Part shown: piece after piece, positions 1-64,000 of the stretch
Numbering within the stretch: the first letter of the stretch is position 1
Layout of the letters: each line of letters opens with the position of its first letter
Source of the DNA: Thioalkalivibrio sp. ALE31
GTDB lineage: Bacteria; Pseudomonadota; Gammaproteobacteria; Ectothiorhodospirales; Ectothiorhodospiraceae
Direction of reading: 5' to 3'
DNA: 64,000 bases
Assembly (NCBI RefSeq): GCF_000377405.1
Contig: NZ_KB905024.1
Coordinates: 124,001-188,000 of the forward strand
The notes under the pieces: model-generated
The model's input: only the letters and a program-made list of their open reading frames with translations
Database searches by the model: none
Told to the model about the DNA's origin: nothing
Position numbers and translations under genes: made by a program

Positions 1-111
1 CGCTGAAACAGGACGTTGCCCAGATGGGGTTATCGGCTGTGCGATGAGGAAGACACCCATCTTTCTGGCTGCCGCCTAGCCGTACTCGGCGCCCGCGTCA
101 GGAGCCCGACC

Positions 112-150
112 TTGATATACCATATTCAGTATGCATACTCTATTTGGTAT
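112..150 (+). promoter_or_regulatory. Palindromic operator and promoter of the toxin-antitoxin operon
   Basis: Positions 117-150 form an imperfect 34-bp palindrome centred on ATGCAT (131-136); 14 of 17 positions in each half match the other. A -35-like TTGATA (112-117) and a -10-like CATACT (134-139), 16 bp apart, put the predicted transcript start near 146. This is almost at the ATG at 149, which suggests a leaderless or nearly leaderless toxin message. The palindrome covers the -10, so binding by the downstream HTH antitoxin would block transcription. The repeat is seen directly; promoter and autoregulation are inferred. Confidence 0.6.
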
Positions 151-430
151 GTGGGAGATCTTTGAACACAAGAGGGTAGAAAAGAGCCTGGCGGCCGCCC
201 CTCCAGAAGTTCAGAAGCGGTACGAGAAGTGGAAGGACATCGTCACCATCTCCGGTCCGCAGGGGTTGCGGCATATTCGGGGCTTCAACGACGAAGCCTT
301 GTCCGGCAAGTGGAAAGGCTTCCGATCGTCTCGACTGAATATCCAGTACCGCGTCATTTACCGGGTGGAGAAAGACAAGGTGCTCGTTGAAGTCGAGAAG
401 GTAACTCCCCACGATTACGGGAGGGCGTGA
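149..430 (+). CDS. RelE/HigB-type toxin of a type II toxin-antitoxin system
   Basis: A 93-residue basic protein with the RelE/HigB-fold pattern: an N-terminal helical part, then the core strand motif SSRLNIQYRVIYRVE near residues 60-75 and the C-terminal VEVEKVTPHDYG. Family members are usually ribosome-dependent mRNA interferases. The ATG at 149 is preferred over the one at 131, which lies inside the predicted -10 and would add six residues atypical of the family. The gene ends one base before the antitoxin gene, so the order is toxin first, as in higBA-like loci. The cognate target cannot be read from sequence. Confidence 0.75.
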   Translation: MWEIFEHKRVEKSLAAAPPEVQKRYEKWKDIVTISGPQGLRHIRGFNDEALSGKWKGFRSSRLNIQYRVIYRVEKDKVLVEVEKVTPHDYGRA

Positions 431-431
431 C

Positions 432-692
432 ATGAGTGATTATCGCAAGGCTAAGAAGAGGGTTGAGGTTTCGGTTGGCGAATCGGTCCGGATCCTGCGT
501 GAGCTTCAGGAAATGAGCCAGAACGATCTGGCGAATGCCTCCGGGATCCCCCAGTCGACCATTTCGGCCATCGAGAATGACCGTGTACGTCTCGGTGTTG
601 ATCGTGCCAAGGTCCTGGCAAGGGCATTGCGCTGCCACCCCGCCGTACTCGTATTCCCGGGCTGGGATGTCGAGCATGAATCGGCCGCATAG
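432..692 (+). CDS. XRE-family HTH antitoxin
   Basis: An 86-residue protein with one Cro/CI-type helix-turn-helix at about residues 17-70, including the typical run SQNDLANASGIPQSTISAIE. It should neutralise the preceding toxin and bind the palindrome at 117-150 to repress its own operon. The start lies directly behind the toxin stop at 428-430, so translation is probably coupled. HigA-type antitoxins are commonly this short. The pair lies just outside the tRNA-Phe island, on the chromosomal side of its left repeat. Partner identity is inferred from adjacency. Confidence 0.8.
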   Translation: MSDYRKAKKRVEVSVGESVRILRELQEMSQNDLANASGIPQSTISAIENDRVRLGVDRAKVLARALRCHPAVLVFPGWDVEHESAA

Positions 693-819
693 CCATCAAG
701 CCATTCGGGAACACGCAAAGTCAGCAGGGCACCAGGTCGCAGACGCGACGCAGCTCGGGCGGCCCATACGCAGACACGGCCAACGCTTATTGATGGGGAG
801 GATGGTGCTACGGGAAAGA

Positions 820-871
820 TAATGGTGGCCGGGGACGGAATCGAACCGCCGACACGGGGATTTTCAATCCC
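820..871 (-). repeat. Left attachment repeat: displaced 3' fragment of tRNA-Phe
   Basis: These 52 bases are identical to 7575-7626. They cover the CCA end, acceptor 3' strand, T arm and anticodon region of tRNA-Phe, but the sequence diverges right after the anticodon stem, so this copy cannot make a tRNA. It marks the far junction (att site) of the island; the intact gene is at the right end. Confidence 0.92.
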
Positions 872-988
872 TCGCTGATACCGTTTCCTGCGTTAACCGG
901 AATTAGTCAAAACGCTATATTTCAGTGTTTTACCTGCGTTGCAACCGCAAAGCTAACGCGGGATAATCAACCCGAATTGCCCGAATCT

Positions 989-1018
989 GCTTACACAGTG
1001 CTTACACGGCGCTTACAT
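989..1018 (+). repeat. Left arm-type integrase-binding repeats
   Basis: Three direct copies of GCTTACA(C/T) start at 989, 1000 and 1011, exactly 11 bp apart, so they lie on one face of the helix. Two more copies occur at the other end of the island (7500 and 7511). Paired, phased short repeats inside both ends of an integrase-borne element are the expected layout of arm-type integrase or excisionase sites. The repeats are seen; their role is inferred. Confidence 0.7.
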
Positions 1019-1139
1019 GACCCCCCGGGGGCGGCCCTGGCGGGGGGCGGGCTCACGGAGCAAGCCCACACCCACCCCCTCGCTCCAGCAGACCCCTTCC
1101 CGAAAATTTCCCGTGAAAATCGGGCAGGGGGGCAAAACG

Positions 1140-1175
1140 AAAAAGCCCCACCGGTGCGCCAACACCGGCGGGGCT
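1140..1175. promoter_or_regulatory. Strong hairpin in the integrase leader
   Basis: AGCCCC-A-CCGGTG (1144-1156) pairs with CACCGG-C-GGGGCT (1163-1175) around a six-base loop, flanked on the left by five A residues. Read on the minus strand it looks like a rho-independent terminator and could stop transcription leaving the island leftwards. Read on the plus strand it is a structured leader about 30 bases before the integrase start. No minus-strand gene is visible that would need it. Confidence 0.5.
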
Positions 1176-1205
1176 GCTCACCACCGAACCTGTGCGGAGG
1201 TTCCA

Positions 1206-2519
1206 ATGGCTACCAGCAATGCTACTCGCGTCCGGCTTACCCGTGAACGGCTGAAGGCGTTCACCTGCCCCCCTGAACGCCGCCAAGCCTTCTTGTGGGA
1301 CTCGGAGGCGCCCGGCCTGGGGCTGCGCGTCACCAAAGCCGGTGCGAAGGCGTACATTTTCCAATCCCGCCTACACGGGCGCTCCCTGCGCGTCACCATC
1401 GGCCCGGTGGGGCACTTCGAGACCGTTGAAGATGCCCGAACCGAGGCCCGGCGGCTGGCGGAGCTGGTGCGGCAGGGGGTGCACCCCGAGGATGACGCGA
1501 AGGCCAAGGCCGCCGAGGCGGAGGCCGCAAGGGCGGAACGCACCCGGGCCACGGTGACACTGGGAGATGCCTGGACGGACTACGTGGCCGAACGGTCGGG
1601 GGAGTGGAGCGAGGCGCACCGGCACGACCATGACCGCGCCATGACGGCACCGGGGCTACCCCGCCGCCGGAGCCGCCAGCCCACCACCGCGGGTGCGTTG
1701 TACAGCCTGCGAGGGGAGCGGCTGCGGGATCTCACCGCCGAGAGGCTGGCCCGGTGGATGGAAACCGAGAGCGCGAAGCGCCCCGCCGTGGCGGCCCGTG
1801 CCTTCCGGCTGCTGCGCACGTTCCTGAACTGGGCCGCCGAGCATCCCGACTATCGAGGGCTGGCGGACACTAGCGCGCTGCTGACCGGTGCGGTGCGGCG
1901 CAAGGTGCCAAGGCAGAAGCCGAGGGATGACGTGCTCCAGCGCGAGCAGTTGGCCCCCTGGTTCGAGGCGGTGCGACGGATCACCAACCCGGTGGCATCC
2001 GCCTACCTGCAAACGCTACTGCTCACCGGGGCACGGTCGGGGGAACTGGCCACCTTGCGGTGGGATGACGTGGATTTCCAATGGCGCGCCCTCACCATCC
2101 GCGACAAGGCCGAGGGGGAGCGCACCATCCCCCTCACCCCCTACGTGGCGGCCCTGCTGGCGGGGCTGCCCCGGCGCAATGGCTGGGTGTTCTCCAGTCC
2201 ACAAAGTGAGTCGGGGCGCATCGGAGCGCAGACGCGAGTGCACACCCGCGCCGTAGAGGCCGCCGGACTGCCCCCGGTGACACTGCACGGGCTACGCCGC
2301 AGCTTCGGCACCCTGTCCGAGTGGGTGGAGTGCCCGGTGGGGATCGTGGCGCAGATTCAGGGGCACAAGCCGAGCGCCATCGCGGAGAAGTATTACCGCC
2401 GCCGCCCCCTGGACCTGCTGCGGCAGTGGCATGTGCGCATTGAGGGCTGGATGCTGGAGCAGGCCGGAATGGGGCAGCCCGAGTACGGCACCGGGGAACG
2501 GCTACGGGTGGCGAAATGA
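1206..2519 (+). CDS. int: Tyrosine recombinase (island integrase)
   Basis: A 437-residue phage-type integrase. An N-terminal arm-binding domain of the DUF4102 type (about 10-100) is followed by a core-binding domain (about 110-215) and the catalytic domain. Catalytic residues visible are Arg in TGARSGEL (near 276), His and Arg in LHGLRRSF (near 360), His in IQGHK (near 386) and the nucleophile Tyr in AEKYYR (near 396). The ATG at 1206 is chosen because GGAGG lies six bases upstream and the N-terminus fits the family; longer in-frame starts reach into the arm repeats. It presumably integrates and excises the island at tRNA-Phe. Its stop overlaps the next gene by 4 bp. Confidence 0.93.
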   Translation: MATSNATRVRLTRERLKAFTCPPERRQAFLWDSEAPGLGLRVTKAGAKAYIFQSRLHGRSLRVTIGPVGHFETVEDARTEARRLAELVRQGVHPEDDAKAKAAEAEAARAERTRATVTLGDAWTDYVAERSGEWSEAHRHDHDRAMTAPGLPRRRSRQPTTAGALYSLRGERLRDLTAERLARWMETESAKRPAVAARAFRLLRTFLNWAAEHPDYRGLADTSALLTGAVRRKVPRQKPRDDVLQREQLAPWFEAVRRITNPVASAYLQTLLLTGARSGELATLRWDDVDFQWRALTIRDKAEGERTIPLTPYVAALLAGLPRRNGWVFSSPQSESGRIGAQTRVHTRAVEAAGLPPVTLHGLRRSFGTLSEWVECPVGIVAQIQGHKPSAIAEKYYRRRPLDLLRQWHVRIEGWMLEQAGMGQPEYGTGERLRVAK

Positions 2520-3193
2520 ACGAGCGCAATCTCCCCGAGTACGTCACACCGGCTGAGCTTCTCGAAGTGGTGGGTGATGACCTGGAGGCGCTGTGCTGGC
2601 TGCGCGGTTTGCTCCCAGAGAACAAGGCGGATGCTGCGGAGTTCTATCGCAAGTATTGGCCGGACGTGCTTCGCGGGTTCGAGGAGATGCGCCAACGCTT
2701 TGAGGGCGGGGAAAGTGCGGCACTGCTCGAAGCCATCGAGACGGCGGCGAGTGTGCGGGTTCCGCTACCCGAGTGGATTGCCGGTGGCTTCAAGCAGGCA
2801 TGGGGGCGTTACACCGAGGCAGAGGCACGAACCCTTGGGGAATCCTTTGGAGTGGAGCGGCCAAAGGGCTGGAATCAAACCAAGAACCGTCAACTGGGTT
2901 ACATGCCCCTGATCCAACGGCGCTTCGAGGCGCTCACGAAGGCTGGTCTGAAGACTGGGTTGAACGCGGGGCCATGGCGGACGGTTTACGAGCAGATCGC
3001 CGCCGAACTGGCGGACCCCGAAATGCTCGCGGACAAAGACAATCCTGCGCCGGACCCGGAGATGGCGGCCCTTTTTGCTCCGACCCCTGAAGGTGCCAGC
3101 GTTGGCGGACTGAAGCCGCTACACGTCTCCGCAACGTGGGTCAGGGACAACCGCGCGCCAGAACCGCACAGCACCCCCAAGCCGGACGACTGA
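2516..3193 (+). CDS. Unknown island protein, coupled to the integrase
   Basis: A 225-residue, mostly charged and helical protein with no membrane segment or signal peptide and no family I recognise. The N-terminal half is rich in Leu, Glu and aromatic residues (for example ALCWLRGLLPE). The middle contains a basic stretch, GWNQTKNRQLGYMPLIQRR, that could contact nucleic acid. The C-terminal 50 residues are Pro-rich and probably disordered. The ATGA overlap with the integrase stop indicates one message and coupled translation. A role in island control is possible from position only. Confidence 0.7.
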   Translation: MNERNLPEYVTPAELLEVVGDDLEALCWLRGLLPENKADAAEFYRKYWPDVLRGFEEMRQRFEGGESAALLEAIETAASVRVPLPEWIAGGFKQAWGRYTEAEARTLGESFGVERPKGWNQTKNRQLGYMPLIQRRFEALTKAGLKTGLNAGPWRTVYEQIAAELADPEMLADKDNPAPDPEMAALFAPTPEGASVGGLKPLHVSATWVRDNRAPEPHSTPKPDD

Positions 3194-3296
3194 CACCCAC
3201 CCGGCCTTTTCGGCATTTTCTCGAAACGTTCCGAAAGCCTCGCCAAGCACCGGTATGGATTCTGAATGCGTCACCCGAACAAACGGAGGCGCATTG

Positions 3297-3539
3297 ATGG
3301 ACACGCACACCCACCCCCTTGGTCTTTCCACCACCGAACTGGCCCGAAGCATCGGGCTTGCCCCTGACTCGATCCGCGTTCACCTCTGCCGCCGTGGCAG
3401 CTACTTCGGCCTGGTGCCAGACCGCCTTCCGAATGGTCGGCTGCTCTGGCCTGCCGACTCCCTGGAGCGGCTGAAGGCGAAAGCCGAGGCCATGCCGCCG
3501 CGCCCCGTACCGAGCCGCAAGGCCGCAGGGGGTGAGTGA
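3297..3539 (+). CDS. AlpA-like small HTH DNA-binding protein
   Basis: An 80-residue protein with a winged-HTH or MerR-like N-terminus (STTELARSIGLAPDSIRVHL, about residues 10-30) and a wing-like GRLLWPADSLERL. This is the architecture of AlpA/excisionase proteins, which in P4-like elements and phage-inducible islands activate excision or the replication operon. The ATG at 3297 has GGAGG eight bases upstream, whereas the upstream ATG at 3255 lacks one. Its stop overlaps the primase-helicase start region (TGATG), so the two are translationally coupled. An excisionase role is inferred. Confidence 0.6.
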   Translation: MDTHTHPLGLSTTELARSIGLAPDSIRVHLCRRGSYFGLVPDRLPNGRLLWPADSLERLKAKAEAMPPRPVPSRKAAGGE

Positions 3540-5782
3540 TGCTGGAGGAAAAGAGTGACTCCACCCCGGTGGGGGCCGGGAATGGAGTCGAAGCCAGCAC
3601 AGGGGGTGCGCTGAACTTCGAGGATACCACTGCCGCCCCGGTGGTAGTGAAGGCCGCCAAGCCGGACCCGGACAACATCCCCGAGGCGTTGAAGGCACTG
3701 CCGCACTGGGTGCCGTACCGGCGCCGTGAGAAGGGCGGCAAGGTCACGCCCTTCGGCCAACCGAAGCAGGACAAGGTCCCACTACAGCCGCGCCACCCCT
3801 TCGCGCCTGCCAGCACTGCCAATCCGGATCATTGCGGCAGCTTCGAGGAGGCCCGGGAAGCCCTGCGCCAATGCCCGCAGACCGATGGACTTGGGCTGGT
3901 GCTGACGCACGCCTGGCTGGACGCCCCCGACCTGGTGGCGCTGGACTTTGACGGCCTGCGCGACCCGCACACGGGGGAGATCGCCCCGGACAAACTGGCC
4001 GAATGGGAGACCATCAAGGCGGTCGGCAGCTACACCGAGGTCAGTCCGTCCGGCGAAGGCTTCCGCGTGTTCTGCTACGGGGGCGTTGGCGGCGCTTTCA
4101 ATCACGGAGGTGTGGAGGTATACCCGGCGGGCGGTGCGGCCCGTTTCGTGACCGGCACCGGGGCGCACGTCGAAGGCTTCCCCCTCGAGCCCCGGCCCGT
4201 GCACAACCTGGCCGAACTGCTGGCGACGTACCGCCCCGCTGAAAGACCCGAGGCGGGGACCGGGGAGGACTCCGGCCTGCCCAAGGCCCCACCGCAGATC
4301 CCCGGGGACGTGCCCGAGCGCACGGCGCTGGATCTGGCGGATGGATGGCTGCGCTTCCTGGAGGACTGCGACCAACCGCCGGAGCATTTCGAGGGCGACC
4401 GTTCCCGTGCGCTCCAGAGCCTCACCACCGCCCTGCTGGCAAAGGATCTGGAGCCCGCCGAGGTGCTGGGGGTGCTGAAGCACTCGGACGCTTTCCGGGT
4501 GGCGCTGGATCACCGGGGACAAAACGAGGCCAAAGCGGTGCAATACCTGTGGGACGGCATCCGGAAAGCGGCGGCCCGTAACCCCGGTGCCGTGGCGGTG
4601 GGCGAGGACTTTTCTGACCTGGATGCCGTGGAGCGGGAGGAGCGACCGGACAACCGGCCCACGTTCCGCGTGGTGCGCCTGGACGATCTGGAAAGCGCCG
4701 AGGCACCCGCGCCGAGGCATATCCTGTCGCCGTATATCCCCGCAGGGACCGTCACGCTGCTCGGGGCGCATGGTGGGGCGGGCAAATCGACGCTCGCGCT
4801 TCACCTGGCGGTCTGTGTGGCCTTGGGACGGCCTTTCCTGGGCTTCCCCGTGGAGAGGCGCCCGGTGCTGTTTTTCAGCGCCGAGGACGGCGCGGACGTG
4901 GTTCGCTGGCGACTCCAGCAGATCACGCGAGCGATGGGGGTAGACCCGGCGGAGTTGGCGGAGCATCTGAAAGTTCTGGACGCCACCGAGGGGGACCCGG
5001 TGCTATTCCGGGAGGTGTTCGAGGACGGGGCGCGCAGAGGCGCCACGACACCCGCCTTCAAGACCCTGGACCGGGAAGCGGTGGAGCACCGCGCGGGGTT
5101 GGTCATCATCGACAATGCGTCCGATACCTTCGACGCCAACGAAGTGGAGCGCGCCCGGGTGCGGGCTTACATGCGGGCACTGGCGGGGATGGCCCGGCGC
5201 ACCGATGGCGCGGTGCTGCTGCTGGCGCACGTGGACAAGAGCACCGCCAAGGCCAGCGGCAGCCGCCAAGGCAGCCCGGAGGGCTACAGCGGTTCCACCG
5301 CCTGGCACAACAGCGCCCGCTCCCGCCTGTTCCTGACCGCCAGCGGTGACGGCCTCACCCTGGAGCACCAGAAGGCCAACCTGGCGACGAAGGCGGCCCC
5401 GCTCGATCTCGTGTGGGAAGGCGGCCTGCTGGTCCCCCGCTCGGATTCCGAGTGGGTGGCGGAGGAGGCCGACCTGAACCGCCAGCAGGATGAAGAGGAC
5501 GTGCTGAACGCCATCCGCGCCGCGATGGACTCCGGGGAGGACATTCCCACCGGGCGCGCCGGCCCCGGCACCACCCACCACGTGCTGACCCGATACCCCG
5601 ACCTGCCGGAGCACTTGCGCGGGGGCGGAGGGAAGCGGCGCTTCTGGGAAGCCCTGGCCCGACTGGAGCGCGCCGGAAAGATCCGCCGGGAGGAGTACCG
5701 CAGTCCGCAGCGCAAGCCGAAAGAGCGATACGCGATCTGCGCCGGTTCGGAGCGCGCCGGTTCCGGGGAGGCAAGCGAATGA
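3536..5782 (+). CDS. Island replication protein: primase-polymerase-like N-terminus fused to RepA-type helicase
   Basis: A 748-residue protein starting at GTG 3536 or ATG 3539. Residues about 40-240 resemble AEP/NrS-1-like primase-polymerase domains: LVALDFDG supplies the acidic pair, followed by YTEVSPSGEGFRVF and ARFVTGTG. Where related proteins usually have His (SPSGxGxH) this one has Arg. Residues about 395-640 are a RecA/RepA-fold hexameric helicase with Walker A GAHGGAGKST (near 410), Walker B LVIIDNASD (near 523), a sensor LLLAHVDK and the finger-like GSTAWHNSARSR. The C-terminus is a small winged-helix-like region. It should initiate island replication at the iterons overlapping its 3' end. 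Confidence 0.8.
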   Translation: MMLEEKSDSTPVGAGNGVEASTGGALNFEDTTAAPVVVKAAKPDPDNIPEALKALPHWVPYRRREKGGKVTPFGQPKQDKVPLQPRHPFAPASTANPDHCGSFEEAREALRQCPQTDGLGLVLTHAWLDAPDLVALDFDGLRDPHTGEIAPDKLAEWETIKAVGSYTEVSPSGEGFRVFCYGGVGGAFNHGGVEVYPAGGAARFVTGTGAHVEGFPLEPRPVHNLAELLATYRPAERPEAGTGEDSGLPKAPPQIPGDVPERTALDLADGWLRFLEDCDQPPEHFEGDRSRALQSLTTALLAKDLEPAEVLGVLKHSDAFRVALDHRGQNEAKAVQYLWDGIRKAAARNPGAVAVGEDFSDLDAVEREERPDNRPTFRVVRLDDLESAEAPAPRHILSPYIPAGTVTLLGAHGGAGKSTLALHLAVCVALGRPFLGFPVERRPVLFFSAEDGADVVRWRLQQITRAMGVDPAELAEHLKVLDATEGDPVLFREVFEDGARRGATTPAFKTLDREAVEHRAGLVIIDNASDTFDANEVERARVRAYMRALAGMARRTDGAVLLLAHVDKSTAKASGSRQGSPEGYSGSTAWHNSARSRLFLTASGDGLTLEHQKANLATKAAPLDLVWEGGLLVPRSDSEWVAEEADLNRQQDEEDVLNAIRAAMDSGEDIPTGRAGPGTTHHVLTRYPDLPEHLRGGGGKRRFWEALARLERAGKIRREEYRSPQRKPKERYAICAGSERAGSGEASE

Positions 5783-5926
5783 ACACCGGGGGGCGCCAGT
5801 CTCTGCGCCAGTTCTGCGCGCGCCTTTCCCCCACACCCCCTGGGAACTGGAGCGGCGCAGGGGCGCCGCCCCTGCTCCAATTTGCGCCGGTTCCGAACTG
5901 GCGCAGAACTGGCGCAAACCGGCGCA
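5738..5926. repeat. Iteron array, putative replication origin of the island
   Basis: Seven copies of the 11-mer TGCGCCRGTTC occur here. Plus-strand copies are at 5738, 5753 (first base C), 5804 and 5883. Minus-strand copies end the array at 5895-5905, 5906-5916 and 5916-5926 (one mismatch), in near-perfect 11-bp tandem. A GC hairpin (5857-5864 with 5868-5875) lies among them, and a more A-rich stretch follows at about 6024-6050. Iterons directly beside a rep gene are the classic layout of a replication origin bound by the Rep protein. The repeats are seen; origin function is inferred. Confidence 0.65.
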
Positions 5927-6051
5927 GACGGTTCAAAGCCGATGCCCCCCGGTGTTGTATCCCGATTTCGGGCGCCGCCCCCGGCTGGGGTTTGGCCCGT
6001 GAACCCAGACACCGGAACCCCGGTGCAATCAAACCAAAAGAGGAAAACGCC

Positions 6052-6354
6052 ATGAACCACGAGTACCCACCTATCCGTCCCCAGAACCGCCGAGTACACG
6101 AGCCGCCGGAGGTCCGAGACCACCGCCGCGCTCGAGGCATGTTCTTCATGGTCTGGTGTCCCGAGACCTGGGCGCCCGTCTCGAATTACGGGGATGCGCA
6201 GGAAGCCTATCAGGAAGCGATGCGGCTGAAGATGCTGTACCCCGAGCAGGACTTCTACGTGATGGCCGCCATTGCCCGTTTCGAGGATTCGGGCTTTTAC
6301 ACAATCGACGCCCACGGGAAGCGGAAACGCGTAGACGAAGCCTGGAGGGTCTGA
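6052..6354 (+). CDS. Small unknown island protein
   Basis: A 100-residue soluble protein with an N-terminal Pro/Arg-rich segment and a compact core containing MFFMVWCPETWAPVSNYGDA and YPEQDFYVMAAIARF. I recognise no family. The ATG at 6052 is preceded by AGAGGA at 6039-6044; an in-frame start at 5779 would run translation through the iteron array in atypical Arg/Pro-rich sequence, so it is rejected. It lies two bases ahead of the TerS-like gene and is probably cotranscribed. Confidence 0.65.
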   Translation: MNHEYPPIRPQNRRVHEPPEVRDHRRARGMFFMVWCPETWAPVSNYGDAQEAYQEAMRLKMLYPEQDFYVMAAIARFEDSGFYTIDAHGKRKRVDEAWRV

Positions 6355-6356
6355 AG

Positions 6357-6806
6357 ATGGCAGCGAAACCCATAACCCGAGCCGCGCACGCGACCATCCG
6401 GAAGGCCGGAGGGGAAGCCTATGTGTTCGGGCAGGTGGCCGAGGGCCGGACGCTGAAGGCGATTGCTGAGGATCTGGGGATCTCCCGCCAGATCCTCAGC
6501 ACCTGGTGCAACCGCCCGCAGCGCAGGGACGCGCTCACCCGTGCGAGACAGGAGGCCGCCGGTGCTTTGATGGATGAGGCCCTGGCGATCACCGACAACG
6601 CCGAGGAGGACGCGACTGCGCTCCAGAAGGTGAAGCAGCAGGCTGACCTGCGTAAATGGCTGGCGGGCCGGTTGTCACCGCAGCAGTGGGGCGACTCCGG
6701 CCCCGGTGTACAGGTGAACATCGGGCAGCTTCACCTGGACGCCCTGCGCCACCAGCGGCCCGTGATCGACGTGAAACCGGAACCCGAGGGGGGACGGGAG
6801 GATTAG
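6357..6806 (+). CDS. Terminase small-subunit-like protein (TerS, Sf6 type)
   Basis: A 149-residue protein. A helix-turn-helix (LKAIAEDLGISRQILSTWCN, about residues 28-47) is followed by a long helical middle (ALMDEALAITDNAEEDATALQKVKQQADLRKWLAGRLSPQQWGD). This pattern is typical of Sf6-like phage small terminases that recognise packaging sites. No large terminase accompanies it. In phage-inducible islands a lone TerS redirects the helper phage motor to satellite DNA. GGAGGG lies seven bases before the ATG. The family call rests on motif memory, and a generic HTH regulator is the alternative. Confidence 0.6.
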   Translation: MAAKPITRAAHATIRKAGGEAYVFGQVAEGRTLKAIAEDLGISRQILSTWCNRPQRRDALTRARQEAAGALMDEALAITDNAEEDATALQKVKQQADLRKWLAGRLSPQQWGDSGPGVQVNIGQLHLDALRHQRPVIDVKPEPEGGRED

Positions 6807-6914
6807 GGGCGCAGTGACACCGGCGCGCCCCCGGTGCTACGTTGAAAACGCACCCGAGGCAGTTGCAGCTACCCCGGGCGCTTCCCACAACGTCACTGCA
6901 CAGGAGTAGACGCC

Positions 6915-7121
6915 ATGAGCAGCACCGATGCTATCACCCCCGCCGCGCACCTTCTCGACCTGGGGGAGGCGCGAGACCTGGCGCTTGAGATCCGAGCCGG
7001 GTGCAAGGCGATTGCCAGCCATACCGACCCCGACACCGCCGCACTGCTGAAGATGGTGGCGCATAGCGCCGACCGACTGGCGGGGGTGCTGGAGGAGGCC
7101 GCGCCGGAGATCCAGCCCTAG
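6915..7121 (+). CDS. Small helical island protein of unknown function
   Basis: A 68-residue acidic protein predicted to be almost entirely helical (LLDLGEARDLALEIRAGCKA and ALLKMVAHSADRLAGVLEEA). A good Shine-Dalgarno, AGGAG (6902-6906), precedes the ATG. No family is recognised. The two helices resemble small regulatory or dimerisation proteins of phages. About 100 bp separate it from the TerS-like gene, so it may have its own promoter. Confidence 0.6.
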   Translation: MSSTDAITPAAHLLDLGEARDLALEIRAGCKAIASHTDPDTAALLKMVAHSADRLAGVLEEAAPEIQP

Positions 7122-7132
7122 ACGGGAGCGGA

Positions 7133-7465
7133 ATGAGCCACGACCAGCGGCCACCAGTCGAAGACTTCGCGGACAAAGCGGCAGCTTTGCTGGTCTCCGT
7201 CGCCTTCGTCTTCGGCTGGCTATGGCTGGCGGGAGTGCTGGGGTATCAGCTTTGGCACTGGCTTCAGGAAGGGGAGTGGTTGCCGCTCCCGTTCCGGTTG
7301 GCGCTCGAATTCATTGGCCTGAACGTACCGGCCCCTGTGGAGATCGAGGGTTGGGCCGGTCTTTCTCGACTGCTGGAGTGGGCGATCAATCTGCCCATGT
7401 CCGTGATGGTGGGGCTGGCGGTGTTCGCGGTGGCGGTGCTGGTGAACGGGATGGTGCGGCGATAA
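7133..7465 (+). CDS. Small two-segment membrane protein of the island
   Basis: A 110-residue protein with two hydrophobic spans: about residues 20-42 (LLVSVAFVFGWLWLAGVLGY) and about 88-107 (MSVMVGLAVFAVAVLVNGMV). Both lie behind charged residues, so an inner-membrane location is likely. It is the last gene before the right-end arm repeats and may be an accessory cargo gene, for example superinfection exclusion, but nothing in the sequence shows this. It follows the preceding small gene by 11 bases. Confidence 0.6.
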   Translation: MSHDQRPPVEDFADKAAALLVSVAFVFGWLWLAGVLGYQLWHWLQEGEWLPLPFRLALEFIGLNVPAPVEIEGWAGLSRLLEWAINLPMSVMVGLAVFAVAVLVNGMVRR

Positions 7466-7499
7466 GCCCAGCGAACACCGGTGCCGATGAGGCGGCGTT

Positions 7500-7518
7500 G
7501 CTTACATAGTGCTTACAC
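7500..7518 (+). repeat. Right arm-type integrase-binding repeats
   Basis: GCTTACAT (7500) and GCTTACAC (7511) repeat the left-end motif with the same 11-bp spacing and the same orientation, about 57 bp inside the right attachment repeat. They are probable integrase arm sites. Confidence 0.65.
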
Positions 7519-7574
7519 GGAAGCGAAGGCTTGGAAGCAGGGGCGCGGCGGATCCCGCGTAAGCCTTTGAAAAC

Positions 7575-7626
7575 TAATGGTGGCCGGGGACGGAATCGAA
7601 CCGCCGACACGGGGATTTTCAATCCC
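7575..7626 (-). repeat. Right attachment repeat within tRNA-Phe
   Basis: This is the right copy of the 52-bp direct repeat, overlapping the 3' two thirds of the intact tRNA-Phe gene. The 3' part of the present gene was therefore most likely supplied by the island, restoring the tRNA upon integration, as tRNA-targeting elements typically do. Confidence 0.9.
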
Positions 7627-7653
7627 CTGCTCTACCAACTGAGCTACCCGGCC
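7578..7653 (-). tRNA. tRNA-Phe (GAA)
   Basis: The reverse complement folds into a 76-base cloverleaf beginning GGCCGGG, with D arm AGCTCAGTTGGTAGAGC, anticodon loop TTGAAAA (anticodon GAA), T arm GGTTCGATTCC and an encoded CCA end. It is intact and serves as the integration target of the island on its 3' side. Confidence 0.97.
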
Positions 7654-7754
7654 ATACTGCGGGGGGATTCGTCCTGCGGACGAAGGGCGGTATTAAAGCG
7701 GCCCGGCGCCGCCACGTCAAGCATGCCGGGCCGGTCGCCGCTGAAAAGCCCGGA

Positions 7755-8013
7755 TCAGGAGGCGTTCGGGTCGACGAAGCCTTCCGGCTTCTCGGAGCCT
7801 TCGCCGAACAGGAACTTTTCCATTTCCTCTTCCAGGAACTTGCGCGCCTTGGGATCGACCGGGGTCAGGCGGTATTCGTTGATCAGCATGGTCTGGTGGC
7901 TCAGCCAGGCCTGCCAGGCTTCCTTGGACACGTTCAGGTAGATCTTCTTGCCCATCTCGCCGGGATAGGGCGGGAAGTCCAGGCCTTCGGCCTCTTGCCC
8001 GAGTTTTACGCAG

Positions 8014-8030
<17 letters not shown>
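7755..8030 (-). CDS. yggX: Fe(2+)-trafficking protein YggX
   Basis: A 91-residue protein matching the YggX family, including the N-terminal [10 protein letters not shown] with its single Cys and the conserved LPFPG-like [13 protein letters not shown] and W-rich core. YggX protects Fe-S clusters and moves labile iron in the cytoplasm. It is cotranscribed behind mutY, with which it overlaps by 17 bp, the same order as in E. coli. MutY carries an oxidation-sensitive Fe-S cluster, so the pairing makes functional sense. Confidence 0.95.
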
Positions 8031-9072
<1,042 letters not shown>

Positions 9073-9123
9073 GGACGGACCGGGCCTGGCGGCGCCCGCC
9101 CGGGAGGCGGGCACCGGCGGTGA

Positions 9124-11304
9124 TCAGCGGCTGCGGAAGCGGTCCAGGAGCCGGTCGGACTCCTGCTCGATGCGCTCGCGGGCGCGCTCTTCTTCCTCGT
9201 CCAGGCGTTCGCGGACGCGTTCCTCTTCCTCGCGCACCCGTTCGCGGGCCTCGTCCTCGTAGCGACCGCGCAGGGCGTCCTCCAGGTCGAGACGGAAGCT
9301 CGGGTCGGTGAAGGTCCCGCTGATGCGGATGGGCAGCGTCACGCCGCGCAGGTCGTCCAGTTCACGGCCGCCCTGGCCTTCCAGCGTGCCTACCACTGTC
9401 GTGTTCACGCGGTAGTCGAGGCTGTCGTCGTTAAGGTCGGCCTGGCCTTCGCCGCGCACCCGCAGCAGGGGCGAGCTGGCGGCGAGGTCGTCGTTGCGGA
9501 CTACGCCGTCGCGAATGGTGAAGCTGCCGGCGAGTTCGCTGAAATCGGTCTGGTTGGGCTCGTCCTCTTCCAGCTGTTCACCGCGCAGGCGCGCCTCGGC
9601 GCGGCGGATGATCTGGGCCACGTTGATACCGCGCACCGCGCCGTCCTCGAAGCGCATGTTGCCGGAGCCGTTCAGGGCCCCTTTCAGCTCGCTCAGGAGC
9701 TCGCCGCGGGTGCTGATGTCCAGCTCCAGGTTGCCGGTACCCATCAACCGCGCGTCGTCGCCCTGGAAGTCCTCCAGCAGGGCGCCAATATCCAGGCCCT
9801 GCAGGTCGGCGGCCAGTTCGTAGCGCGGGGCATCGTGGCGGGCGTCCAGGCGCAGGCGGCTGGTCAGCTCGCCGTCATAGGCGGCGGCGTTCAGCGGCTC
9901 GATGTTCCAGTCGCCGGCCTCGCCCCGGATCTGCAGCTCGATGTTGCGCAGGACCATGCCCATCACGTCCAGGCGGTCCAACGCAGCGCGGCCGTCCACG
10001 TCGACGCTGCGCAGCGCCTCCAGCGGCAGCTCGATGGCGAGGTCCTCGTCGGCATCGCGTTCGCCGTTGCCGTTGTCGGTACGCGCCTCTTCCACCTCCG
10101 GCGGCAGGTAGCGGTCGAGGTTCAGGCGTTCGCCGGAGACATCGAAGGTGATCTTCGGGCGCTCACCGCGGCCATCCCAGCCGGCGGATCCGCTCAGCAT
10201 GGTGTCGTCCACGGTCACCAGGAACGGGGACATCTCCAGGGCCTGGAAGCTGCCGCTGGCCGAGAAATCGAACGCGACGCGCGCGAGGGCGTCGGGGTCG
10301 TTGGTCTGCGGCGCCTCCAGACCCAGATCGGTCAGCACGTCCTTCAGGTTGACGGTGTTGGTACGCATCTCGGTGCGCACCTGCGGCACTTCGCCATCCA
10401 GGTCGGACAGCTCGGCGAACCCGGTCAGACGCAGATCGGAGACACCCAGCGTCAGGCGCTCGAAGCGCAGGGTCATCGCGTCGGCCATCTCCAGCCCCAC
10501 GTCGCTCTCCAGCGTCATGCCGACGGCGCGCGGCAGGCCGCCGCCATCCAGACCCAGGGTCGCGTTCAGGCGGCGGACGGAATAGCGCTCGTTGAGCAGG
10601 TCGACATTGAGCAGGCCGCCCAGATCCAGGGCCAGCTCCACCGGCTCGGCCAGGTCGCCGCCCTCGGCACGCACGACCGCCTCCAGGTCGAGACGCGTCT
10701 CGATACCCGGGCGGAAGCGACCGACCTGCAGCTCGAACGGCTCCAGGGTCGCCTGCATGCCGGACTCGCGGTCATCCCAGTGCACTCGGGCGTTGGTCAG
10801 GGAGATCCCGGCCACGTCGATGCGCTGCAGGGCCAGACGGGTCTCGGTCTCGGTGCGCTCGTCGTCATCCGCGCCCACGGCCTCGTCGCGGGCGGCGCCG
10901 GCGTGATCCAGCAGGTCGTCCCAGTTGTTGCGGCCCTGTTCGTCGCGCGCCAGGTTCAGGCGCACACCGTCGGCCTCCACGCGCTGGACCTCCAGCTCGC
11001 GGCGCAGCAGCGGCATTACCGCGACCGCGACATCCACCACATCGACCTCGGCGAACGGCTCGTCGCCGAAGCCCTCGGCGTTGCCGAAGCGCACCTCTTC
11101 CAGGCGCAGCCCGAGGCTGGGGAACAGGGTCAGACCGATCGGCCCGGACAGGGTCAGTTCACGGCCGGTGGCCTCCTGCACCTCGGCCTCGATGCGCTCC
11201 TTGTAGTCATTGGCATCGAAGGTGACCAGCAGGTACGCGGCCACGATGATGGCCAGCAGGATCAGGACGGCAATCAGGCCCAGCAGGCGCTTGATCCATT
11301 TCAT
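9124..11304 (-). CDS. asmA: AsmA family protein
   Basis: A 726-residue inner-membrane-anchored periplasmic protein. It has one N-terminal transmembrane helix (residues about 7-28, [20 protein letters not shown]), then a long beta-rich AsmA N-terminal domain and a C-terminal AsmA_2 region with FRLDLEDAL near the end. The final 50 residues are an unusual run of Glu/Arg repeats ([19 protein letters not shown]), probably a charged helix or coiled coil. AsmA-like proteins are implicated in phospholipid transport to the outer membrane. Its start overlaps the moaC stop (ATGA), indicating cotranscription. Confidence 0.88.
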
Positions 11305-11789
11305 TCGGAATCTCCTTTCGGTTCGGCCCGCCAGGTGCCACTGCGGCCCCCGCGTTTCTCCAGCAGGCGAACACCATCAATTTGCATGCCGCGATCCACG
11401 GCCTTGCACATGTCATAGACCGTCAGCAGCGCGGTGGACACGGCGGTCAGCGCCTCCATCTCCACGCCGGTCTGCGCGTGCACCTCGCAGGTGGCCTGTA
11501 CGCGCACGGCGGTATCTTCCGTCTCCAGCTCCAGGGCCACCCGGGTCAGGCCGATCGGGTGGCACAGCGGGATCAGGTCGCCGGTCTTCTTGGCCCCCAT
11601 GATGCCAGCCACCCGGGCAATGCCGAGGACGTCCCCTTTCGCATGGCGGCCTTCGCGGATGCGCTGCAGGGTATCCGGCTGCATATGGATGCGCCCCTCG
11701 GCGACCGCCACGCGGTGGGTGACGGACTTTTCGCCAACATCGACCATGTGCGCATGGCCTTCGGCATCGAAGTGAGTGAATTCGTTCAT
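11301..11789 (-). CDS. moaC: Cyclic pyranopterin monophosphate synthase MoaC
   Basis: A 162-residue molybdenum cofactor enzyme that acts with MoaA to convert GTP to cyclic pyranopterin phosphate. Conserved segments include [42 protein letters not shown] with the catalytic Lys and Asp, and [12 protein letters not shown]. The start at 11789 gives the usual length; an upstream in-frame start adds 21 atypical residues. It is divergent from moaD-moaE, and the two share a 45-bp intergenic region. Confidence 0.95.
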
Positions 11790-11795
11790 GATGGC

Positions 11796-11801
11796 TATAA
11801 T
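11796..11801 (+). promoter_or_regulatory. Candidate -10 element for moaD-moaE
   Basis: A perfect TATAAT lies 34 bp before the moaD start in the short moaC/moaD divergent space. No good -35 is visible at 17 bp (TGAGTG), so this is a weak promoter call. Confidence 0.4.
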
Positions 11802-11834
11802 GCTTGACTCGCAGCCATGTTTACAGGGGCCGGA

Positions 11835-12068
11835 ATGACCGTACACGTTCACTATTTCGCGCGTCTGCGCGAGGAACTGGGCCGCCCGAACGAAGAGGCG
11901 GAACTACCCGCCGGCGAAACGACCGTTGGCGGGCTGTGGCAGCACCTCCATCAGGAGGCCCCGCCGGAACGCCTGATGGCCGCGGTCAATCAGGAACAGG
12001 CCAGCCTGGAGACGCCGGTGCGCGACGGGGACGAGGTCGCCTATTTTCCGCCGGTAACCGGGGGCTAG
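11835..12068 (+). CDS. moaD: Molybdopterin synthase sulfur-carrier subunit MoaD
   Basis: A 77-residue ubiquitin-like protein ending in the required VTGG, whose C-terminal Gly is adenylated and thiocarboxylated to donate sulfur to the pterin. The ATG at 11835 gives the standard N-terminus [16 protein letters not shown]; a start six codons upstream is in frame but atypical. It is followed one base later by moaE, its partner subunit. Confidence 0.93.
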
Positions 12069-12069
12069 G

Positions 12070-12507
12070 GTGGCGGTCGAGATCCACACCGACGACTTCG
12101 ACCCCTGGGAGATCGTCCGGCAGGCCGAGACGGCCATCCCCGCGAACGCGCGTGGCGCCGCCAGCGTGTTCGTCGGCCGCATGCGCGATTTCAACGAAGA
12201 CGAGGACGTGACCGGGCTGTTCCTGGAGCACTACCCGGGGATGACCGAGCGCGAGCTGGAACGCATCGTCGCCGAAGCCGAGGCGCGCTGGCCGCTGCTG
12301 GGCTGCCATGTGGCCCACCGCGTGGGCGACGTGCGCCCCGGCGACGCCCTGGTGCTGGTGGCGACCTGGTCGGCCCACCGCGTGGCCGCCCGCGACGCCT
12401 GCAGCGACATTCTGGAACGCCTGAAGCACGAGGCCCCGTTCTGGAAGCGCGAGACCCTCACCGACGGCACCCAGCGCTGGGTGGAGAAAAACACCCCGGG
12501 CTTCTGA
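12070..12507 (+). CDS. moaE: Molybdopterin synthase catalytic subunit MoaE
   Basis: A 145-residue large subunit that, with MoaD, inserts two sulfurs into cyclic pyranopterin. Conserved features are GAASVFVGRMRDFNE, LEHYPGMTERELERI, VAHRVGDVRPGDA and the C-terminal active-site region LKHEAPFWKRE with two Lys. It starts at GTG 12070, right behind moaD, so translation is likely coupled. Confidence 0.94.
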   Translation: MAVEIHTDDFDPWEIVRQAETAIPANARGAASVFVGRMRDFNEDEDVTGLFLEHYPGMTERELERIVAEAEARWPLLGCHVAHRVGDVRPGDALVLVATWSAHRVAARDACSDILERLKHEAPFWKRETLTDGTQRWVEKNTPGF

Positions 12508-12514
12508 ACGCCCT

Positions 12515-12598
12515 CCTGTAGGAGCCTGCCTGCAGGCGAAGCCCCTGCCAAAGCCGGACACGGGCAGGAGCATTCGCCTGCAAGCAGGCCCCTACAGG
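12515..12598. repeat. REP-like palindromic element 1
   Basis: An 84-bp imperfect palindrome with end arms CCTGTAGG / CCTACAGG and inner arms related to GCCTGCAGGCGAA / TTCGCCTGCAAGC. The layout closely parallels the element at 12718-12799, with a central GC-rich core in opposite orientation. It lies between the convergent moaE and HtrA-protease genes and could also act as a terminator. Confidence 0.7.
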
Positions 12599-12645
12599 GG
12601 ACGGGCCAGGGCCTCGGGATTCCCGCCCGCATACGTCCCTACACC

Positions 12646-12689
12646 CTCGTCAACCCGGCCGCGGCGAAGCGGAGAACCGGGGTGACGAG
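12646..12689. repeat. Short inverted repeat between the two REP-like elements
   Basis: CTCGTCAACCCGG (12646-12658) pairs with CCGGGGTGACGAG (12677-12689), 12 of 13 positions, around an 18-base spacer. It is flanked on both sides by the two larger palindromes. Function is not evident. Confidence 0.5.
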
Positions 12690-12717
12690 ACATGGGGGTT
12701 GCGCGATGGAAGCATTC

Positions 12718-12799
12718 TTGTGGGAGCGGGCTTGCCCGCGAAGCCCCCGCCCGCGTCCGGCTTTGGCAGGAGCATTCGCGGGCAAGCCCGCTCCCACAA
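12718..12799. repeat. REP-like palindromic element 2
   Basis: An 82-bp element whose 25-bp ends (12718-12742 and 12775-12799) are perfect inverted repeats beginning TTGTGGGAGCGGGCTTGCCC. The TGTGGGAGCGGGCTTGCCCGCGA motif type is widespread as extragenic palindromes in Pseudomonas and related gammaproteobacteria. The core between the arms is an inverted version of the core of element 1. Confidence 0.8.
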
Positions 12800-12824
12800 A
12801 AGCCGTCGCCGGTAGTGATCTCAC

Positions 12825-14174
12825 CTACCTCAGGGTGAGGTAGAGGGTCTGGTTGCCGCGGCGCAGCTGCAGTTCCAGGGTCTGGTGGGCGGCCAGTTGC
12901 TGCGGCAGGTCGGCCAGGCGCTCGATGCGCTGGCGGTTGATCGCCAGCAGCACGTCGCCGGGGCGCAGCCCGGCCCGCGCCCCGGCGGTGCCGGGCTCCA
13001 CCGCGATGACCGCCACGCGGCTGCGGCCGTCGTTTCCTGTGGTCTCGGACAGGCGTACGCCGTCGAGCCGCGGGTGGATGGCCGCCCCCTCGATGCGCCG
13101 CTCTTCCGGGCGATCCAGTCGCGCGACGATCTGCTGTTCCGTCCCGTCGCGCAGGATGTCCAGATCCACCTCGGACCCGGCGCGCAGCAGGCCCAGGCGG
13201 TTGCGCAGGTCGCTCGCGCTGCGCACCGTCTGGCCGTCCACCCGCAGGACGATGTCGCCGTGGGCCAGGCCGGCGCGCTCGGCGGCCGAGCCGCGCACCA
13301 CGCGGGTGATCACGGCGCCCTGCGAGAGGTCCAGACCGAAGGCCTGGGCCAGCGCCGGGGTGAGGTCCTGCATCTCCACGCCCAGCGCGCCGCGCTCGAC
13401 CCGACCTTCGGCCAGCAGGTGCTCCTGGATCTGGCTGGCCATGTTGGCGGGGATCGCGAAGCCGATGCCGATGTTGCCGCCGCCCCGCGCGAGGATGGCG
13501 GTGTTGATGCCGACCAGTTCGCCGCGCAGGTTGACCAGCGCCCCGCCGGAGTTGCCCGGGTTGATTGAGGCATCGGTCTGGATGAAGTCCTCGAAGCCGG
13601 CGCCACCCAGGCCGCTGCGGCCCAGGGCGCTGACGATGCCGCTGGTTACGGTCTGACCGAGGCCGAAGGGGTTGCCGATGGCGACCACGAAGTCGCCCAC
13701 GCGCAGGGCGTCGGAGTCGGCCAGCGGGATCGCCTGCAGGTCCTCCGCGTCGATGCGGATCACGGCGACATCGGTGGCCGGGTCGGTGCCTACCACCTCG
13801 GCCTCGTACTGGCGGCCATCAAAGAGCGTGACCAGGATGGTGTCGGCGCGGGCGATCACGTGGCTGTTGGTCAGGATGGTGCCGGCCCCGGCATCCACGA
13901 TGACCCCGGAGCCCAGGCCCTGGCGCTCGCGTTCACGCGAACGCTCGGGGACATCGAAGAAACGGCGGAAGAAAGGATCGTCGAACAGCGGGCTGACCGA
14001 CTCCACCACGCGGGCGCGGGTGGCGATATTGACCACGCCGGGGATGGTCCGCTCGAGCATCGGTGCCAGCGATGGCAGCGGCTGGCCGTCCACCGCGGCC
14101 GGTAGCTGGGCGGTGGCCGGTGCGGCCCCGAACAGGGTCAGGGCCAGGATCAGGAGGGGAACAAGCCGACGCAT
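12825..14174 (-). CDS. Periplasmic serine endoprotease, DegP/DegQ (HtrA) family
   Basis: A 449-residue protein with a signal peptide (residues 1 to about 22, cleavage after ATA), a trypsin-like domain and two PDZ domains. The catalytic triad is visible as His in TNSHVIA (near 105), Asp in PATDVAV (near 135) and Ser in NPGNSGGALVN (near 208). The PDZ domains cover about 255-345 and 360-449. It degrades or chaperones misfolded envelope proteins. It is followed on the same strand by nothing close, but cbpA and hsp20 lie upstream, making a protein-quality neighbourhood. Confidence 0.93.
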   Translation of the reverse strand: MRRLVPLLILALTLFGAAPATAQLPAAVDGQPLPSLAPMLERTIPGVVNIATRARVVESVSPLFDDPFFRRFFDVPERSRERERQGLGSGVIVDAGAGTILTNSHVIARADTILVTLFDGRQYEAEVVGTDPATDVAVIRIDAEDLQAIPLADSDALRVGDFVVAIGNPFGLGQTVTSGIVSALGRSGLGGAGFEDFIQTDASINPGNSGGALVNLRGELVGINTAILARGGGNIGIGFAIPANMASQIQEHLLAEGRVERGALGVEMQDLTPALAQAFGLDLSQGAVITRVVRGSAAERAGLAHGDIVLRVDGQTVRSASDLRNRLGLLRAGSEVDLDILRDGTEQQIVARLDRPEERRIEGAAIHPRLDGVRLSETTGNDGRSRVAVIAVEPGTAGARAGLRPGDVLLAINRQRIERLADLPQQLAAHQTLELQLRRGNQTLYLTLR

Positions 14175-14202
14175 GGGCGCTCCTCGAACGGGGTTCCGGT
14201 TA

Positions 14203-15123
<921 letters not shown>

Positions 15124-15246
15124 TGCGTTCCTCGAACGATTGCGTCCTCGGGTGACACCCGGATCCCGCCTGCGGTCATGGCGATCATGATAGCCGGGAT
15201 GCGGCTGCCACCCAGGGAGACACTAAACCGCGCCTCCTCGGGGCCT

Positions 15247-15301
15247 AAAAAACCGGGCGCCACCACGGGAACCCCCGGGGCAGCGCCCATGTTGCGCCCG
15301 G
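15247..15301 (-). terminator. Rho-independent terminator after hsp20
   Basis: On the minus strand an 8-bp perfect stem CCGGGCGC / GCGCCCGG with a 33-base loop is followed by six T residues. It ends 34 bp past the hsp20 stop and separates hsp20 from cbpA. The long loop makes it unusual. Confidence 0.6.
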
Positions 15302-15334
15302 TCAGGGATATCCTGCCGGGCCGGTGGGGCCGGA

Positions 15335-15766
15335 TCAGCTCTCGATCTGGATCCGGCGCGGCTGCACGCGGGCCTGCTTCGGAATGCGCACCTCCAGCAC
15401 GCCGTTCTCGCTGCGCGCGGAGATGTTCTCGGCGTCGGCTGTATCCGGCAGCGAGAAGCGGCGGAAGAAGGTGCCACGCACGCGTTCGATGCGCTTGTAG
15501 CCGTTCTTCTCCTCTTCGCTGTCGTGCTTGCGTTCGCCGCGCAGGGTCAGCACGCCGTTCTCCATGTGCAGCTCGATATCCTTCGGGTCCACCCCGGGGA
15601 TATCGGCATGCAGCACGTAGGCATCGGTCTCTTCGCGGATATCCACCGCGGGGGCCCAGTCGGAGGTCGCGGCGGAGTCCTCGGTGCCGGGCATGTCCGG
15701 CATGCGACCGAGTTCGCGCGACAGTTGGCCGAGCAGGCTGAACGGTTCGTAACGGGTCATGGTCAT
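15335..15766 (-). CDS. Small heat-shock protein, Hsp20 family
   Basis: A 143-residue alpha-crystallin-type chaperone. The crystallin domain (about 40-130) contains ADIPGVDPKDIELHMENGVL and the end strand GVLEVRIPK, followed by the C-terminal I-x-I-type RRIQIES. These proteins hold unfolding proteins in oligomers. The start at 15766 follows a near-perfect AAGGAGG, which excludes a longer in-frame start 23 codons upstream. A sigma-32-like promoter lies about 45 bp upstream. Confidence 0.93.
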   Translation of the reverse strand: MTMTRYEPFSLLGQLSRELGRMPDMPGTEDSAATSDWAPAVDIREETDAYVLHADIPGVDPKDIELHMENGVLTLRGERKHDSEEEKNGYKRIERVRGTFFRRFSLPDTADAENISARSENGVLEVRIPKQARVQPRRIQIES

Positions 15767-15808
15767 GGCGTTCCCTCCTTGTGCGGGTGTCATCTGACTC
15801 ACCCATAG

Positions 15809-15836
15809 ACGTAGGGACACATCCCGCGTTTTCAAG
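15809..15836 (-). promoter_or_regulatory. Sigma-32 (RpoH)-type heat-shock promoter of hsp20
   Basis: On the minus strand a perfect -35 CTTGAAA is followed after 13 bp by CCCTACGT, close to the consensus CCCCATNT. It lies just ahead of hsp20. The match is seen; RpoH use is inferred. Confidence 0.6.
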
Positions 15837-15854
15837 GGCCTGGGGGCAAACCCG

Positions 15855-16076
15855 TTACGCGAGACGGCGAAACTCGCGCAGCTTGTAATCGTCGTCGGTG
15901 ACCAGCTCGAACACGCCGTGTACCCCGCGCTGATCCAGGTGGCTGCGCAGCAGCCGGGCGGGGAATTGCACGCTCTCGCCGCTGTCGGCCTGGGCGAAGA
16001 CCACTGCGGCGCGACCCGTGTAGTAGTCCTCCATTTCCTGGCGCGAGATGGCCAGACGCAGGCGAAACCGGCGCAT
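15855..16076 (-). CDS. DUF2835 family protein
   Basis: A 73-residue protein with the pattern of the DUF2835 family: an N-terminal [19 protein letters not shown] and central [23 protein letters not shown]. Its function is unknown; it looks like a small beta-rich cytoplasmic protein. It directly follows yicC (4 bp) and probably shares its transcript. Confidence 0.8.
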
Positions 16077-16079
16077 GGG

Positions 16080-16943
16080 CTATTCCAGGTTCTGCACCTG
16101 CTCGCGCAGCTGCTCGATCAGGACCTTCATCTCCACGGTGGCGCGGGTGATCTCCAGGTCATGCGACTTCGACGAGATGGTGTTGGCCTCGCGGTTGAAC
16201 TCCTGCATCAGGAAGTCGAGCCGCCGCCCGCTGGGGCCGCCCTGATCCAGGACCTCGTGCACGGCCGCCACATGGCCGTCGATGCGGTCCAGCTCCTCGG
16301 CAATGTCCATGCGCTGGGCCAGCAGGGCGACTTCCTGCTCCAGACGCTTCGGATCCAGATTCAGGTCCAGCTCGTGAATCCGGGCGAGGATGCGGCCGCG
16401 TTGCTCGTCCAGCATCGGCTGGCGCCGCGCGCGAATCGCCCGGGCGTGCTCGGCGAGTGCGTCCAGGCGCGAGCGCATGCCGTCGGCCAGGGCCGCGCCC
16501 TCGGTCGTGCGCATCGTGACCAGGGCCTCCAGCGCGTCGTCGAAGCCCGCCAGCAGGGGCTGCGCGAGGCTCTCGCCGACATCGGCGTTGCCCTGGAGCA
16601 CACCCGGCCAGCGCAGGACGTCCAGCGGCGAGACCGGCGCCGGGTTCGGCATCATGCGCTCGATGGAGGCGCAGGCCCCGATCAGCGCCCGGACGCGCTC
16701 GTGATCGAAGGCCTCCGGGGCGTTGTCGGCCTGGCCTCGGTCGCGCAGGACCGCATCCACCTTGCCGCGCGCCAGGCGGGCCTTCAGGCGGCTGCGCACC
16801 TCGGCCTCCAGCGAACGCAGGTGATCGGGAAGATGGATACGCAGCTCGAGATAGCGGTGGTTGACGCTCTTCAGCTCCCAGTCGAACACGCCCGCGTCCA
16901 GGCTCATCGCGTGCCGGGAAAATCCGGTCATACTAGTGATCAT
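16080..16943 (-). CDS. yicC: YicC family endoribonuclease-like stress protein
   Basis: A 287-residue protein of exactly the E. coli YicC length, with the signature N-terminus [10 protein letters not shown], the middle [17 protein letters not shown] and the C-terminal [19 protein letters not shown]...EQVQNLE. YicC proteins are reported endoribonucleases affecting small-RNA turnover. The start at 16943 fits the family; a longer in-frame start would add 99 unrelated residues. It is divergent from rph, a common YicC neighbour. Confidence 0.93.
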
Positions 16944-17027
16944 GCGTCCCTCCATGGTGATCCCTGCTGCGTGTGGCGGTGGCGGCCCGTATACTGCGCC
17001 CCACTCAAATCTAGCAAGGATCACAGC

Positions 17028-17747
17028 ATGCGACCCAGTGGCCGAACAGCCGACGCAATGCGCCCCGTGCGTTTTACCCGCCATTTCACCCGCCACGCGG
17101 AGGGTTCCGTACTGGTGGAGTTCGGGGACACCCGGGTGCTGTGCAACGCCACGGTGGAGTCGCGCGTGCCGCCGTGGCTGAAGAACAAGGGCCGCGGCTG
17201 GGTCACCGCCGAATACAGCATGCTGCCACGCTCCACCCATGACCGCATGGTGCGCGAGGCCGCGCGCGGCAAGCTGGGTGGCCGCACCATGGAGATCCAG
17301 CGCCTGATCGGCCGCTCGCTGCGCGCGGTGGTGGACCTAGAGGCCATGGGCGAGCGCCAGATCATCGTCGACTGCGACGTGATCCAGGCCGATGGTGGTA
17401 CCCGCACCGCCTCCATCAGCGGGGCCTACGTCGCCCTGTACGACGCCATCCGCAAGGCGCGTGAACAGGGGCTGATCCGCAAGGATCCGCTGCACGGCCA
17501 GGTCGCCGCGATCTCGGTGGGCATCTGCGGCGGTGAACCGGTACTCGACCTCGACTACGATGAGGACTCGCAGGCCGAGACCGACCTGAACCTGGTGATG
17601 AACGAGGCCGGGGGCGTGATCGAGATCCAGGGCACAGCCGAGGGCCACGCCTTCCGCCGCGACGAGCTGGACCAGATGCTGGACCTGGGCGAGAAGGGCA
17701 TCCAGGAGATCTGCGAGGCCCAGCGCGCCGTGCTGGCCGAGGGCTGA
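17028..17747 (+). CDS. rph: Ribonuclease PH
   Basis: A 239-residue phosphorolytic 3' exoribonuclease that trims tRNA 3' ends. Conserved blocks are [58 protein letters not shown] and GRTASISG-like [19 protein letters not shown] sits eight bases before the ATG at 17028. It is followed two bases later by rdgB, the usual rph-rdgB operon. Confidence 0.96.
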
Positions 17748-17749
17748 TC

Positions 17750-18370
17750 ATGGGCGATCCGCGCCGCGTCGTCCTGGCCACCGGCAACCCCGGCAAGCTG
17801 CGCGAGATCCGCGCCCTGCTGGAACCGCTGGGGCTGGCGGTCGAGGCACAGTCCGAACACGCCGTGCCCGAGGCCGACGAGACCGGCCTGACGTTCGTGG
17901 AGAACGCGATCCTCAAGGCGCGCAACGCCGCCCGCCACACCGGACTGCCGGCGATCGCCGACGACTCCGGGCTGGAGGTCGATGCCCTGCACGGCCAGCC
18001 GGGGATCTACTCCGCGCGCTATGCCGGCCCCGATGGCGACGACGCGGCCAATAACGCCAAGCTGCTGGAGGCACTGGCCGGCGTCCCGCCGGAACAGCGC
18101 GGCGCACGGTTCCGCGCGGTCGTGGTGTACCTGGAGCATGCCGAGGATCCGGCGCCGATCATCGCCCAGGGGGTGTGGCCCGGGCGCATCGCGGAACAGG
18201 CCAGCGGCGCCGAGGGCTTTGGCTACGACCCCCTGTTCTTCGTGCCCCAGGAGGGCTGCACCTCGGCCGAGCTGCCCCCGGAGACCAAGAACCGCCTGAG
18301 CCATCGCGGTCAGGCCCTGCAAGAACTCGGGGGCGCCCTGCGCGAGCGCATGGGCAATCCGCCGGCCTGA
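17750..18370 (+). CDS. rdgB: dITP/XTP pyrophosphatase (RdgB/HAM1)
   Basis: A 206-residue house-cleaning nucleotide pyrophosphatase that removes deaminated purine triphosphates such as dITP and XTP. Motifs include [13 protein letters not shown] at the N-terminus, [26 protein letters not shown] and [14 protein letters not shown], ending [11 protein letters not shown]. It is two bases downstream of rph. Confidence 0.95.
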
Positions 18371-18402
18371 CAACCCACGCCGTCCGGCACCGGGGCCACC
18401 CG

Positions 18403-18619
18403 GAGAGATCGCCACGGCGCTGCGCGCCTCGTGATGACGGGGACTTCCCGTCGTTGCGAGGCTCCACAGGGGCCGTGGCAACCTCCCGACGACACCCCGG
18501 CGCATGTTCGGACCCGCGTCGGGGCCAGGCCGGGGAGATCGCCACGCGCCTGCGGCGCTCGCGATGACTGTGCTTCCTGTCCCCGTCATCGCGAGGCGCG
18601 CAGCGCTGTGGCGGTCGGC
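18403..18619. repeat. Mosaic of four alternating REP-like units
   Basis: The 330-bp gap between rdgB and hemW holds four related units of about 36-40 bp containing CGTCRTYGCGAGG or its complement. They lie at 18403-18440 (minus), 18449-18488 (plus), 18532-18568 (minus) and 18584-18619 (plus). The first and last are near-complementary. This resembles a BIME-type mosaic of extragenic palindromes. A further unit lies after pyrE at 55244. The rest of the gap shows nothing else. Confidence 0.65.
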
Positions 18620-18700
18620 AGGGGACCACCGGCGCGCAAGGCCGCAATGGCGGGACTGGGCCCTTTCGACGCCACCCGCCCCCTCGCCTATGCTTCGCAC

Positions 18701-19915
18701 ATGACTGCCGCGTTGAACCATCCGCCGCCCCTGGCGCTGTACGTGCACCTGCCCTGGTGCGTGCGCAAGTGCCCGTACTGCGACTTCAACTCGCACGAGC
18801 CGCGCGGCGAGCCGCCCTTCGATGACTACGTGGGCGCGCTGCTGCGCGACCTGGAAGGCCAGCTACCGGATATCTGGGGCCGGCGGCTGGAGAGCGTCTT
18901 CATTGGCGGCGGCACCCCCAGCCTGTTCCCGCCGGAGGCGCTGGATGCTCTGCTTTCCGGCCTGCGCGCCCGGCTGCCGCTGCGACCGGACTGCGAGGTG
19001 ACGCTGGAGGCCAACCCCGGGACCGCCGACCGCGCCTACTTCCGCGGCTACCGCAAGGCGGGGGTCAACCGGCTGTCGCTGGGCATCCAGAGCTTCGACG
19101 ACGCGATGCTCGCGCGCCTGGGGCGCATTCACGGTGCGGCAGAGGCCCTGAGCGCGGTGGAGCATGCCCGTGCCGCCGGCTTCGAGGCGATCAACCTGGA
19201 CCTGATGTTCGGTCTGCCGGGGCAGTCGGTCGCGGCCGGGATCGCGGATCTGCAGGCGGCGATCGAGCAGGACCCGGGACATATCTCCTGGTATCAGCTG
19301 ACCCTGGAACCGAACACCCTGTTCGCGGCGCGCCCGCCCGAGCTGCCGGAGGATGCGACGATCGAGGAATTGTTTGCCCGCGGCCAGTCCCATCTGGCGG
19401 CGGCTGGCTATACTCGATACGAGGTATCCGCCTATGCACGTCCGGGGCAGGAATGTCGGCACAACCGCAACTACTGGACCTTCGGCGATTACCTCGGCAT
19501 CGGGGCCGGGGCCCACGGCAAGCTGACGCAGGTCCATCAGGGCGCGATCCTGCGCCGCATGAAGCCGCGCCAGCCCGAGGCCTGGCTGGCCGCGCCGCAG
19601 ACGCACAAGGATCAGGCCGTAGACACGGCGGAGCGGCCTTTCGAGTTCCTGCTGAACGCGCTGCGGCTGGTGGAGGGCGTGCCGGCCGCGAGCTTCGAGG
19701 CGCGCTGCGGCCTGCCACTGGCGATGCTGGAACCCGCACTTTCGGAACTGCGCGCGGACGGGCTGCTGGTCGCGGATCCGGAACGGCTGCAGGCCACGGA
19801 ACGGGGCCTGGCGTTTCTCAACAACGTGCTGGAACGTTTTCTTCCGGAAGGGACACCGCAGGACTCGGTTGCCACGCCGATCGCCTGGCCCGCAGGCCGG
19901 GAGGAGGGTCGATGA
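18701..19915 (+). CDS. hemW: HemW, heme chaperone (radical SAM, HemN-like)
   Basis: A 404-residue radical SAM protein with the cluster motif CVRKCPYCDF (C-x3-C-x2-C) near residue 20, GGGTPSLF, the HemN-like SLGIQSFDD and a C-terminal HemN domain. It lacks the long N-terminus of true coproporphyrinogen dehydrogenase HemN, as HemW does; HemW binds and delivers heme. The rdgB-hemW order is conserved in gammaproteobacteria. Its stop overlaps the next gene. Confidence 0.92.
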   Translation: MTAALNHPPPLALYVHLPWCVRKCPYCDFNSHEPRGEPPFDDYVGALLRDLEGQLPDIWGRRLESVFIGGGTPSLFPPEALDALLSGLRARLPLRPDCEVTLEANPGTADRAYFRGYRKAGVNRLSLGIQSFDDAMLARLGRIHGAAEALSAVEHARAAGFEAINLDLMFGLPGQSVAAGIADLQAAIEQDPGHISWYQLTLEPNTLFAARPPELPEDATIEELFARGQSHLAAAGYTRYEVSAYARPGQECRHNRNYWTFGDYLGIGAGAHGKLTQVHQGAILRRMKPRQPEAWLAAPQTHKDQAVDTAERPFEFLLNALRLVEGVPAASFEARCGLPLAMLEPALSELRADGLLVADPERLQATERGLAFLNNVLERFLPEGTPQDSVATPIAWPAGREEGR

Positions 19916-20109
19916 TGCGTCCCGTCGAGTTTGTCGGTTTTGCCTGCCCCTGGTGCGGCGAGCCCGGCGAGACCACGGTGGACATGGTCAGCAACGACCG
20001 CGAGTGGATCGAGGACTGCGCGGTGTGCTGTGCCCCGATCGTGTTCCGCCGCGAGGATGCCGGCGACGAGGAGATCCCGCGCATCGAGGCCCGACGGGAG
20101 GGCGAGTGA
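19912..20109 (+). CDS. CPXCG motif-containing cysteine-rich protein
   Basis: A 65-residue protein with two cysteine pairs, CPWCGE and CAVCC, separated by a spacer ending NDREWIEDC. This exactly matches the CPXCG family of small, probably zinc-binding proteins of unknown role. It overlaps both neighbours: the ATG at 19912 overlaps the hemW stop and its own stop overlaps the GTG of the rof-like gene, so the three are translationally coupled. Confidence 0.88.
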   Translation: MMRPVEFVGFACPWCGEPGETTVDMVSNDREWIEDCAVCCAPIVFRREDAGDEEIPRIEARREGE

Positions 20110-20354
20110 GCGAAGCGCCGCCCTATACCCCGATTGCCTGCGAGCGCTACTCCGAGCTGGAGCTGGCGATCGTGCGCGGGCAGTTTCTGCGCACGCACTG
20201 GCGGCGCGGCGAGATGGACCGGATCGCGATCGTGCGCCCGCTGGACCTGCGCACCCGGCGCGGTGCCGAATACCTGATCCTGCGCGACACCGCGGGCCGC
20301 CGGCAGTGGTGGCGCCTGGACCGCCTGATCAGCTTCGAACCCGTCTCGGGCTGA
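20106..20354 (+). CDS. rof: Rof-like Rho-binding antiterminator
   Basis: An 82-residue protein resembling E. coli Rof/YaeO: N-terminal YTPIACERYSELELAIVRG, middle GAEYLILRDTAGRRQWWRLDRLISFE. Rof binds Rho next to its RNA-binding surface and inhibits termination. Translation begins at GTG 20106, overlapping the stop of the CPXCG gene. The gene converges on rho itself, about 490 bp away, which strengthens the assignment. The identity is from remembered family pattern and moderate similarity. Confidence 0.75.
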   Translation: MSEAPPYTPIACERYSELELAIVRGQFLRTHWRRGEMDRIAIVRPLDLRTRRGAEYLILRDTAGRRQWWRLDRLISFEPVSG

Positions 20355-20360
20355 ACACCA

Positions 20361-20519
20361 AAAGGCAACCTACAGGAAGGCATAAAGACGGGAAGAACGG
20401 ATCAAAATGGGCCTGTAACAGCCTCCGACGATGGACCGACCCATGAGGCCTCGGCCCTGCCCGGATACCCCTGAAACCTTCTGTTCTTCGAACCTTCCTG
20501 TAAACCGCCCTTGCCTTTC
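20361..20519. repeat. Large imperfect inverted repeat between rof and rho
   Basis: AAGGCAA and TACAGGAAGG (20361-20380) are matched by CCTTCCTGTA (20493-20502) and TTGCCTTT further right, giving arms about 110 bp apart. With the inverted repeat beside it, this fills most of the 490-bp rof-rho gap, and no coding sequence is supported there. It may be a structured convergent terminator region or a decayed repeat element. Confidence 0.45.
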
Positions 20520-20543
20520 GAGGCAGAGGCGGCCATGGCGGGT

Positions 20544-20847
20544 CGCAGCGTGGGAAACACTGATTAATGTGCCCGCTCGCGTTGGCACCCCAGGTTTTCC
20601 GAGACAAGGCGCGGTGCGTAGCCGGTAGTGGTTCTACCGGCAAGGGCCGCAACGCAGGATCGGGGAACCTGGGGTGCCAACCCCACAAATCATTGAAAGC
20701 AGGGGCTCGGCCGCCCGTTGTTATCAGAAACGGGCGCGCGCACGGCGTTGCGGCTCCCTTGTGCAGAATGACTGCACGGCAGTCACCGCGCCTTGTTCGC
20801 ACGCACAAGCGACTCGAGCGCGAGCGGGCACATTAATCAGTGTTTCC

Positions 20848-20856
<9 letters not shown>
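20544..20856. repeat. 313-bp element with 38-bp near-perfect inverted ends adjoining rho
   Basis: Arms 20544-20581 and 20819-20856 are complementary at 36 of 38 positions, with a perfect 30-bp part (20552-20581 / 20819-20848). The right arm includes the last codons of rho, so the left arm contains an inverted copy of the rho 3' end. Inside lie a second inverted repeat (TTGGCACCCCAGG near 20583 with its complement near 20678) and a hairpin GCCGGTAG / CTACCGGC near 20620. No transposase or target duplication is seen. It resembles a MITE-like or foldback element. Confidence 0.7.
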
Positions 20857-22107
<1,251 letters not shown>

Positions 22108-22296
22108 GCGTGGGGTGCTGTATTCAACGTGGATGATCGGCGACCGGGGGTGGCCGCACGGATTGACTGGAAGGAGGCAGGGAATGGCCTGGCGGCCACT
22201 CGAACTCGTTCGATGGTAAGCGAGGCGGCGGCCCGGGGCAAGCCCGGAGAAGCCACGCGCCTGCGGGGCCTGGCGGTCGCCCGCCAGACCCGGGTG

Positions 22297-22623
22297 TTAC
22301 AGGTGCTGGTCCAGGAACGCCGTCAGCTGCGACTTGGACAGGGCACCGACCTTGGTGGCCTCGACATCGCCGCCCTTGAACAGCATGAGCGTCGGGATCC
22401 CGCGGATGCCGTACTTCGGCGGCGTGGACGGGTTCTCGTCGATGTTCAGCTTGGCGACCTTCACCTTGCCGGCGTATTCTTCGGCGATTTCGTCCAGAAT
22501 GGGCGCGATCATCTTGCAGGGGCCGCACCATTCGGCCCAGTAGTCCACCAGGACGGGCTGATCGGCCTTCAGGACGTCCTCGTCGAAACCGGCGTCCGAT
22601 GTGTACACAATTTTGTCGCTCAC
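22297..22623 (-). CDS. trxA: Thioredoxin 1
   Basis: A 108-residue thioredoxin with the redox-active WCGPCK (near residue 33), the cis-Pro loop RGIPTLMLF and the family's standard length. It reduces protein disulfides in the cytoplasm. The start is GTG at 22623. The arrangement trxA-rho with a divergent rhlB is conserved in gammaproteobacteria. Confidence 0.97.
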
Positions 22624-22738
22624 TCCGAGCCCTCATGACTTGGGTTGGGGGAGCAGCCCGCACCGCCGGCTGCACGGCCCTTACTATCGACGATCAGCGC
22701 CGGACAGTTCAAGTAACACGCAGGACCCGAGGAACCCC

Positions 22739-24025
22739 ATGACCGAGACCGCGCAGGACACGACCCGCTTCGATCAGCTCGATCTGCCCGAACCCGTCCA
22801 GGCGGGCATCCGCGCGACCGGCTTCGAAACCTGCACCCCGATTCAGGCGCAGACCCTGCCGATCGCCCTGGCCGGGCGCGACGTCGCCGGCCAGGCGCAG
22901 ACCGGGACCGGCAAGACCGCGGCCTTCCTCATCGCGACCTTCAACCGGCTGCTGCGCCAGCAACCCTCGCCGAACCGGCGGCCCACGGACGTGCGCGCCC
23001 TGATCCTGGCCCCGACCCGCGAACTGGCGATCCAGATCCACAAGGATGCCGAGTCGCTGGGCGCGGAGACGGGGCTGAAGCTGGCCCTGGCCTACGGCGG
23101 CACCGGCTACGACACGCAGCGCGAGCAGCTCGAGGCCGGGGCGGACATCCTGATCGGGACACCGGGGCGCATCATCGACTACTTCAAACAGAAGGTCTTC
23201 GGCCTCAAATACACCGAAGTGGTGGTGCTGGACGAGGCCGACCGCATGTTCGATCTCGGCTTTATCAAGGATGTGCGCTTCCTGATGCGCCGCTGCGCAC
23301 CCCCCGGCGAGCGCCTGTCCATGCTGTTCTCGGCCACGCTGTCCTACCGCGTGATGGAGCTGGCCTTCGAGCACATGAACAACCCGGAGAAGGTCCAGGT
23401 CGAGGCCGAGACCCTGACCGCGGACCGCGTGCGCCAGGTGATCTACTACCCGGCCAACGACGAGAAGATCCCGCTGCTGCTGGGGCTCGCGCGTGACCTG
23501 GAGCCCGAGCGCGCGATCGTGTTCGTGAACACCAAGCATGGCGCCGAGAAGGTCTGCGACTGGCTGAACGCGAACGAGCAGAAGGCCGCCCTGCTGTCGG
23601 GGGACGTGCCACAGCGCAAGCGCCAGACCCTGCTGGAACAGTTCGCCTCCGGGGAGTACCGCTTTCTGGTGGCGACCGATGTCGCCGCGCGCGGGCTGCA
23701 CATCCCCGCGGTCAGTCACGTCTTCAACTTTGACCTGCCGCAGTCCGGCGAGGATTACGTGCACCGCATCGGGCGCACGGCCCGCGCCGGCGCCGAGGGC
23801 GACGCGATCAGCTTCGGCTGCGAGGACTCGGCCTTCTACCTGCCGGACATCGAGAGCTATCTGGGCGAGCGCATCCCCACCGCGAGCGTCGACCCCGAGC
23901 GGCTGTTCCAGGATGCCGTGAAACCGAAGCCGCGTCCGCGCAAGCCGCGCGACGATCGGCGCGGAGGTGGCCGGGGTGGCCCGCGCTCCGGCGGCGGGCG
24001 CCCGCAGCGCGGCGGCCGAAACTGA
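22739..24025 (+). CDS. rhlB: DEAD-box ATP-dependent RNA helicase RhlB
   Basis: A 428-residue helicase with Q motif [13 protein letters not shown], Walker [16 protein letters not shown] in [16 protein letters not shown], and C-terminal motifs [11 protein letters not shown] and [10 protein letters not shown]. The tail (about 395-428) is a basic Arg/Gly-rich segment typical of RNA contact regions. RhlB is the degradosome helicase in E. coli. It is divergent from trxA-rho. The ATG at 22739 gives the family N-terminus. Confidence 0.93.
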
Positions 24026-24057
24026 CGCAGACGCGCCGCACCGGGCGCAGGGGAAAA

Positions 24058-24133
24058 TGGTGCCGGCGAGAGGAGTCGAACCTCCGACCTATCGATTACG
24101 AATCGATTGCTCTACCAACTGAGCTACACCGGC
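24058..24133 (-). tRNA. tRNA-Thr (CGT)
   Basis: The reverse complement is a 76-base cloverleaf starting GCCGGTG, with D arm AGCTCAGTTGGTAGAGC, anticodon loop TTCGTAA (CGT), T arm GGTTCGACTCC and an encoded CCA. Confidence 0.96.
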
Positions 24134-24196
24134 GAAGCGCGACATGATAGCGGGGGCCGGGATCGACCACAATCCGGCGGGGCCGGACGACCGGAT

Positions 24197-24634
24197 TCAG
24201 GAGCGCCGGCTGCCCACACGAATGACGACATCCACACCCTGCAGTTCCTTGCCTTCCGGCAGCGGGGGCAGGTCGGAGATGTCGATCCGCGCCGGGTCCA
24301 CGTCTTCCAGTTCCCCGGTATCGGTATGGAACAGGTGGTGGTGCGGATTCAGGTTGGAGTCGTAGAACAGCTTCGCGGGGTCGATCAGGACCTCGCGTAC
24401 CAGGCCCTTCTCGGCGAACAGGTTCAGGGTGTTGTAGACCGTGGCCTTGGAGACCCGCGAGGAATGCCGCACCAACTGCGCGAGGATCTGCTCGGCGCTG
24501 AGGTGCTGATGGCGGGCGAACATCACGCGGGCAATCTCGACGCGCTGCTCGGTCGGGGAAATCGCATGTTCGCGCAAGAGCTCGCGCGCCGCTTCGACCG
24601 ACAGCAGATCCGGATTGTGGGAGTCGATGTTCAT
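24197..24634 (-). CDS. Fur-family transcriptional regulator (Irr/PerR-like)
   Basis: A 145-residue Fur-fold regulator: winged helix (about 15-90) with SKATVYNTLNLFAEKGLVRE, then a dimerisation and metal domain with the His cluster NPHHHLFHTDTGEL. The protein contains no Cys at all, so the structural CxxC zinc sites of Fur and PerR are absent; this and the HHH cluster resemble Irr-type members. It probably senses iron, heme or peroxide. It sits between two tRNA genes, and its targets are unknown. Confidence 0.82.
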   Translation of the reverse strand: MNIDSHNPDLLSVEAARELLREHAISPTEQRVEIARVMFARHQHLSAEQILAQLVRHSSRVSKATVYNTLNLFAEKGLVREVLIDPAKLFYDSNLNPHHHLFHTDTGELEDVDPARIDISDLPPLPEGKELQGVDVVIRVGSRRS

Positions 24635-24737
24635 GATTCCGAAGATATAACAGGGCTCTGGAGCAAGTCCATATCCCGCCCCTGAGACAGGTCAAGGCGA
24701 TCGATACGGCCGGGAAGCCTGATAGAATACGAAAAGA

Positions 24738-24811
24738 TGGAGCGGGTGATGGGAATCGAACCCACATTAAGAGCTTGGGAAGCTCCCGTTCTACCATTGA
24801 ACTACACCCGC
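24738..24811 (-). tRNA. tRNA-Gly (CCC)
   Basis: The reverse complement is a 74-base cloverleaf starting GCGGGTG, with D arm AGTTCAATGGTAGAAC, anticodon loop TTCCCAA (CCC), T arm GGTTCGATTCC and an encoded CCA. Confidence 0.95.
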
Positions 24812-24877
24812 TTGAGCCGGCGATTGTAGGCCTTGTCGGCCTCCGGCTCAACGGCCCTGAACGCCGGACGAAGAACC

Positions 24878-25084
24878 ATGCAGATCCAGCTGAACGGCGA
24901 ACCCTTCGAGCTCCCCGACGATCGCGAGGCCACGCTGGCCACGCTGATCGAGGCACGCGGCCTCGGTGGCCGGCGCCTGGCAGTGGAGGTCAACGAGGAG
25001 CTGGTGCCGCGCAGCGAACACGCCGCGCACCCGCTGTATCCCGGCGATCGCGTGGAGATCGTGCAGGCGATTGGGGGCGGATGA
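24878..25084 (+). CDS. thiS: Thiamine biosynthesis sulfur carrier ThiS
   Basis: A 68-residue ubiquitin-like carrier ending in AIGGG; the Gly-Gly terminus is thiocarboxylated and donates sulfur for the thiazole ring. The ATG at 24878 gives the typical [14 protein letters not shown]. It is followed 43 bp later by thiG, its partner in thiazole synthesis. Confidence 0.93.
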
Positions 25085-25127
25085 GTCCGAGCCCCCGTCC
25101 GTAACTACTTTCAACGAAGGAATTACC

Positions 25128-25934
25128 ATGACCGAACCGGCCGCCGCGTCTGCCGACGATCTCTTCCGCGTGGGCTCGCGCGAGTTCACCTCCCGCCTGC
25201 TGGTGGGCACCGGCAAGTATCGCGACCTGGACCAGACCCGCGATGCCATCGAGGCCAGCGGCGCGGAGATCGTGACCGTCGCCATCCGCCGCACCAACAT
25301 CGGCCAGAATCCGGACGAACCCAACCTGCTGGACGTGATCTCGCCGGAGCGCTACACGCTGCTGCCGAACACGGCCGGCTGCTTTACCGCCGAGGACGCG
25401 GTCCGCACCTGCCGCCTGGCACGCGAGCTGCTGGACGGGCACAACCTGGTGAAACTGGAGGTGCTGGGCGACGAGAAGACCCTGTACCCGGACGTCTTCG
25501 AGACCGTAAAGGCCGCCGAGACCCTGGTCGCCGAGGGCTTCGACGTAATGGTCTACACCACCGACGACCCGCTGCTGGCGAAGCGCCTGGAAGAGATCGG
25601 CTGCCTGGCGATCATGCCGCTGGCCGCGCCGATCGGCTCCGGACTGGGCATCCAGAACCGCTACAACATCCGCGAGATCGTCGAAAACGCCACGGTCCCC
25701 GTGCTGGTGGATGCCGGCGTCGGTACCGCATCGGATGCCGCCATCGCGATGGAGCTGGGCTGTGACGGCGTCCTGATGAACACCGCCATCGCCGCCGCCG
25801 ACAACCCGGTGATGATGGCCTCGGCCATGCGCCACGCGATCATCGGCGGGCGCCAGGCCTTCCTTGCCGGGCGCATGGCGCCACGCCGCTACGCCTCGGC
25901 CTCCTCGCCGCAGACCGGCCTGTTCTTCAGCTGA
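25128..25934 (+). CDS. thiG: Thiazole synthase ThiG
   Basis: A 268-residue TIM-barrel enzyme that condenses deoxyxylulose phosphate, dehydroglycine and ThiS thiocarboxylate into thiazole phosphate. Visible are [12 protein letters not shown], the Schiff-base Lys in [16 protein letters not shown] (near 112), and the phosphate site [12 protein letters not shown]-like [10 protein letters not shown] plus [34 protein letters not shown] (25115-25120) precedes the ATG. It lies in an operon with thiS and trmB. Confidence 0.96.
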
Positions 25935-25936
25935 AC

Positions 25937-26665
25937 ATGGACGAAACGATCGATTCCGCTTCCGACGGCAGACCGGTCTACCGGCGCATACGCAGTTTCG
26001 TGCGCCGCGAGGGCCGGCTGACGCCGGGCCAGCAGCGCGCGCTGGACGAACTGCTGCCGCGCTTCGGCCTGCAGCTCCCGGAGCCTGCCGCGCCGCTGGA
26101 TCTGGCAGAGGTGTTCGGGCGCACGGCACCGGTCACGCTGGAGATCGGCTTCGGCGACGGCGAGAGCCTGGCCGAGCAGGCGGACCAGCAGCCGGAACGT
26201 GACTTCATCGGCACCGAGGTGCACCGGCCCGGGGTCGGGCATCTGCTGCGCGAGGTGGAACAGCGCGGGCTGACCAATGTGCGCGTCAGCGACGCCGATG
26301 CGGTGGAACTGCTGGAGCACTATCTGGCGCCGGGCAGCCTGGACTGCGTACAGGTGTTCTTCCCCGACCCCTGGCACAAGAAGCGCCACCACAAGCGGCG
26401 CCTGATCCAGCCGGCCTTCGTGCGCCATCTGGCGACGCGTATCCGGCCGGGCGGGCGGCTGCACCTGGCCACCGACTGGGCCGAGTACGCCGAGCACATG
26501 ATCGCGGTGATGCAGGAATGCGCGCCGTGGTTCGCGCCAGACGGCCCGGTTCCGGCCCCGGGTCGGCCACCGGAACGCCCGGTGACGAAGTTCGAGCGCC
26601 GCGGGGTCGGCCGCGGCCATCAGGTCGCCGATCTGCTCTACCGGCGGACGAACGAACCCGCCTGA
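25937..26665 (+). CDS. trmB: tRNA (guanine-N7-)-methyltransferase TrmB
   Basis: A 242-residue SAM-dependent enzyme that methylates G46 of tRNAs. Conserved are the N-terminal IRSFVRREGRLTPGQQRAL, the SAM site LEIGFGDGESLAEQA, VQVFFPDPWHKKRHHKRRL and TKFERRGVGRGHQVADL. It begins two bases behind the thiG stop, so it is in the thiSG operon. The message ends at the shared hairpin at 26667-26704. Confidence 0.95.
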   Translation: MDETIDSASDGRPVYRRIRSFVRREGRLTPGQQRALDELLPRFGLQLPEPAAPLDLAEVFGRTAPVTLEIGFGDGESLAEQADQQPERDFIGTEVHRPGVGHLLREVEQRGLTNVRVSDADAVELLEHYLAPGSLDCVQVFFPDPWHKKRHHKRRLIQPAFVRHLATRIRPGGRLHLATDWAEYAEHMIAVMQECAPWFAPDGPVPAPGRPPERPVTKFERRGVGRGHQVADLLYRRTNEPA

Positions 26666-26666
26666 G

Positions 26667-26704
26667 GCCTCAGGGAAACACTGATTTCAGGGTTTCCCTG
26701 AGGC
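26667..26704. terminator. Bidirectional hairpin between convergent trmB and usp genes
   Basis: GCCTCAGGGAAAC (26667-26679) pairs perfectly with GTTTCCCTGAGGC (26692-26704) around a 12-base loop. It overlaps the last codons of the stress-protein gene. No long T-run follows, so it may act mainly as a 3' stabilising stem. Bases 26673-26685 repeat the outer end (GGGAAACACTGATT) of the element beside rho. Confidence 0.6.
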
Positions 26705-27547
26705 GTTCTTGACCACCAGCACCGGGCACTCGGCCCCGCCGATCACGCGCTCGGAGACGCTGCCCATCAGCAGGCGCTTGAGGCCGGTGCGGCCATGGCT
26801 GCCGAGCACGATCAGGTCGCGCTGGTCGCGCCGGGCGATCTCCACCAGCGCGAGCTCCGGCCGGCCTTCCTCGGTGGTGGCATCCGCCTTCCGGCCCTGC
26901 TCGCGCGCCTCGCCCTGCAGGCGCTGAACCGCCTCCACGCCCTCCTGGCGGCGCTCGTCGCTCTGGCCCGGTACCGCCACCGTGGCGATCGTCAGGGGCA
27001 GGTCGCAGTAACCCGCCAGCTCGATCGCGGCCCGTACCGCCTGGTCGCCCAGGTCGGAGCCGTCGGTCCCGACCAGCAGCCCGCGGTGCGGGGCCTCGGC
27101 ACCGCGCGGGACGACCATCACGTTGCAGGGCGCCAGACCGATTACCTTGCGCGTGGCGTCGCCCACCATCAGGCGTGACAGATCGCCCCGGTCACGCCGG
27201 CCGATCACGATCAGGCCGGCCTTGTACTCCTCGGCAATGGCGACGATCTCCTGATGCCGGTCGACCCCGTGGCGCAGGATCATCGAGGCGTCGATGCCCG
27301 CCTCGCGGGCGCGCTTCTCCAGCGCATCCAGATCGGCCTGGCCGGCCACGCTCGCCTCGTGGCTGCGCGGCGGCGACAGGGCGTCGTGCTGGGTGTCCGT
27401 TGGAATGATGCGGGCGACCACCAGGCGCGCGCCGCAGCGCTGCGCCAGGTCCAGCGCCACATTCTCGGCGGCTACGCTGAATTCGGAACCATCCGTCGCC
27501 AGGACAATGGTCTCGAAACGGCACAGCGGGGCATCGGATTCGGACAT
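26687..27547 (-). CDS. Tandem universal stress protein (two UspA domains)
   Basis: A 286-residue protein with two Usp folds, about 10-145 and 150-283. Both carry the ATP-binding signature: VIGRRDRGDLSRLMVGDATRK in the first and VLGSHGRTGLKRLLMGSVSE in the second. Tandem Usp proteins bind ATP and respond to stress or energy status. The start at 27547 (MSESDAPLCRFETIVLATDGS) is chosen because the upstream in-frame extension is hydrophobic and atypical. Confidence 0.9.
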   Translation of the reverse strand: MSESDAPLCRFETIVLATDGSEFSVAAENVALDLAQRCGARLVVARIIPTDTQHDALSPPRSHEASVAGQADLDALEKRAREAGIDASMILRHGVDRHQEIVAIAEEYKAGLIVIGRRDRGDLSRLMVGDATRKVIGLAPCNVMVVPRGAEAPHRGLLVGTDGSDLGDQAVRAAIELAGYCDLPLTIATVAVPGQSDERRQEGVEAVQRLQGEAREQGRKADATTEEGRPELALVEIARRDQRDLIVLGSHGRTGLKRLLMGSVSERVIGGAECPVLVVKNASGKP

Positions 27548-27801
27548 ACGGGGTCTCCACCTGGACTTTTTGCTCAGCATAACCGACATGCCGGCAAACG
27601 CCAGCACGGCGAGTGCCATGGCGCAGCCATCCACGGCGCGTTTTTTGCGTCCGTGCCCGCGGGATGAAATAATCCCGCGCTTTCAAGGGAAAGGCGGAAC
27701 CCGTTTCCTCCGACCCGCCTCGGCGCCCGCGCCCGGCGCGCGTCCCCTTCGGCTTCCGGCCACGCGCCGTCCGGCGCGGGTCTTCAGGACACGACTGGAA
27801 C
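27548..27801. other. Divergent intergenic region, usp / SLC13 transporter
   Basis: About 250 bp with no coding sequence. A perfect 7-bp hairpin, GCGGGAT-gaaata-ATCCCGC, lies at 27659-27678 just behind a TTTTTT stretch at 27641. The downstream 100 bp is very GC-rich. No clear promoter can be named. Confidence 0.4.
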
Positions 27802-29640
27802 ATGGAAAACCTTACGCTGACCACCGAGATGATCGTGGTGCTCGCGCTGCTCGCGTTCACGATCTTCCTGTTTGTATCCGAAATCATCCGGGTGGACCTC
27901 GCGGCCATTTCGGTGATGGTGCTGCTGGGCCTGCTGACGCTGGTGCCGGGCCTCGGGATGCTGGTCGGCCAGGAGGAACTGTTCAGCGGCTTTGCCTCCA
28001 ACGCGGTGATCTCGATCATCGCGGTGATGATCATCGGCGCCGGCCTGGACAAGACCGGCGTCATGCACAAGGTCGCGGCGTTCATCATGCGGGTGGGCGG
28101 CACCACGGAGAAGAGCATCATCCCGACGGTCTCCGGCACGGTCGGCGTGATCTCCAGCTTCATGCAGAACATCGGCGCCGCCGCGCTGTTCATGCCGGTG
28201 ATGAGCCGCATCTCCAACCGCCTGAACATCCCGCTGTCGCGCCTCCTGATGCCGATGGGCTTCGCGGCGATCGTGGGCGGCACCATCACCCTGGTCGGCT
28301 CCAGCCCGCTGATCCTGCTGAACGACCTGCTGCCCTCCGACATGGAACCGTTCCAGCTGTTCGACGTGACCCCGATCGGCCTGGCCCTGCTGGCCACGGC
28401 GATCATCTATTTCGTGCTGCTGGGGCGTTTCGTCCTGCCCTCGGTCAAGACCAAGTCGGCGCAGCGCGAGAACGCGCAGGACTACTTCCAGCGCGTGTAC
28501 GGCCTGTCCTACGAGATCCACGAGCTGTTCGTCCCGGAGAACGACCCGATGGTCGGGCGCACGGTGGCCGAGATCGAACGCGAGACCGGCATCGCGATCG
28601 TCGGGACCTACGTCCGCGACGAGCTGCGCATGGCGCCGTGGACCGGCTACGAGATCCAGGCCAACTCGCATCTGGCGGTGCTGGCCAGCCCCGCGCGGAT
28701 GGAAAAGCTGTGCGAGGGCACGCGCAAGCGCCCCTCGACGAATCTGGACGTGTTCGCCAACGCCCTGGACAGCGGCCGTTCCGGGGTCGCCGAGGTGGCG
28801 ATCGCGCCGGGCTCGAACCTGGCGGGCAAGACCGTGACCGAGCTGGCCATGCGCCAGACCTACGGGCTGTCGGTGATGCGCATCCAGCGCGGCAACGAGA
28901 CCTATGGCGAGGGCCTGCGCGACATCCCGCTGGAACCGGGCGACATCCTGGTGGTGCACTGCACCTGGGAATCCCTGGCGCGCCTGGAACAGGATCGCGA
29001 CTTCGTGGTGATCACCTCGGACTACCCGCACGAGGAACTGCGCCCCTCCAAGGTGCCGCATGCCCTGTTCTTCCTGGCGTTGACCGTGGGCCTGATCGTG
29101 TTCACCGACCTGATGCTGTCGGTGGCCCTGCTGACCGGCGCGCTGGGCATGATCCTGACCGGCGTGATCAGCCTCGACAGTGCCTATCGCGCGGTAAGCT
29201 GGAAGACGGTGTTCCTGCTCGCCTCGCTGATCCCGCTGGGGATGGCGGTGGAGAACACCGGTACCGCGGCATGGATCGCGCAGAACACGCTCGACATGCT
29301 GGGGACCGTGCCGCCCTGGGTGCTGCAGGCGACGATCTTCGCGCTGGCCACGTTCTTCACTCTGGTCATGTCCAACGTCGGCGCGACCGTGCTGCTGGTG
29401 CCGCTGGCGATCAACTTCGCGATCGCCGCGCAGGCCGCGGGCATGGACGCCGACCCGCGCGTGTTCGCGCTGACCGTCGCGATCGCGACCTCGAATTCCT
29501 TCCTGATCCCGACCCACCAGGTGAACGCCCTGATCATGGGCCCCGGCGGCTACCGGGTGAAGGACTATATGAAGGCCGGCGGCATCATGACCATCCTGTT
29601 CGCCGTGGTCGCCATGTTCATGCTCAATCTGATTTTCTAG
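27802..29640 (+). CDS. SLC13/DASS-type anion permease with two TrkA-C domains
   Basis: A 612-residue inner-membrane transporter. Two blocks of membrane helices (about 1-215 and 420-612) flank a soluble segment with two RCK_C/TrkA-C domains (about 235-310 and 320-405; motifs DPMVGRTVAEIERETGIAIVG and GSNLAGKTVTELAMRQTYGL). This layout is typical of bacterial SLC13-like permeases for sulfate, other oxyanions or dicarboxylates. It lies 48 bp ahead of phosphoribulokinase and is probably in the same transcript, suggesting a link to autotrophic growth. The substrate is not evident. Confidence 0.85.
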   Translation: MENLTLTTEMIVVLALLAFTIFLFVSEIIRVDLAAISVMVLLGLLTLVPGLGMLVGQEELFSGFASNAVISIIAVMIIGAGLDKTGVMHKVAAFIMRVGGTTEKSIIPTVSGTVGVISSFMQNIGAAALFMPVMSRISNRLNIPLSRLLMPMGFAAIVGGTITLVGSSPLILLNDLLPSDMEPFQLFDVTPIGLALLATAIIYFVLLGRFVLPSVKTKSAQRENAQDYFQRVYGLSYEIHELFVPENDPMVGRTVAEIERETGIAIVGTYVRDELRMAPWTGYEIQANSHLAVLASPARMEKLCEGTRKRPSTNLDVFANALDSGRSGVAEVAIAPGSNLAGKTVTELAMRQTYGLSVMRIQRGNETYGEGLRDIPLEPGDILVVHCTWESLARLEQDRDFVVITSDYPHEELRPSKVPHALFFLALTVGLIVFTDLMLSVALLTGALGMILTGVISLDSAYRAVSWKTVFLLASLIPLGMAVENTGTAAWIAQNTLDMLGTVPPWVLQATIFALATFFTLVMSNVGATVLLVPLAINFAIAAQAAGMDADPRVFALTVAIATSNSFLIPTHQVNALIMGPGGYRVKDYMKAGGIMTILFAVVAMFMLNLIF

Positions 29641-29688
29641 GCTTTCTTTCAACGACCTTTGTGCAACCCGTTTGCAAGGAGAAATCCC

Positions 29689-30579
29689 ATGTCCCAGAAG
29701 CATCCCGTGATTGCGGTGACCGGTTCCTCGGGTGCCGGCACCTCCACCGTAAAGCGCTCCTTCGAGTCGATCTTCCGTCGCGAGCAGATCAACCCGGTCG
29801 TGATCGAGGGCGACAGCTTCCATCGCTATGACCGCAAGGCGATGAAGGAAGCCATGCAGAAGGCCGCGGACGAGGGCAATCACCACTTCTCGCACTTCGG
29901 CCCGGAGGCCAACCTGTTCGATCGCATCGAGGGCCTGTTCAAGACCTACGGCGAGACCGGCCAGGGCGAGAAGCGCTACTACCTGCATTCCGACGAGGAA
30001 GCCGCGCAGCACAACCAGCGCCTCGGCACCAATCTGGGCCCGGGCGAGTTCACCCCCTGGGAAGAGATCCAGCCGGGCACCGACCTGATGTTCTACGAGG
30101 GCCTGCACGGCCTGGTCGTGGACGGTAACGTGAACGCCGCGCAGCATGTGGACCTGGGCATCGGCGTGGTGCCGATCGTGAACCTCGAGTGGATCCAGAA
30201 GATCTTCCGCGACAACGCCGAGCGCGGCTATTCCGCCGAGGCAATCGTGGACACGATCCTGCGCCGCATGCCGGACTACGTGAACTACATTACCCCGCAG
30301 TTCGGCTACACCGACATCAACTTCCAGCGCGTGCCGACCGTGGACACCTCCAACCCGTTCATCGCCCGTGCGGTCCCGACCCCGGACGAGTCCATGGTGG
30401 TGATCAGCTTCAAGGACCCGACGAAGTTCGGCATCGACTTCCCCTACCTGCTGAACATGATCCCGGACTCCTTCATGTCCAACCCCAAGACCCTGGTGGT
30501 CCCGGGCGGCAAGATGAGCTTCGCGATGGAGGTCATCCTCGGCCCGATCATCCACGACATGCTGTCGCGTCGCGGCTGA
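29689..30579 (+). CDS. prkB: Phosphoribulokinase
   Basis: A 296-residue bacterial-type phosphoribulokinase that makes ribulose 1,5-bisphosphate for Rubisco in the Calvin cycle. The P-loop GSSGAGTSTVK is at about residue 12, followed by VIEGDSFHRYDR, HFGPEANLFDRIEGLF and FYEGLHGLVVDG. AAGGAG lies nine bases before the ATG. It shows that the host fixes CO2 autotrophically. A strong terminator follows at 30631. Confidence 0.97.
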   Translation: MSQKHPVIAVTGSSGAGTSTVKRSFESIFRREQINPVVIEGDSFHRYDRKAMKEAMQKAADEGNHHFSHFGPEANLFDRIEGLFKTYGETGQGEKRYYLHSDEEAAQHNQRLGTNLGPGEFTPWEEIQPGTDLMFYEGLHGLVVDGNVNAAQHVDLGIGVVPIVNLEWIQKIFRDNAERGYSAEAIVDTILRRMPDYVNYITPQFGYTDINFQRVPTVDTSNPFIARAVPTPDESMVVISFKDPTKFGIDFPYLLNMIPDSFMSNPKTLVVPGGKMSFAMEVILGPIIHDMLSRRG

Positions 30580-30630
30580 TTTGCCGGGAGGCGCCCGCCC
30601 GGCGTCTCCCCGGCTCCCGGGAAGTTCCCC

Positions 30631-30656
30631 AGCCCCGCTCCGGCGGGGCTTTTTTC
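30631..30656 (+). terminator. Rho-independent terminator after prkB
   Basis: AGCCCCGC / GCGGGGCT perfect 8-bp stem with a TCCG loop, followed by six T residues (30650-30655). It ends the transporter-prkB transcript. Confidence 0.92.
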
Positions 30657-30713
30657 GTTTCGGGCCCGCCATTCCGCTAGGATTCAGGCTTTAACGGACA
30701 GGACGGAGTAGGC

Positions 30714-31172
30714 GTGTTCGGACTCTTCGGGCCGCGGCCGGCCCAGCAGATGGAGCGCTTTCGCGGCCGCTACACCGGTCGCTCGCTGATCGTTCACCAG
30801 GGCTTCACCGGCGACTGGCTGGAGGAGCTCCTGAAGCAGCCGGGCGGCGGCGGGCACTTCCGCATCGACAGCCGCCCGCTGCCACGACGGCGGCCGAGCC
30901 CCGTGGAGTGGCTGGTGCAGACCCATATCCTGCCACTGGAGCTGCCGCAGCCCCTGTTTCTCGACGTGCGCGAGGACGCCATCCTGGTCCGTCACCTGAT
31001 GCGCGGCGACCACGCGGTGCATCCCTCGGAAATCGCCTGGTTCCTGGAAGAACTGGACACCCGCCACCACGCCCGCCTGGTCTTCACCGAAGACGGCGGC
31101 CTGAACGCGCACCCCGGCCTGCCGGTCGACGACAACGAGGCCCTGAGCATGCTGGAGCAACTCGGTTTATGA
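30714..31172 (+). CDS. Unknown protein coupled to a FIST gene
   Basis: A 152-residue soluble protein starting at GTG 30714 (AGGACGGAG upstream). It contains conserved-looking stretches LIVHQGFTGDWLEELLKQPGG, PVEWLVQTHILPLELPQPLF and HPSEIAWFLEELD, but no family I recognise and no membrane segment. Its stop overlaps the FIST gene start (ATGA), so the two probably work together in one signalling function. Confidence 0.7.
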   Translation: MFGLFGPRPAQQMERFRGRYTGRSLIVHQGFTGDWLEELLKQPGGGGHFRIDSRPLPRRRPSPVEWLVQTHILPLELPQPLFLDVREDAILVRHLMRGDHAVHPSEIAWFLEELDTRHHARLVFTEDGGLNAHPGLPVDDNEALSMLEQLGL

Positions 31173-32299
31173 CCAATGCCTTTCGCAGTGCCACCGCCCG
31201 CGGCGATGAACCCCGGGCCCTGGCCGACGCCCTGATCGCCGAGCTGGGCGAACAGCCGCCGCGCGCCGGGGATCAGGTGCGGGTCGGTTTCATCTACCTC
31301 TCCGATGCGCTCAGCCGCCACGCCCGCACCCTGCTGAAACACCTGCGCGAGGGGCTGGGGGTGGATCACTTCGTCGGCGGCATGGCCATGGCCGTGATCG
31401 GCCCGCACGACGAGCTCTACGAACAGACCGGCGCGACCCTGATGATCGGCGAGTTTCCGGCCGCCAGCGTCCGCGTGATCTATCACCCGGTGCGCGGCTT
31501 CGACGAGCTCGTGAAGGAACTCGACGGGTTCCTCGACCCGCAGACCCCGGGCCGGCTGATCCTCAACGCCGACCCGCGCATGGAAGGGCTGGAGGGCATC
31601 CTGACCGAGATCGGCGAGCGCACCGCCTGGTTCGCGACCGGCGGCGTCAACTCCGGGGACGACGGCGTGGTGCAGATCGCCGACGGCGTCGCCGCCTCCG
31701 GCATCACCGGGCTGGCGCTGCGCGACGATGTCCCGATCGCCGCGCGCCACAGCCAGGGCTGCACGCCTCTCCCGGGCCAGCACGAGCTGACCGAGACCTG
31801 GCGCAATATCATCGTGCGCCTGGACGGCCAGCAGGCCCTGCCGGCGTTCAAGGGCATCATCGGCGATGTGCTGTCGCGCGACCTGGAGCGGGCACTGGGC
31901 TACATCCTGGTGGGCTTCCCGATCCCGGGGTCGGACACCGGCGACTACCGCGTGCGCAACATCATCGGGATCGACCTGGACCAGCAGGTGCTGGCCGTCG
32001 GCGAGATGCTCGAGCCGGGCTCGCAGATCCTGTTCGTGCGCCGCGACGGCCAGGCGGCCATCGAGGACCTCGAGCGCATGCTGGAGCAGATCCGCGCCCA
32101 GGCGCCCAACGGGATTCGCGGCGCGATCTATGTCTCCTGCGTGGGGCGCGGGCGCCACCAATTCGCCCAGGAAGGCACGGAACTGGGCATCGTGCAGAAA
32201 CACCTGGGCGACGTGCCCCTGGTCGGCTTCTTCGCCAACGGCGAGATCTTCGCCAACCGCCTGTACGGCTATACCGGGGTCCTGACCCTGTTCACCTGA
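31169..32299 (+). CDS. FIST domain sensory protein
   Basis: A 376-residue protein with the FIST N domain (about 30-215; FIYLSDALSRHARTLLKHL, MAMAVIGPHDELYEQTGA) and the FIST C domain (about 225-370; YRVRNIIGID, VLAVGEMLEPGSQILFVRRD, YVSCVGRGRHQF, LVGFFANGEIF). FIST proteins are proposed sensors of small ligands, often tied to chemotaxis or cyclic-di-nucleotide signalling. This one is stand-alone, without fused output domains. Its start overlaps the preceding gene by 4 bp. Confidence 0.88.
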   Translation: MTNAFRSATARGDEPRALADALIAELGEQPPRAGDQVRVGFIYLSDALSRHARTLLKHLREGLGVDHFVGGMAMAVIGPHDELYEQTGATLMIGEFPAASVRVIYHPVRGFDELVKELDGFLDPQTPGRLILNADPRMEGLEGILTEIGERTAWFATGGVNSGDDGVVQIADGVAASGITGLALRDDVPIAARHSQGCTPLPGQHELTETWRNIIVRLDGQQALPAFKGIIGDVLSRDLERALGYILVGFPIPGSDTGDYRVRNIIGIDLDQQVLAVGEMLEPGSQILFVRRDGQAAIEDLERMLEQIRAQAPNGIRGAIYVSCVGRGRHQFAQEGTELGIVQKHLGDVPLVGFFANGEIFANRLYGYTGVLTLFT

Positions 32300-32316
32300 A
32301 CCGCCAAGGGGACCGC

Positions 32317-33351
32317 ATGCAATACCGCAAACTGGGACGCACCGAGATCGAGGTCAGCCTGATTGGCCTGGGCACCATGACCTGGGGCGAGCAGAACACC
32401 GAGGCCGAGGCCCACGAGCAGCTGGACTACGCCCTCGACCAGGGCGTAAACCTGATCGATGCCGCCGAGATGTACCCGGTCCCGCCGCGCGCGGAGACTC
32501 AGGGCCTGACCGAGAGCTACATCGGCAACTGGCTGGCCAAGCGCGGCAACCGCGATCAGGTGGTGCTGGCCAGCAAGGTCGCCGGCCCCGGCATGATCGA
32601 CTACCTGCGCGGCGGTCCGCAGCTGAATCGCGAACACATCGAGCAGGCCCTGAACGACAGCCTCCGGCGCCTGCAGACCGACTACCTGGATCTGTACCAG
32701 GTCCACTGGCCGGCGCGCGCCACCAACTTCTTCGGCCAGCTCGGCTACGCCCACAAGCCGGATGATGCCGCGACCCCGATCGAGGAGACCGCGGCGGCAC
32801 TGAAGGCGGTGGTCGAGAGCGGCCGCGTGCGCACCATCGGCATCTCGAATGAGACCCCGTGGGGCTTCATGGAGTGGATCCGCGCCCATGACCGTGGCCT
32901 GTCCGAGCGCATCGTCTCCATCCAGAACCCCTACAACCTCCTCAACCGCAGCTTCGAGGCCGGGCTGGCCGAGATGGCCATCCGCGAGGATGCCGGCCTG
33001 CTGGCCTACTCGCCGCTGGCCTTCGGCATGCTCTCCGGCAAGTACCTGGACGGGGCAAAGCCTGCGGGGGCACGCCTGACGCTGTTCGAGCGCTTCCAGC
33101 GCTACAGCAACGAATCCGGCCTGGCCGCCACCGCGGAGTACGCACGTCTGGCGCACGAACATGGCCTGACCCCGTCCCAGCTGGCGCTGGCCTTCGTCAA
33201 CCAGCAGCCCTTCGTGACCAGCAACCTGATCGGGGCGACCACCATGGAGCAGCTGCGCGAGAACATCGCGACCGTGGACATCACCCTGTCCGACGCCGTG
33301 CTGGAGGCCATCGAGGCCATCCACGACCGCTATACCTACCCCTGTCCGTAG
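32317..33351 (+). CDS. tas: Aldo/keto reductase, Tas-like
   Basis: A 344-residue NADPH-dependent aldo/keto reductase. The catalytic tetrad is visible: Asp in LIDAAEMYP, Tyr in the same motif, Lys in VLASKVAG and His in LYQVHWP. The insertion ETQGLTESYIGNWLAKRGNRDQV is characteristic of E. coli Tas. Its in vivo substrate is unknown. It is 17 bp behind the FIST gene and just before tatD, so it is probably cotranscribed. Confidence 0.88.
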   Translation: MQYRKLGRTEIEVSLIGLGTMTWGEQNTEAEAHEQLDYALDQGVNLIDAAEMYPVPPRAETQGLTESYIGNWLAKRGNRDQVVLASKVAGPGMIDYLRGGPQLNREHIEQALNDSLRRLQTDYLDLYQVHWPARATNFFGQLGYAHKPDDAATPIEETAAALKAVVESGRVRTIGISNETPWGFMEWIRAHDRGLSERIVSIQNPYNLLNRSFEAGLAEMAIREDAGLLAYSPLAFGMLSGKYLDGAKPAGARLTLFERFQRYSNESGLAATAEYARLAHEHGLTPSQLALAFVNQQPFVTSNLIGATTMEQLRENIATVDITLSDAVLEAIEAIHDRYTYPCP

Positions 33352-33361
33352 GCCAGCCCCC

Positions 33362-34144
33362 ATGAACCTGATCGATACGCATGTCCACCTGGACCTGGAC
33401 GCGTTCGATCCGGATCGCCCGGCCGTGCTGGACCGCGCCCGCGCCGCCGGGGTTCAGGAGCTGGTCCTGCCCGGCGTTACGCGGGCACGCTGGCCGGACC
33501 TGGAGGCCCTGTACCGCCAGCACGCGGGCCTGCATGTCGCCTACGGCCTGCACCCGATCTTCCTGCAGGACCATGCGGACGCGGACCTCGACGCGCTGGA
33601 GGCCTGGCTGGACACGCACCCCGAGACCATTGCGGTCGGCGAGATCGGGCTGGACGGCTATCAGGAGGGTCTCGACTGGGACCGCCAGTGGCGGTTCTAC
33701 ACGCGGCAGCTGGCCATCGCGCGCGAACGCGACCTGCCGGTGATTATCCACAGCCGGCGCGCGCTGGACGCGGTGCTGAAGGGCCTGCGCCAGCAACCAG
33801 GCCTGACCGGCATCCTGCATGCGTTCATCGGAAGCCCGCAGCAGGCCCGCCAGGCGGCCGACCTGGGCTTCTGCCTGGGCATCGGCGGCCCGGTGACCTT
33901 CGAGCGGGCGAAGAAGCTGCACCGCGTGGTGCGCGACGCGGCGCTGGAGACCCTGGTGGTGGAGACCGATGCACCCGATCAGCCCCTGGCCGGACATCAG
34001 GGTGAGCGCAACGAACCGGCGATGACGGCCGAGGTCAATCGCCGGCTCGCGGCCCTGCGGGACATGGATCCCGAAGAGATGGCTATAATCACGTCACAAA
34101 ACGCACGCCGGGTCCTCCGGCTTCCGACCGGTCCCGACGCATGA
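33362..34144 (+). CDS. TatD-family metal-dependent hydrolase (YjjV-like)
   Basis: A 260-residue TIM-barrel metallohydrolase with metal ligands in LIDTHVHLD, the Glu in VGEIGLDG, His in VIIHSRRA and ILHAFIGS, and Asp in VVETDAPDQ. TatD-like proteins are DNases or D-Tyr-tRNA deacylases. The middle HAFIGSPQQA differs from TatD's HCF and fits the YjjV subgroup. It overlaps the next gene by 4 bp (ATGA). Confidence 0.9.
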   Translation: MNLIDTHVHLDLDAFDPDRPAVLDRARAAGVQELVLPGVTRARWPDLEALYRQHAGLHVAYGLHPIFLQDHADADLDALEAWLDTHPETIAVGEIGLDGYQEGLDWDRQWRFYTRQLAIARERDLPVIIHSRRALDAVLKGLRQQPGLTGILHAFIGSPQQARQAADLGFCLGIGGPVTFERAKKLHRVVRDAALETLVVETDAPDQPLAGHQGERNEPAMTAEVNRRLAALRDMDPEEMAIITSQNARRVLRLPTGPDA

Positions 34145-34881
34145 GTTCCGCCGCCCCCCACAATCCCTACACCGAACGGACCGACCTGCTGCTGGGGCAC
34201 GAGGTTGCGGCCGGCCTGCGGGACCGGCATGTGTTCATCGCCGGTCTCGGCGGGGTCGGCAGCTACGCCGCCGAGGCCATCGCCCGCGCCGGCGTCGGGC
34301 GCATGACCCTGGCGGATCACGACGTGGTGGGCGCCTCCAACCTGAATCGCCAGCTAGTCGCGCTGCGCTCCACCGTGGACCGACCCAAGACCGAGATCAT
34401 GGCGAACCGCATCCACGACATCGATCCCGACATCGAGCTCACGATCCGCCACGACTTCCTCCAGCCCGATACCGTCGGCGACCTGGTCCCGGAGGATGCC
34501 GACTTCGTGCTCGACGCGATCGACTCCATCGTCTGCAAGGCCGCGCTGGTCGCGACGGCCCAGGCGCGCGGGCAGGGCGTGATCTCGAGCATGGGGGCCG
34601 GCGGGCGCATCGACCCCACCGCCGTGCGCGTGGGGCCGCTGGCGGGGACGCGCGTGTGCCCGCTCGCGCGCCAGATGCGCAAGCGCCTGCGGCGCCTGGG
34701 CGCGCATCTCGACTACCCCGTGGTGTTCTCCATCGAACAGCCGCGCAAGGGCACCGAACACCGCCCGGTGGGGGACGGCGGCCGGCCGCGTTCGGTCAAC
34801 GGCACGATCTCCTACCTGCCCGCGATCTTCGGCCTGACCGCCGCCGGCCACGTAATCCAGAGCCTGATCGCCCGCGCCTGA
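34141..34881 (+). CDS. tcdA: tRNA threonylcarbamoyladenosine dehydratase TcdA (ThiF/E1-like)
   Basis: A 246-residue ThiF/MoeB-fold enzyme with the nucleotide-binding motif GLGGVGSYAAEAIARAGVG, the DHDVVGASNLNRQ loop and DFVLDAIDSIVCK. It lacks the zinc-binding CxxC pairs of ThiF, as TcdA/CsdL does. TcdA uses ATP to cyclise t6A at position 37 of tRNAs. It is translationally coupled to the tatD-like gene. Confidence 0.9.
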   Translation: MSSAAPHNPYTERTDLLLGHEVAAGLRDRHVFIAGLGGVGSYAAEAIARAGVGRMTLADHDVVGASNLNRQLVALRSTVDRPKTEIMANRIHDIDPDIELTIRHDFLQPDTVGDLVPEDADFVLDAIDSIVCKAALVATAQARGQGVISSMGAGGRIDPTAVRVGPLAGTRVCPLARQMRKRLRRLGAHLDYPVVFSIEQPRKGTEHRPVGDGGRPRSVNGTISYLPAIFGLTAAGHVIQSLIARA

Positions 34882-35036
34882 CCGCCATACACGGCTCGCT
34901 CCGTCAGGCCCTGTATCCCCAAGTACCGTCCTGCCCGGTGGGAGCCCGGCCCCTGAGCGAGACGGCGCGGCCCGACCTCATCGGCCAGAGGGCTGGCCTC
35001 CTACAGGCCAGGACTACCCCGCCCCCTACGAAGATG

Positions 35037-35678
35037 CTATTCGTCGAATACCGCCTCGATGCGGGCCTGGATGTGCTGGTCGGCGTCCGGGCCATACTGC
35101 GTGCTCGCCGGGTCGAAGCGATCACAGAAGGCGTAGGCAAACTTCAGGTCCTTCACGCCCAGGGCGCCGAACAGGCGCGCCTCGAAGGAATGGTCCTCCG
35201 GATTCTGGGTCAGCGTGGGCCAGCCATCCGCCCCCGGGGCCAGCGCCGGGCCGAAGAACACGACACCCGGCAGGTTCTTCAGGCGCAGGGCACAGGTGCC
35301 CTCGGTCACCCCGGCCATCGGCAGGAAATCGATGGTGCGCGAAAGGCGCTGCTTGCGGGTGAAGGCGATGTCGACCTCGCCGCCGGCCGCGCGGATCGCC
35401 GGGGCCTCCGCCTCGAACGCCAGGGTCTCGAGGCCAGCCGCCCGCCAGGCCTCCAGGTCCTGTGCCCCATGGCGGCTGGGCAGGAACAGGTAGGCGGGCC
35501 TGGTGATGGCCCGGATCGCCGCCAGCAGGGGTTCCGAATACGCCGGCGCGTTGACCAGGATCCCGCCCAGTTCGAGGTCGTCGATCAGCCAGACCGCCGG
35601 CGAACCATCCCCGATGCGGTAAATGGTCCGGTCACGCAGTTCGACCAGCGGCGCGCTGATCACGGGTTCATTCGCCAT
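35037..35678 (-). CDS. Unknown protein, possibly a degenerate metallo-beta-lactamase fold
   Basis: A 213-residue soluble protein alternating beta and alpha segments: TIYRIGDGSPAVWLIDD, GILVNAP, PAYLFLPSRHGAQDLEAWRAAG, FLPMAGVTEGTCALRL, VVFFGPAL. The order resembles an MBL-fold hydrolase, but the HxHxDH zinc motif is replaced by SRHGAQD, so catalysis is doubtful. The fold idea is weak inference. It overlaps plsC by 11 bp at its 5' end and is probably cotranscribed. Confidence 0.6.
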   Translation of the reverse strand: MANEPVISAPLVELRDRTIYRIGDGSPAVWLIDDLELGGILVNAPAYSEPLLAAIRAITRPAYLFLPSRHGAQDLEAWRAAGLETLAFEAEAPAIRAAGGEVDIAFTRKQRLSRTIDFLPMAGVTEGTCALRLKNLPGVVFFGPALAPGADGWPTLTQNPEDHSFEARLFGALGVKDLKFAYAFCDRFDPASTQYGPDADQHIQARIEAVFDE

Positions 35679-36423
35679 GTGCGGGCTCCGATGACGGACG
35701 GGCGGGACGCGGCTCGATTCCGGCCATGGTGGTCTCGATCCATTCTTCGGCCTCGGCCAGCACCTCCACCGGCTTGCGCCCGGCGGTCTCGATCGGCGGG
35801 CCGATCACCACCTCGATGGTGCCGGGATAGCGCCGGATGCCTTTTTTCGGCCAGAAGCTGCCACTGTTGAGCGCCACCGGCAGCACCGGGTAACCGGTGC
35901 GCGCGGCCAGCATCGCGCCGCCCTGGCGGTAGCGCCCGTGTTCGCCCGGGGCCACGCGCGTGCCCTCGGGGAACACGATCACCCAGCGGCCCGCGTCGAG
36001 GCGCTGCCGGCCCTCGGTGACCAGATTCTCCAGCGCCTGGCGCCCGCCTTCGCGGTCGATTGGCACCGGATCGATCATCGCCAGCGTCCAGCCAAAGACC
36101 GGGATACGCATCAGCTCGCGCTTGAGCACCCAGGTCTGCATCGGGAAGATCGCGACGAAGGCGACGGTCTCCCAGGCCGACTGATGCTTGGACAGCACCA
36201 CATGCGGGCGCGACGCATCGATGTGTTCGGCGCCGCGCACCCGGTAGTCCACGCCACAGGTCACCCGCAGCCACCAGACATTGAAGCGCCCCCACTGCGT
36301 CAGCACCCGGTAGCGGATGCGGCGCGAGAACGGCCAGATCAGCGGTGGCACCAGCACGCCGAAGACCAGCATCGAGCCGATGAACCCGAGCTGGAACAGC
36401 AGACCGCGGATCAGGGGCAGCAT
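35668..36423 (-). CDS. plsC: 1-acyl-sn-glycerol-3-phosphate acyltransferase
   Basis: A 251-residue inner-membrane acyltransferase for phosphatidic acid synthesis. A hydrophobic N-terminus (about 8-35) precedes the acyltransferase domain with block I VVLSKHQSAWET (H-x4-E in place of the common H-x4-D), block II around RELMRIPVFGW, block III VIVFPEGTRV and block IV GYPVLPVALNS. It lies 9 bp downstream of glyS on the same strand. Confidence 0.9.
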   Translation of the reverse strand: MLPLIRGLLFQLGFIGSMLVFGVLVPPLIWPFSRRIRYRVLTQWGRFNVWWLRVTCGVDYRVRGAEHIDASRPHVVLSKHQSAWETVAFVAIFPMQTWVLKRELMRIPVFGWTLAMIDPVPIDREGGRQALENLVTEGRQRLDAGRWVIVFPEGTRVAPGEHGRYRQGGAMLAARTGYPVLPVALNSGSFWPKKGIRRYPGTIEVVIGPPIETAGRKPVEVLAEAEEWIETTMAGIEPRPARPSSEPAHGE

Positions 36424-36432
36424 GCGGCGGCG

Positions 36433-38514
36433 CTATCCCGTGGCCAGGCGGCCGATGTCGGCCACGGTCTCGAACGCGCGGCGCAGTTCACGCAGCAGGG
36501 CCAGACGGTTGCGCCGCTCGGCGGCATCTTCGGCCATCACCATCACCTGGTCGAAAAAGGTATCGACGCGATCGCGCAGGCCCGCCAGCTCGCCCAGGGC
36601 GTGCAGGTAGTCACCATCGGCCACCGCCTGCTCGACGCCGGGACGCACCGCCTGCAGGCCCTGGTAAAGCTGACGCTCCTCGTCCAGCGCCAGGGCCTCC
36701 GGGTCGAGGTCGGCCTCGGCCTCCTCGCCGGCCTTGCGCAACAGGTTGTGGATGCGCTTGTTCGCCGCAGCCAGGGCCTCGGCCTCCGGGCGCTCGCGGA
36801 ACAGGCTGACCGCGCGTACACGGCGGACGAAGTCCAGCGGCGTGTCGGGCGCGACCGCGGCCACCGCCTCGATGGTCTCGTGCGCCTGGCCCTGCTCCAG
36901 CAGGTAGCCGCGCAGGCGCTCCAGGATGTACTCGCGGACCGGCTCCACCGCCTGGTCGGCCTCCGGCACCCGTTCGCGGATCGGCTCGGCCGCGGCCTGC
37001 AGCAGCGGGGTCAGGGCCAGCGGCAGTTCGCGCTCGACCAGGATGCGCACCAGCCCCAGCGCGGCGCGGCGCAGGGCGAACGGGTCCTTGGTGCCGGTGG
37101 GCTGCTTGCCGATCGCGAAGATCCCGACCAGCGTATCCAGCCGGTCCGCCAGCGCCAGGGCCTGGGCCAGCGGGACATCCGGCAGTTCCGAACCGGACTG
37201 GCGCGGCCAGTAGTGCTGTTCGATTGCAGCCGCGACAGACTCATCCTCGCGGTCGTGCAGGGCGTAGTAGCGGCCCATCGTGCCCTGCAGTTCGGTGAAC
37301 TCGAAGACCATCTGGGTCACCAGATCGCACTTGGCCAGGCGCGCGGCGCGCGCGGCCAGCCCGGCATCCAGCCCCATCAGGCCGGCCAGGCGCTGCATCA
37401 GGGCCTCCAGCCGCACGGACTTGTCGCGCAGCGTGCCCAGGCGCTTCTCGAACACCACGGAGTCCAGCGCATCCAGCCGTTCCTCCAGACGCTTCTTGCG
37501 GTCCTGCTGCCAGAAGAACTCGGCATCGGCGAATCGCGGGCGCAGCACGCGCTCGTTACCGTCGCGCACCGCATGCGGGTCGCGCGACTCGATATTGCTG
37601 ATCACGATGAAGTGCGGCTGCATGCGCCCGGCCTCGTCGACCACCGGGAAGTATTTCTGGTTGTCCTGCATGGTGGAGATCAACGCCTCCTGCGGGACAT
37701 CCAGGAAACGCGGGTCGAAGCCGCCGGTCAGGGCCACCGGCCACTCCACCAGTGCGGTCACCTCGTCCAGCAGGTCGGCATCCACCAGTGCACGCCCGCC
37801 CAGGGCCTTGGCCTGTTCGTGCACCTGGGCCAGGATGTTTTCGCGCCGCGCCTCGAACGACGGCTCGACAAAGCCGGGGCTGCGCAGCCGCTCGGCGTAG
37901 TCGTTGCCGCGCTTCAGCTCCAGCGCGCCGGGCTGGTGGAAGCGGTGACCATGCGTGGCCCGCCCGGCGGTCTGCTCCAGAACCGTCATCTCCAGCACCT
38001 CGGTCCCGTGCAGGACCACCAGCCAGTGCGCGGGGCGCACGAACTCGGTGCGGCTGCTGCCCCAGCGCATGCGCTTGGGCGTGGGCAGGGCTTCGAGCGC
38101 GGCCTCCAGCATCTCCGGCAGCAGCTCGCCGAGGGCGCGGCCCGGCTGCATCTGGCGAAAGACCAGGTATTCGCCCTTGTCGGTGGTCTCGCGCTCCAGG
38201 CGCTCGACCTCCACGCCGCAGGAGCGGGCAAAGCCCAACACCGCCTTGGTCGGCTCGCCGGCGTCATCGAAGGCGGCGGCCACAGCCGGGCCGCGACGCT
38301 CCTGCAACTGGTCCGGCTGCTGCCCCGGGACGTCCGGGAACAGCACCGCCAGCCGGCGCGGGGTGGCGAAGGTCTCTGGCACGCCCGGCTCCAGCCCGGC
38401 CTCGCTCAGCCGGTTGGCCAGGCCATCGGCCAGGGCGTCACGCAGGCGCGGCAGGGCGGCGGGGGGCAACTCTTCGGTGCCCAGTTCGATCAGGAGTTCG
38501 CGGGCTTCAGCCAT
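36433..38514 (-). CDS. glyS: Glycine-tRNA ligase beta subunit
   Basis: A 693-residue beta subunit of the bacterial alpha2beta2 glycyl-tRNA synthetase, with the characteristic N-terminus LLIELGTEELPPAALPRL, the HD-like middle and a C-terminal anticodon-binding DALR-type domain (about 585-680). It follows glyQ on the minus strand, the standard glyQS order. Together they charge tRNA-Gly, one isoacceptor of which lies at 24738. Confidence 0.97.
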   Translation of the reverse strand: MAEARELLIELGTEELPPAALPRLRDALADGLANRLSEAGLEPGVPETFATPRRLAVLFPDVPGQQPDQLQERRGPAVAAAFDDAGEPTKAVLGFARSCGVEVERLERETTDKGEYLVFRQMQPGRALGELLPEMLEAALEALPTPKRMRWGSSRTEFVRPAHWLVVLHGTEVLEMTVLEQTAGRATHGHRFHQPGALELKRGNDYAERLRSPGFVEPSFEARRENILAQVHEQAKALGGRALVDADLLDEVTALVEWPVALTGGFDPRFLDVPQEALISTMQDNQKYFPVVDEAGRMQPHFIVISNIESRDPHAVRDGNERVLRPRFADAEFFWQQDRKKRLEERLDALDSVVFEKRLGTLRDKSVRLEALMQRLAGLMGLDAGLAARAARLAKCDLVTQMVFEFTELQGTMGRYYALHDREDESVAAAIEQHYWPRQSGSELPDVPLAQALALADRLDTLVGIFAIGKQPTGTKDPFALRRAALGLVRILVERELPLALTPLLQAAAEPIRERVPEADQAVEPVREYILERLRGYLLEQGQAHETIEAVAAVAPDTPLDFVRRVRAVSLFRERPEAEALAAANKRIHNLLRKAGEEAEADLDPEALALDEERQLYQGLQAVRPGVEQAVADGDYLHALGELAGLRDRVDTFFDQVMVMAEDAAERRNRLALLRELRRAFETVADIGRLATG

Positions 38515-38576
38515 GTCGGGTCCGTGTCGGGTCCATCACGACCGCGCGCAAGGGCGCGCGATCCGGGAAATAGGGT

Positions 38577-39521
38577 TCAGGCGGCGTCGGGCTTGTTGGT
38601 GTCGTCATCGGCGCACAACGGGAAGCCCAGGGCCTCGCGCGACTCGTAATACTTCTGCGCGACGTTTCGCGACAGCTCGCGCACGCGCAGGATGTAGCGC
38701 TGGCGCTCGGTGACCGAGATCGCACCGCGGGCATCCAGCAGGTTGAAGCTGTGCGAGGCGCGCAGCATCTGCTCGTAGGCCGGCAGCGGCAGGCCCAGCT
38801 CGATCATGCGGTCGCTCTCGTTCGCATGCTGATCGAAGGCGGCGAACAGGGCGTCGCGGTCGGCATGCTCGAAGTTGTAGGTGGACTGCTCCACCTCGTT
38901 CTGGTGGTAGACGTCACCGTAGGTCACCGGGCGGCCGTCCGGGCCGACGGTCCAGACCAGGTCGAATACGCTCTCCACCCCCTGCAGGTACATCGCCAGG
39001 CGCTCCAGGCCGTAGGTGATCTCGCCGGAGACCGGATGGCAGTCCAGCCCGCCGACCTGCTGGAAGTAGGTGAACTGGGTGACCTCCATGCCGTTCAGCC
39101 AGACCTCCCAGCCCAGGCCCCAGGCGCCAAGGGTCGGCGACTCCCAGTTGTCCTCGACGAAGCGCACGTCGTGGGTGAGGGTGTCGAAGCCCAGCGCCTC
39201 CAGGGAGCCGAGGTAGAGGTCCTGGATGTCCGGCGGCGACGGCTTCAGCAGCACTTGGAACTGGTAGTAGTGCTGCAGGCGGTTGGGGTTGTCGCCATAG
39301 CGACCGTCGGTAGGACGGCGGCTGGGCTGCACGTAGGCCGCGCGCCACGGCTCCGGCCCGATGGAGCGCAGGAAGGTCGCCGGATGGAAGGTGCCGGCCC
39401 CCATCTCCATGTCGTAGGGCTGCAGGACCACGCAGCCGTGGTCGTTCCAGTAGTCCTGCAAGCGACGGATCAGGTCCTGGAAGGTGGGGCTGCTGCTGGA
39501 CGGGGTGCGTTCGTGCGCCAT
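38577..39521 (-). CDS. glyQ: Glycine-tRNA ligase alpha subunit
   Basis: A 314-residue class II synthetase alpha subunit. Conserved are [66 protein letters not shown] and [19 protein letters not shown]. The start at 39521 is the first good ATG; in-frame sequence upstream has no family similarity. It precedes glyS. Confidence 0.97.
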
Positions 39522-39740
39522 GCGGGATCCCGGGTCAGGGCAAAGCGGACAGTATATCGGCCGGGCTCCAGCCTCGGCCACCGTCAGCGTCAGCGCGAAA
39601 CGCGGAGACGCCCGCGCGAGTCGGCACTTCCCTGTGGCGGCAGACGGTTTTGCGCCAGCCGGGAAGGCGCCCATACTGGAGGCTTGATCCGGTTCGGGAG
39701 AACCGCCCTGAGCGAGCCCCACGCCAATTCGGAGCCGACG

Positions 39741-40907
39741 GTGACCGCGGAGAACGGTCAGCGCTACCGCGACACCCGCCGAGTGACACTGGTGGGCGCG
39801 ACCGTGAACAGCTTTCTCGCCGTCGCGCAGCTGCTCAGCGGCTGGCTTCTGAACTCGCAGGCGCTGGTCGCGGACGGCGTGCATACGCTGTCGGACCTGA
39901 TCACCGACGGTGTCGTGCTGTTCGCCGCGCGCAAGGCTGCGGCGTCCCCCGACCAGGACCACCCGTACGGCCATGCCCGCATCGAGACCCTCGCAACGGT
40001 GATCGTCGGGGTCTTTCTGGCAGCCGCGGGGCTGGGGATCGCCTGGGCAGCCGGCAGCCGGCTGGTCGACCCCGAGGCCATGACCGGTCCCGCCAATATG
40101 GCCATCTTCTTTGCCGCGCTGACCCTGGTCGCGAAGGAGGGCCTGTACCAGTACACCCACCGAGTGGCGAAGCGCCTGCGCTCGCGGATGCTCGATGCCA
40201 ATGCCTGGCACCACCGTACGGATGCAATCTCGTCGCTGTTCGTACTGGTCGGCGTGGGTGCGGCGGTGGCGGGCTTCCCGTGGGCGGACGCCCTGGCGGC
40301 GCTGATCGTCGCCCTGTTCATCCTGCATATCGCCGGGCGCCTGATCGTGCGCGCCGCGGCGGAGCTGATCGACACCGCGCTGGAGCCGGAGAAGGTGGAT
40401 CGCATTCACCGCACCATCCTGGACGTGCCCGGGGTGAAGGATGCGCACATGCTGCGCACCCGCCGCCACGGCAGCGACGTGGTGGCCGATGTGCACATCC
40501 AGGTCGCGCCGATGATCTCGGTCTCCGAGGGGCATCGGATCGCCGATGCGGTGTTCCATTCGGTGACCGACGAGCATGAGCGGGTCAACGACATCACGGT
40601 GCACGTGGACCCGGAGAATGACGCGGAGCAGGCGCGCAGCTCGACGCTGCCGTTACGGCCGGTACTGGTAGAGGCCCTGCGCGAGGCCTGGGCCGACACC
40701 CCGGAGCTGGACGCGGTGGAGCACCTGTCCCTGCACTACCTGGGCGGCCGGGTGCACATGACGCTGACCCTGCGCCTTGACGGGGCAACCGCGGCCCCGG
40801 ACCTGGAGGCGCGGGCCCGGGCCCTGGCCGACCGGCTGCACGGCCACCCGCAGGTGGGCGACATGCTGGGCGAGGTCACGCTACTCTATCGTCCGTGCAC
40901 TCATTAG
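39741..40907 (+). CDS. Cation diffusion facilitator (CDF) metal efflux protein
   Basis: A 388-residue inner-membrane divalent-cation/proton antiporter. Six membrane helices (about 15-215) carry the two metal-site motifs HTLSDLITD (helix II) and HHRTDAISS (helix V). A cytoplasmic CDF dimerisation domain follows (about 220-300), and an extra C-terminal domain of about 80 residues resembles a second copy of it. I choose GTG 39741 because GGAG lies six bases upstream; no ATG is available. Metal specificity is not evident. Confidence 0.85.
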
Positions 40908-40926
40908 GTGCGGCACACCCCAGCAA

Positions 40927-40963
40927 GCACCATCGTGGTGCATATACGGCACCATGATGGTGC
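40927..40963. promoter_or_regulatory. Two NtrC enhancer sites upstream of glnA
   Basis: GCACCATCGTGGTGC (40927-40941) and GCACCATGATGGTGC (40949-40963) both match the NtrC dimer consensus GCACC-N5-GGTGC. Their centres are 22 bp apart, two helical turns, and about 90 bp upstream of the sigma-54 promoter, the usual enhancer geometry. Confidence 0.85.
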
Positions 40964-41028
40964 AAAACGGAGGCGGCGCGGCACCCGGGGTGCCCGTTTT
41001 TCGCGCGCCCGGGCCGAATCGGGCCGGA

Positions 41029-41045
41029 TGGCATGATGCCTGCAT
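41029..41045 (+). promoter_or_regulatory. Sigma-54 promoter of glnA
   Basis: TGGCATGATGCCTGCAT contains the invariant GG and GC elements with the required spacing (-24/-12) and matches the TGGCAY-N5-TTGCA-type consensus. Transcription would start near 41055, about 70 bp before the glnA ATG. Confidence 0.85.
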
Positions 41046-41125
41046 AATGACCCACGAAGCCGTGCAGGGGCCAAAAGGCCGGCCGGCCAAAATCGAAGAC
41101 TCAAGTGAAGACCAAGGAGACCCCC

Positions 41126-42535
41126 ATGTCCGCAGCCGACGTGCTGAACCAGATCAAGGAAAAGGAAGTGCGCTTTGTCGACTTCCGCTTTACCGACTCC
41201 AAGGGCAAGGAACAGCATGTGACCATGCCGGCCCACGACATCGACGAAGAGACCTTCGAGGAAGGCAAGATGTTCGACGGCTCCTCGATCTCCGGTTGGA
41301 AGGGGATCAACGAGTCCGACATGATCCTGATGCCGGACGCCGAGTCGGCCGTGATCGACCCGTTCTTCGAAGACATGACCATGAACATCCGCTGCGACGT
41401 GGTCGAGCCGGCCACCATGCAGGGCTACGACCGCTGCCCGCGCTCCCTGGCGCGCCGCGCCGAGGCCTACCTGCAGAGCACCGGCATCGCCGACACCGCG
41501 CTGTTCGGTCCGGAGAACGAGTTCTTCATCTTTGACGACGTGAAGTGGGGTACCAGCCTGTCCGGTTCCTACTGCCGCGTGGACTCCCAGGAGGCGTCCT
41601 GGAACTCCGAGCGCGTCTACGAGGACGGCAACATCGGGCACCGCCCGGGCGTGAAGGGCGGCTACTTCCCGGTCCCGCCGGTCGACAGCCTGCACGACAT
41701 CCGCTCCACCATGTGTGAAGTGATGACCGAGATGGGTCTGGAGACCGAGGTGCACCACCACGAGGTGGCCACCGCCGGCCAGTGCGAGATCGGCGTGGGC
41801 CCGGCGACCCTGACGCAGAAGGCCGACGAGGTGCAGATCCTGAAGTACGTGGTGCAGAACGTGGCCCACATCCACGGCAAGACCGCGACCTTCATGCCCA
41901 AGCCGATCGTCGGCGACAACGGCTCCGGCATGCACGTGCACCAGTCGCTGTCCAAGGACGGCAAGAACCTGTTCTCCGGTGACCTCTACGGCGGCCTGTC
42001 CGAGACCGCGCTGTACTACATCGGCGGCATCATCAAGCACGCCCGCGCGCTGAATGCCTTCACCAACCCGTCCACCAACAGCTACAAGCGTCTGGTGCCG
42101 GGCTTCGAGGCGCCGGTCATGCTGGCCTACTCCGCCCGTAACCGCTCGGCCTCGCTGCGCATCCCGTTCGTGATGAACCCGAAGGCGCGCCGGATCGAGC
42201 TGCGCTTCCCGGACTCCACCGCCAACCCCTACCTGGCCTTCGCCGCGATGCTGATGGCCGGCCTGGACGGCATCCAGAACAAGATCCACCCCGGCGACGC
42301 GATGGACAAGAACCTCTACGACCTGCCGCCGGAAGAGGAAAAGGGCATCCCGCAGGTCTGCCATTCGCTGGACCAGGCGCTGGAAGCCCTGAACCAGGAC
42401 CGCGAGTTCCTGACCCAGGGTGGCGTGTTCACCGACGACATGATCGATGCCTACATCGACCTGAAGATGGAAGACGTCACGCAGATGCGCATGACCACCC
42501 ATCCGATCGAGTTCGACATGTACTACAGCCTGTAA
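41126..42535 (+). CDS. glnA: Glutamine synthetase, type I
   Basis: A 469-residue enzyme of exactly the E. coli length that makes glutamine from glutamate, ammonia and ATP. Visible are the Asp50-type loop [13 protein letters not shown], the metal Glu residues in [10 protein letters not shown], the signature [17 protein letters not shown], the ATP site region, and the adenylylation Tyr in [10 protein letters not shown] (near 397), so GlnE control is expected. AAGGAGA lies before the ATG. NtrC/sigma-54 elements upstream give nitrogen control. A terminator follows at 42575. Confidence 0.98.
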
Positions 42536-42574
42536 GGCGTCCGCTTCCGGCCCCTCGGGGCCGCGAGGCCATCC

Positions 42575-42607
42575 GCCGCCGCGCCCTCCGGGGCCGGCGG
42601 CTTTTTT
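42575..42607 (+). terminator. Rho-independent terminator after glnA
   Basis: GCCGCC (42575-42580) pairs with GGCGGC (42596-42601), with GGCC-type inner pairing, followed by six T residues. It lies 40 bp after the glnA stop. Confidence 0.8.
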
Positions 42608-42701
42608 GTGTCTGGGGGGTTCCACGGGGACCGGCGGGCCAAGCCCCGTTCGTCATCACCGCCGGCGATGCCGGATCGGGCATTTCGGGCAGCACAAATG
42701 A

Positions 42702-42734
42702 AAGGCCCCGCGGATGGTCGATCCGCGGGGCCTT
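42702..42734. terminator. Strong hairpin downstream of the asparagine synthetase gene
   Basis: A perfect 14-bp stem (AAGGCCCCGCGGAT and its complement) closes a five-base loop. On the minus strand it follows the asnB stop by about 52 bp and should terminate the long minus-strand operon. Confidence 0.75.
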
Positions 42735-42785
42735 CTCGTGTGGCACCGGAAGGACTCTCCCGGGCCTCTGACCGTTCATCGGCAA

Positions 42786-44804
42786 TCAGGCGTGCCAGCC
42801 GAACTCCTCGGCCTTCTGCTGTGCCAGCGCCGGGATGTCGGTGGCCACGAACTTCTCGTACAGCACCTGCACCCCGATCATGTGGTTGATCACCGCGTCC
42901 AGCTGGACCTGGGTCGCGGCCGGGGTGTCCTCGGACTCGTGCAGCTCGAACACTTGGCGCACGCCCTCCGGATCCAGCAGACCGGCCTCCTCGACCTTCT
43001 CCGGCGCGAGGTAGCGATCGGCCAGGGCCTTCATCGCCGCCCACTTGACCGGATCGGTATGCGCCGGCGGGGCCATGAACGCGAACTTCTCGCGCTCGTA
43101 GAGCACCTTCGGCAGCAGGCCCTTCATCGATTCGCGCAGCACGTACTTCTCGGTGGGGCCCTTGATGCGCATGGTCGGCGGCAGGTGGGCGGCGAACTCG
43201 GCCAGGTGGTGATCGAGGAACGGCGGGCGCGCCTCCATCGAGTTGGCCATGTCCATGCGGTCGCCGCCCCAGGTCAGGATCTGGCCCTCCAGCATGGTCT
43301 TGATCCAGACGTACTGGGCCTTGTCCAGCGGGTGCCGGCCTTCCAGCATGTCGTTGTCCAGGGCATCGGCGATCGCCTTGCCCGGCTGGTAGCCCTGCAT
43401 GCGCTCGCGGCGCTTCGGATGCAGCAGGCCCGGCACGTGATCGGACGCGGCCAGCCACGGCTGCAGGCAGGACGGGGTGAAGCCCATCATTCGGGTGAAC
43501 TCGGGGTCATCCACCTCGTCTTCGGCCAGCATCGCGCCGGAGACCAGTTCGTTGGACTCGTTCAGCATCTGCTGCCAGGCCTGACGGTCGGCCTCCGGCA
43601 GGGTATCCAGCCCGTGCAGGAACATGTCGCGGCGGAACGCCGGGTAGCCGCCGAACAGCTCGTCCGAGCCCTCGCCGGTCACGACCACCTTGTAGCCGGC
43701 CTTGTTCACGTGGCGGCTCATCAGGAGCTTGGCCACGCCGAGGGTGTTGTAGATGGTGCGCTCGGCGTGCCACAGCGCCTCTTCGAAATTGTCGTAGAGG
43801 TGGTCGGCGTTCAGGGTCATGATGTCCTGGTCGGCACCGACGCTCTCGGCCATCTCGCGGGCGATCGCGGTCTCGTCGTAGTCGTCGTTGTCGAAGCCGA
43901 TGGTGAAGGCCTTGACCGGCGACTGCTGGCTGGCCGAGGCCAGCCCCAGGGTGATGCAGGAGTCGATCCCGCCGGAGAGGTAGCAGGCCACCGGCACGTC
44001 GGCCTCCAGGCGCAGCTGGACGGCCTCCATCAGCTTCTCGCGCACGCCCTCGATCCAGTAGTTCTCGTCGGTCTCGCTCTCGGGCGGGCGCTCGGAGGCC
44101 AGCGGGAAGTCCATGTCCCAGTACTTCTCCTGGCGGATCTTCAGCTTGCCGTGGGCGCGCTCGACGATGACCATGTGGCCCGGCTTCACCTGCTGGATGC
44201 CCTCGAAGGCGGTGGTGCCGGGCACCATGGTCTGCATCAGCTGGTGGTACAGGCCATCATCGGAGAACTGGCGCGGCACATCGGGGTTCGCGAACAGTAC
44301 CTTCAGTTCGGAGCCGAACACGAAACTGCCGTTGGCCTCGGTGAAATACAGCGGCTTGATGCCGAAGCGGTCGCGGATCAGGATCAGCCGGTCGTGCTTG
44401 CGGTCATACAGCGAGATCGCGAACTCGCCGCGAAAGTGCTTCACCGCGTCCTCCAGCCCCTCGCGCTGGTACAGGTGCATCACCATCTCGGAATCGCTCT
44501 TGGTGCGGAACTTCACCCCGCGCGAGGTGAGATCGGTGCGGATGCGCTTGTAGTCGTACAGCTCGCCGTTGACCGCAGTCATGATCTCGCCGTTGGTCAT
44601 GCAGAACGGCTGGCGCCCGCGGTTCTCGTCGAGGTCGATGATCGACAACCGCGCGTGGGAGAATCCCACACCACGGTCGTCCTGCGTCTTGTAGCCAAAG
44701 CCGTCAGGACCGCGGTGAAACTGGATCGCGGCCATGTTGACCAGGGTCTGCGGGTCGACCTTGCGGTCCGGGTCGGCGTGAAAGATTCCGGCGATGCCAC
44801 ACAT
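42786..44804 (-). CDS. asnB: Asparagine synthetase, glutamine-hydrolysing
   Basis: A 672-residue two-domain enzyme. The N-terminal Ntn glutaminase begins MCGIAGIF with nucleophile Cys2, followed by HRGPDGFG and AVNGELYDYKRI. The C-terminal synthetase has the pyrophosphatase loop YLSGGIDSCI (near 260) and VTGEGSDELFGGYPAFR. At 672 residues it is longer than E. coli AsnB (554). AAGGAG sits just before the ATG. It is the last gene of the minus-strand cluster, 95 bp after the carbamoyltransferase-like gene. The acceptor may be aspartate or another acid, given the odd neighbours. Confidence 0.85.
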   Translation of the reverse strand: MCGIAGIFHADPDRKVDPQTLVNMAAIQFHRGPDGFGYKTQDDRGVGFSHARLSIIDLDENRGRQPFCMTNGEIMTAVNGELYDYKRIRTDLTSRGVKFRTKSDSEMVMHLYQREGLEDAVKHFRGEFAISLYDRKHDRLILIRDRFGIKPLYFTEANGSFVFGSELKVLFANPDVPRQFSDDGLYHQLMQTMVPGTTAFEGIQQVKPGHMVIVERAHGKLKIRQEKYWDMDFPLASERPPESETDENYWIEGVREKLMEAVQLRLEADVPVACYLSGGIDSCITLGLASASQQSPVKAFTIGFDNDDYDETAIAREMAESVGADQDIMTLNADHLYDNFEEALWHAERTIYNTLGVAKLLMSRHVNKAGYKVVVTGEGSDELFGGYPAFRRDMFLHGLDTLPEADRQAWQQMLNESNELVSGAMLAEDEVDDPEFTRMMGFTPSCLQPWLAASDHVPGLLHPKRRERMQGYQPGKAIADALDNDMLEGRHPLDKAQYVWIKTMLEGQILTWGGDRMDMANSMEARPPFLDHHLAEFAAHLPPTMRIKGPTEKYVLRESMKGLLPKVLYEREKFAFMAPPAHTDPVKWAAMKALADRYLAPEKVEEAGLLDPEGVRQVFELHESEDTPAATQVQLDAVINHMIGVQVLYEKFVATDIPALAQQKAEEFGWHA

Positions 44805-44899
44805 GGCATGTCTCCTTGGTTATCCGTTCGGTGCGAGCGGGGCGCGGCCCGGTCCGTTCCGGCGCGCCACGCCACTCGCGGTTCAGTTCAGGGCGAGGT

Positions 44900-45973
44900 T
44901 CAGTCTTCCGGGGTGTCCATGACCGCGCTGATACGGCGGACCACGCTGGTCAGCAGCGCCATGCGCACGAACACCGCCCCGCGCGCCTGGGCGAAATACC
45001 AGTTGTGCGGGGTGTCATCGAGGTCCGTCGACAGCTCCGCACCGCGCGCCAGCGGGTGCATGATGATCGCGCCCTTCTTCAGCGGGGAGTTGCGATCCAG
45101 CTTCAGGCCCTCACCCATGGACTCGAAGGTATCACCCACCCAGGCGATGGCGTTGATGTACACCACGTCCAGCTCCGGCAGCACCGGGTCCAGCTCGTGC
45201 ACCACGCGCAGGTTCAGGCCGGCCTCCGCCAGTTCCTCGCGCTGGCCGGGATCGAAGTTCTCGTCCTCGCGCGAGATGATCACGACCTCTTCGATCGCGT
45301 CGGGGAACAGGCTCAGCAGGCGCAGCAGCGAGCGCACCGTGCGCATGCGCGAGGGCACCCCGATGATGCCGACCTTGATGCGGTCCTCCGGGGCGACCGG
45401 GCCGGTGAACAGCTCCGGGCGCCACTTGGCCAGGGTGTAGACGTCCGCCAGCGCCTGGGTCGGGTGCTCGTCGATGCCGTTGCCGGCGTTGACCAGCGGG
45501 ATGCGCAGGTTCTCCAGCATGTTGTGCGCGGCCTCGCCATCGGAGGAGCGCAGCACCAGCACATCGCCGTAGTTGTTGAACATCTCGGCGATGTCCGCCA
45601 GCGATTCGCCCTTGGCAATGCCGGTGCTCTTGGGGTCGGTGATCGACATCACCGCCCCGCCAAGCCGGTGCCAGGCGCTCTCGAACGACAGCCGCGTGCG
45701 GGTGGACGGCTCGTAGAACGCGCTGATCAGGATCTTGCCCGCCAGTGGCAAGTGCATCAGGGCGGGCGTCGTCTCGTACTGCGCGGCCAACCGAAACAGC
45801 TGCAGCAGTTCCTCGCGGTTGAACTGCTGGCTGGAGACCACGTGTGCGGCGGCCAGCTTCAGTAGCGGATCCGGGTCTTCCTCCACCGCATCCAGCAACG
45901 CCCGCGGCCGGTCGGTACCGGCGGCGCCGTCTTTCGGGTGGAGCACGTGCAGGGGATCTTCGGTGTAGTTCAC
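44900..45973 (-). CDS. Aspartate/ornithine carbamoyltransferase-family protein of uncertain acceptor
   Basis: A 357-residue transcarbamoylase-fold protein. The carbamoyl-phosphate site is complete: STRTR (90-94), K121 in AKGESLAD, R142, and H170 in EHPTQAL. Late motifs HPLARGAELSTDLDDTPHNWYF resemble PyrB. However, the region matching the E. coli aspartate-binding Arg229-x-Gln231 (YMTRVQ) reads YINAIAW here, so both side chains are lost. A different acceptor than aspartate is therefore likely. It starts at GTG 45973, overlapping the 40-residue peptide gene by 4 bp, inside an uptake/hydrolase operon rather than beside pyrC. Confidence 0.75.
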   Translation of the reverse strand: MNYTEDPLHVLHPKDGAAGTDRPRALLDAVEEDPDPLLKLAAAHVVSSQQFNREELLQLFRLAAQYETTPALMHLPLAGKILISAFYEPSTRTRLSFESAWHRLGGAVMSITDPKSTGIAKGESLADIAEMFNNYGDVLVLRSSDGEAAHNMLENLRIPLVNAGNGIDEHPTQALADVYTLAKWRPELFTGPVAPEDRIKVGIIGVPSRMRTVRSLLRLLSLFPDAIEEVVIISREDENFDPGQREELAEAGLNLRVVHELDPVLPELDVVYINAIAWVGDTFESMGEGLKLDRNSPLKKGAIIMHPLARGAELSTDLDDTPHNWYFAQARGAVFVRMALLTSVVRRISAVMDTPED

Positions 45974-46092
45974 CAGAGGCGTCCTTTTTTCCAGTCGCGG
46001 ATAAACAGGGCGATCAACAGGATCGGGGTCAGGGTCGCCACCAGCGTGGCGATCACGACGATGATGGAGAGGGCGGTGGTCGAGATCGTCAT
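45970..46092 (-). CDS. 40-residue single-pass membrane peptide, symporter accessory type
   Basis: A 40-residue protein: a short polar N-terminus (MTISTTALS), one long hydrophobic helix (about residues 9-31) and a basic tail RDWKKGRLW that should stay cytoplasmic. Its ATG overlaps the symporter stop (ATGA) and its TGA overlaps the next gene's GTG, so it is firmly embedded in the operon. Small accessory peptides of this kind are found beside sodium symporters. Function as a symporter subunit is inferred from position. Confidence 0.75.
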   Translation of the reverse strand: MTISTTALSIIVVIATLVATLTPILLIALFIRDWKKGRLW

Positions 46093-47555
46093 GCGGGACT
46101 CCCCATCGCATGAGTGTCTTCACGGGCCAGGCGGTCCCAGTCGAACGGGCGCGGGGCCAACCAGGTGGCCAGCACCATCACCGCCAGGGAGACCGCCGCG
46201 CCTACCAGGGCCGCGACGTAGAACCCGATCAGGAAATAGCTGGCCAGTCCGATACCGGACCCCAGTATCATCGACCAGGCGGCGCCCTGCGGGTTCGCCT
46301 GCTTCCAGTACAGGCCGGCGACGATCGGCCAGATCGCGGAGGCCACGAAGGCCCCGGTGAAGTACAGCAGCTCCGCCAGGGAGCCGACGATCGGGATCTC
46401 GCCGCGATAGCTGGCCGCCAGCCAGGTCAGCAGACCCAGCAGCACCACGATTACCTTGGTCGCGCGGAACTGGTGCTGCTCGCTGGCTCGCGGACGGATG
46501 TGGCCGCGATAGATGTCGCGGGTCACCAGGTCGGACGTGGCCGCCAGCAGCGAATCGAGGCTGGAGGCCAGCGCGGCGAAGACCACGATGAACACCACGA
46601 TCGCCCCGGTGAGACCCAGCACCTCGGCGGCCACCAGCGGCCCGACCATGTCCGCCGCGGGGACGTTGATCCCCAGCGCCGGCGTGGCCAGCGCGATGAA
46701 GCCGGCGACAATCGGGATCGACAGCCACAGCAACCCGCCGAACAGGTAGGCGCGAAAGCCCACGTTGCGCCCGAAGGCGAAGGCGCGCGACCACCAGACG
46801 TTGGAGTGGAAGATCTCGCCCACGCCAAACAGCAGGTTGTTGAACAGGAACATGATCGCGGCCGGGAACAGCAGGCTCAGCAGTTCCGGGCGCTCTTCCA
46901 TCAGGTTGAAGTGGATCGCCTCGAAGCCGACCTTGTCGATGGTCAGCCAGGCGATGAACGCCGCGCCGGCGATAATGATGATGGTCTGGATGAAGTCGGT
47001 GCCGATGACCGCGCGCAGCCCACCCAGGAGGGTGTAGATCACGCAGACGGTCAGGATCACGGTCATGCCCACGCGATAGTCGATCCCGGCCAGGGCATTG
47101 ATCAGCACCCCGCCTGCCATTGCCATCGAGACCAGCCAGCCAAAGGCGTAGATCAGCGAGACCACCAGGAACACGCGCCAGGTGAAGGTACCGAAGCGCA
47201 GGCGGATGAAGTCCCCGGAGGTGAAGCCCCGGGGCATCAGCTCGCGGATGCGCCGCGCCAGCGGCGCGAACAGGATCAGGCCCAGCGCACCCAGCGAATA
47301 CCCGAGCATGCCCCAGACACCAAGCTGCAGCGCCAGCTGCGGGGCGGTCATCGTGGTATTGGCGGTGACCCAGGTGGCCATCGCCGTGGCGGTGGCGAGC
47401 GCCAGGCCGACATTGCGGCCCGCCAGCATGTGGTCCTCGGCGGTCTTGTTGCGACGACCCAGCCACCAGCCCAGCACCACCCAGAGGACGCTGAACGCCG
47501 CCAGCAGCCCCCAGGCAATGGAGGTCGGGAGGATGGGGTCGTCGAGACCGGTCAC
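46089..47555 (-). CDS. Sodium:solute symporter (SSS family)
   Basis: A 488-residue inner-membrane transporter with about 13 hydrophobic helices and SSS hallmarks: WWLGRRNKTAEDHMLAGRNVGL at the N-terminus, GFTSGDFIRLRFGT, and the sodium-site region VFAALASSLDSLLAATSDL. Family members carry urea, nucleobases, amino acids, sugars or vitamins; specificity is unclear. It starts at GTG 47555, overlapping the isochorismatase-like gene by 4 bp, and overlaps the small peptide gene at its end. The operon setting suggests import of the compound degraded by the two hydrolases. Confidence 0.88.
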   Translation of the reverse strand: MTGLDDPILPTSIAWGLLAAFSVLWVVLGWWLGRRNKTAEDHMLAGRNVGLALATATAMATWVTANTTMTAPQLALQLGVWGMLGYSLGALGLILFAPLARRIRELMPRGFTSGDFIRLRFGTFTWRVFLVVSLIYAFGWLVSMAMAGGVLINALAGIDYRVGMTVILTVCVIYTLLGGLRAVIGTDFIQTIIIIAGAAFIAWLTIDKVGFEAIHFNLMEERPELLSLLFPAAIMFLFNNLLFGVGEIFHSNVWWSRAFAFGRNVGFRAYLFGGLLWLSIPIVAGFIALATPALGINVPAADMVGPLVAAEVLGLTGAIVVFIVVFAALASSLDSLLAATSDLVTRDIYRGHIRPRASEQHQFRATKVIVVLLGLLTWLAASYRGEIPIVGSLAELLYFTGAFVASAIWPIVAGLYWKQANPQGAAWSMILGSGIGLASYFLIGFYVAALVGAAVSLAVMVLATWLAPRPFDWDRLAREDTHAMGSPA

Positions 47556-48295
47556 GAGGCCTCCTGCACCTTCTTGATCTCGCGGATCGCCTCGTCCGTG
47601 GTCATCACCCGGGCGTAGCGGTCCTTGATGGTGGTGATCGTGGCCTTCTGCATCTCCGGCGTCACCGTGGCCGTGGCGTCGTCCATCAGGGTGACATAAA
47701 AGCCCAGGTCACAGGCATCCCGCACGGCCGTGGAGACGCACTCGTTGGAGTACACGCCCACGATGAACAAGGCGGAGATGTTCAGGTTGCGCAGGATGTA
47801 GTGCAGGTTGGTGGAGTTGAAGACCCCGCTGGCGGTCTTGTCCAGCACGATCTCGTCCCCCACCGGAGCCACCTGCTCGACGAACTCGGCGTCCTTGGAG
47901 CCGGGAGCCGCGTGCAGGTTCAGGCGCTTGTGGCCCGGGCTGCGGTCGCGGCCGTCGCGGGTCAGCGAGCGGATGCGGGTGTGGATCACCTCCAGCCCCT
48001 CTTCGCGGAAGGCGTCCTGCAGGCGGCGCACATTGGGCAGCACGGTCTGCTCGAGGCGGTTGAAGTAGTACTCCTGCGCCTCCAGCGGCACACCGGATTC
48101 GGCGGAATCCGCGAACACGCCGTGGCCCCGCGCGGCATCCAGGTACTGCAGGTCGATGCACAGCAGCGCGACGTGGTGCTCCCGCAGCTCCTGACGCAGG
48201 ACCGGCGTGGTGATCAGGCTCTCCTGGTACTGCTCGCGCAGCGGGTCCAGGGAGTCGTAGTCGGTCAGGCGGGAGACGTTGTTGTTGTCGGCCAT
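47552..48295 (-). CDS. Isochorismatase-family cysteine hydrolase
   Basis: A 247-residue amidohydrolase of the isochorismatase/nicotinamidase superfamily. The triad is visible as Asp in ALLCIDLQY (near 45), Lys in IVLDKTASGVF (near 145) and Cys in YSNECVSTAVRDA (near 182). Relatives include N-carbamoylsarcosine amidase, ureidoacrylate amidohydrolase RutB and biuret hydrolase, all of which cleave carbamoyl or amide nitrogen. The start at 48295 gives MADNNNVSRL; longer in-frame sequence is Arg-rich and atypical. It lies 25 bp behind the M20 hydrolase and overlaps the symporter gene. Confidence 0.85.
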   Translation of the reverse strand: MADNNNVSRLTDYDSLDPLREQYQESLITTPVLRQELREHHVALLCIDLQYLDAARGHGVFADSAESGVPLEAQEYYFNRLEQTVLPNVRRLQDAFREEGLEVIHTRIRSLTRDGRDRSPGHKRLNLHAAPGSKDAEFVEQVAPVGDEIVLDKTASGVFNSTNLHYILRNLNISALFIVGVYSNECVSTAVRDACDLGFYVTLMDDATATVTPEMQKATITTIKDRYARVMTTDEAIREIKKVQEAS

Positions 48296-48320
48296 TCCGG
48301 GCGTTTCCTTTCGTCGGGGT

Positions 48321-49562
48321 TTATTGCCGGGCCGCCAGCGCCAGGGCACTTTGCAGGGCCACGTTGGCGCCGATCTCGATGTCCTCCCAGTTTGTCCATT
48401 CCGCGGCGGAATGGCTACGCCCCTGGAGGCTCGGCACGAAGATCATGCCGGTACGGGTGATCCGGCTCATGCTCTGGGTGTCGTGGGCCGCGCCACTGGG
48501 CATAGTGATGTACTCCAGACCCATGCGCTCGGCCTGCGCCTCGATGGTCTGCACAATGCCGGGATCGCAGCGCACCGGGTCGATCTCGGAGAGCACGTCG
48601 AATTCGAACATCAAATCACGCCGACGGGCCAGGCTCGACAGGGTGCGACGGGCCGCATGCGCCAGCGCGGTCAGCACCTTTTCGTCGGTATCGCGCACCT
48701 CGAAGGAGAAGGTCGCCACCCCGGGCACCGTGTTCGGCGCCCCGGGCGAGAGCTCCACGCGCCCGATGGTGGCACGCGAATTCGGGCTGCCGTGCTCCTC
48801 CAGCAGGCGATCGATCTCGCCGCCGAACTCGGCCAGGCCCTGGAAGGCATCAATGCGCATGTCCATCGGCGTGGTACCGGCATGGTTCGGCTGCCCCTTC
48901 AGGCGCACCTCCCACTTGAACAACCCGGTAATCGCCTCGACCACGCCCACGCTCAGGCCGCGCCGGTCGAGTACCGGCCCCTGCTCGATATGCGTCTCGA
49001 TGAAGGCATGCAGGGTGTGCGGGTCGCGCCGCGCGCTCAGGGCGTCGTCGGCATTCAGGCCCCAGTTGGCCATGGCCTCGACCAGGGTCACGCCCTCGAG
49101 ATCCCGCGCATGGCTGATACTCTCGGGGGTCAGCTTGCCGGCCATCGCCTGGGAGCCGAACATGCCACCGAAACGACCCTCTTCGTCGGTGAAGTCGATC
49201 ACCTCCAGCGGGTACTGCAGATCGACCGCGTTCTCCTTGGCCGTGCGCAGCACCTCCAGCCCGATCAGCACGCCCAGCGCCCCGTCCAGCGGGCCGCCCC
49301 CGGGCACCGTGTCTAGGTGCGAACCCATGGCGACCACCGGGCGCTTGCCGTCATAGTCCAGCCGACCATGCAGGTTGGCGGCACCGTCCTGCCAGACGTC
49401 CAGGCCGGCGGCCTCCAGGCGACCGCGAAACCACTCGCGCCCGGCGCGGTCGCCCTCGCTGAAGGCGCGGCGATGCAGGCCGCGGTCGGCATCGCGGCCG
49501 ATCTGGCCCAGGTCGTTGATGTCCTGTTGCAGGCGCTGCATGTTGATCTTGAGATCCGTCAT
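48321..49562 (-). CDS. Zn-dependent M20-family amidase (N-carbamoyl amino acid hydrolase / allantoate amidohydrolase type)
   Basis: A 413-residue binuclear metal hydrolase of the hydantoinase/carbamoylase family. Metal ligands are visible in GSHLDTVPGGGPLDGALGV (His, Asp, Asp) and FTDEEGRFGGMFGSQA (Glu pair); the dimerisation-domain GQPNHAGTTPMDMR and late SGAAHDTQSM are typical. Relatives hydrolyse N-carbamoyl amino acids, allantoate, ureidoglycolate or beta-ureidopropionate, releasing CO2 and ammonia. Which of these applies cannot be decided here. It is the first enzyme gene of the operon. Confidence 0.88.
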   Translation of the reverse strand: MTDLKINMQRLQQDINDLGQIGRDADRGLHRRAFSEGDRAGREWFRGRLEAAGLDVWQDGAANLHGRLDYDGKRPVVAMGSHLDTVPGGGPLDGALGVLIGLEVLRTAKENAVDLQYPLEVIDFTDEEGRFGGMFGSQAMAGKLTPESISHARDLEGVTLVEAMANWGLNADDALSARRDPHTLHAFIETHIEQGPVLDRRGLSVGVVEAITGLFKWEVRLKGQPNHAGTTPMDMRIDAFQGLAEFGGEIDRLLEEHGSPNSRATIGRVELSPGAPNTVPGVATFSFEVRDTDEKVLTALAHAARRTLSSLARRRDLMFEFDVLSEIDPVRCDPGIVQTIEAQAERMGLEYITMPSGAAHDTQSMSRITRTGMIFVPSLQGRSHSAAEWTNWEDIEIGANVALQSALALAARQ

Positions 49563-49640
49563 GGAACCCTCCGGAAACGGGTCCGTCGCTGCTACGCGAG
49601 GGCGGGGCCTCGAGCGTATCGGCAGGACGGACCGGGTGAA

Positions 49641-50042
49641 TCAGTCGCGCGGACGCCCGCGCAGGATGGCCCCGATCAGGACCAGGAAGACGATCGCGCC
49701 CACCGCGAAGAAGCCGAAGGCGCGGGTCAGGCTGTGATGCTCCACCGTGACGGTGGTTTGGTCGGCCCAGTCATCCGCATCCGCGGCGCGCAGGCGGAAC
49801 CGGTACTCGCCATCGGGCAGTCCGCTGATGACGGTGCTGGTATCACCGCCCTGGTAGATCACGCGGGCATCCGCGTGATCCGGCCCCGAGGCCTGCTCCA
49901 GAACCACCGCCGCATCCGCCTCCCAGGCGAGGGTGAACCCGCCATCGGTGGAGCGCTCCGGCGGGGCGTCGAAGGCCGGCTGGGCGCCCACCGCAAGCGG
50001 CAGGAAGAGCAGCGCGGGCAGGAGGGGGCGAAGGATGCGCAT
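49641..50042 (-). CDS. Secreted, C-terminally membrane-anchored small protein
   Basis: A 133-residue protein with a signal peptide (1 to about 20, LPALLFLPLAVGAQP), a fibronectin-III-like beta domain (about 30-100; STDGGFTLAWEAD, SGLPDGEYRFRLRAAD) and one C-terminal helix (about 108-127) followed by RGRPRD. It would display a small beta domain in the periplasm from the inner membrane. The family is not recognised. It lies between the MarR regulator and the hydrolases and may assist uptake or envelope attachment. Confidence 0.65.
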   Translation of the reverse strand: MRILRPLLPALLFLPLAVGAQPAFDAPPERSTDGGFTLAWEADAAVVLEQASGPDHADARVIYQGGDTSTVISGLPDGEYRFRLRAADADDWADQTTVTVEHHSLTRAFGFFAVGAIVFLVLIGAILRGRPRD

Positions 50043-50066
50043 CGGAGCCTCCGGACGGGCCCGGGC

Positions 50067-50603
50067 TCAGGCCTTGCCGTCGAACGGTTGCAGCCCGGCC
50101 CGAGGCTCGGTGGTGTTCATCGCCTCGACCAGCAGGTCGAGGTTCTGGTCGAGTTCCTCCAGACACCCCTTCGGCAGCGACTGCAGGGCCCGGTTCAGTT
50201 CGCCTTGCGGCGCGGCCGGGGCCTGGTCCAGCAGTTCGAGGCCGGCATCGGTGACATAGAGCCGCACGATGCGCTGGTCCTTTTCCGGACGGCGGCGCTC
50301 GATCAGCCCGCGGTGCTCCAGCTTGTCCAGCAGGTTGGAGGTCGTGGAGGCATGCACCGAGAGCCGACGCGACAGGTCGCTGACGTTAAGCCCCGGCGTG
50401 CGCTGCAGTTCCCACAGGGCCCACAGCTGCGAGGCGCTGATCCCACAGGCCCGCTCGACCGTGCGCGAGTGCCCCTGCAGCGCGCGGATGATCACCCGCA
50501 ACTGGCGGATCACCGAACGCGCCAGATCCGGCTCGCCACTCGTGCCGGCGACGGCACCGGATTCGTTGTCGTGTGCCTGGGGCACGGCCTGGGTGGATGT
50601 CAT
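50067..50603 (-). CDS. MarR-family transcriptional regulator
   Basis: A 178-residue winged-helix regulator. The DNA-binding region (about 70-130) reads LWALWELQRTPGLNVSDLSRRLSVHASTTSNLLDKLEHRGLIERRRPEKDQRIVRLYVT; the helices flanking it form the dimer. The start at 50603 is used because the longer in-frame extension crosses the operator palindrome. It heads the minus-strand operon, faces the porin gene and should sense a ligand of the pathway, binding the palindrome at 50637-50654. Confidence 0.88.
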   Translation of the reverse strand: MTSTQAVPQAHDNESGAVAGTSGEPDLARSVIRQLRVIIRALQGHSRTVERACGISASQLWALWELQRTPGLNVSDLSRRLSVHASTTSNLLDKLEHRGLIERRRPEKDQRIVRLYVTDAGLELLDQAPAAPQGELNRALQSLPKGCLEELDQNLDLLVEAMNTTEPRAGLQPFDGKA

Positions 50604-50636
50604 CGAAACTTCCCGCAATTGAATCACTCGTTTAGT

Positions 50637-50654
50637 TATTTTTGTACAAAAATA
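50637..50654. promoter_or_regulatory. Perfect 18-bp palindrome, probable MarR operator
   Basis: TATTTTTGTACAAAAATA is a perfect palindrome in an AT-rich island, 34 bp upstream of the marR start. Size and symmetry fit a MarR-dimer operator that would control the regulator and operon and possibly the divergent porin. Confidence 0.7.
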
Positions 50655-50976
50655 GTTCCATTGCAACTTACGCACCGGCTGGCGAAATCCGGCCATGGGC
50701 TCTAAACAGGTGGATTGGGGAACCTGCCCCGCTCAGAGGACCGACCCGGTACGCCGGGCATCGGTCAGCTGGAGGGCCTCCCGCCCAAGAAAAGGAACAC
50801 GGGGCGGGTGTCGTGGTCACACCACAGTGCGCCGGGGCTGCGTATCGTGTTTACAACGCATTTGCCCGCGTGGTCCGCAGACCACCGGTTGCAGCCCGGG
50901 ACGCACCGTGCACTTCGTGTCCGCCCGGTAAGGCCACTGGCGACACCCGAACCGCCTGACCAGAAGAGGAATCACA
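50655..50976. other. Leader region of the porin gene
   Basis: About 320 bp without a supported gene between the operator and the porin. It contains a small palindrome GTGGTC-cgca-GACCAC (50870-50885) that could be another regulator site and AGAGGA (50964-50969) as the porin Shine-Dalgarno. No clear sigma-70 or sigma-54 promoter was found. Confidence 0.4.
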
Positions 50977-52167
50977 ATGAAGAAGACGATGAGCTGGACC
51001 CTGGCACCCCTGTCCGGTGCCGTTGCCCTGGCCCTGTTCCTGGGCCCGAATGTCGCCGCCGCCGAATACGACAGCATCCAGGTCGGCAACCTGTCGATCG
51101 GCGGCGCACTGCGCGCCAATTATGTCATTGGCGACTATCCCGACTCCGATCGACGCTCATGGGACAAGGGCGGCAATTTTCTGCTCGACACCGCCCGTAT
51201 CAACCTCGACTACGAGAACGGTCCCTGGCTCGGCAAGCTGGAGTACCGCTGGTATGACGGCTACAACATGCTGCACACCGGCTGGGTCGGCTATAACTTC
51301 GAGAACGAGAGCCAGCTGCAGGTGGGCGTCAACCGCGTACCCTTTGGCCCGGGCCCCTACGGTGTGTCCCAGAGCTGGTTCTTTGACCAGCATTACTACG
51401 TGGGTCTGTCCGACGACATGGACCTCGGCGTGAAGTACACCATGCCGATGGGCGACTGGACCTGGGACTTCGGCTATTACGCGCGAGATGAAGGCCACTA
51501 CTCGGGCGACACCCGGGACAGTGCGCGGTACTCCTATGACGTCGTCAACGAATCGGGCGACGGCTATGAGGAACGCAACCAGTTCAACGTGCGCGGAATC
51601 TACAGCATCCCGAACGCGAATACCGACGTCGGTTTTTCCGCGCAATACGGCGAGTTGAAGAGCAAGGGTCCGCAGAGTGATGGCGACCATTACGCGGTCT
51701 CCGGCCACATGGTCAACAACTGGGGCAACTGGACCCTGGCCAGCCAGCTGACCTATTACAAGTTCGACGTGGACGCGAACCAGCCGCTGGGAACCGACAA
51801 GCTGGTCCAGATGGGCGCCTACGACTTCCCGAACACCGTGGCCGCCGAGGGCTGGATCCCGGCCGTGTCGCTCAGTTACTACCAGGAAACCAGCAACATC
51901 CCGTGGCTGGACTACGTAATCCCGTACGCCGAGGTGTCCTCAATCGTGAAGAGCGAGAGCGACTTCAACAACAGCGACATGCTGGTGCTGGGCGCCGCCT
52001 GGGCCCGGGGTAACTGGTACATCTACACGGACCTGGCCTACTCCAACGGCAACGAATTCGTCGGCGGGAACCGCCGCGGCGACAACCCGTTCGGGGATCG
52101 CCTGGGCGCCAACGAGGACAACAACTGGGAGGCCCGGGTCAATATCAACTTCGGGTACTACTTCTAG
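50977..52167 (+). CDS. Outer-membrane porin
   Basis: A 396-residue beta-barrel protein. The signal peptide (1 to about 28) ends VAAA-EYD, alternating amphipathic strands run throughout (for example GNWTLASQLTYYKFDVD, WEARVNINFGYYF), and the terminal Phe is the outer-membrane assembly signal. Aromatic-rich strands and acidic loops resemble substrate-selective porins of the OprP/carbohydrate type, but the substrate is not evident. It is divergent from the MarR-led operon, consistent with bringing the operon's substrate through the outer membrane. A clean terminator follows. Confidence 0.8.
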   Translation: MKKTMSWTLAPLSGAVALALFLGPNVAAAEYDSIQVGNLSIGGALRANYVIGDYPDSDRRSWDKGGNFLLDTARINLDYENGPWLGKLEYRWYDGYNMLHTGWVGYNFENESQLQVGVNRVPFGPGPYGVSQSWFFDQHYYVGLSDDMDLGVKYTMPMGDWTWDFGYYARDEGHYSGDTRDSARYSYDVVNESGDGYEERNQFNVRGIYSIPNANTDVGFSAQYGELKSKGPQSDGDHYAVSGHMVNNWGNWTLASQLTYYKFDVDANQPLGTDKLVQMGAYDFPNTVAAEGWIPAVSLSYYQETSNIPWLDYVIPYAEVSSIVKSESDFNNSDMLVLGAAWARGNWYIYTDLAYSNGNEFVGGNRRGDNPFGDRLGANEDNNWEARVNINFGYYF

Positions 52168-52213
52168 GACGAGAGTACGCGGCCGCCACCCGGCGGCCCG
52201 CTGGCGTCACTCG

Positions 52214-52241
52214 AGCCCGCATCCACGGATGCGGGCTTTTT
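52214..52241 (+). terminator. Rho-independent terminator after the porin gene
   Basis: GCCCGCATCC (52215-52224) pairs with GGATGCGGGC (52227-52236), followed by five T residues. It lies between the convergent porin and ampG genes. Confidence 0.9.
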
Positions 52242-52269
52242 GCTGTCCGGCCGCGAGGCCTTCGGCCGG

Positions 52270-53679
52270 CTAGTCGCGGGCGGGGGCCTCGGCGAGGTCC
52301 GGACGTCCGGGCTGGGGCATGCGGTCGGGATTGGCCCAGCGCATCAGGGCGAAGGCGAGCAGGATGGTGGGGATGCCGATCAGGGCGGAGCTGGCGAAGA
52401 ACCAGACCCAGCCGATGTGCTCGGCGAGTACGCCCGTGAAGCCGGCGAGGAACTGGCCGGGCAGGGTCATGATGGAGCTGAACAGGGCGTACTGGGTGGC
52501 GGTGTAGGCGCTGTTGGTCAGGCTTGAGAGATAGGCGATGAACACCGAGATCGCCATGCCACCGGAGAGATTGTCGGCCATGATCGCGAACACCAGGCCA
52601 TAGGTCTCCGGCCCCAGGGTCGCCAGCCAGGAGAAGGTCAGGTTGGTCAGCGGGGCCAGGATCGCGGTCGCGATCAGCATGCGCATGATGCCGAAGCGCA
52701 CCACCAGCAGGCCGCCGAGGGCCGCGCCGGTCAGGGTCATGGCCAGGCCGAAGGCGGCGGCGATGTTGGCGATCTCGTCCTTGGTGAAGCCGATGTCCAG
52801 ATAGAACGGATTGGCCATCACGCCCATGAAGATATCGCTGATGCGGAACACGGCGATGAAGGCGATCACCACCAGGGCGATCTTCCCGAAGCGCTGCCAG
52901 AACTCGACGAACGGGCAGATCACCGCGCCGATGAACCAGGCCTTCAGGCCGCGCCACCAGCCCGTATCGGAGGTGTTGTTGAGGTAGTGGACCACGCGGT
53001 CCTCGAGTCGGGCCGTGGCGGAGTCGCGCCGGGCCACCTCGGGCTCACGGACGATCAGCGTGCAGACGACGCCCACCAGCATCAGGGCGGCCATCGCGCC
53101 ATAGGAGAGGCTCCAGCTGCCGATCGCGGCGATATGCAGCGCCCCGGCTCCAGCGGTCAGTAGGGCCACGCGATAGCCGAACACGTAGGCGGCGGCCATC
53201 GCGCCCTGGCGCTCCTGGCTGACGGCCTCGATGCGGTAGGCATCGATGGCGATGTCCTGGGTCGCGGCGCCGAAGGCCGTGAGTACGGCCCAGACGGCCA
53301 CCAGCCAGAGCTGCTCCGTCGGGTCGGTCAGGGCGATCCCGGCCAGGCCCAGGATGATCACGGCCTGGGCGAACAGCATCCAGGCACGACGACGTCCGAA
53401 CACTCGGGTCAGGACCGGCAGGGCGAGGCGGTCGACCACCGGGGCCCAGAACACCTTGATGCTGTAGGCCATGCCGACCCAGGAGAGGAAGCCGATGGAG
53501 GCCAGCTCCACGCCAAGGTCGCGCAGCCAGGCGGTGAAGGTGCCGCCGGTCAGCAGCAGCGGCAAGCCCGCGGCAAAGCCGAGGAACAGCATGCCGATGA
53601 CCCGCGGATGGCGGTAGACCGCCAGGGCCGCGCGCCAGTCGCGGCGCGGGGGCCGTTGCGCTTCGGCGGCGTCGGTCAT
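52270..53679 (-). CDS. ampG: AmpG-type MFS permease (muropeptide importer)
   Basis: A 469-residue major-facilitator protein with 12-14 hydrophobic helices. AmpG hallmarks are MLFLGFAAGLPLLLTGGTFTAWLRDLGV, SWVGMAYSIKVFWAPVVDR, ATQDIAIDAYRIE and ALFSSIMTLPGQFLAGFTG. It imports anhydromuropeptides for cell-wall recycling. The ATG at 53679 fits the family better than a GTG three codons upstream. It follows the exodeoxyribonuclease gene by 18 bp on the same strand. Confidence 0.92.
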   Translation of the reverse strand: MTDAAEAQRPPRRDWRAALAVYRHPRVIGMLFLGFAAGLPLLLTGGTFTAWLRDLGVELASIGFLSWVGMAYSIKVFWAPVVDRLALPVLTRVFGRRRAWMLFAQAVIILGLAGIALTDPTEQLWLVAVWAVLTAFGAATQDIAIDAYRIEAVSQERQGAMAAAYVFGYRVALLTAGAGALHIAAIGSWSLSYGAMAALMLVGVVCTLIVREPEVARRDSATARLEDRVVHYLNNTSDTGWWRGLKAWFIGAVICPFVEFWQRFGKIALVVIAFIAVFRISDIFMGVMANPFYLDIGFTKDEIANIAAAFGLAMTLTGAALGGLLVVRFGIMRMLIATAILAPLTNLTFSWLATLGPETYGLVFAIMADNLSGGMAISVFIAYLSSLTNSAYTATQYALFSSIMTLPGQFLAGFTGVLAEHIGWVWFFASSALIGIPTILLAFALMRWANPDRMPQPGRPDLAEAPARD

Positions 53680-53697
53680 GCGCGGCACAGGCCCCGG

Positions 53698-54471
53698 TCA
53701 GGGCTGGTAGTCATAGTCGATCCAGAACGGCGCGTGGTCGGAGAAGCGGTCGTCGGTGTGGATGTACGGATCGCGCGCGGTGGCGGCAATGCCCGGGGTG
53801 GCGATCTGGTAGTCGATCCGCCAGCCCACGTTCTTGGCCCAGGCCTGGCCGCGGTTGGACCACCAGGTGTACTGCTCGGGGCGCCCGTCCAGCCGGCGGA
53901 ACACGTCGACCATGCCGATCTCGTCGAACAGGTGGTCCAGCCAGGCCCGCTCCTCCGGCAAGAAGCCGGAGTTCTTGCGGTTGGACTTATAGTTGGTGAG
54001 GTCGATCTCCTTGTGGGCGATGTTCCAGTCGCCGCAGATGACCCATTCACGCCCGTCCTGCATGCGTTCCGCCAGCCAGGGGCGGAAGAACTCGAGGAAG
54101 CGCCACTTGGAGTCCTGGCGATGATCGCCCGAAGACCCCGAGGGCAGGTAGAGCGAGACCACCGACAGGTTGCCGAACCGCATCTCGGCATAGCGGCCCT
54201 CATTGTCGGCCTCCTCGAAGCCGATGCGGGTCACGACTTCGTCCGGCTGGCGGCGGCTGTACAGCGCCACGCCGCTGTAGCCGGGCTTCACGGCATCGAC
54301 ATAGACGCTGTGGTAGCCGGGTGGATGGAAGGGCTCGCCCTGGATCTGGTGGATCTGGGCCTTGGTCTCCTGGATACAGACCACGTCGGCCTCGGTGGAC
54401 GGGAGCCAGTCGAAGAAGCCCTTGCGGGCTGCGGCACGGATGCCATTGGCGTTCATCGAGAGTATGCGCAT
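53698..54471 (-). CDS. xthA: Exodeoxyribonuclease III / AP endonuclease (Crc-like family)
   Basis: A 257-residue endonuclease/exonuclease/phosphatase-fold protein with MRILSMNANGIRAAARKGF, the metal Glu in VVCIQETKAQ, GYSGVALYSR, the active-site CGDWNIAHKEIDL and the terminal SDHAPFWIDYDY. All catalytic residues appear present, favouring an active AP endonuclease. In pseudomonads the homologue beside pyrE is the catabolite regulator Crc, and the same divergent pyrE arrangement is seen here. The start at 54471 is the family start. Confidence 0.92.
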   Translation of the reverse strand: MRILSMNANGIRAAARKGFFDWLPSTEADVVCIQETKAQIHQIQGEPFHPPGYHSVYVDAVKPGYSGVALYSRRQPDEVVTRIGFEEADNEGRYAEMRFGNLSVVSLYLPSGSSGDHRQDSKWRFLEFFRPWLAERMQDGREWVICGDWNIAHKEIDLTNYKSNRKNSGFLPEERAWLDHLFDEIGMVDVFRRLDGRPEQYTWWSNRGQAWAKNVGWRIDYQIATPGIAATARDPYIHTDDRFSDHAPFWIDYDYQP

Positions 54472-54573
54472 GGCGACGAACGATACCCGCGCCCGCGCGC
54501 GTGGAAAAGCCCCGGACTGCGGCACTGGCACAGGTCTGTGTCAAAATACGACGTTTGAGACCGGAGCCACCCG

Positions 54574-55209
54574 ATGACCGCCCACGCCTTCCTCGAATAT
54601 GCCCTGCAACGCGACGTCCTGCGCTTTGGCGAGTTCACACTGAAGTCCGGACGGCTGAGCCCGTACTTCTTCAACGCGGGCCTGTTCAATCGCGGCTCGG
54701 ACCTGGCGCGGCTGGGCGAGTTCTACGCGCAGGCGATCAGGGATTCCGGTATCCAGTTCGACCTGGTGTTCGGTCCGGCCTACAAGGGCATTCCGCTGGC
54801 CGCGGCGGTCACCGAGGCGCTTTATCGCGACCACGGCATGGACCGCCCCTGGGCCTTCAACCGCAAGGAGGCCAAGGATCACGGCGAGGGCGGCAACATC
54901 GTCGGCGCCCCGCTGGAGGGTCGGGTGCTGATCGTGGACGACGTGATTACCGCCGGCACCGCGATCCGGGAATCGGTGGACCTGATCCGGGCGGCCGGGG
55001 CCACCCCGGTCGGCGTGGCGATCGCGCTGGACCGCGAGGAGCGCGGCCGCGGCGAGCGCTCCGCGATCCAGGAGGTCGAGGCCGATCTGGGCCTGCAGGT
55101 GGTGCGCGTCGCCCGGCTGGGCGACCTGGTCCGCATGCTCGAGGAGACCGGCCGCGCGCCGGAACACCTGGAGGCCCTGCGCGCCTACCGCGCCGAGTAC
55201 GGCGTTTAG
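54574..55209 (+). CDS. pyrE: Orotate phosphoribosyltransferase
   Basis: A 211-residue pyrimidine-biosynthesis enzyme that joins orotate to PRPP. Visible are [19 protein letters not shown], the [10 protein letters not shown] loop, [11 protein letters not shown] and the PRPP motif [14 protein letters not shown]. It is divergent from xthA. This is genuine de novo pyrimidine synthesis, unlike the carbamoyltransferase homologue at 44900. Confidence 0.97.
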
Positions 55210-55243
55210 GGAGACGCGGACCACCGCTTCAGCGTCCACCTCC

Positions 55244-55280
55244 GTCATTGCGAGGAGGTGCAGCCGACGAAGCAATCTCC
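55244..55280 (+). repeat. REP-like unit after pyrE
   Basis: A 37-bp unit beginning GTCATTGCGAGGAGG and ending GACGAAGCAATCTCC, of the same family as the units at 18403-18619. A loosely related GC-rich stretch ending CCTCGCAAGGACGG (to 55408) suggests a decayed inverted partner. The rest of the pyrE-cupin gap (55210-55434) shows nothing else. Confidence 0.6.
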
Positions 55281-55434
55281 CAGCGCGGTAGAAAGCCGCC
55301 GGGCCGCCCCACCCGTCGGTGGCTCCGGCCGGCGGTTACTTGCTTCGTTCGCCCCGCGGCCGTTCAACGCAGCCTTTCCGCTTCGACGGCGGCGGTCCTC
55401 GCAAGGACGGGTGCGGATGAGCGCGCAGAACGGG

Positions 55435-55794
55435 CTACAGGAGCTCGGTGTCGTCGTGCGAGTACGCCGGCGAGCAGCTGCACAGGATATGCAGGGGCTC
55501 GGCGCCGGTGTTGCGGATGTTATGCGGCGTGCCGGGCGCGATGCAGACCGTGTCACCCACCGTCACCGGGAAGGTCGCCTCATCCAGGCGCATCTCGCCC
55601 TGGCCACGGGTGACGTGATAGAGCTCCTCGGTGCGCGCGTGGCGATGCAGGCGCGTGATCGCACCGGGCTCGACCACGGCCTCGGCCAGGCTCTGGGCGG
55701 CGTTGCCGTGCACATCGGGGTGCATCAGCTCGCGGATCTCGGAGCCGTCCTTGGTGTCATAGGCCGGGATGTCGGCGTAGCGCGTATGCATCAT
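55435..55794 (-). CDS. Cupin domain protein
   Basis: A 119-residue single-domain cupin. Motif 1, LHRHARTEELYHVTRGQGEM, supplies two His and a Glu for metal binding; motif 2, GDTVCIAPGTPHNIRNTG, supplies the third His. Such small cupins bind metals and act as isomerases, dioxygenases or sensors; which applies is unclear. The start is the tandem ATG at 55794, five bases after the gpmI stop, so it probably belongs to the gpmI transcript. Confidence 0.85.
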   Translation of the reverse strand: MMHTRYADIPAYDTKDGSEIRELMHPDVHGNAAQSLAEAVVEPGAITRLHRHARTEELYHVTRGQGEMRLDEATFPVTVGDTVCIAPGTPHNIRNTGAEPLHILCSCSPAYSHDDTELL

Positions 55795-55799
55795 CGGGC

Positions 55800-57350
55800 T
55801 CACGCGGACTCCGGCACTTCCTCGAGCAGCAGGCTCTGGCCACCCATCGCGGCGGGCTTGGGCACCCCCATCAGTTCCAGCACGGTCGGGGCGACATCGG
55901 CCAGGCCGCCGCCGGTGCGCAGGCGCCAGCGCTGGGAGTCGGTGATCATGCACATCACCGGGTAGATGGTGTGCTGGGTATGCGGGGCGCCGGTCACCGG
56001 GTCGACGTATTCGTCGCAGTTGCCGTGGTCGGCGGTCACGATCGCGGAGTATTCCAGCTCCCGCGCGGCGTCCAGGACCCGACCGACCTCCTGGTCCAGG
56101 GTCTGGACCGCCTGGATCAGCGCCTCGCGCTTGGCGGTGTGTCCGACCATGTCGCCGTTGGCGAAGTTGACCAGAATGAACCCGTAGCGCCCGCTCTGCA
56201 TCGCCTGGATGGTCTCGTCGGCCACCTCCTTGGCGCTCATCTCCGGCTGCTCGTCGTAGGTATCCACGGACGGCGAGGGGACCATCACCCGCTGCTCGCC
56301 GGCGTAGGGCTCTTCCTTGCCGCCGTTGAAGAAGAAGGTCACGTGGGCGTACTTCTCGGTCTCGGCGCAATGGAACTGAGGGATACCGGCGGAGGCGATG
56401 GTACTGCCCAGGGTGGTCGACGGGCGCTCCGGGGGGAAGGCAATCGGTGACAGGAAGCGCGGGTCGTACTCGGTCAGGCAGGTTTCCGCCACGGGGTGGA
56501 AGTCGCCGCGGTCGAAGCCGTCGAAGTCGTCCATGCCCAGGGCGGCGGTGAGCTGACGCGGGCGGTCGTTGCGGAAGTTGAACAGCACGCAGACCGCGTC
56601 CTCGCCCAGCGGGGCGCCGCCGTTGATGATGCGCGGATTGATGAATTCGTCGTCCTCGCCGGCCGCGTAGGCGGCCTCGATGGCCTCGCGGGCGGAACCG
56701 GCGGGCTCGCCCTCGGCATAGGCGATGGCACGGAAGGCCTTCTCGGTGCGCTTCCAGCGCTTGTCACGGTCCATTGCGTAATAGCGCCCGCAAACCGTGG
56801 CGATGGCGCCGCCGGCGTTGGCCAGTTCTTCCTCCAGCGGGTCGAGGTAGTTCAGCGCCGAGCGCGGGGCGGTGTCGCGGCCGTCGGTGATCATGTGCAC
56901 CATCGGCCGCGCGCCCTCGCGCTGGCAGATCTCGACCAGGGCGCGCAGATGGCGGATGTGCGAGTGCACGCCTCCATCGGAGACCAGGCCGATCAGGTGC
57001 AGGGGCAGGTTGTTGTTGGCGGCCGCCCGGGCGGCGCTGACCAGGGCGTCGTTCTCGTAGAAGCTGCCGTCGGCGATGGAGTCGTCGATGCGCACCAGGT
57101 CCTGGTTGATCACGGTCCCCGCGCCCAGCGTCAGGTGCCCCACCTCGGAGTTGCCCATCTGCCCATCCGGCAGCCCGACCGCGCGGCCACAGGCATCCAG
57201 CGTGGTGTGCGTATGGGTCGAGAGATACTCGTCGAGACGCGGGGTGTCGGCCTCGGCGTAGGCATTGTTCAGCTTGGAGGGGTTCACGCCGACTCCGTCC
57301 ATGACGATCAGCAGGACGGGGCGGCGGGGGGTGGAACGCGGATCGGCCAT
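55800..57350 (-). CDS. gpmI: Phosphoglycerate mutase, 2,3-bisphosphoglycerate-independent
   Basis: A 516-residue alkaline-phosphatase-fold enzyme interconverting 3- and 2-phosphoglycerate. Visible are the N-terminal LLIVMDGVGVNP with the metal Asp, the phosphoserine site MGNSEVGHLTLGAG, MITDGRDTAPRSAL, the VNFANGDMVGHTA metal motif and VTADHGNCDEY. Length is as usual for GpmI. It acts in glycolysis, gluconeogenesis and carbon fixation outflow. Confidence 0.97.
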   Translation of the reverse strand: MADPRSTPRRPVLLIVMDGVGVNPSKLNNAYAEADTPRLDEYLSTHTHTTLDACGRAVGLPDGQMGNSEVGHLTLGAGTVINQDLVRIDDSIADGSFYENDALVSAARAAANNNLPLHLIGLVSDGGVHSHIRHLRALVEICQREGARPMVHMITDGRDTAPRSALNYLDPLEEELANAGGAIATVCGRYYAMDRDKRWKRTEKAFRAIAYAEGEPAGSAREAIEAAYAAGEDDEFINPRIINGGAPLGEDAVCVLFNFRNDRPRQLTAALGMDDFDGFDRGDFHPVAETCLTEYDPRFLSPIAFPPERPSTTLGSTIASAGIPQFHCAETEKYAHVTFFFNGGKEEPYAGEQRVMVPSPSVDTYDEQPEMSAKEVADETIQAMQSGRYGFILVNFANGDMVGHTAKREALIQAVQTLDQEVGRVLDAARELEYSAIVTADHGNCDEYVDPVTGAPHTQHTIYPVMCMITDSQRWRLRTGGGLADVAPTVLELMGVPKPAAMGGQSLLLEEVPESA

Positions 57351-57452
57351 CGCGGGATCATTACCTGGGTCAATGGGTTACCCGGGTATTTTAGCAACTT
57401 CCGATGCTTGGCGGGGCGCCGGGCCGCACAAATCGCGGGCGCCCCGGCCGGT

Positions 57453-58640
57453 TCAGCGATCGCGCTGCGTGTCATCCGCCTCGGTTGAGGCGTCCCCGGG
57501 GTCCGAATCGGCGCCGGGCAGGGTGTCGTCGCCCGCCGTGCCGGACACCGCCGGTTGCTCTCCAGAGCCGGCGGGCGTGCCCCCGGAATCGCGGGCGGCC
57601 CGCTGGCGGCGTAGTTCAGCCTGCTCTTCCTCGATGCGGTCCAGCTCGGCATCCATTTCGTCATCGGTCAGCGGGGTGTACCCGGTGCGCGCGGCCGCCG
57701 TGGCACTTTCGCCCGCCCCGGCGGCGGTCCCGGTCGTCCCGGATGCCATCGCCGCCGAACTCGCCGCGGCCGTCTTGCGCGATCCGCCGCCGCTGCCGCC
57801 ACCCCGCGGCTTGCCACCGCCCGGGCCGTCATCATCCGGGCCGTCGTCGTCGCCCGTGTCCGCGTCACCGCCCGCGCCAGCGCGCCGTTCGGCCTTCTTG
57901 CGCTCCATGATCCGCGACAGGATCAGGCCGATCTCGAACAGCAGCCACATCGGCAGCGCCAGCAGGGTCTGCGAGATGATATCCGGCGGGGTGAGCACCA
58001 TCCCCACCAGGAACACCCCGACGATTACGTAGGGGCGCTTCTGCGCCAGCTTGGCCGGGGTGGTCGCCCCCATGGAGACGAGCAGGATGGTCGCCACCGG
58101 CACCTCGAAGGCAATGCCGAAGGCGATGAACAGCATGATGACGAACGACAGGTAGCGCGAGATGTCGGTCATCACCGACACGCCCTCGGGCGCGGTGGCG
58201 GTGAAGAACGCGAAGATCAGCGGGAACACCACGAAATAGGCGAATGCCATCCCGAGGTAGAACAGCATGGTGGACGAGGCCACCAGCGGCAGCGCCATGC
58301 TCTTTTCGTGGGCGTACAGGCCCGGGGCCACGAAGGACCAGACCTGGTACAGCAGGTACGGGATGCTGAGGACCACGGCCAGCAGCAGGGTCAGCTTGAA
58401 CGGGATCAGGAACGGCGCGGCCACGTCGATCGCGATCATGCTGGTGCCTTCCGGCAGGTGCTGCATCAGCGGGTCGGCCAGCCAGGTGTAGATCGGGTTG
58501 GCGAACGGGAACAGGATCAGGAACACCACCAGGATGGCGATGAACATCCTGAGAATGCGGTCCCGCAGCTCGATCAGATGCGTGAGCAGGGTCTCGGTGG
58601 CTTCCGGACTCGGCTCGACCCCCGGTTTGGTCTTGCTCAT
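57453..58640 (-). CDS. tatC: Sec-independent translocase subunit TatC with long C-terminal extension
   Basis: A 395-residue protein. Residues 1 to about 255 form the six-helix TatC core with LLTHLIELRDRILR at the N-terminus, YQVWSFVAPGLYAHEK and TPPDIISQTLLALPMWLLFEIGLI. Core TatC is normally about 250 residues; here 140 more follow as a Gly/Ala/Ser-rich and then acidic, low-complexity tail (GGGSGGGSRKTAA, EEEQAELRRQRAAR). TatC receives twin-arginine signal peptides. It overlaps tatB by 4 bp. Confidence 0.95.
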   Translation of the reverse strand: MSKTKPGVEPSPEATETLLTHLIELRDRILRMFIAILVVFLILFPFANPIYTWLADPLMQHLPEGTSMIAIDVAAPFLIPFKLTLLLAVVLSIPYLLYQVWSFVAPGLYAHEKSMALPLVASSTMLFYLGMAFAYFVVFPLIFAFFTATAPEGVSVMTDISRYLSFVIMLFIAFGIAFEVPVATILLVSMGATTPAKLAQKRPYVIVGVFLVGMVLTPPDIISQTLLALPMWLLFEIGLILSRIMERKKAERRAGAGGDADTGDDDGPDDDGPGGGKPRGGGSGGGSRKTAAASSAAMASGTTGTAAGAGESATAAARTGYTPLTDDEMDAELDRIEEEQAELRRQRAARDSGGTPAGSGEQPAVSGTAGDDTLPGADSDPGDASTEADDTQRDR

Positions 58641-59344
58641 GAGTGCTTGTCAGGGGTCTGGTCGTCGTGAGTGGTGTCGGTCGTCGAGTCCCGCGCAGGG
58701 CGCGAGCCCTCATCCGCGGGATCCGGGGTCCGGCGTTCGCGCACCGCCGGCTTCTTGCGCTCCGGACGCGGCCCGTCGGCCGCCCGTGCCTTCTGCTCGG
58801 CGGCCAGCGCCGGGTCGTCGGTCATCAGGTTGCCGTCCAGATCGCCCTGTGTGGGCACACGGCGCACCTCGGTCGGTTCGTCGGCTTCGGCGTCGGTATC
58901 CGGCGTTTCAGCGTCGCCACCGCGCACCGCCGCGTCGGGGCTGCGCATCGAGGGCTTGTCGCGCACCGCCGGCTTGGCCGGCTTCTTCTCGGCCAGCGCC
59001 TTCTGCTCGGAGTCCGAGAGGTGCTTGCCGGTCTTCGGCTGACCCTCGATGTCCTCCCGCAGACCGCGCTCGGTATCCTCGAACTCCTCGCGCAGGCTGG
59101 TCTCGGTCTCGTCCATCATGTTCTTGAGCTGGCGGATCTCGCGATCCTGGCTCTTCAGCATTTTGCGCAGCTCGTCGGTCTGCAGCTCCTGCTCGAAATC
59201 CGAACGCACGCTGTGGACGAAACGCCGGGTCTTGCCCACCCAGCGCCCGATCTCGCGCGCAAGCCCGGGCAGCCGCTCCGGCCCGACGACCAGCAGCGCC
59301 ACCAGCACGATGATGATGATTTCCCAGAAGCCGATATCGAACAT
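58637..59344 (-). CDS. tatB: Twin-arginine translocase subunit TatB, extended
   Basis: A 235-residue protein with the TatB N-terminus MFDIGFWEIIIIVLVALLVVGPERLPGLAREIGRWVG, one membrane helix and an amphipathic helix. A charged Glu/Lys/Arg/Asp-rich, probably disordered tail of about 170 residues follows. Typical TatB is 140-170 residues. It pairs with TatC in signal recognition. Stop and tatC start overlap (ATGA). Confidence 0.93.
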   Translation of the reverse strand: MFDIGFWEIIIIVLVALLVVGPERLPGLAREIGRWVGKTRRFVHSVRSDFEQELQTDELRKMLKSQDREIRQLKNMMDETETSLREEFEDTERGLREDIEGQPKTGKHLSDSEQKALAEKKPAKPAVRDKPSMRSPDAAVRGGDAETPDTDAEADEPTEVRRVPTQGDLDGNLMTDDPALAAEQKARAADGPRPERKKPAVRERRTPDPADEGSRPARDSTTDTTHDDQTPDKHS

Positions 59345-59388
59345 GGACTACCGCCGTTCGAGCCGGGCCACCGCGCCGGGCGCGAGGC

Positions 59389-59679
59389 TCAGGACTTCTT
59401 GTCCGATTGCGAGGCGTCGGAATCCTTTTCGCTGCTCTTTTTGACCTCGGCGTCGACCACGCGACCCTTGTCGTCGGTCTGGTCCTCGACCTCGCGCGTC
59501 TCGCCGTCTTCGCCTTCCTTCTTCTCTTCGGCGTCGGGGTCCTTGACCGCCTGGCGGAAGTTCTTCATCGCCGAACCGATATCCCCCCCCATGTTGCGCA
59601 GCTTCTTGGTGCCGAACAGCAGCACGACGATGAGCAGGATAATGAGGAGCTGCCAAATACTGATACCACCGATACCCAT
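59389..59679 (-). CDS. tatA: Twin-arginine translocase pore subunit TatA
   Basis: A 96-residue protein with the TatA N-terminus [42 protein letters not shown]: one membrane helix, then an amphipathic helix, then an acidic tail. TatA oligomers form the transport path. It is first in tatABC and lies downstream of the his genes. Confidence 0.95.
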
Positions 59680-59877
59680 GGATTCTGTCTCCGGTAAAAC
59701 AACTTTTGGGTAGCCTGAACGGCGCCAGGCCCATAATCAACTGTGCGGCACGCCGGGTCATGTACATGCTCGCGCCCGGATTGCTCTGGCGCGTGGACCC
59801 GACACGATGACCGCAGTGTAGCCGAGCAACATGAACGAACGCTTTACCGGAGCCAGTCAAAGGCCGCCGGGAGATCA

Positions 59878-60246
59878 TCAGTGATCGGAGCGACGTCCAC
59901 TCGTTTCGCGCGCGGCCTTCTCCGCGACACCCGACAGGCCGAAACGTCGCGCCAGTTCGTCGAGGACATCGTCCGGGTGCCGGCCGCGCGCCGCGAGCAC
60001 CACCAGGGCATGAAACCACAGGTCGGCCATTTCCGACACCAGGGCGTCGGTATCGTTGTTCTTCGCGGCGATCAGGGTCTCCGCCGATTCCTCGCCCAGT
60101 TTCTTCAGCATCTCGTCCAGGCCGCGCGCGTGGAGCTTGGCCACATAGGACTGCTCCGGATCGGCCTGACGGCGCTGCTCGATGACCTCGGCCAGTGCGG
60201 CGAGCACCTCGGCGCCGGCGGGATGGTTGGGCGCGGACTCGGTCAT
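59878..60246 (-). CDS. hisE: Phosphoribosyl-ATP pyrophosphatase
   Basis: A 122-residue MazG-fold enzyme for the second step of histidine synthesis. Conserved are [31 protein letters not shown] and [17 protein letters not shown], with metal-binding Glu/Asp residues. It overlaps hisF by 4 bp. The usual hisI between hisF and hisE is missing, and the protein is not fused to HisI. Confidence 0.95.
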
Positions 60247-61037
60247 TGCGTGGCCACCTCGGCATCGTTCGGTCGCACCGGCACACCGGCCGCCGCCATC
60301 GCGTCCTTGGCCTCGCCCACGGTGTGCTGGCCGAAATGAAAGATACTGGCCGCCAGCACCGCGTCGGCATGGCCCTCGGTCACGCCCTCCACCAGGTGCT
60401 GGAGCTCACCGACGCCGCCGGAGGCGATGACCGGGATACCCACCGCGTCGCTGACCGCGCGGGTCAGGGCCAGATCGAAGCCGATGCGGGTACCGTCGCG
60501 GTCCATGCTGGTCAGCAGGATCTCGCCGGCCCCCAGGGCCTCCATGCGCTGCGCCCATTCGACTACGTCCAGCCCGGTCTCGCGGCGCCCTCCGTGGGTA
60601 AAGACCTCCCAGCGCGGTGGTTCATTCCCCGTGCTGACCTGCTTGGCGTCGATCGCGACCACGATGCACTGGCTGCCGACCCAGTCGGCGGCCTCGCGCA
60701 CCAGCTCCGGGCGGTGCACCGCGGCGGTATTGATGGAGACCTTGTCGGCCCCGGCGTTCAGCAGGCGGCGGATGTCCTCGACCGCGCGCACGCCGCCCCC
60801 GACCGTCAGCGGGATGAAGACCTCGCGCGCGACCGCCTCGACCACGTGCAGGATGGTCTCGCGGTCGTCGCTGGAGGCGGTGATGTCGAGGAAGGTGATC
60901 TCGTCCGCGCCCTGCGCGTTGTAACGCCGGGCAATCTCCACCGGGTCCCCGGCATCGCGGATGCCGACGAAGTTGACGCCCTTGACCACGCGGCCGGCGT
61001 CGACATCCAGGCAGGGGATGATGCGCTTGGCGAGCAT
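60243..61037 (-). CDS. hisF: Imidazole glycerol phosphate synthase subunit HisF
   Basis: A 264-residue TIM-barrel cyclase. Catalytic Asp residues are in [18 protein letters not shown] (Asp11) and [15 protein letters not shown] (Asp130-type); [13 protein letters not shown] forms a phosphate site. It uses ammonia channelled from HisH. It begins one base after the hisA stop and overlaps hisE. Confidence 0.97.
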
Positions 61038-61038
61038 C

Positions 61039-61767
61039 TCAGCTCCCGGCGGCCGCGCGGGCCTCCTCCAGGGTGAAGGCGCCCTCGTACAGGGCCCGGC
61101 CGACGATCGCGCCGGTGATGCCGTCTTCCTCGCGCGCCGCCAGATTGCGGATGTCGTCCAGTGAACTGATACCGCCGGAGGCGATCACCGGCACGCGCAC
61201 GTTGCTCGCCAGGCGTGCGGTGGCCTCCACGTTGGGGCCCTTCATCATCCCGTCGCGGGCGATGTCGGTGTAGACGAAGGCCACCACGCCGTCGGCCTCG
61301 AAGTGCTGGGCCAGGTCGATCACGTCGTGGTGCGAGAGCTTGGACCAGCCATCCACCGCGAGCTTGCCGTCCTTGGCGTCCAGCCCGACGATGATGCGGC
61401 CGGGAAACTCCAGGCACAGGTCGTTCACGAAGTGCGGGGCGCTGACCGCGCGGGTGCCGATGATCACGAACTCGACCCCGGCATCGAGGTAGGCCTGTAC
61501 CGTGTCCTCGTCGCGCACCCCGCCGCCGATCTGGATCGGCAGGTCGGGGAAGGCCTTCGCGATGGCGTGCACCGCCTGGGCATTGCGCGGCTGGCCGGCG
61601 AAGGCGCCGTCCAGGTCCACGATGTGCAGGCGTTCGGCCCCGGCGTCCACCCAGCGCTTCGCCATCTCCACCGGGTCCTCGCCGAACACGGTGGAATCGT
61701 CCATGTTCCCCTGGCGCAGGCGAACGCACTTGCCTTCCTTCAGATCGATTGCGGGGATGACCAGCAT
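61039..61767 (-). CDS. hisA: ProFAR isomerase HisA
   Basis: A 242-residue TIM-barrel isomerase of histidine synthesis with catalytic Asp in [15 protein letters not shown] (Asp8) and [16 protein letters not shown]. The ATG at 61767 is the family start (MLVIPAIDL); the longer in-frame extension is rejected. It lies between hisH and hisF. Confidence 0.97.
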
Positions 61768-61777
61768 CTTCGACTCC

Positions 61778-62434
61778 TCACGACGCCCTGGGACCGTCTC
61801 CGTCCCAGCGCAGAAAGTTGTGCAGCAGGCGCAGCCCGCAGGCGGCGCTCTTCTCCGGATGGCACTGCATGGTGAACAACGAGCCCCGTGCCAGTGCCGA
61901 GGCAAAGGTCTCGCCATAATCGGTGCGCCCGGCCACATCCGCCTCGCGCTCGGGCTGCACCCGGTAGCTGTGGACAAAGTAGAACCAGGGGGTCTCGGGC
62001 AGACCGTGCCACAGGGGGTGCTCGCGCGCCGGCAGCACGCGGTTCCACCCCATGTGGGGGATCTTCAAGCGGCGGCCATCCGCACCCTCCATCGCAGGGA
62101 AGCGCGCCACCCGGCCCGGCAGGATACCGAGCAGGTCGACGCCGCCGCTCTCCTCGCTGGCGTCCATCAGGATCTGCTGGCCCAGGCACAGTCCGAGGAA
62201 GGGCCGGTCCGCCGCCAGCTCGGGCAGCAGCCGGTCGAGCCCGCGCCGGGCCAGCGCCTGCATGGCATCCCCCGCCGCACCCTGGCCAGGGAACACCAGG
62301 CGGTCCGCCTCGCGCAGGGTCTCGGGGTCGTCCGTGAGCAGCACGCGCTGGTCGGCCGCGGCCTCGTGCTCCAGCGCACGTACGACCGAGTGCAGATTGC
62401 CCATGCCGTAATCGATGACGGCAACAGTTTCCAT
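61778..62434 (-). CDS. hisH: Imidazole glycerol phosphate synthase glutaminase HisH
   Basis: A 218-residue class I glutamine amidotransferase. Nucleophile Cys is in [14 protein letters not shown] (near 87), and His and Glu of the triad are in [13 protein letters not shown]. It feeds ammonia to HisF. It lies 10 bp from hisA and 23 bp after hisB. Confidence 0.96.
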
Positions 62435-62457
62435 GGCCGGGTCTCGTCCCTTGTCCG

Positions 62458-63051
62458 TTACAGGGTTCCCTTGGTGGACGGCATCATGCCCGCCGAGCGC
62501 GGATCCATTTCCGCCGCCACGCGCAGGGCACGTCCGAAGGCCTTGAAGATGGTCTCGGCGACATGGTGGGCATTGTCGCCGCGCAGGCAGTCGATATGCA
62601 GGGTCATCCAGCCGTGGTTGACCAGGCCCTGGAAGAATTCGTGGAACAGGTCGACGTCGAACTCGCCGATGTGCGAACGACGGAAATCGGCGTGCATCTC
62701 CAGCCCCGGGCGCCCGGAGAAGTCGATCACCACGCGCGACAGGGCCTCGTCCAGCGGGACGTAGGCATGGCCGTAGCGGCGGATGCCCTTCTTGTCGCCC
62801 AGCGCCTTTGCCAGCGCCTGCCCCAGGGTGATGCCGATGTCCTCCACCGTGTGGTGGGCATCGATATGCAGATCGCCCTCGGCGCGCACGTCGAGATCGA
62901 CCAGGCCGTGGCGGGCAACCTGATCCAGCATGTGATCGAGGAACGGGATGCCTGTCTCGAGGTGGCTCTGCCCGGTGCCGTCGAGGTTGAGCTCGATGGC
63001 GATGCGGGTCTCCAGGGTGTCGCGGCGGACGGATGCGGTGCGTTCAGTCAT
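62458..63051 (-). CDS. hisB: Imidazoleglycerol-phosphate dehydratase
   Basis: A 197-residue monofunctional dehydratase, without the phosphatase domain fused in E. coli HisB. The two metal-binding repeats [12 protein letters not shown] and [15 protein letters not shown] are seen, as is [16 protein letters not shown]. The ATG at 63051 gives the usual N-terminus. It heads hisBHAFE. Confidence 0.97.
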
Positions 63052-63119
63052 GTTCCGGTTCAGGCACGATAAAACGCCAGTGTAGCAAGGCTGGCCCGCG
63101 CCCGGTATGACTGCGGGAC

Positions 63120-63500
63120 TTATCCGCGCGACCCCAGCTTCGGGCCGACCAGCAAGGCCTCGGGAACAGCCTCCTGGATGGCGCAGGGCAGTTCGCTGCA
63201 GATCCCCGGCCGCGCGCTCAGCGAGACCCACAGCGTGTTCAGCTTCAGGTTCAGCTCGACGAACGCGATATCGGCCCCGTAGCCATGGAGGACCCGCTCG
63301 ATGGCCAGCGCCCGGGCGTGGATCTCGGCGCGCGGGCGCTGGCGCAGACCGGGGATCAGCATCATGAAGTCCGCCAGCCGACGGCCTTCGGCGTCGCGCC
63401 GCGGCAGGCGCTGCCACAGGGGCTGGTGGGGTTCGAGGAGCAGGGCCGGGCGCAGCGCGGGTTCAGCATCCGGGTTTCGCGGCGGGGAATGGGGTGGCAT
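63120..63500 (-). CDS. Conserved-looking protein of unknown function upstream of hisB
   Basis: A 126-residue soluble protein. After a Pro-rich start ([11 protein letters not shown]), the core reads [55 protein letters not shown] with alternating helices and strands. I recognise no family. The start at 63500 is chosen over one 25 codons earlier, which runs into the soxZ terminator. It may be cotranscribed with hisB, 68 bp away. Confidence 0.6.
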
Positions 63501-63573
63501 GGCTCGTCGCTCGGCATGGGCCTGTCTGGAGTGTAGGCCAGAAAGGCCAGGGTGCGACGGGCCCAACCCGGTC

Positions 63574-63604
63574 ACAAAAAAAGCCGGGGCAAGCCCCGGC
63601 TTTG
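63574..63604 (-). terminator. Rho-independent terminator after soxZ
   Basis: AAAGCCGGGG (63581-63590) pairs with CCCCGGCTTT (63595-63604) over a four-base loop. On the minus strand the stem is followed by a run of T residues. It ends the soxYZ transcript 25 bp after the soxZ stop. Confidence 0.92.
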
Positions 63605-63628
63605 ATTCAAGAGCATGAATGCTCCTGA

Positions 63629-63913
63629 TTACCGCACTTCGACCTCGGTCGAGTCGGATTCACCCTTGTTGTCCGTCCAGGAGATGGACACGGTGTCACC
63701 GGAAGAACCGTCCAGCTCAACCTGCAGGAACGGGTTGCGGGAAACGGTGTAGTTCCAGTTGGCGGTGATGGCGGTGGTGCCGTTACGCGCAATTTCCACA
63801 GTCTCGATGAAGTGCGGGCCACCGTCGTCGTCGGGGACCAGCATGTCGTGGCTCATCAGCGCACGGATATTGATAACGCCGTTGCTTTCCTGGGCGCGAA
63901 CTCGAATAGACAT
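63629..63913 (-). CDS. soxZ: Thiosulfate oxidation carrier subunit SoxZ
   Basis: A 94-residue periplasmic immunoglobulin-like protein that forms the SoxYZ carrier heterodimer for sulfur intermediates in thiosulfate oxidation. Features are SIRVRAQESNGVINIRALMSHDM at the N-terminus, HFIETVEIARNG and the terminal strands VSISWTDNKGESDSTEVEVR. There is no signal peptide of its own; SoxZ is exported with SoxY. GGAGG precedes the ATG. It lies 46 bp after soxY. Confidence 0.95.
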   Translation of the reverse strand: MSIRVRAQESNGVINIRALMSHDMLVPDDDGGPHFIETVEIARNGTTAITANWNYTVSRNPFLQVELDGSSGDTVSISWTDNKGESDSTEVEVR

Positions 63914-63959
63914 ATCTTAAACCTCCAGTAGTGTTCGGATCAGCGGTTCGGGGTCGGCG

Positions 63960-64000
63960 TTAGCCGCCGCAGCCACCAACCGTGACCTTCACTTCTTGAA
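63960..64000 (-). CDS. soxY: SoxY, C-terminal end only (cut by window edge)
   Basis: The last 12 codons before a TAA stop read QEVKVTVGGCGG. The terminal GGCGG carries the Cys to which sulfur substrates are covalently bound during thiosulfate oxidation and is diagnostic of SoxY. The rest lies beyond the window. Confidence 0.93.
   Translation of the reverse strand, partial: QEVKVTVGGCGG

Follow-up and report, generated by a model that had tools for sequence, protein, structure and literature searches.

A predicted iteron origin of replication overlapping the 3' end of a primase-helicase gene in a satellite-like island of Thioalkalivibrio sp. ALE31

Introduction

A small integrated island of Thioalkalivibrio sp. 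ALE31 carries a primase-helicase gene (rep) that runs out into a cluster of short repeats, and the question raised by this locus is whether the cluster is the replication origin of the island or has some other function. The window, which is the whole stretch of DNA analysed here, comprises 64,000 nucleotides (bases 124001-188000 of contig C5) of the 2.77-Mb genome. The original prediction read the repeats as an iteron origin at the 3' end of rep. Our survey supports this reading, since arrays recur at this position behind the rep genes of divergent relatives, and the comparative evidence, drawn from sequences, is strong. We propose that positions 5738-5926 are very probably the replication origin of a 6.75-kb satellite-like island, with the product of the overlapped gene as its initiator.

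Results

The island and its genes

Exact 52-bp repeats at 820-871 and 7575-7626 enclose 6755 bp, giving an island of about 6.8 kb. Its main features outside the repeat cluster are listed below with window coordinates.

820-871, no strand: attL, an exact 52-bp copy of the 3' part of tRNA-Phe, identical to 7575-7626
7575-7626, no strand: attR, overlapping tRNA-Phe (7578-7653, - strand)
1206-2519, + strand: tyrosine integrase (Phage_integrase 9.2e-15, Arm-DNA-bind_3 1.4e-12), start picked by eye within a longer ORF
3255-3539, + strand: small protein, AlpA-like by eye only, without family match at E<=0.1
3536-5782, + strand: rep (primase-helicase), AAA_25 1.7e-38, with PDB sequence matches, models and structure searches described below
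6052-6354, + strand: small gene after the putative origin, start by eye, without family match at E<=0.1
6357-6806, + strand: terminase small subunit (TerS), Sf6 type (PF20901 2.7e-16; phrog_1482 4.4e-15)

Eight ORFs between the att copies were scanned. The integrase, rep and TerS genes were recognised, the other five had no family above the cut-off, and none of the eight was identified as a capsid, tail or large-terminase gene. Judged by its gene content, the island looks like a phage satellite, for which a helper and packaging are putative.

Thioalkalivibrio sp. ALE14 (G017), of the same genus, is a close relative by its rep gene, and its island also sits at tRNA-Phe. Compared with the window island it has about 1 kb extra directly after the TerS gene (L009 10298-11338), likely a cargo slot. 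Outside the left att site of the window island, positions 131-692 hold a pair resembling a RelE-like toxin (TIGR02385 8.2e-8) and an HTH antitoxin.

The Rep protein

Residues 76-208 of Rep matched the primase of phage NrS-1 (PDB 6a9w/6k9a) with an E-value of about 3e-5, and residues 388-513 matched RSF1010 RepA (1g8y) with E 8.8e-8, or 4.5e-29 when a six-sequence profile was used. The model of the whole protein had a mean pLDDT of 66, with most of its confident regions in the helicase and C-terminal parts; the best structural match of the model was RepA. When the last 114 residues were modelled alone (mean pLDDT 77), helices and a two-strand wing-like hairpin were obtained. Foldseek with this model returned no match at E<=1e-3, and a second structure search gave a best Z of 7.9, with many winged-helix domains among 50 rows. 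Based on these models, the C-terminus (about residues 635-735) is likely, though not proven, to be a winged helix.

Full-length relatives of Rep were rare. Among the 47 genomes of the family, which were also the order-level search set, four matched with the window genome included, and only ALE14 did so over the whole length. At class level, 3 of 369 genomes matched at E<=1e-30, again including the window genome. Matches were also obtained to 93 phage and 101 plasmid records, none of them over more than 80% of the length of Rep. Against viral contigs, the window Rep alone as query gave no match and an alignment query was needed; searches with two other individual Rep proteins yielded no sequence besides the query itself. 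The 5' end of rep (window 3501-3700) shows 69-77% identity to ALE14, compared with 99% immediately upstream and 85-99% downstream; an exchange of the N-terminus of Rep is possible.

The repeat array

Seven copies of TGCGCC[A/G]GTTC, four direct and three inverted, were confirmed in the 189 bp of 5738-5926, five being exact and two having one mismatch. They fall into a left set (5738-5814) and a right set (5883-5926).

5738-5748, + strand: iteron 1, exact, within rep
5753-5763, + strand: iteron 2, one mismatch, within rep
5804-5814, + strand: iteron 3, exact
5844-5854, - strand: degenerate iteron, two mismatches
5843-5878, no strand: G+C-rich hairpin between the iteron sets, inverted repeats with arms 5854-5865 and 5867-5878
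5883-5893, + strand: iteron 4, exact
5895-5905, - strand: iteron 5, exact
5906-5916, - strand: iteron 6, exact
5916-5926, - strand: iteron 7, one mismatch, sharing one base with iteron 6

A second match with two mismatches starts at 5849 (- strand). As predicted, the hairpin is present and the last codons of rep double as iterons, the copies at 5738 and 5753 lying inside the reading frame 3536-5782. The description of the copies as a near-perfect tandem with a period of one helical turn applies to four of the seven, at 5883-5926, because only these last four are close-packed: their start-to-start steps are 12, 11 and 10 bp, whereas the other steps are 15, 51 and 79 bp. The A-rich stretch said to adjoin the array exists, but it lies about 100 bp downstream, where on visual inspection it coincides in part with the ribosome-binding site of the gene that follows.

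Clustered short repeats beside a likely initiator gene, as in iteron origins, are present at this site. An A+T-rich unwinding region beside the repeats, which is usual but not universal in iteron-type origins, was not found: the G+C content is 0.65-0.75 between and around the iteron sets, and the lowest value, 0.53, occurs at 6010-6069, about 100 bp from the array.

With at most one mismatch, the word occurs 7 times in the 189 bp (0.027 expected) and 9 times in the rest of the 64 kb; the corresponding Poisson P of about 2e-15 is flattered, the word having been picked for its clustering. A word-blind scan, in which the largest 11-mer family with at most one mismatch was sought in 510 overlapping 250-bp windows, ranked the array first in the 64 kb, with 6 copies in a single window and 3 or fewer in windows elsewhere. 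The expectation that the 11-mer would occur only here failed, as a motif scan of the 2.77-Mb genome gave 35 exact matches, 5 in the array and 30 single ones scattered elsewhere, no two of these within 1.5 kb. It is the cluster, not the word, that is unique to the array site. A search of 5400-6400 for structured RNA gave a single sub-threshold match to a microRNA family (22 bits, cut-off 100), and a nearest-DNA search of 5700-6060 among phage records gave no match.

Arrays after rep in relatives

The ALE14 island keeps all seven iterons with the same order, orientation and mismatches, and its iteron stretch is 97.9% identical to that of the window, compared with 91.0% for rep up to the iterons. 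This conservation is weak evidence by itself, because the neighbouring 6052-6354 gene is 99.7% identical (304/305 alignment columns). Two more distant loci of the same family carry other words at the same place after rep, TGCACAAATGC five times in L014 and GGGCAACGGGC five times in L015. L012 has three copies of another word within the 3' portion of rep, and no clear array was seen at the rep end in L013.

Two sets of loci were then compared. The first consisted of 80 viral loci together with the window, L009 and L012-L015, and the 81 of these 86 with a complete rep end formed 37 clusters at 70% identity. The second came from later searches and eight class-level loci, and was restricted to clusters without a first-set protein; one cluster lacked room. 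An array was defined as four or more copies of the same 11-mer between -60 and +240 of the rep stop. In the first set, an array followed rep in 17 of 37 clusters, against 0/37 upstream of rep, 0/37 mid-gene, 13/1416 other 300-bp windows and 0/185 shuffles. The second set gave 20/36 after rep, 0/32 upstream and 9/834 in other windows. Together, 37 of 73 Rep clusters have an array just 3' of rep, usually of another word, and 0/69 have one upstream; the clusters are not fully independent, since L158, L168 and L169 of the second set share the same or nearly the same word, L169 (150 residues) being too short for clustering. No array of four or more copies was found in the other 36 of 73, which include all eight class-level loci (L101-L108).

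Steps between neighbouring copies were 10-13 bp in 58 of 152 cases, with a method that admits none below 10. Copies start inside rep in 5 of the 37 array-bearing clusters; the physical fusion of origin and rep that had been predicted thus recurs in relatives but is a minority feature. Iteron similarity tracks the C-terminal 110 residues of Rep (Mantel rho 0.21, reached by 0/2000 permutations), and the value for the helicase part was somewhat lower (rho 0.15, 24/2000 permutations), both values being small. These results are a new demonstration that the position of the array is kept while its sequence changes after divergent rep genes. The surveyed relatives are mostly viral contigs, some of them with head genes, therefore the module is no hallmark of satellites.

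Several of these loci showed further features. L014 (G045:C1:456000-474000) has at about 3777-12731 a related island beside tRNA-Leu, with, by eye, an integrase, an AlpA-like protein, a separate primase, a prohead protease and a major capsid protein besides the RepA-type rep with iterons; in this gene content it appears to resemble a capsid-forming PICI. L015 (G012:C3:1-14000) belongs to another genome of the same genus, and its island at 1030-7761 contains an integrase (by eye) and the rep with the GGGCAACGGGC array; a large-terminase-like gene (phrog_2, 7.7e-22) was also found, with a tmRNA nearby at 8981-9342. At 5419-5476 of L012, three copies of CAAATGTTACC stand at the start of a 435-aa ORF, perhaps an integrase with its arm sites.

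A paired C-tract box

One element between the two iteron sets was absent from the original prediction.

5828-5840, + strand: paired C-tract box CCCCCACACCCCC, C5-N3-C5; relatives have similar boxes in this region

There are 9 C5-N3-C5 places in the 2.77-Mb genome, of which the window box is one and another lies in the integrase gene of the island. L120 has the same 13 letters as CCCCCACACCCCC, on the opposite strand, in its corresponding region.

The box was first spotted by eye while reading 16 regions of the first set and then counted in both sets with a loose pattern (C4+ N2-6 C4+, either strand, -60 to +300 of the rep stop). In the first set it was present in 18/37 regions, against 74/1163 other windows and 2/36 upstream regions, and in the second set in 15/36, against 39/834 and 3/32, respectively. 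Two narrower patterns were counted at -60 to +260. C5-N3-6-C5 was found in 24/73 regions, with 24 matches in the remaining 759,966 bp of these loci, and the strict form C5+ T0-2 ATA [A/C]0-1 C4+ in 15/73 regions, one of them (L021) inside the rep gene, with 0 matches in the other 759,966 bp. The window box, with its core ACA, misses the strict pattern and fits only the looser form (24/73). Because the strict and C5-N3-6-C5 patterns postdate both sets, only the arrays and the loose pattern are tested cleanly by the second set. In the 24 clusters with C5-N3-6-C5, the best repeat family (2-7 copies) lay on both sides of the box in 12 and on one side only in 12, so flanking of the box by iterons is not general. 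At least one inverted copy was present in 11 of the 12 clusters with repeats on both sides.

Searching from the DNA, a 17-mer form of the box gave 32 viral stretches, 11 of them with a RepA-type match within 600 bp (on the opposite strand in L268), and a 16-mer form gave 85, 5 with such a match. Six of these 16 RepA-linked stretches belong to contigs that the two survey sets had included before, and the pairs L174/L199 and L267/L273 seem to be near copies. Pfam analysis of 9 neighbouring ORFs added RepA-type genes at three more 17-mer matches (L263, L281 and the fragment L279) and revealed VapE-type genes beside the box at L198, which has CCAACCT-type repeats on both sides of the box, and at L270, which has no such repeats. 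The remaining matches were screened for RepA-type genes only; most 16-mer matches are unexplained and may be of chance origin. With these two VapE-type proteins as queries 34 loci were found, and the 33 readable ones gave 17 arrays, 11 loose boxes (-60 to +420) and 2 strict boxes, counts that are not de-duplicated and have no control; both strict boxes are on the contigs that had led to this group. The box is not tied to one helicase, and its strict form is rare in the VapE-type group. At L176 4200-4600 (- strand), a C-tract box and GTTGTAACG-type repeats come after an 849-aa gene whose only match, to AAA_16, is below the cut-off; the gene may belong to a third class of replication genes that share this layout.

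A literature search with literal spellings and words, covering titles and the starts of abstracts, found no description of the C-tract box, nor did the available text of PMC7145576, PMC7557826 and PMC8628076 contain it; it may still be published. We tentatively suggest, as a real possibility still short of a probable one, that the box (C5+ - T0-2 ATA - C4+, and variants like C5-ACA-C5) forms a hitherto undescribed core element of phage and satellite origins, standing among freely changing iterons and replacing the AT-rich melting region. Since it is common to replicons with different helicases (RSF1010 RepA, VapE) and primases (PrimPol, Toprim), a host factor may recognise it, or its effect may come from the structure of its DNA.

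Other explanations of the repeats

The site may be an origin that is recognised as a single strand folded into a cruciform or stem-loop, and not as double-stranded iterons; this has been proposed for plasmid pRN1, whose essential origin is a stem-loop 3' of the primase-helicase gene (PMC4234260). The strand 5735-5930 does fold far better than its shuffles (-65.5 kcal/mol, shuffle mean -48.9 kcal/mol, z -4.64, 0/200 shuffles as good). However, such a fold follows from having inverted iterons, and the related arrays L023, L075, L083 and L092 are all-direct, therefore no such fold is possible there. This explanation, which overlaps the best one, is unlikely.

The repeats could instead be operators that autoregulate rep or control the following genes, and not an origin. 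Their position directly ahead of the 6052 gene would suit this, and the Rep proteins of plasmids frequently employ iterons in replication and autoregulation alike. Against this, a pattern scan of 5500-6400 found neither a terminator nor a sigma-70 promoter-like site (other promoter types were outside the scan), and the relatives have arrays of at least four copies before rep in 0/37 and 0/32 cases, making a purely regulatory function quite improbable.

Packaging sites of the pac/cos type, bound by the TerS of the island, would fit the closeness of the TerS gene (6357-6806), which starts 430 bp downstream of the repeats, and the binding of TerS proteins to short repeats in the vicinity of their own genes. 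The arrays, however, follow the end of rep, and no TerS was found among 20 proteins picked downstream of rep at 15 array-bearing loci (1 large terminase, 2 head proteins, 4 other named functions), a soft test as 13 of the 20 had no match. We consider packaging sites very improbable. Chance or coding-driven repeats without function, to which the 30 single exact matches elsewhere in the genome would point, have a negligible probability in view of the word-blind scan, the clustering count and the recurrence of arrays in both sets of relatives, the recurrence already disfavouring chance.

Discussion

An iteron origin at the 3' end of rep, with Rep as its initiator, is our preferred explanation of 5738-5926. 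The repeats and their place, the ends of the island, the primase and helicase parts of Rep and the recurrence of the array, often with a C-tract box, were obtained by computation. The support for a Rep-iteron mechanism is positional and comparative; binding, box melting, priming, excision and packaging are inferred. In the proposed mechanism, the island would excise at its tRNA-Phe att sites, and Rep would bind the TGCGCC[A/G]GTTC iterons through its C-terminal winged helix. Oppositely oriented iterons on either side of the C-tract box would load Rep hexamers face to face, the RepA-type helicase part would open the DNA in between, at the box and the hairpin, and the NrS-1-type primase part would make the first primers.

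An iteron origin linked to rep is an ordinary kind of object that has an unusual form here. PICI and P4-like satellites are already known to have iteron origins next to rep, phage P4 having its own iteron origin; the new points are the C-tract box, the missing AT-rich core, and arrays that keep their position and change their sequence. For a small satellite-like island rich in G+C, the likely origin is thereby narrowed to less than 200 bp, and a rule for finding origins in related phages and satellites is obtained, which is to seek an array of an element-specific word just 3' of a RepA-type rep gene. Within origins that otherwise change fast, the C-tract box is a candidate for a fixed point; what recognises it, and whether it replaces the AT-rich melting region, are questions that can be tested.

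Among known systems, the origins of phage-inducible chromosomal islands (PICIs), which occur in Gram-positive and Gram-negative bacteria, have two iteron sets that always flank an AT-rich region (PMC6092414, Fig. 2 legend), and the pri-rep-ori of EcCICFT073 sustains a plasmid (PMC6092414). Like PICIs, the window island is integrated and has an integrase with att repeats, a primase/Rep, a TerS (present in some PICIs) and an origin directly 3' of rep with two iteron sets (PMC6092414); its eight ORFs include no full capsid and tail gene set, terS being allowed in PICIs. It differs in that the DNA between the sets is 65-75% G+C and has the paired C-tract box and hairpin in place of the AT-rich region, and for this reason the island is not filed as a PICI. 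The comparison is with the published layout, and the AlpA candidate at 3255-3539 has no family match. As an analogy, the view that the window origin would work like a PICI origin stands.

PrimQH proteins combine an AEP primase, a P-loop ATPase (RepA, DnaB, VirE/PF05272 and others) and a C-terminal winged helix, and are found in integrated elements (PMC5862659). The window Rep likewise joins a primase, a RepA-type helicase and a predicted C-terminal winged helix in one protein of an integrated element, and the C-tract box was met here beside both RepA-type and VapE-type (PF05272) genes. The difference is that the window primase matches the NrS-1 primase, which is grouped with the PrimPol proper family (PMC5862659); the available text of that paper does not contain the word iteron. 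The IncQ plasmid RSF1010 (RepA, RepB', RepC, oriV) shares the helicase family (1g8y, profile E 4.5e-29) and iteron-driven initiation (PMC4234260), but it uses three separate proteins where the window island has one. The P4 alpha protein differs by its Toprim primase, and pRN1 by its SF3 helicase and by a stem-loop described without iterons in the available text (PMC4234260). Both the alpha protein and ORF904 of pRN1 nevertheless unite, as Rep appears to do, primase, helicase and a C-terminal DNA-binding part in one protein, and the origin of pRN1 likewise lies 3' of its primase-helicase gene (PMC4234260).
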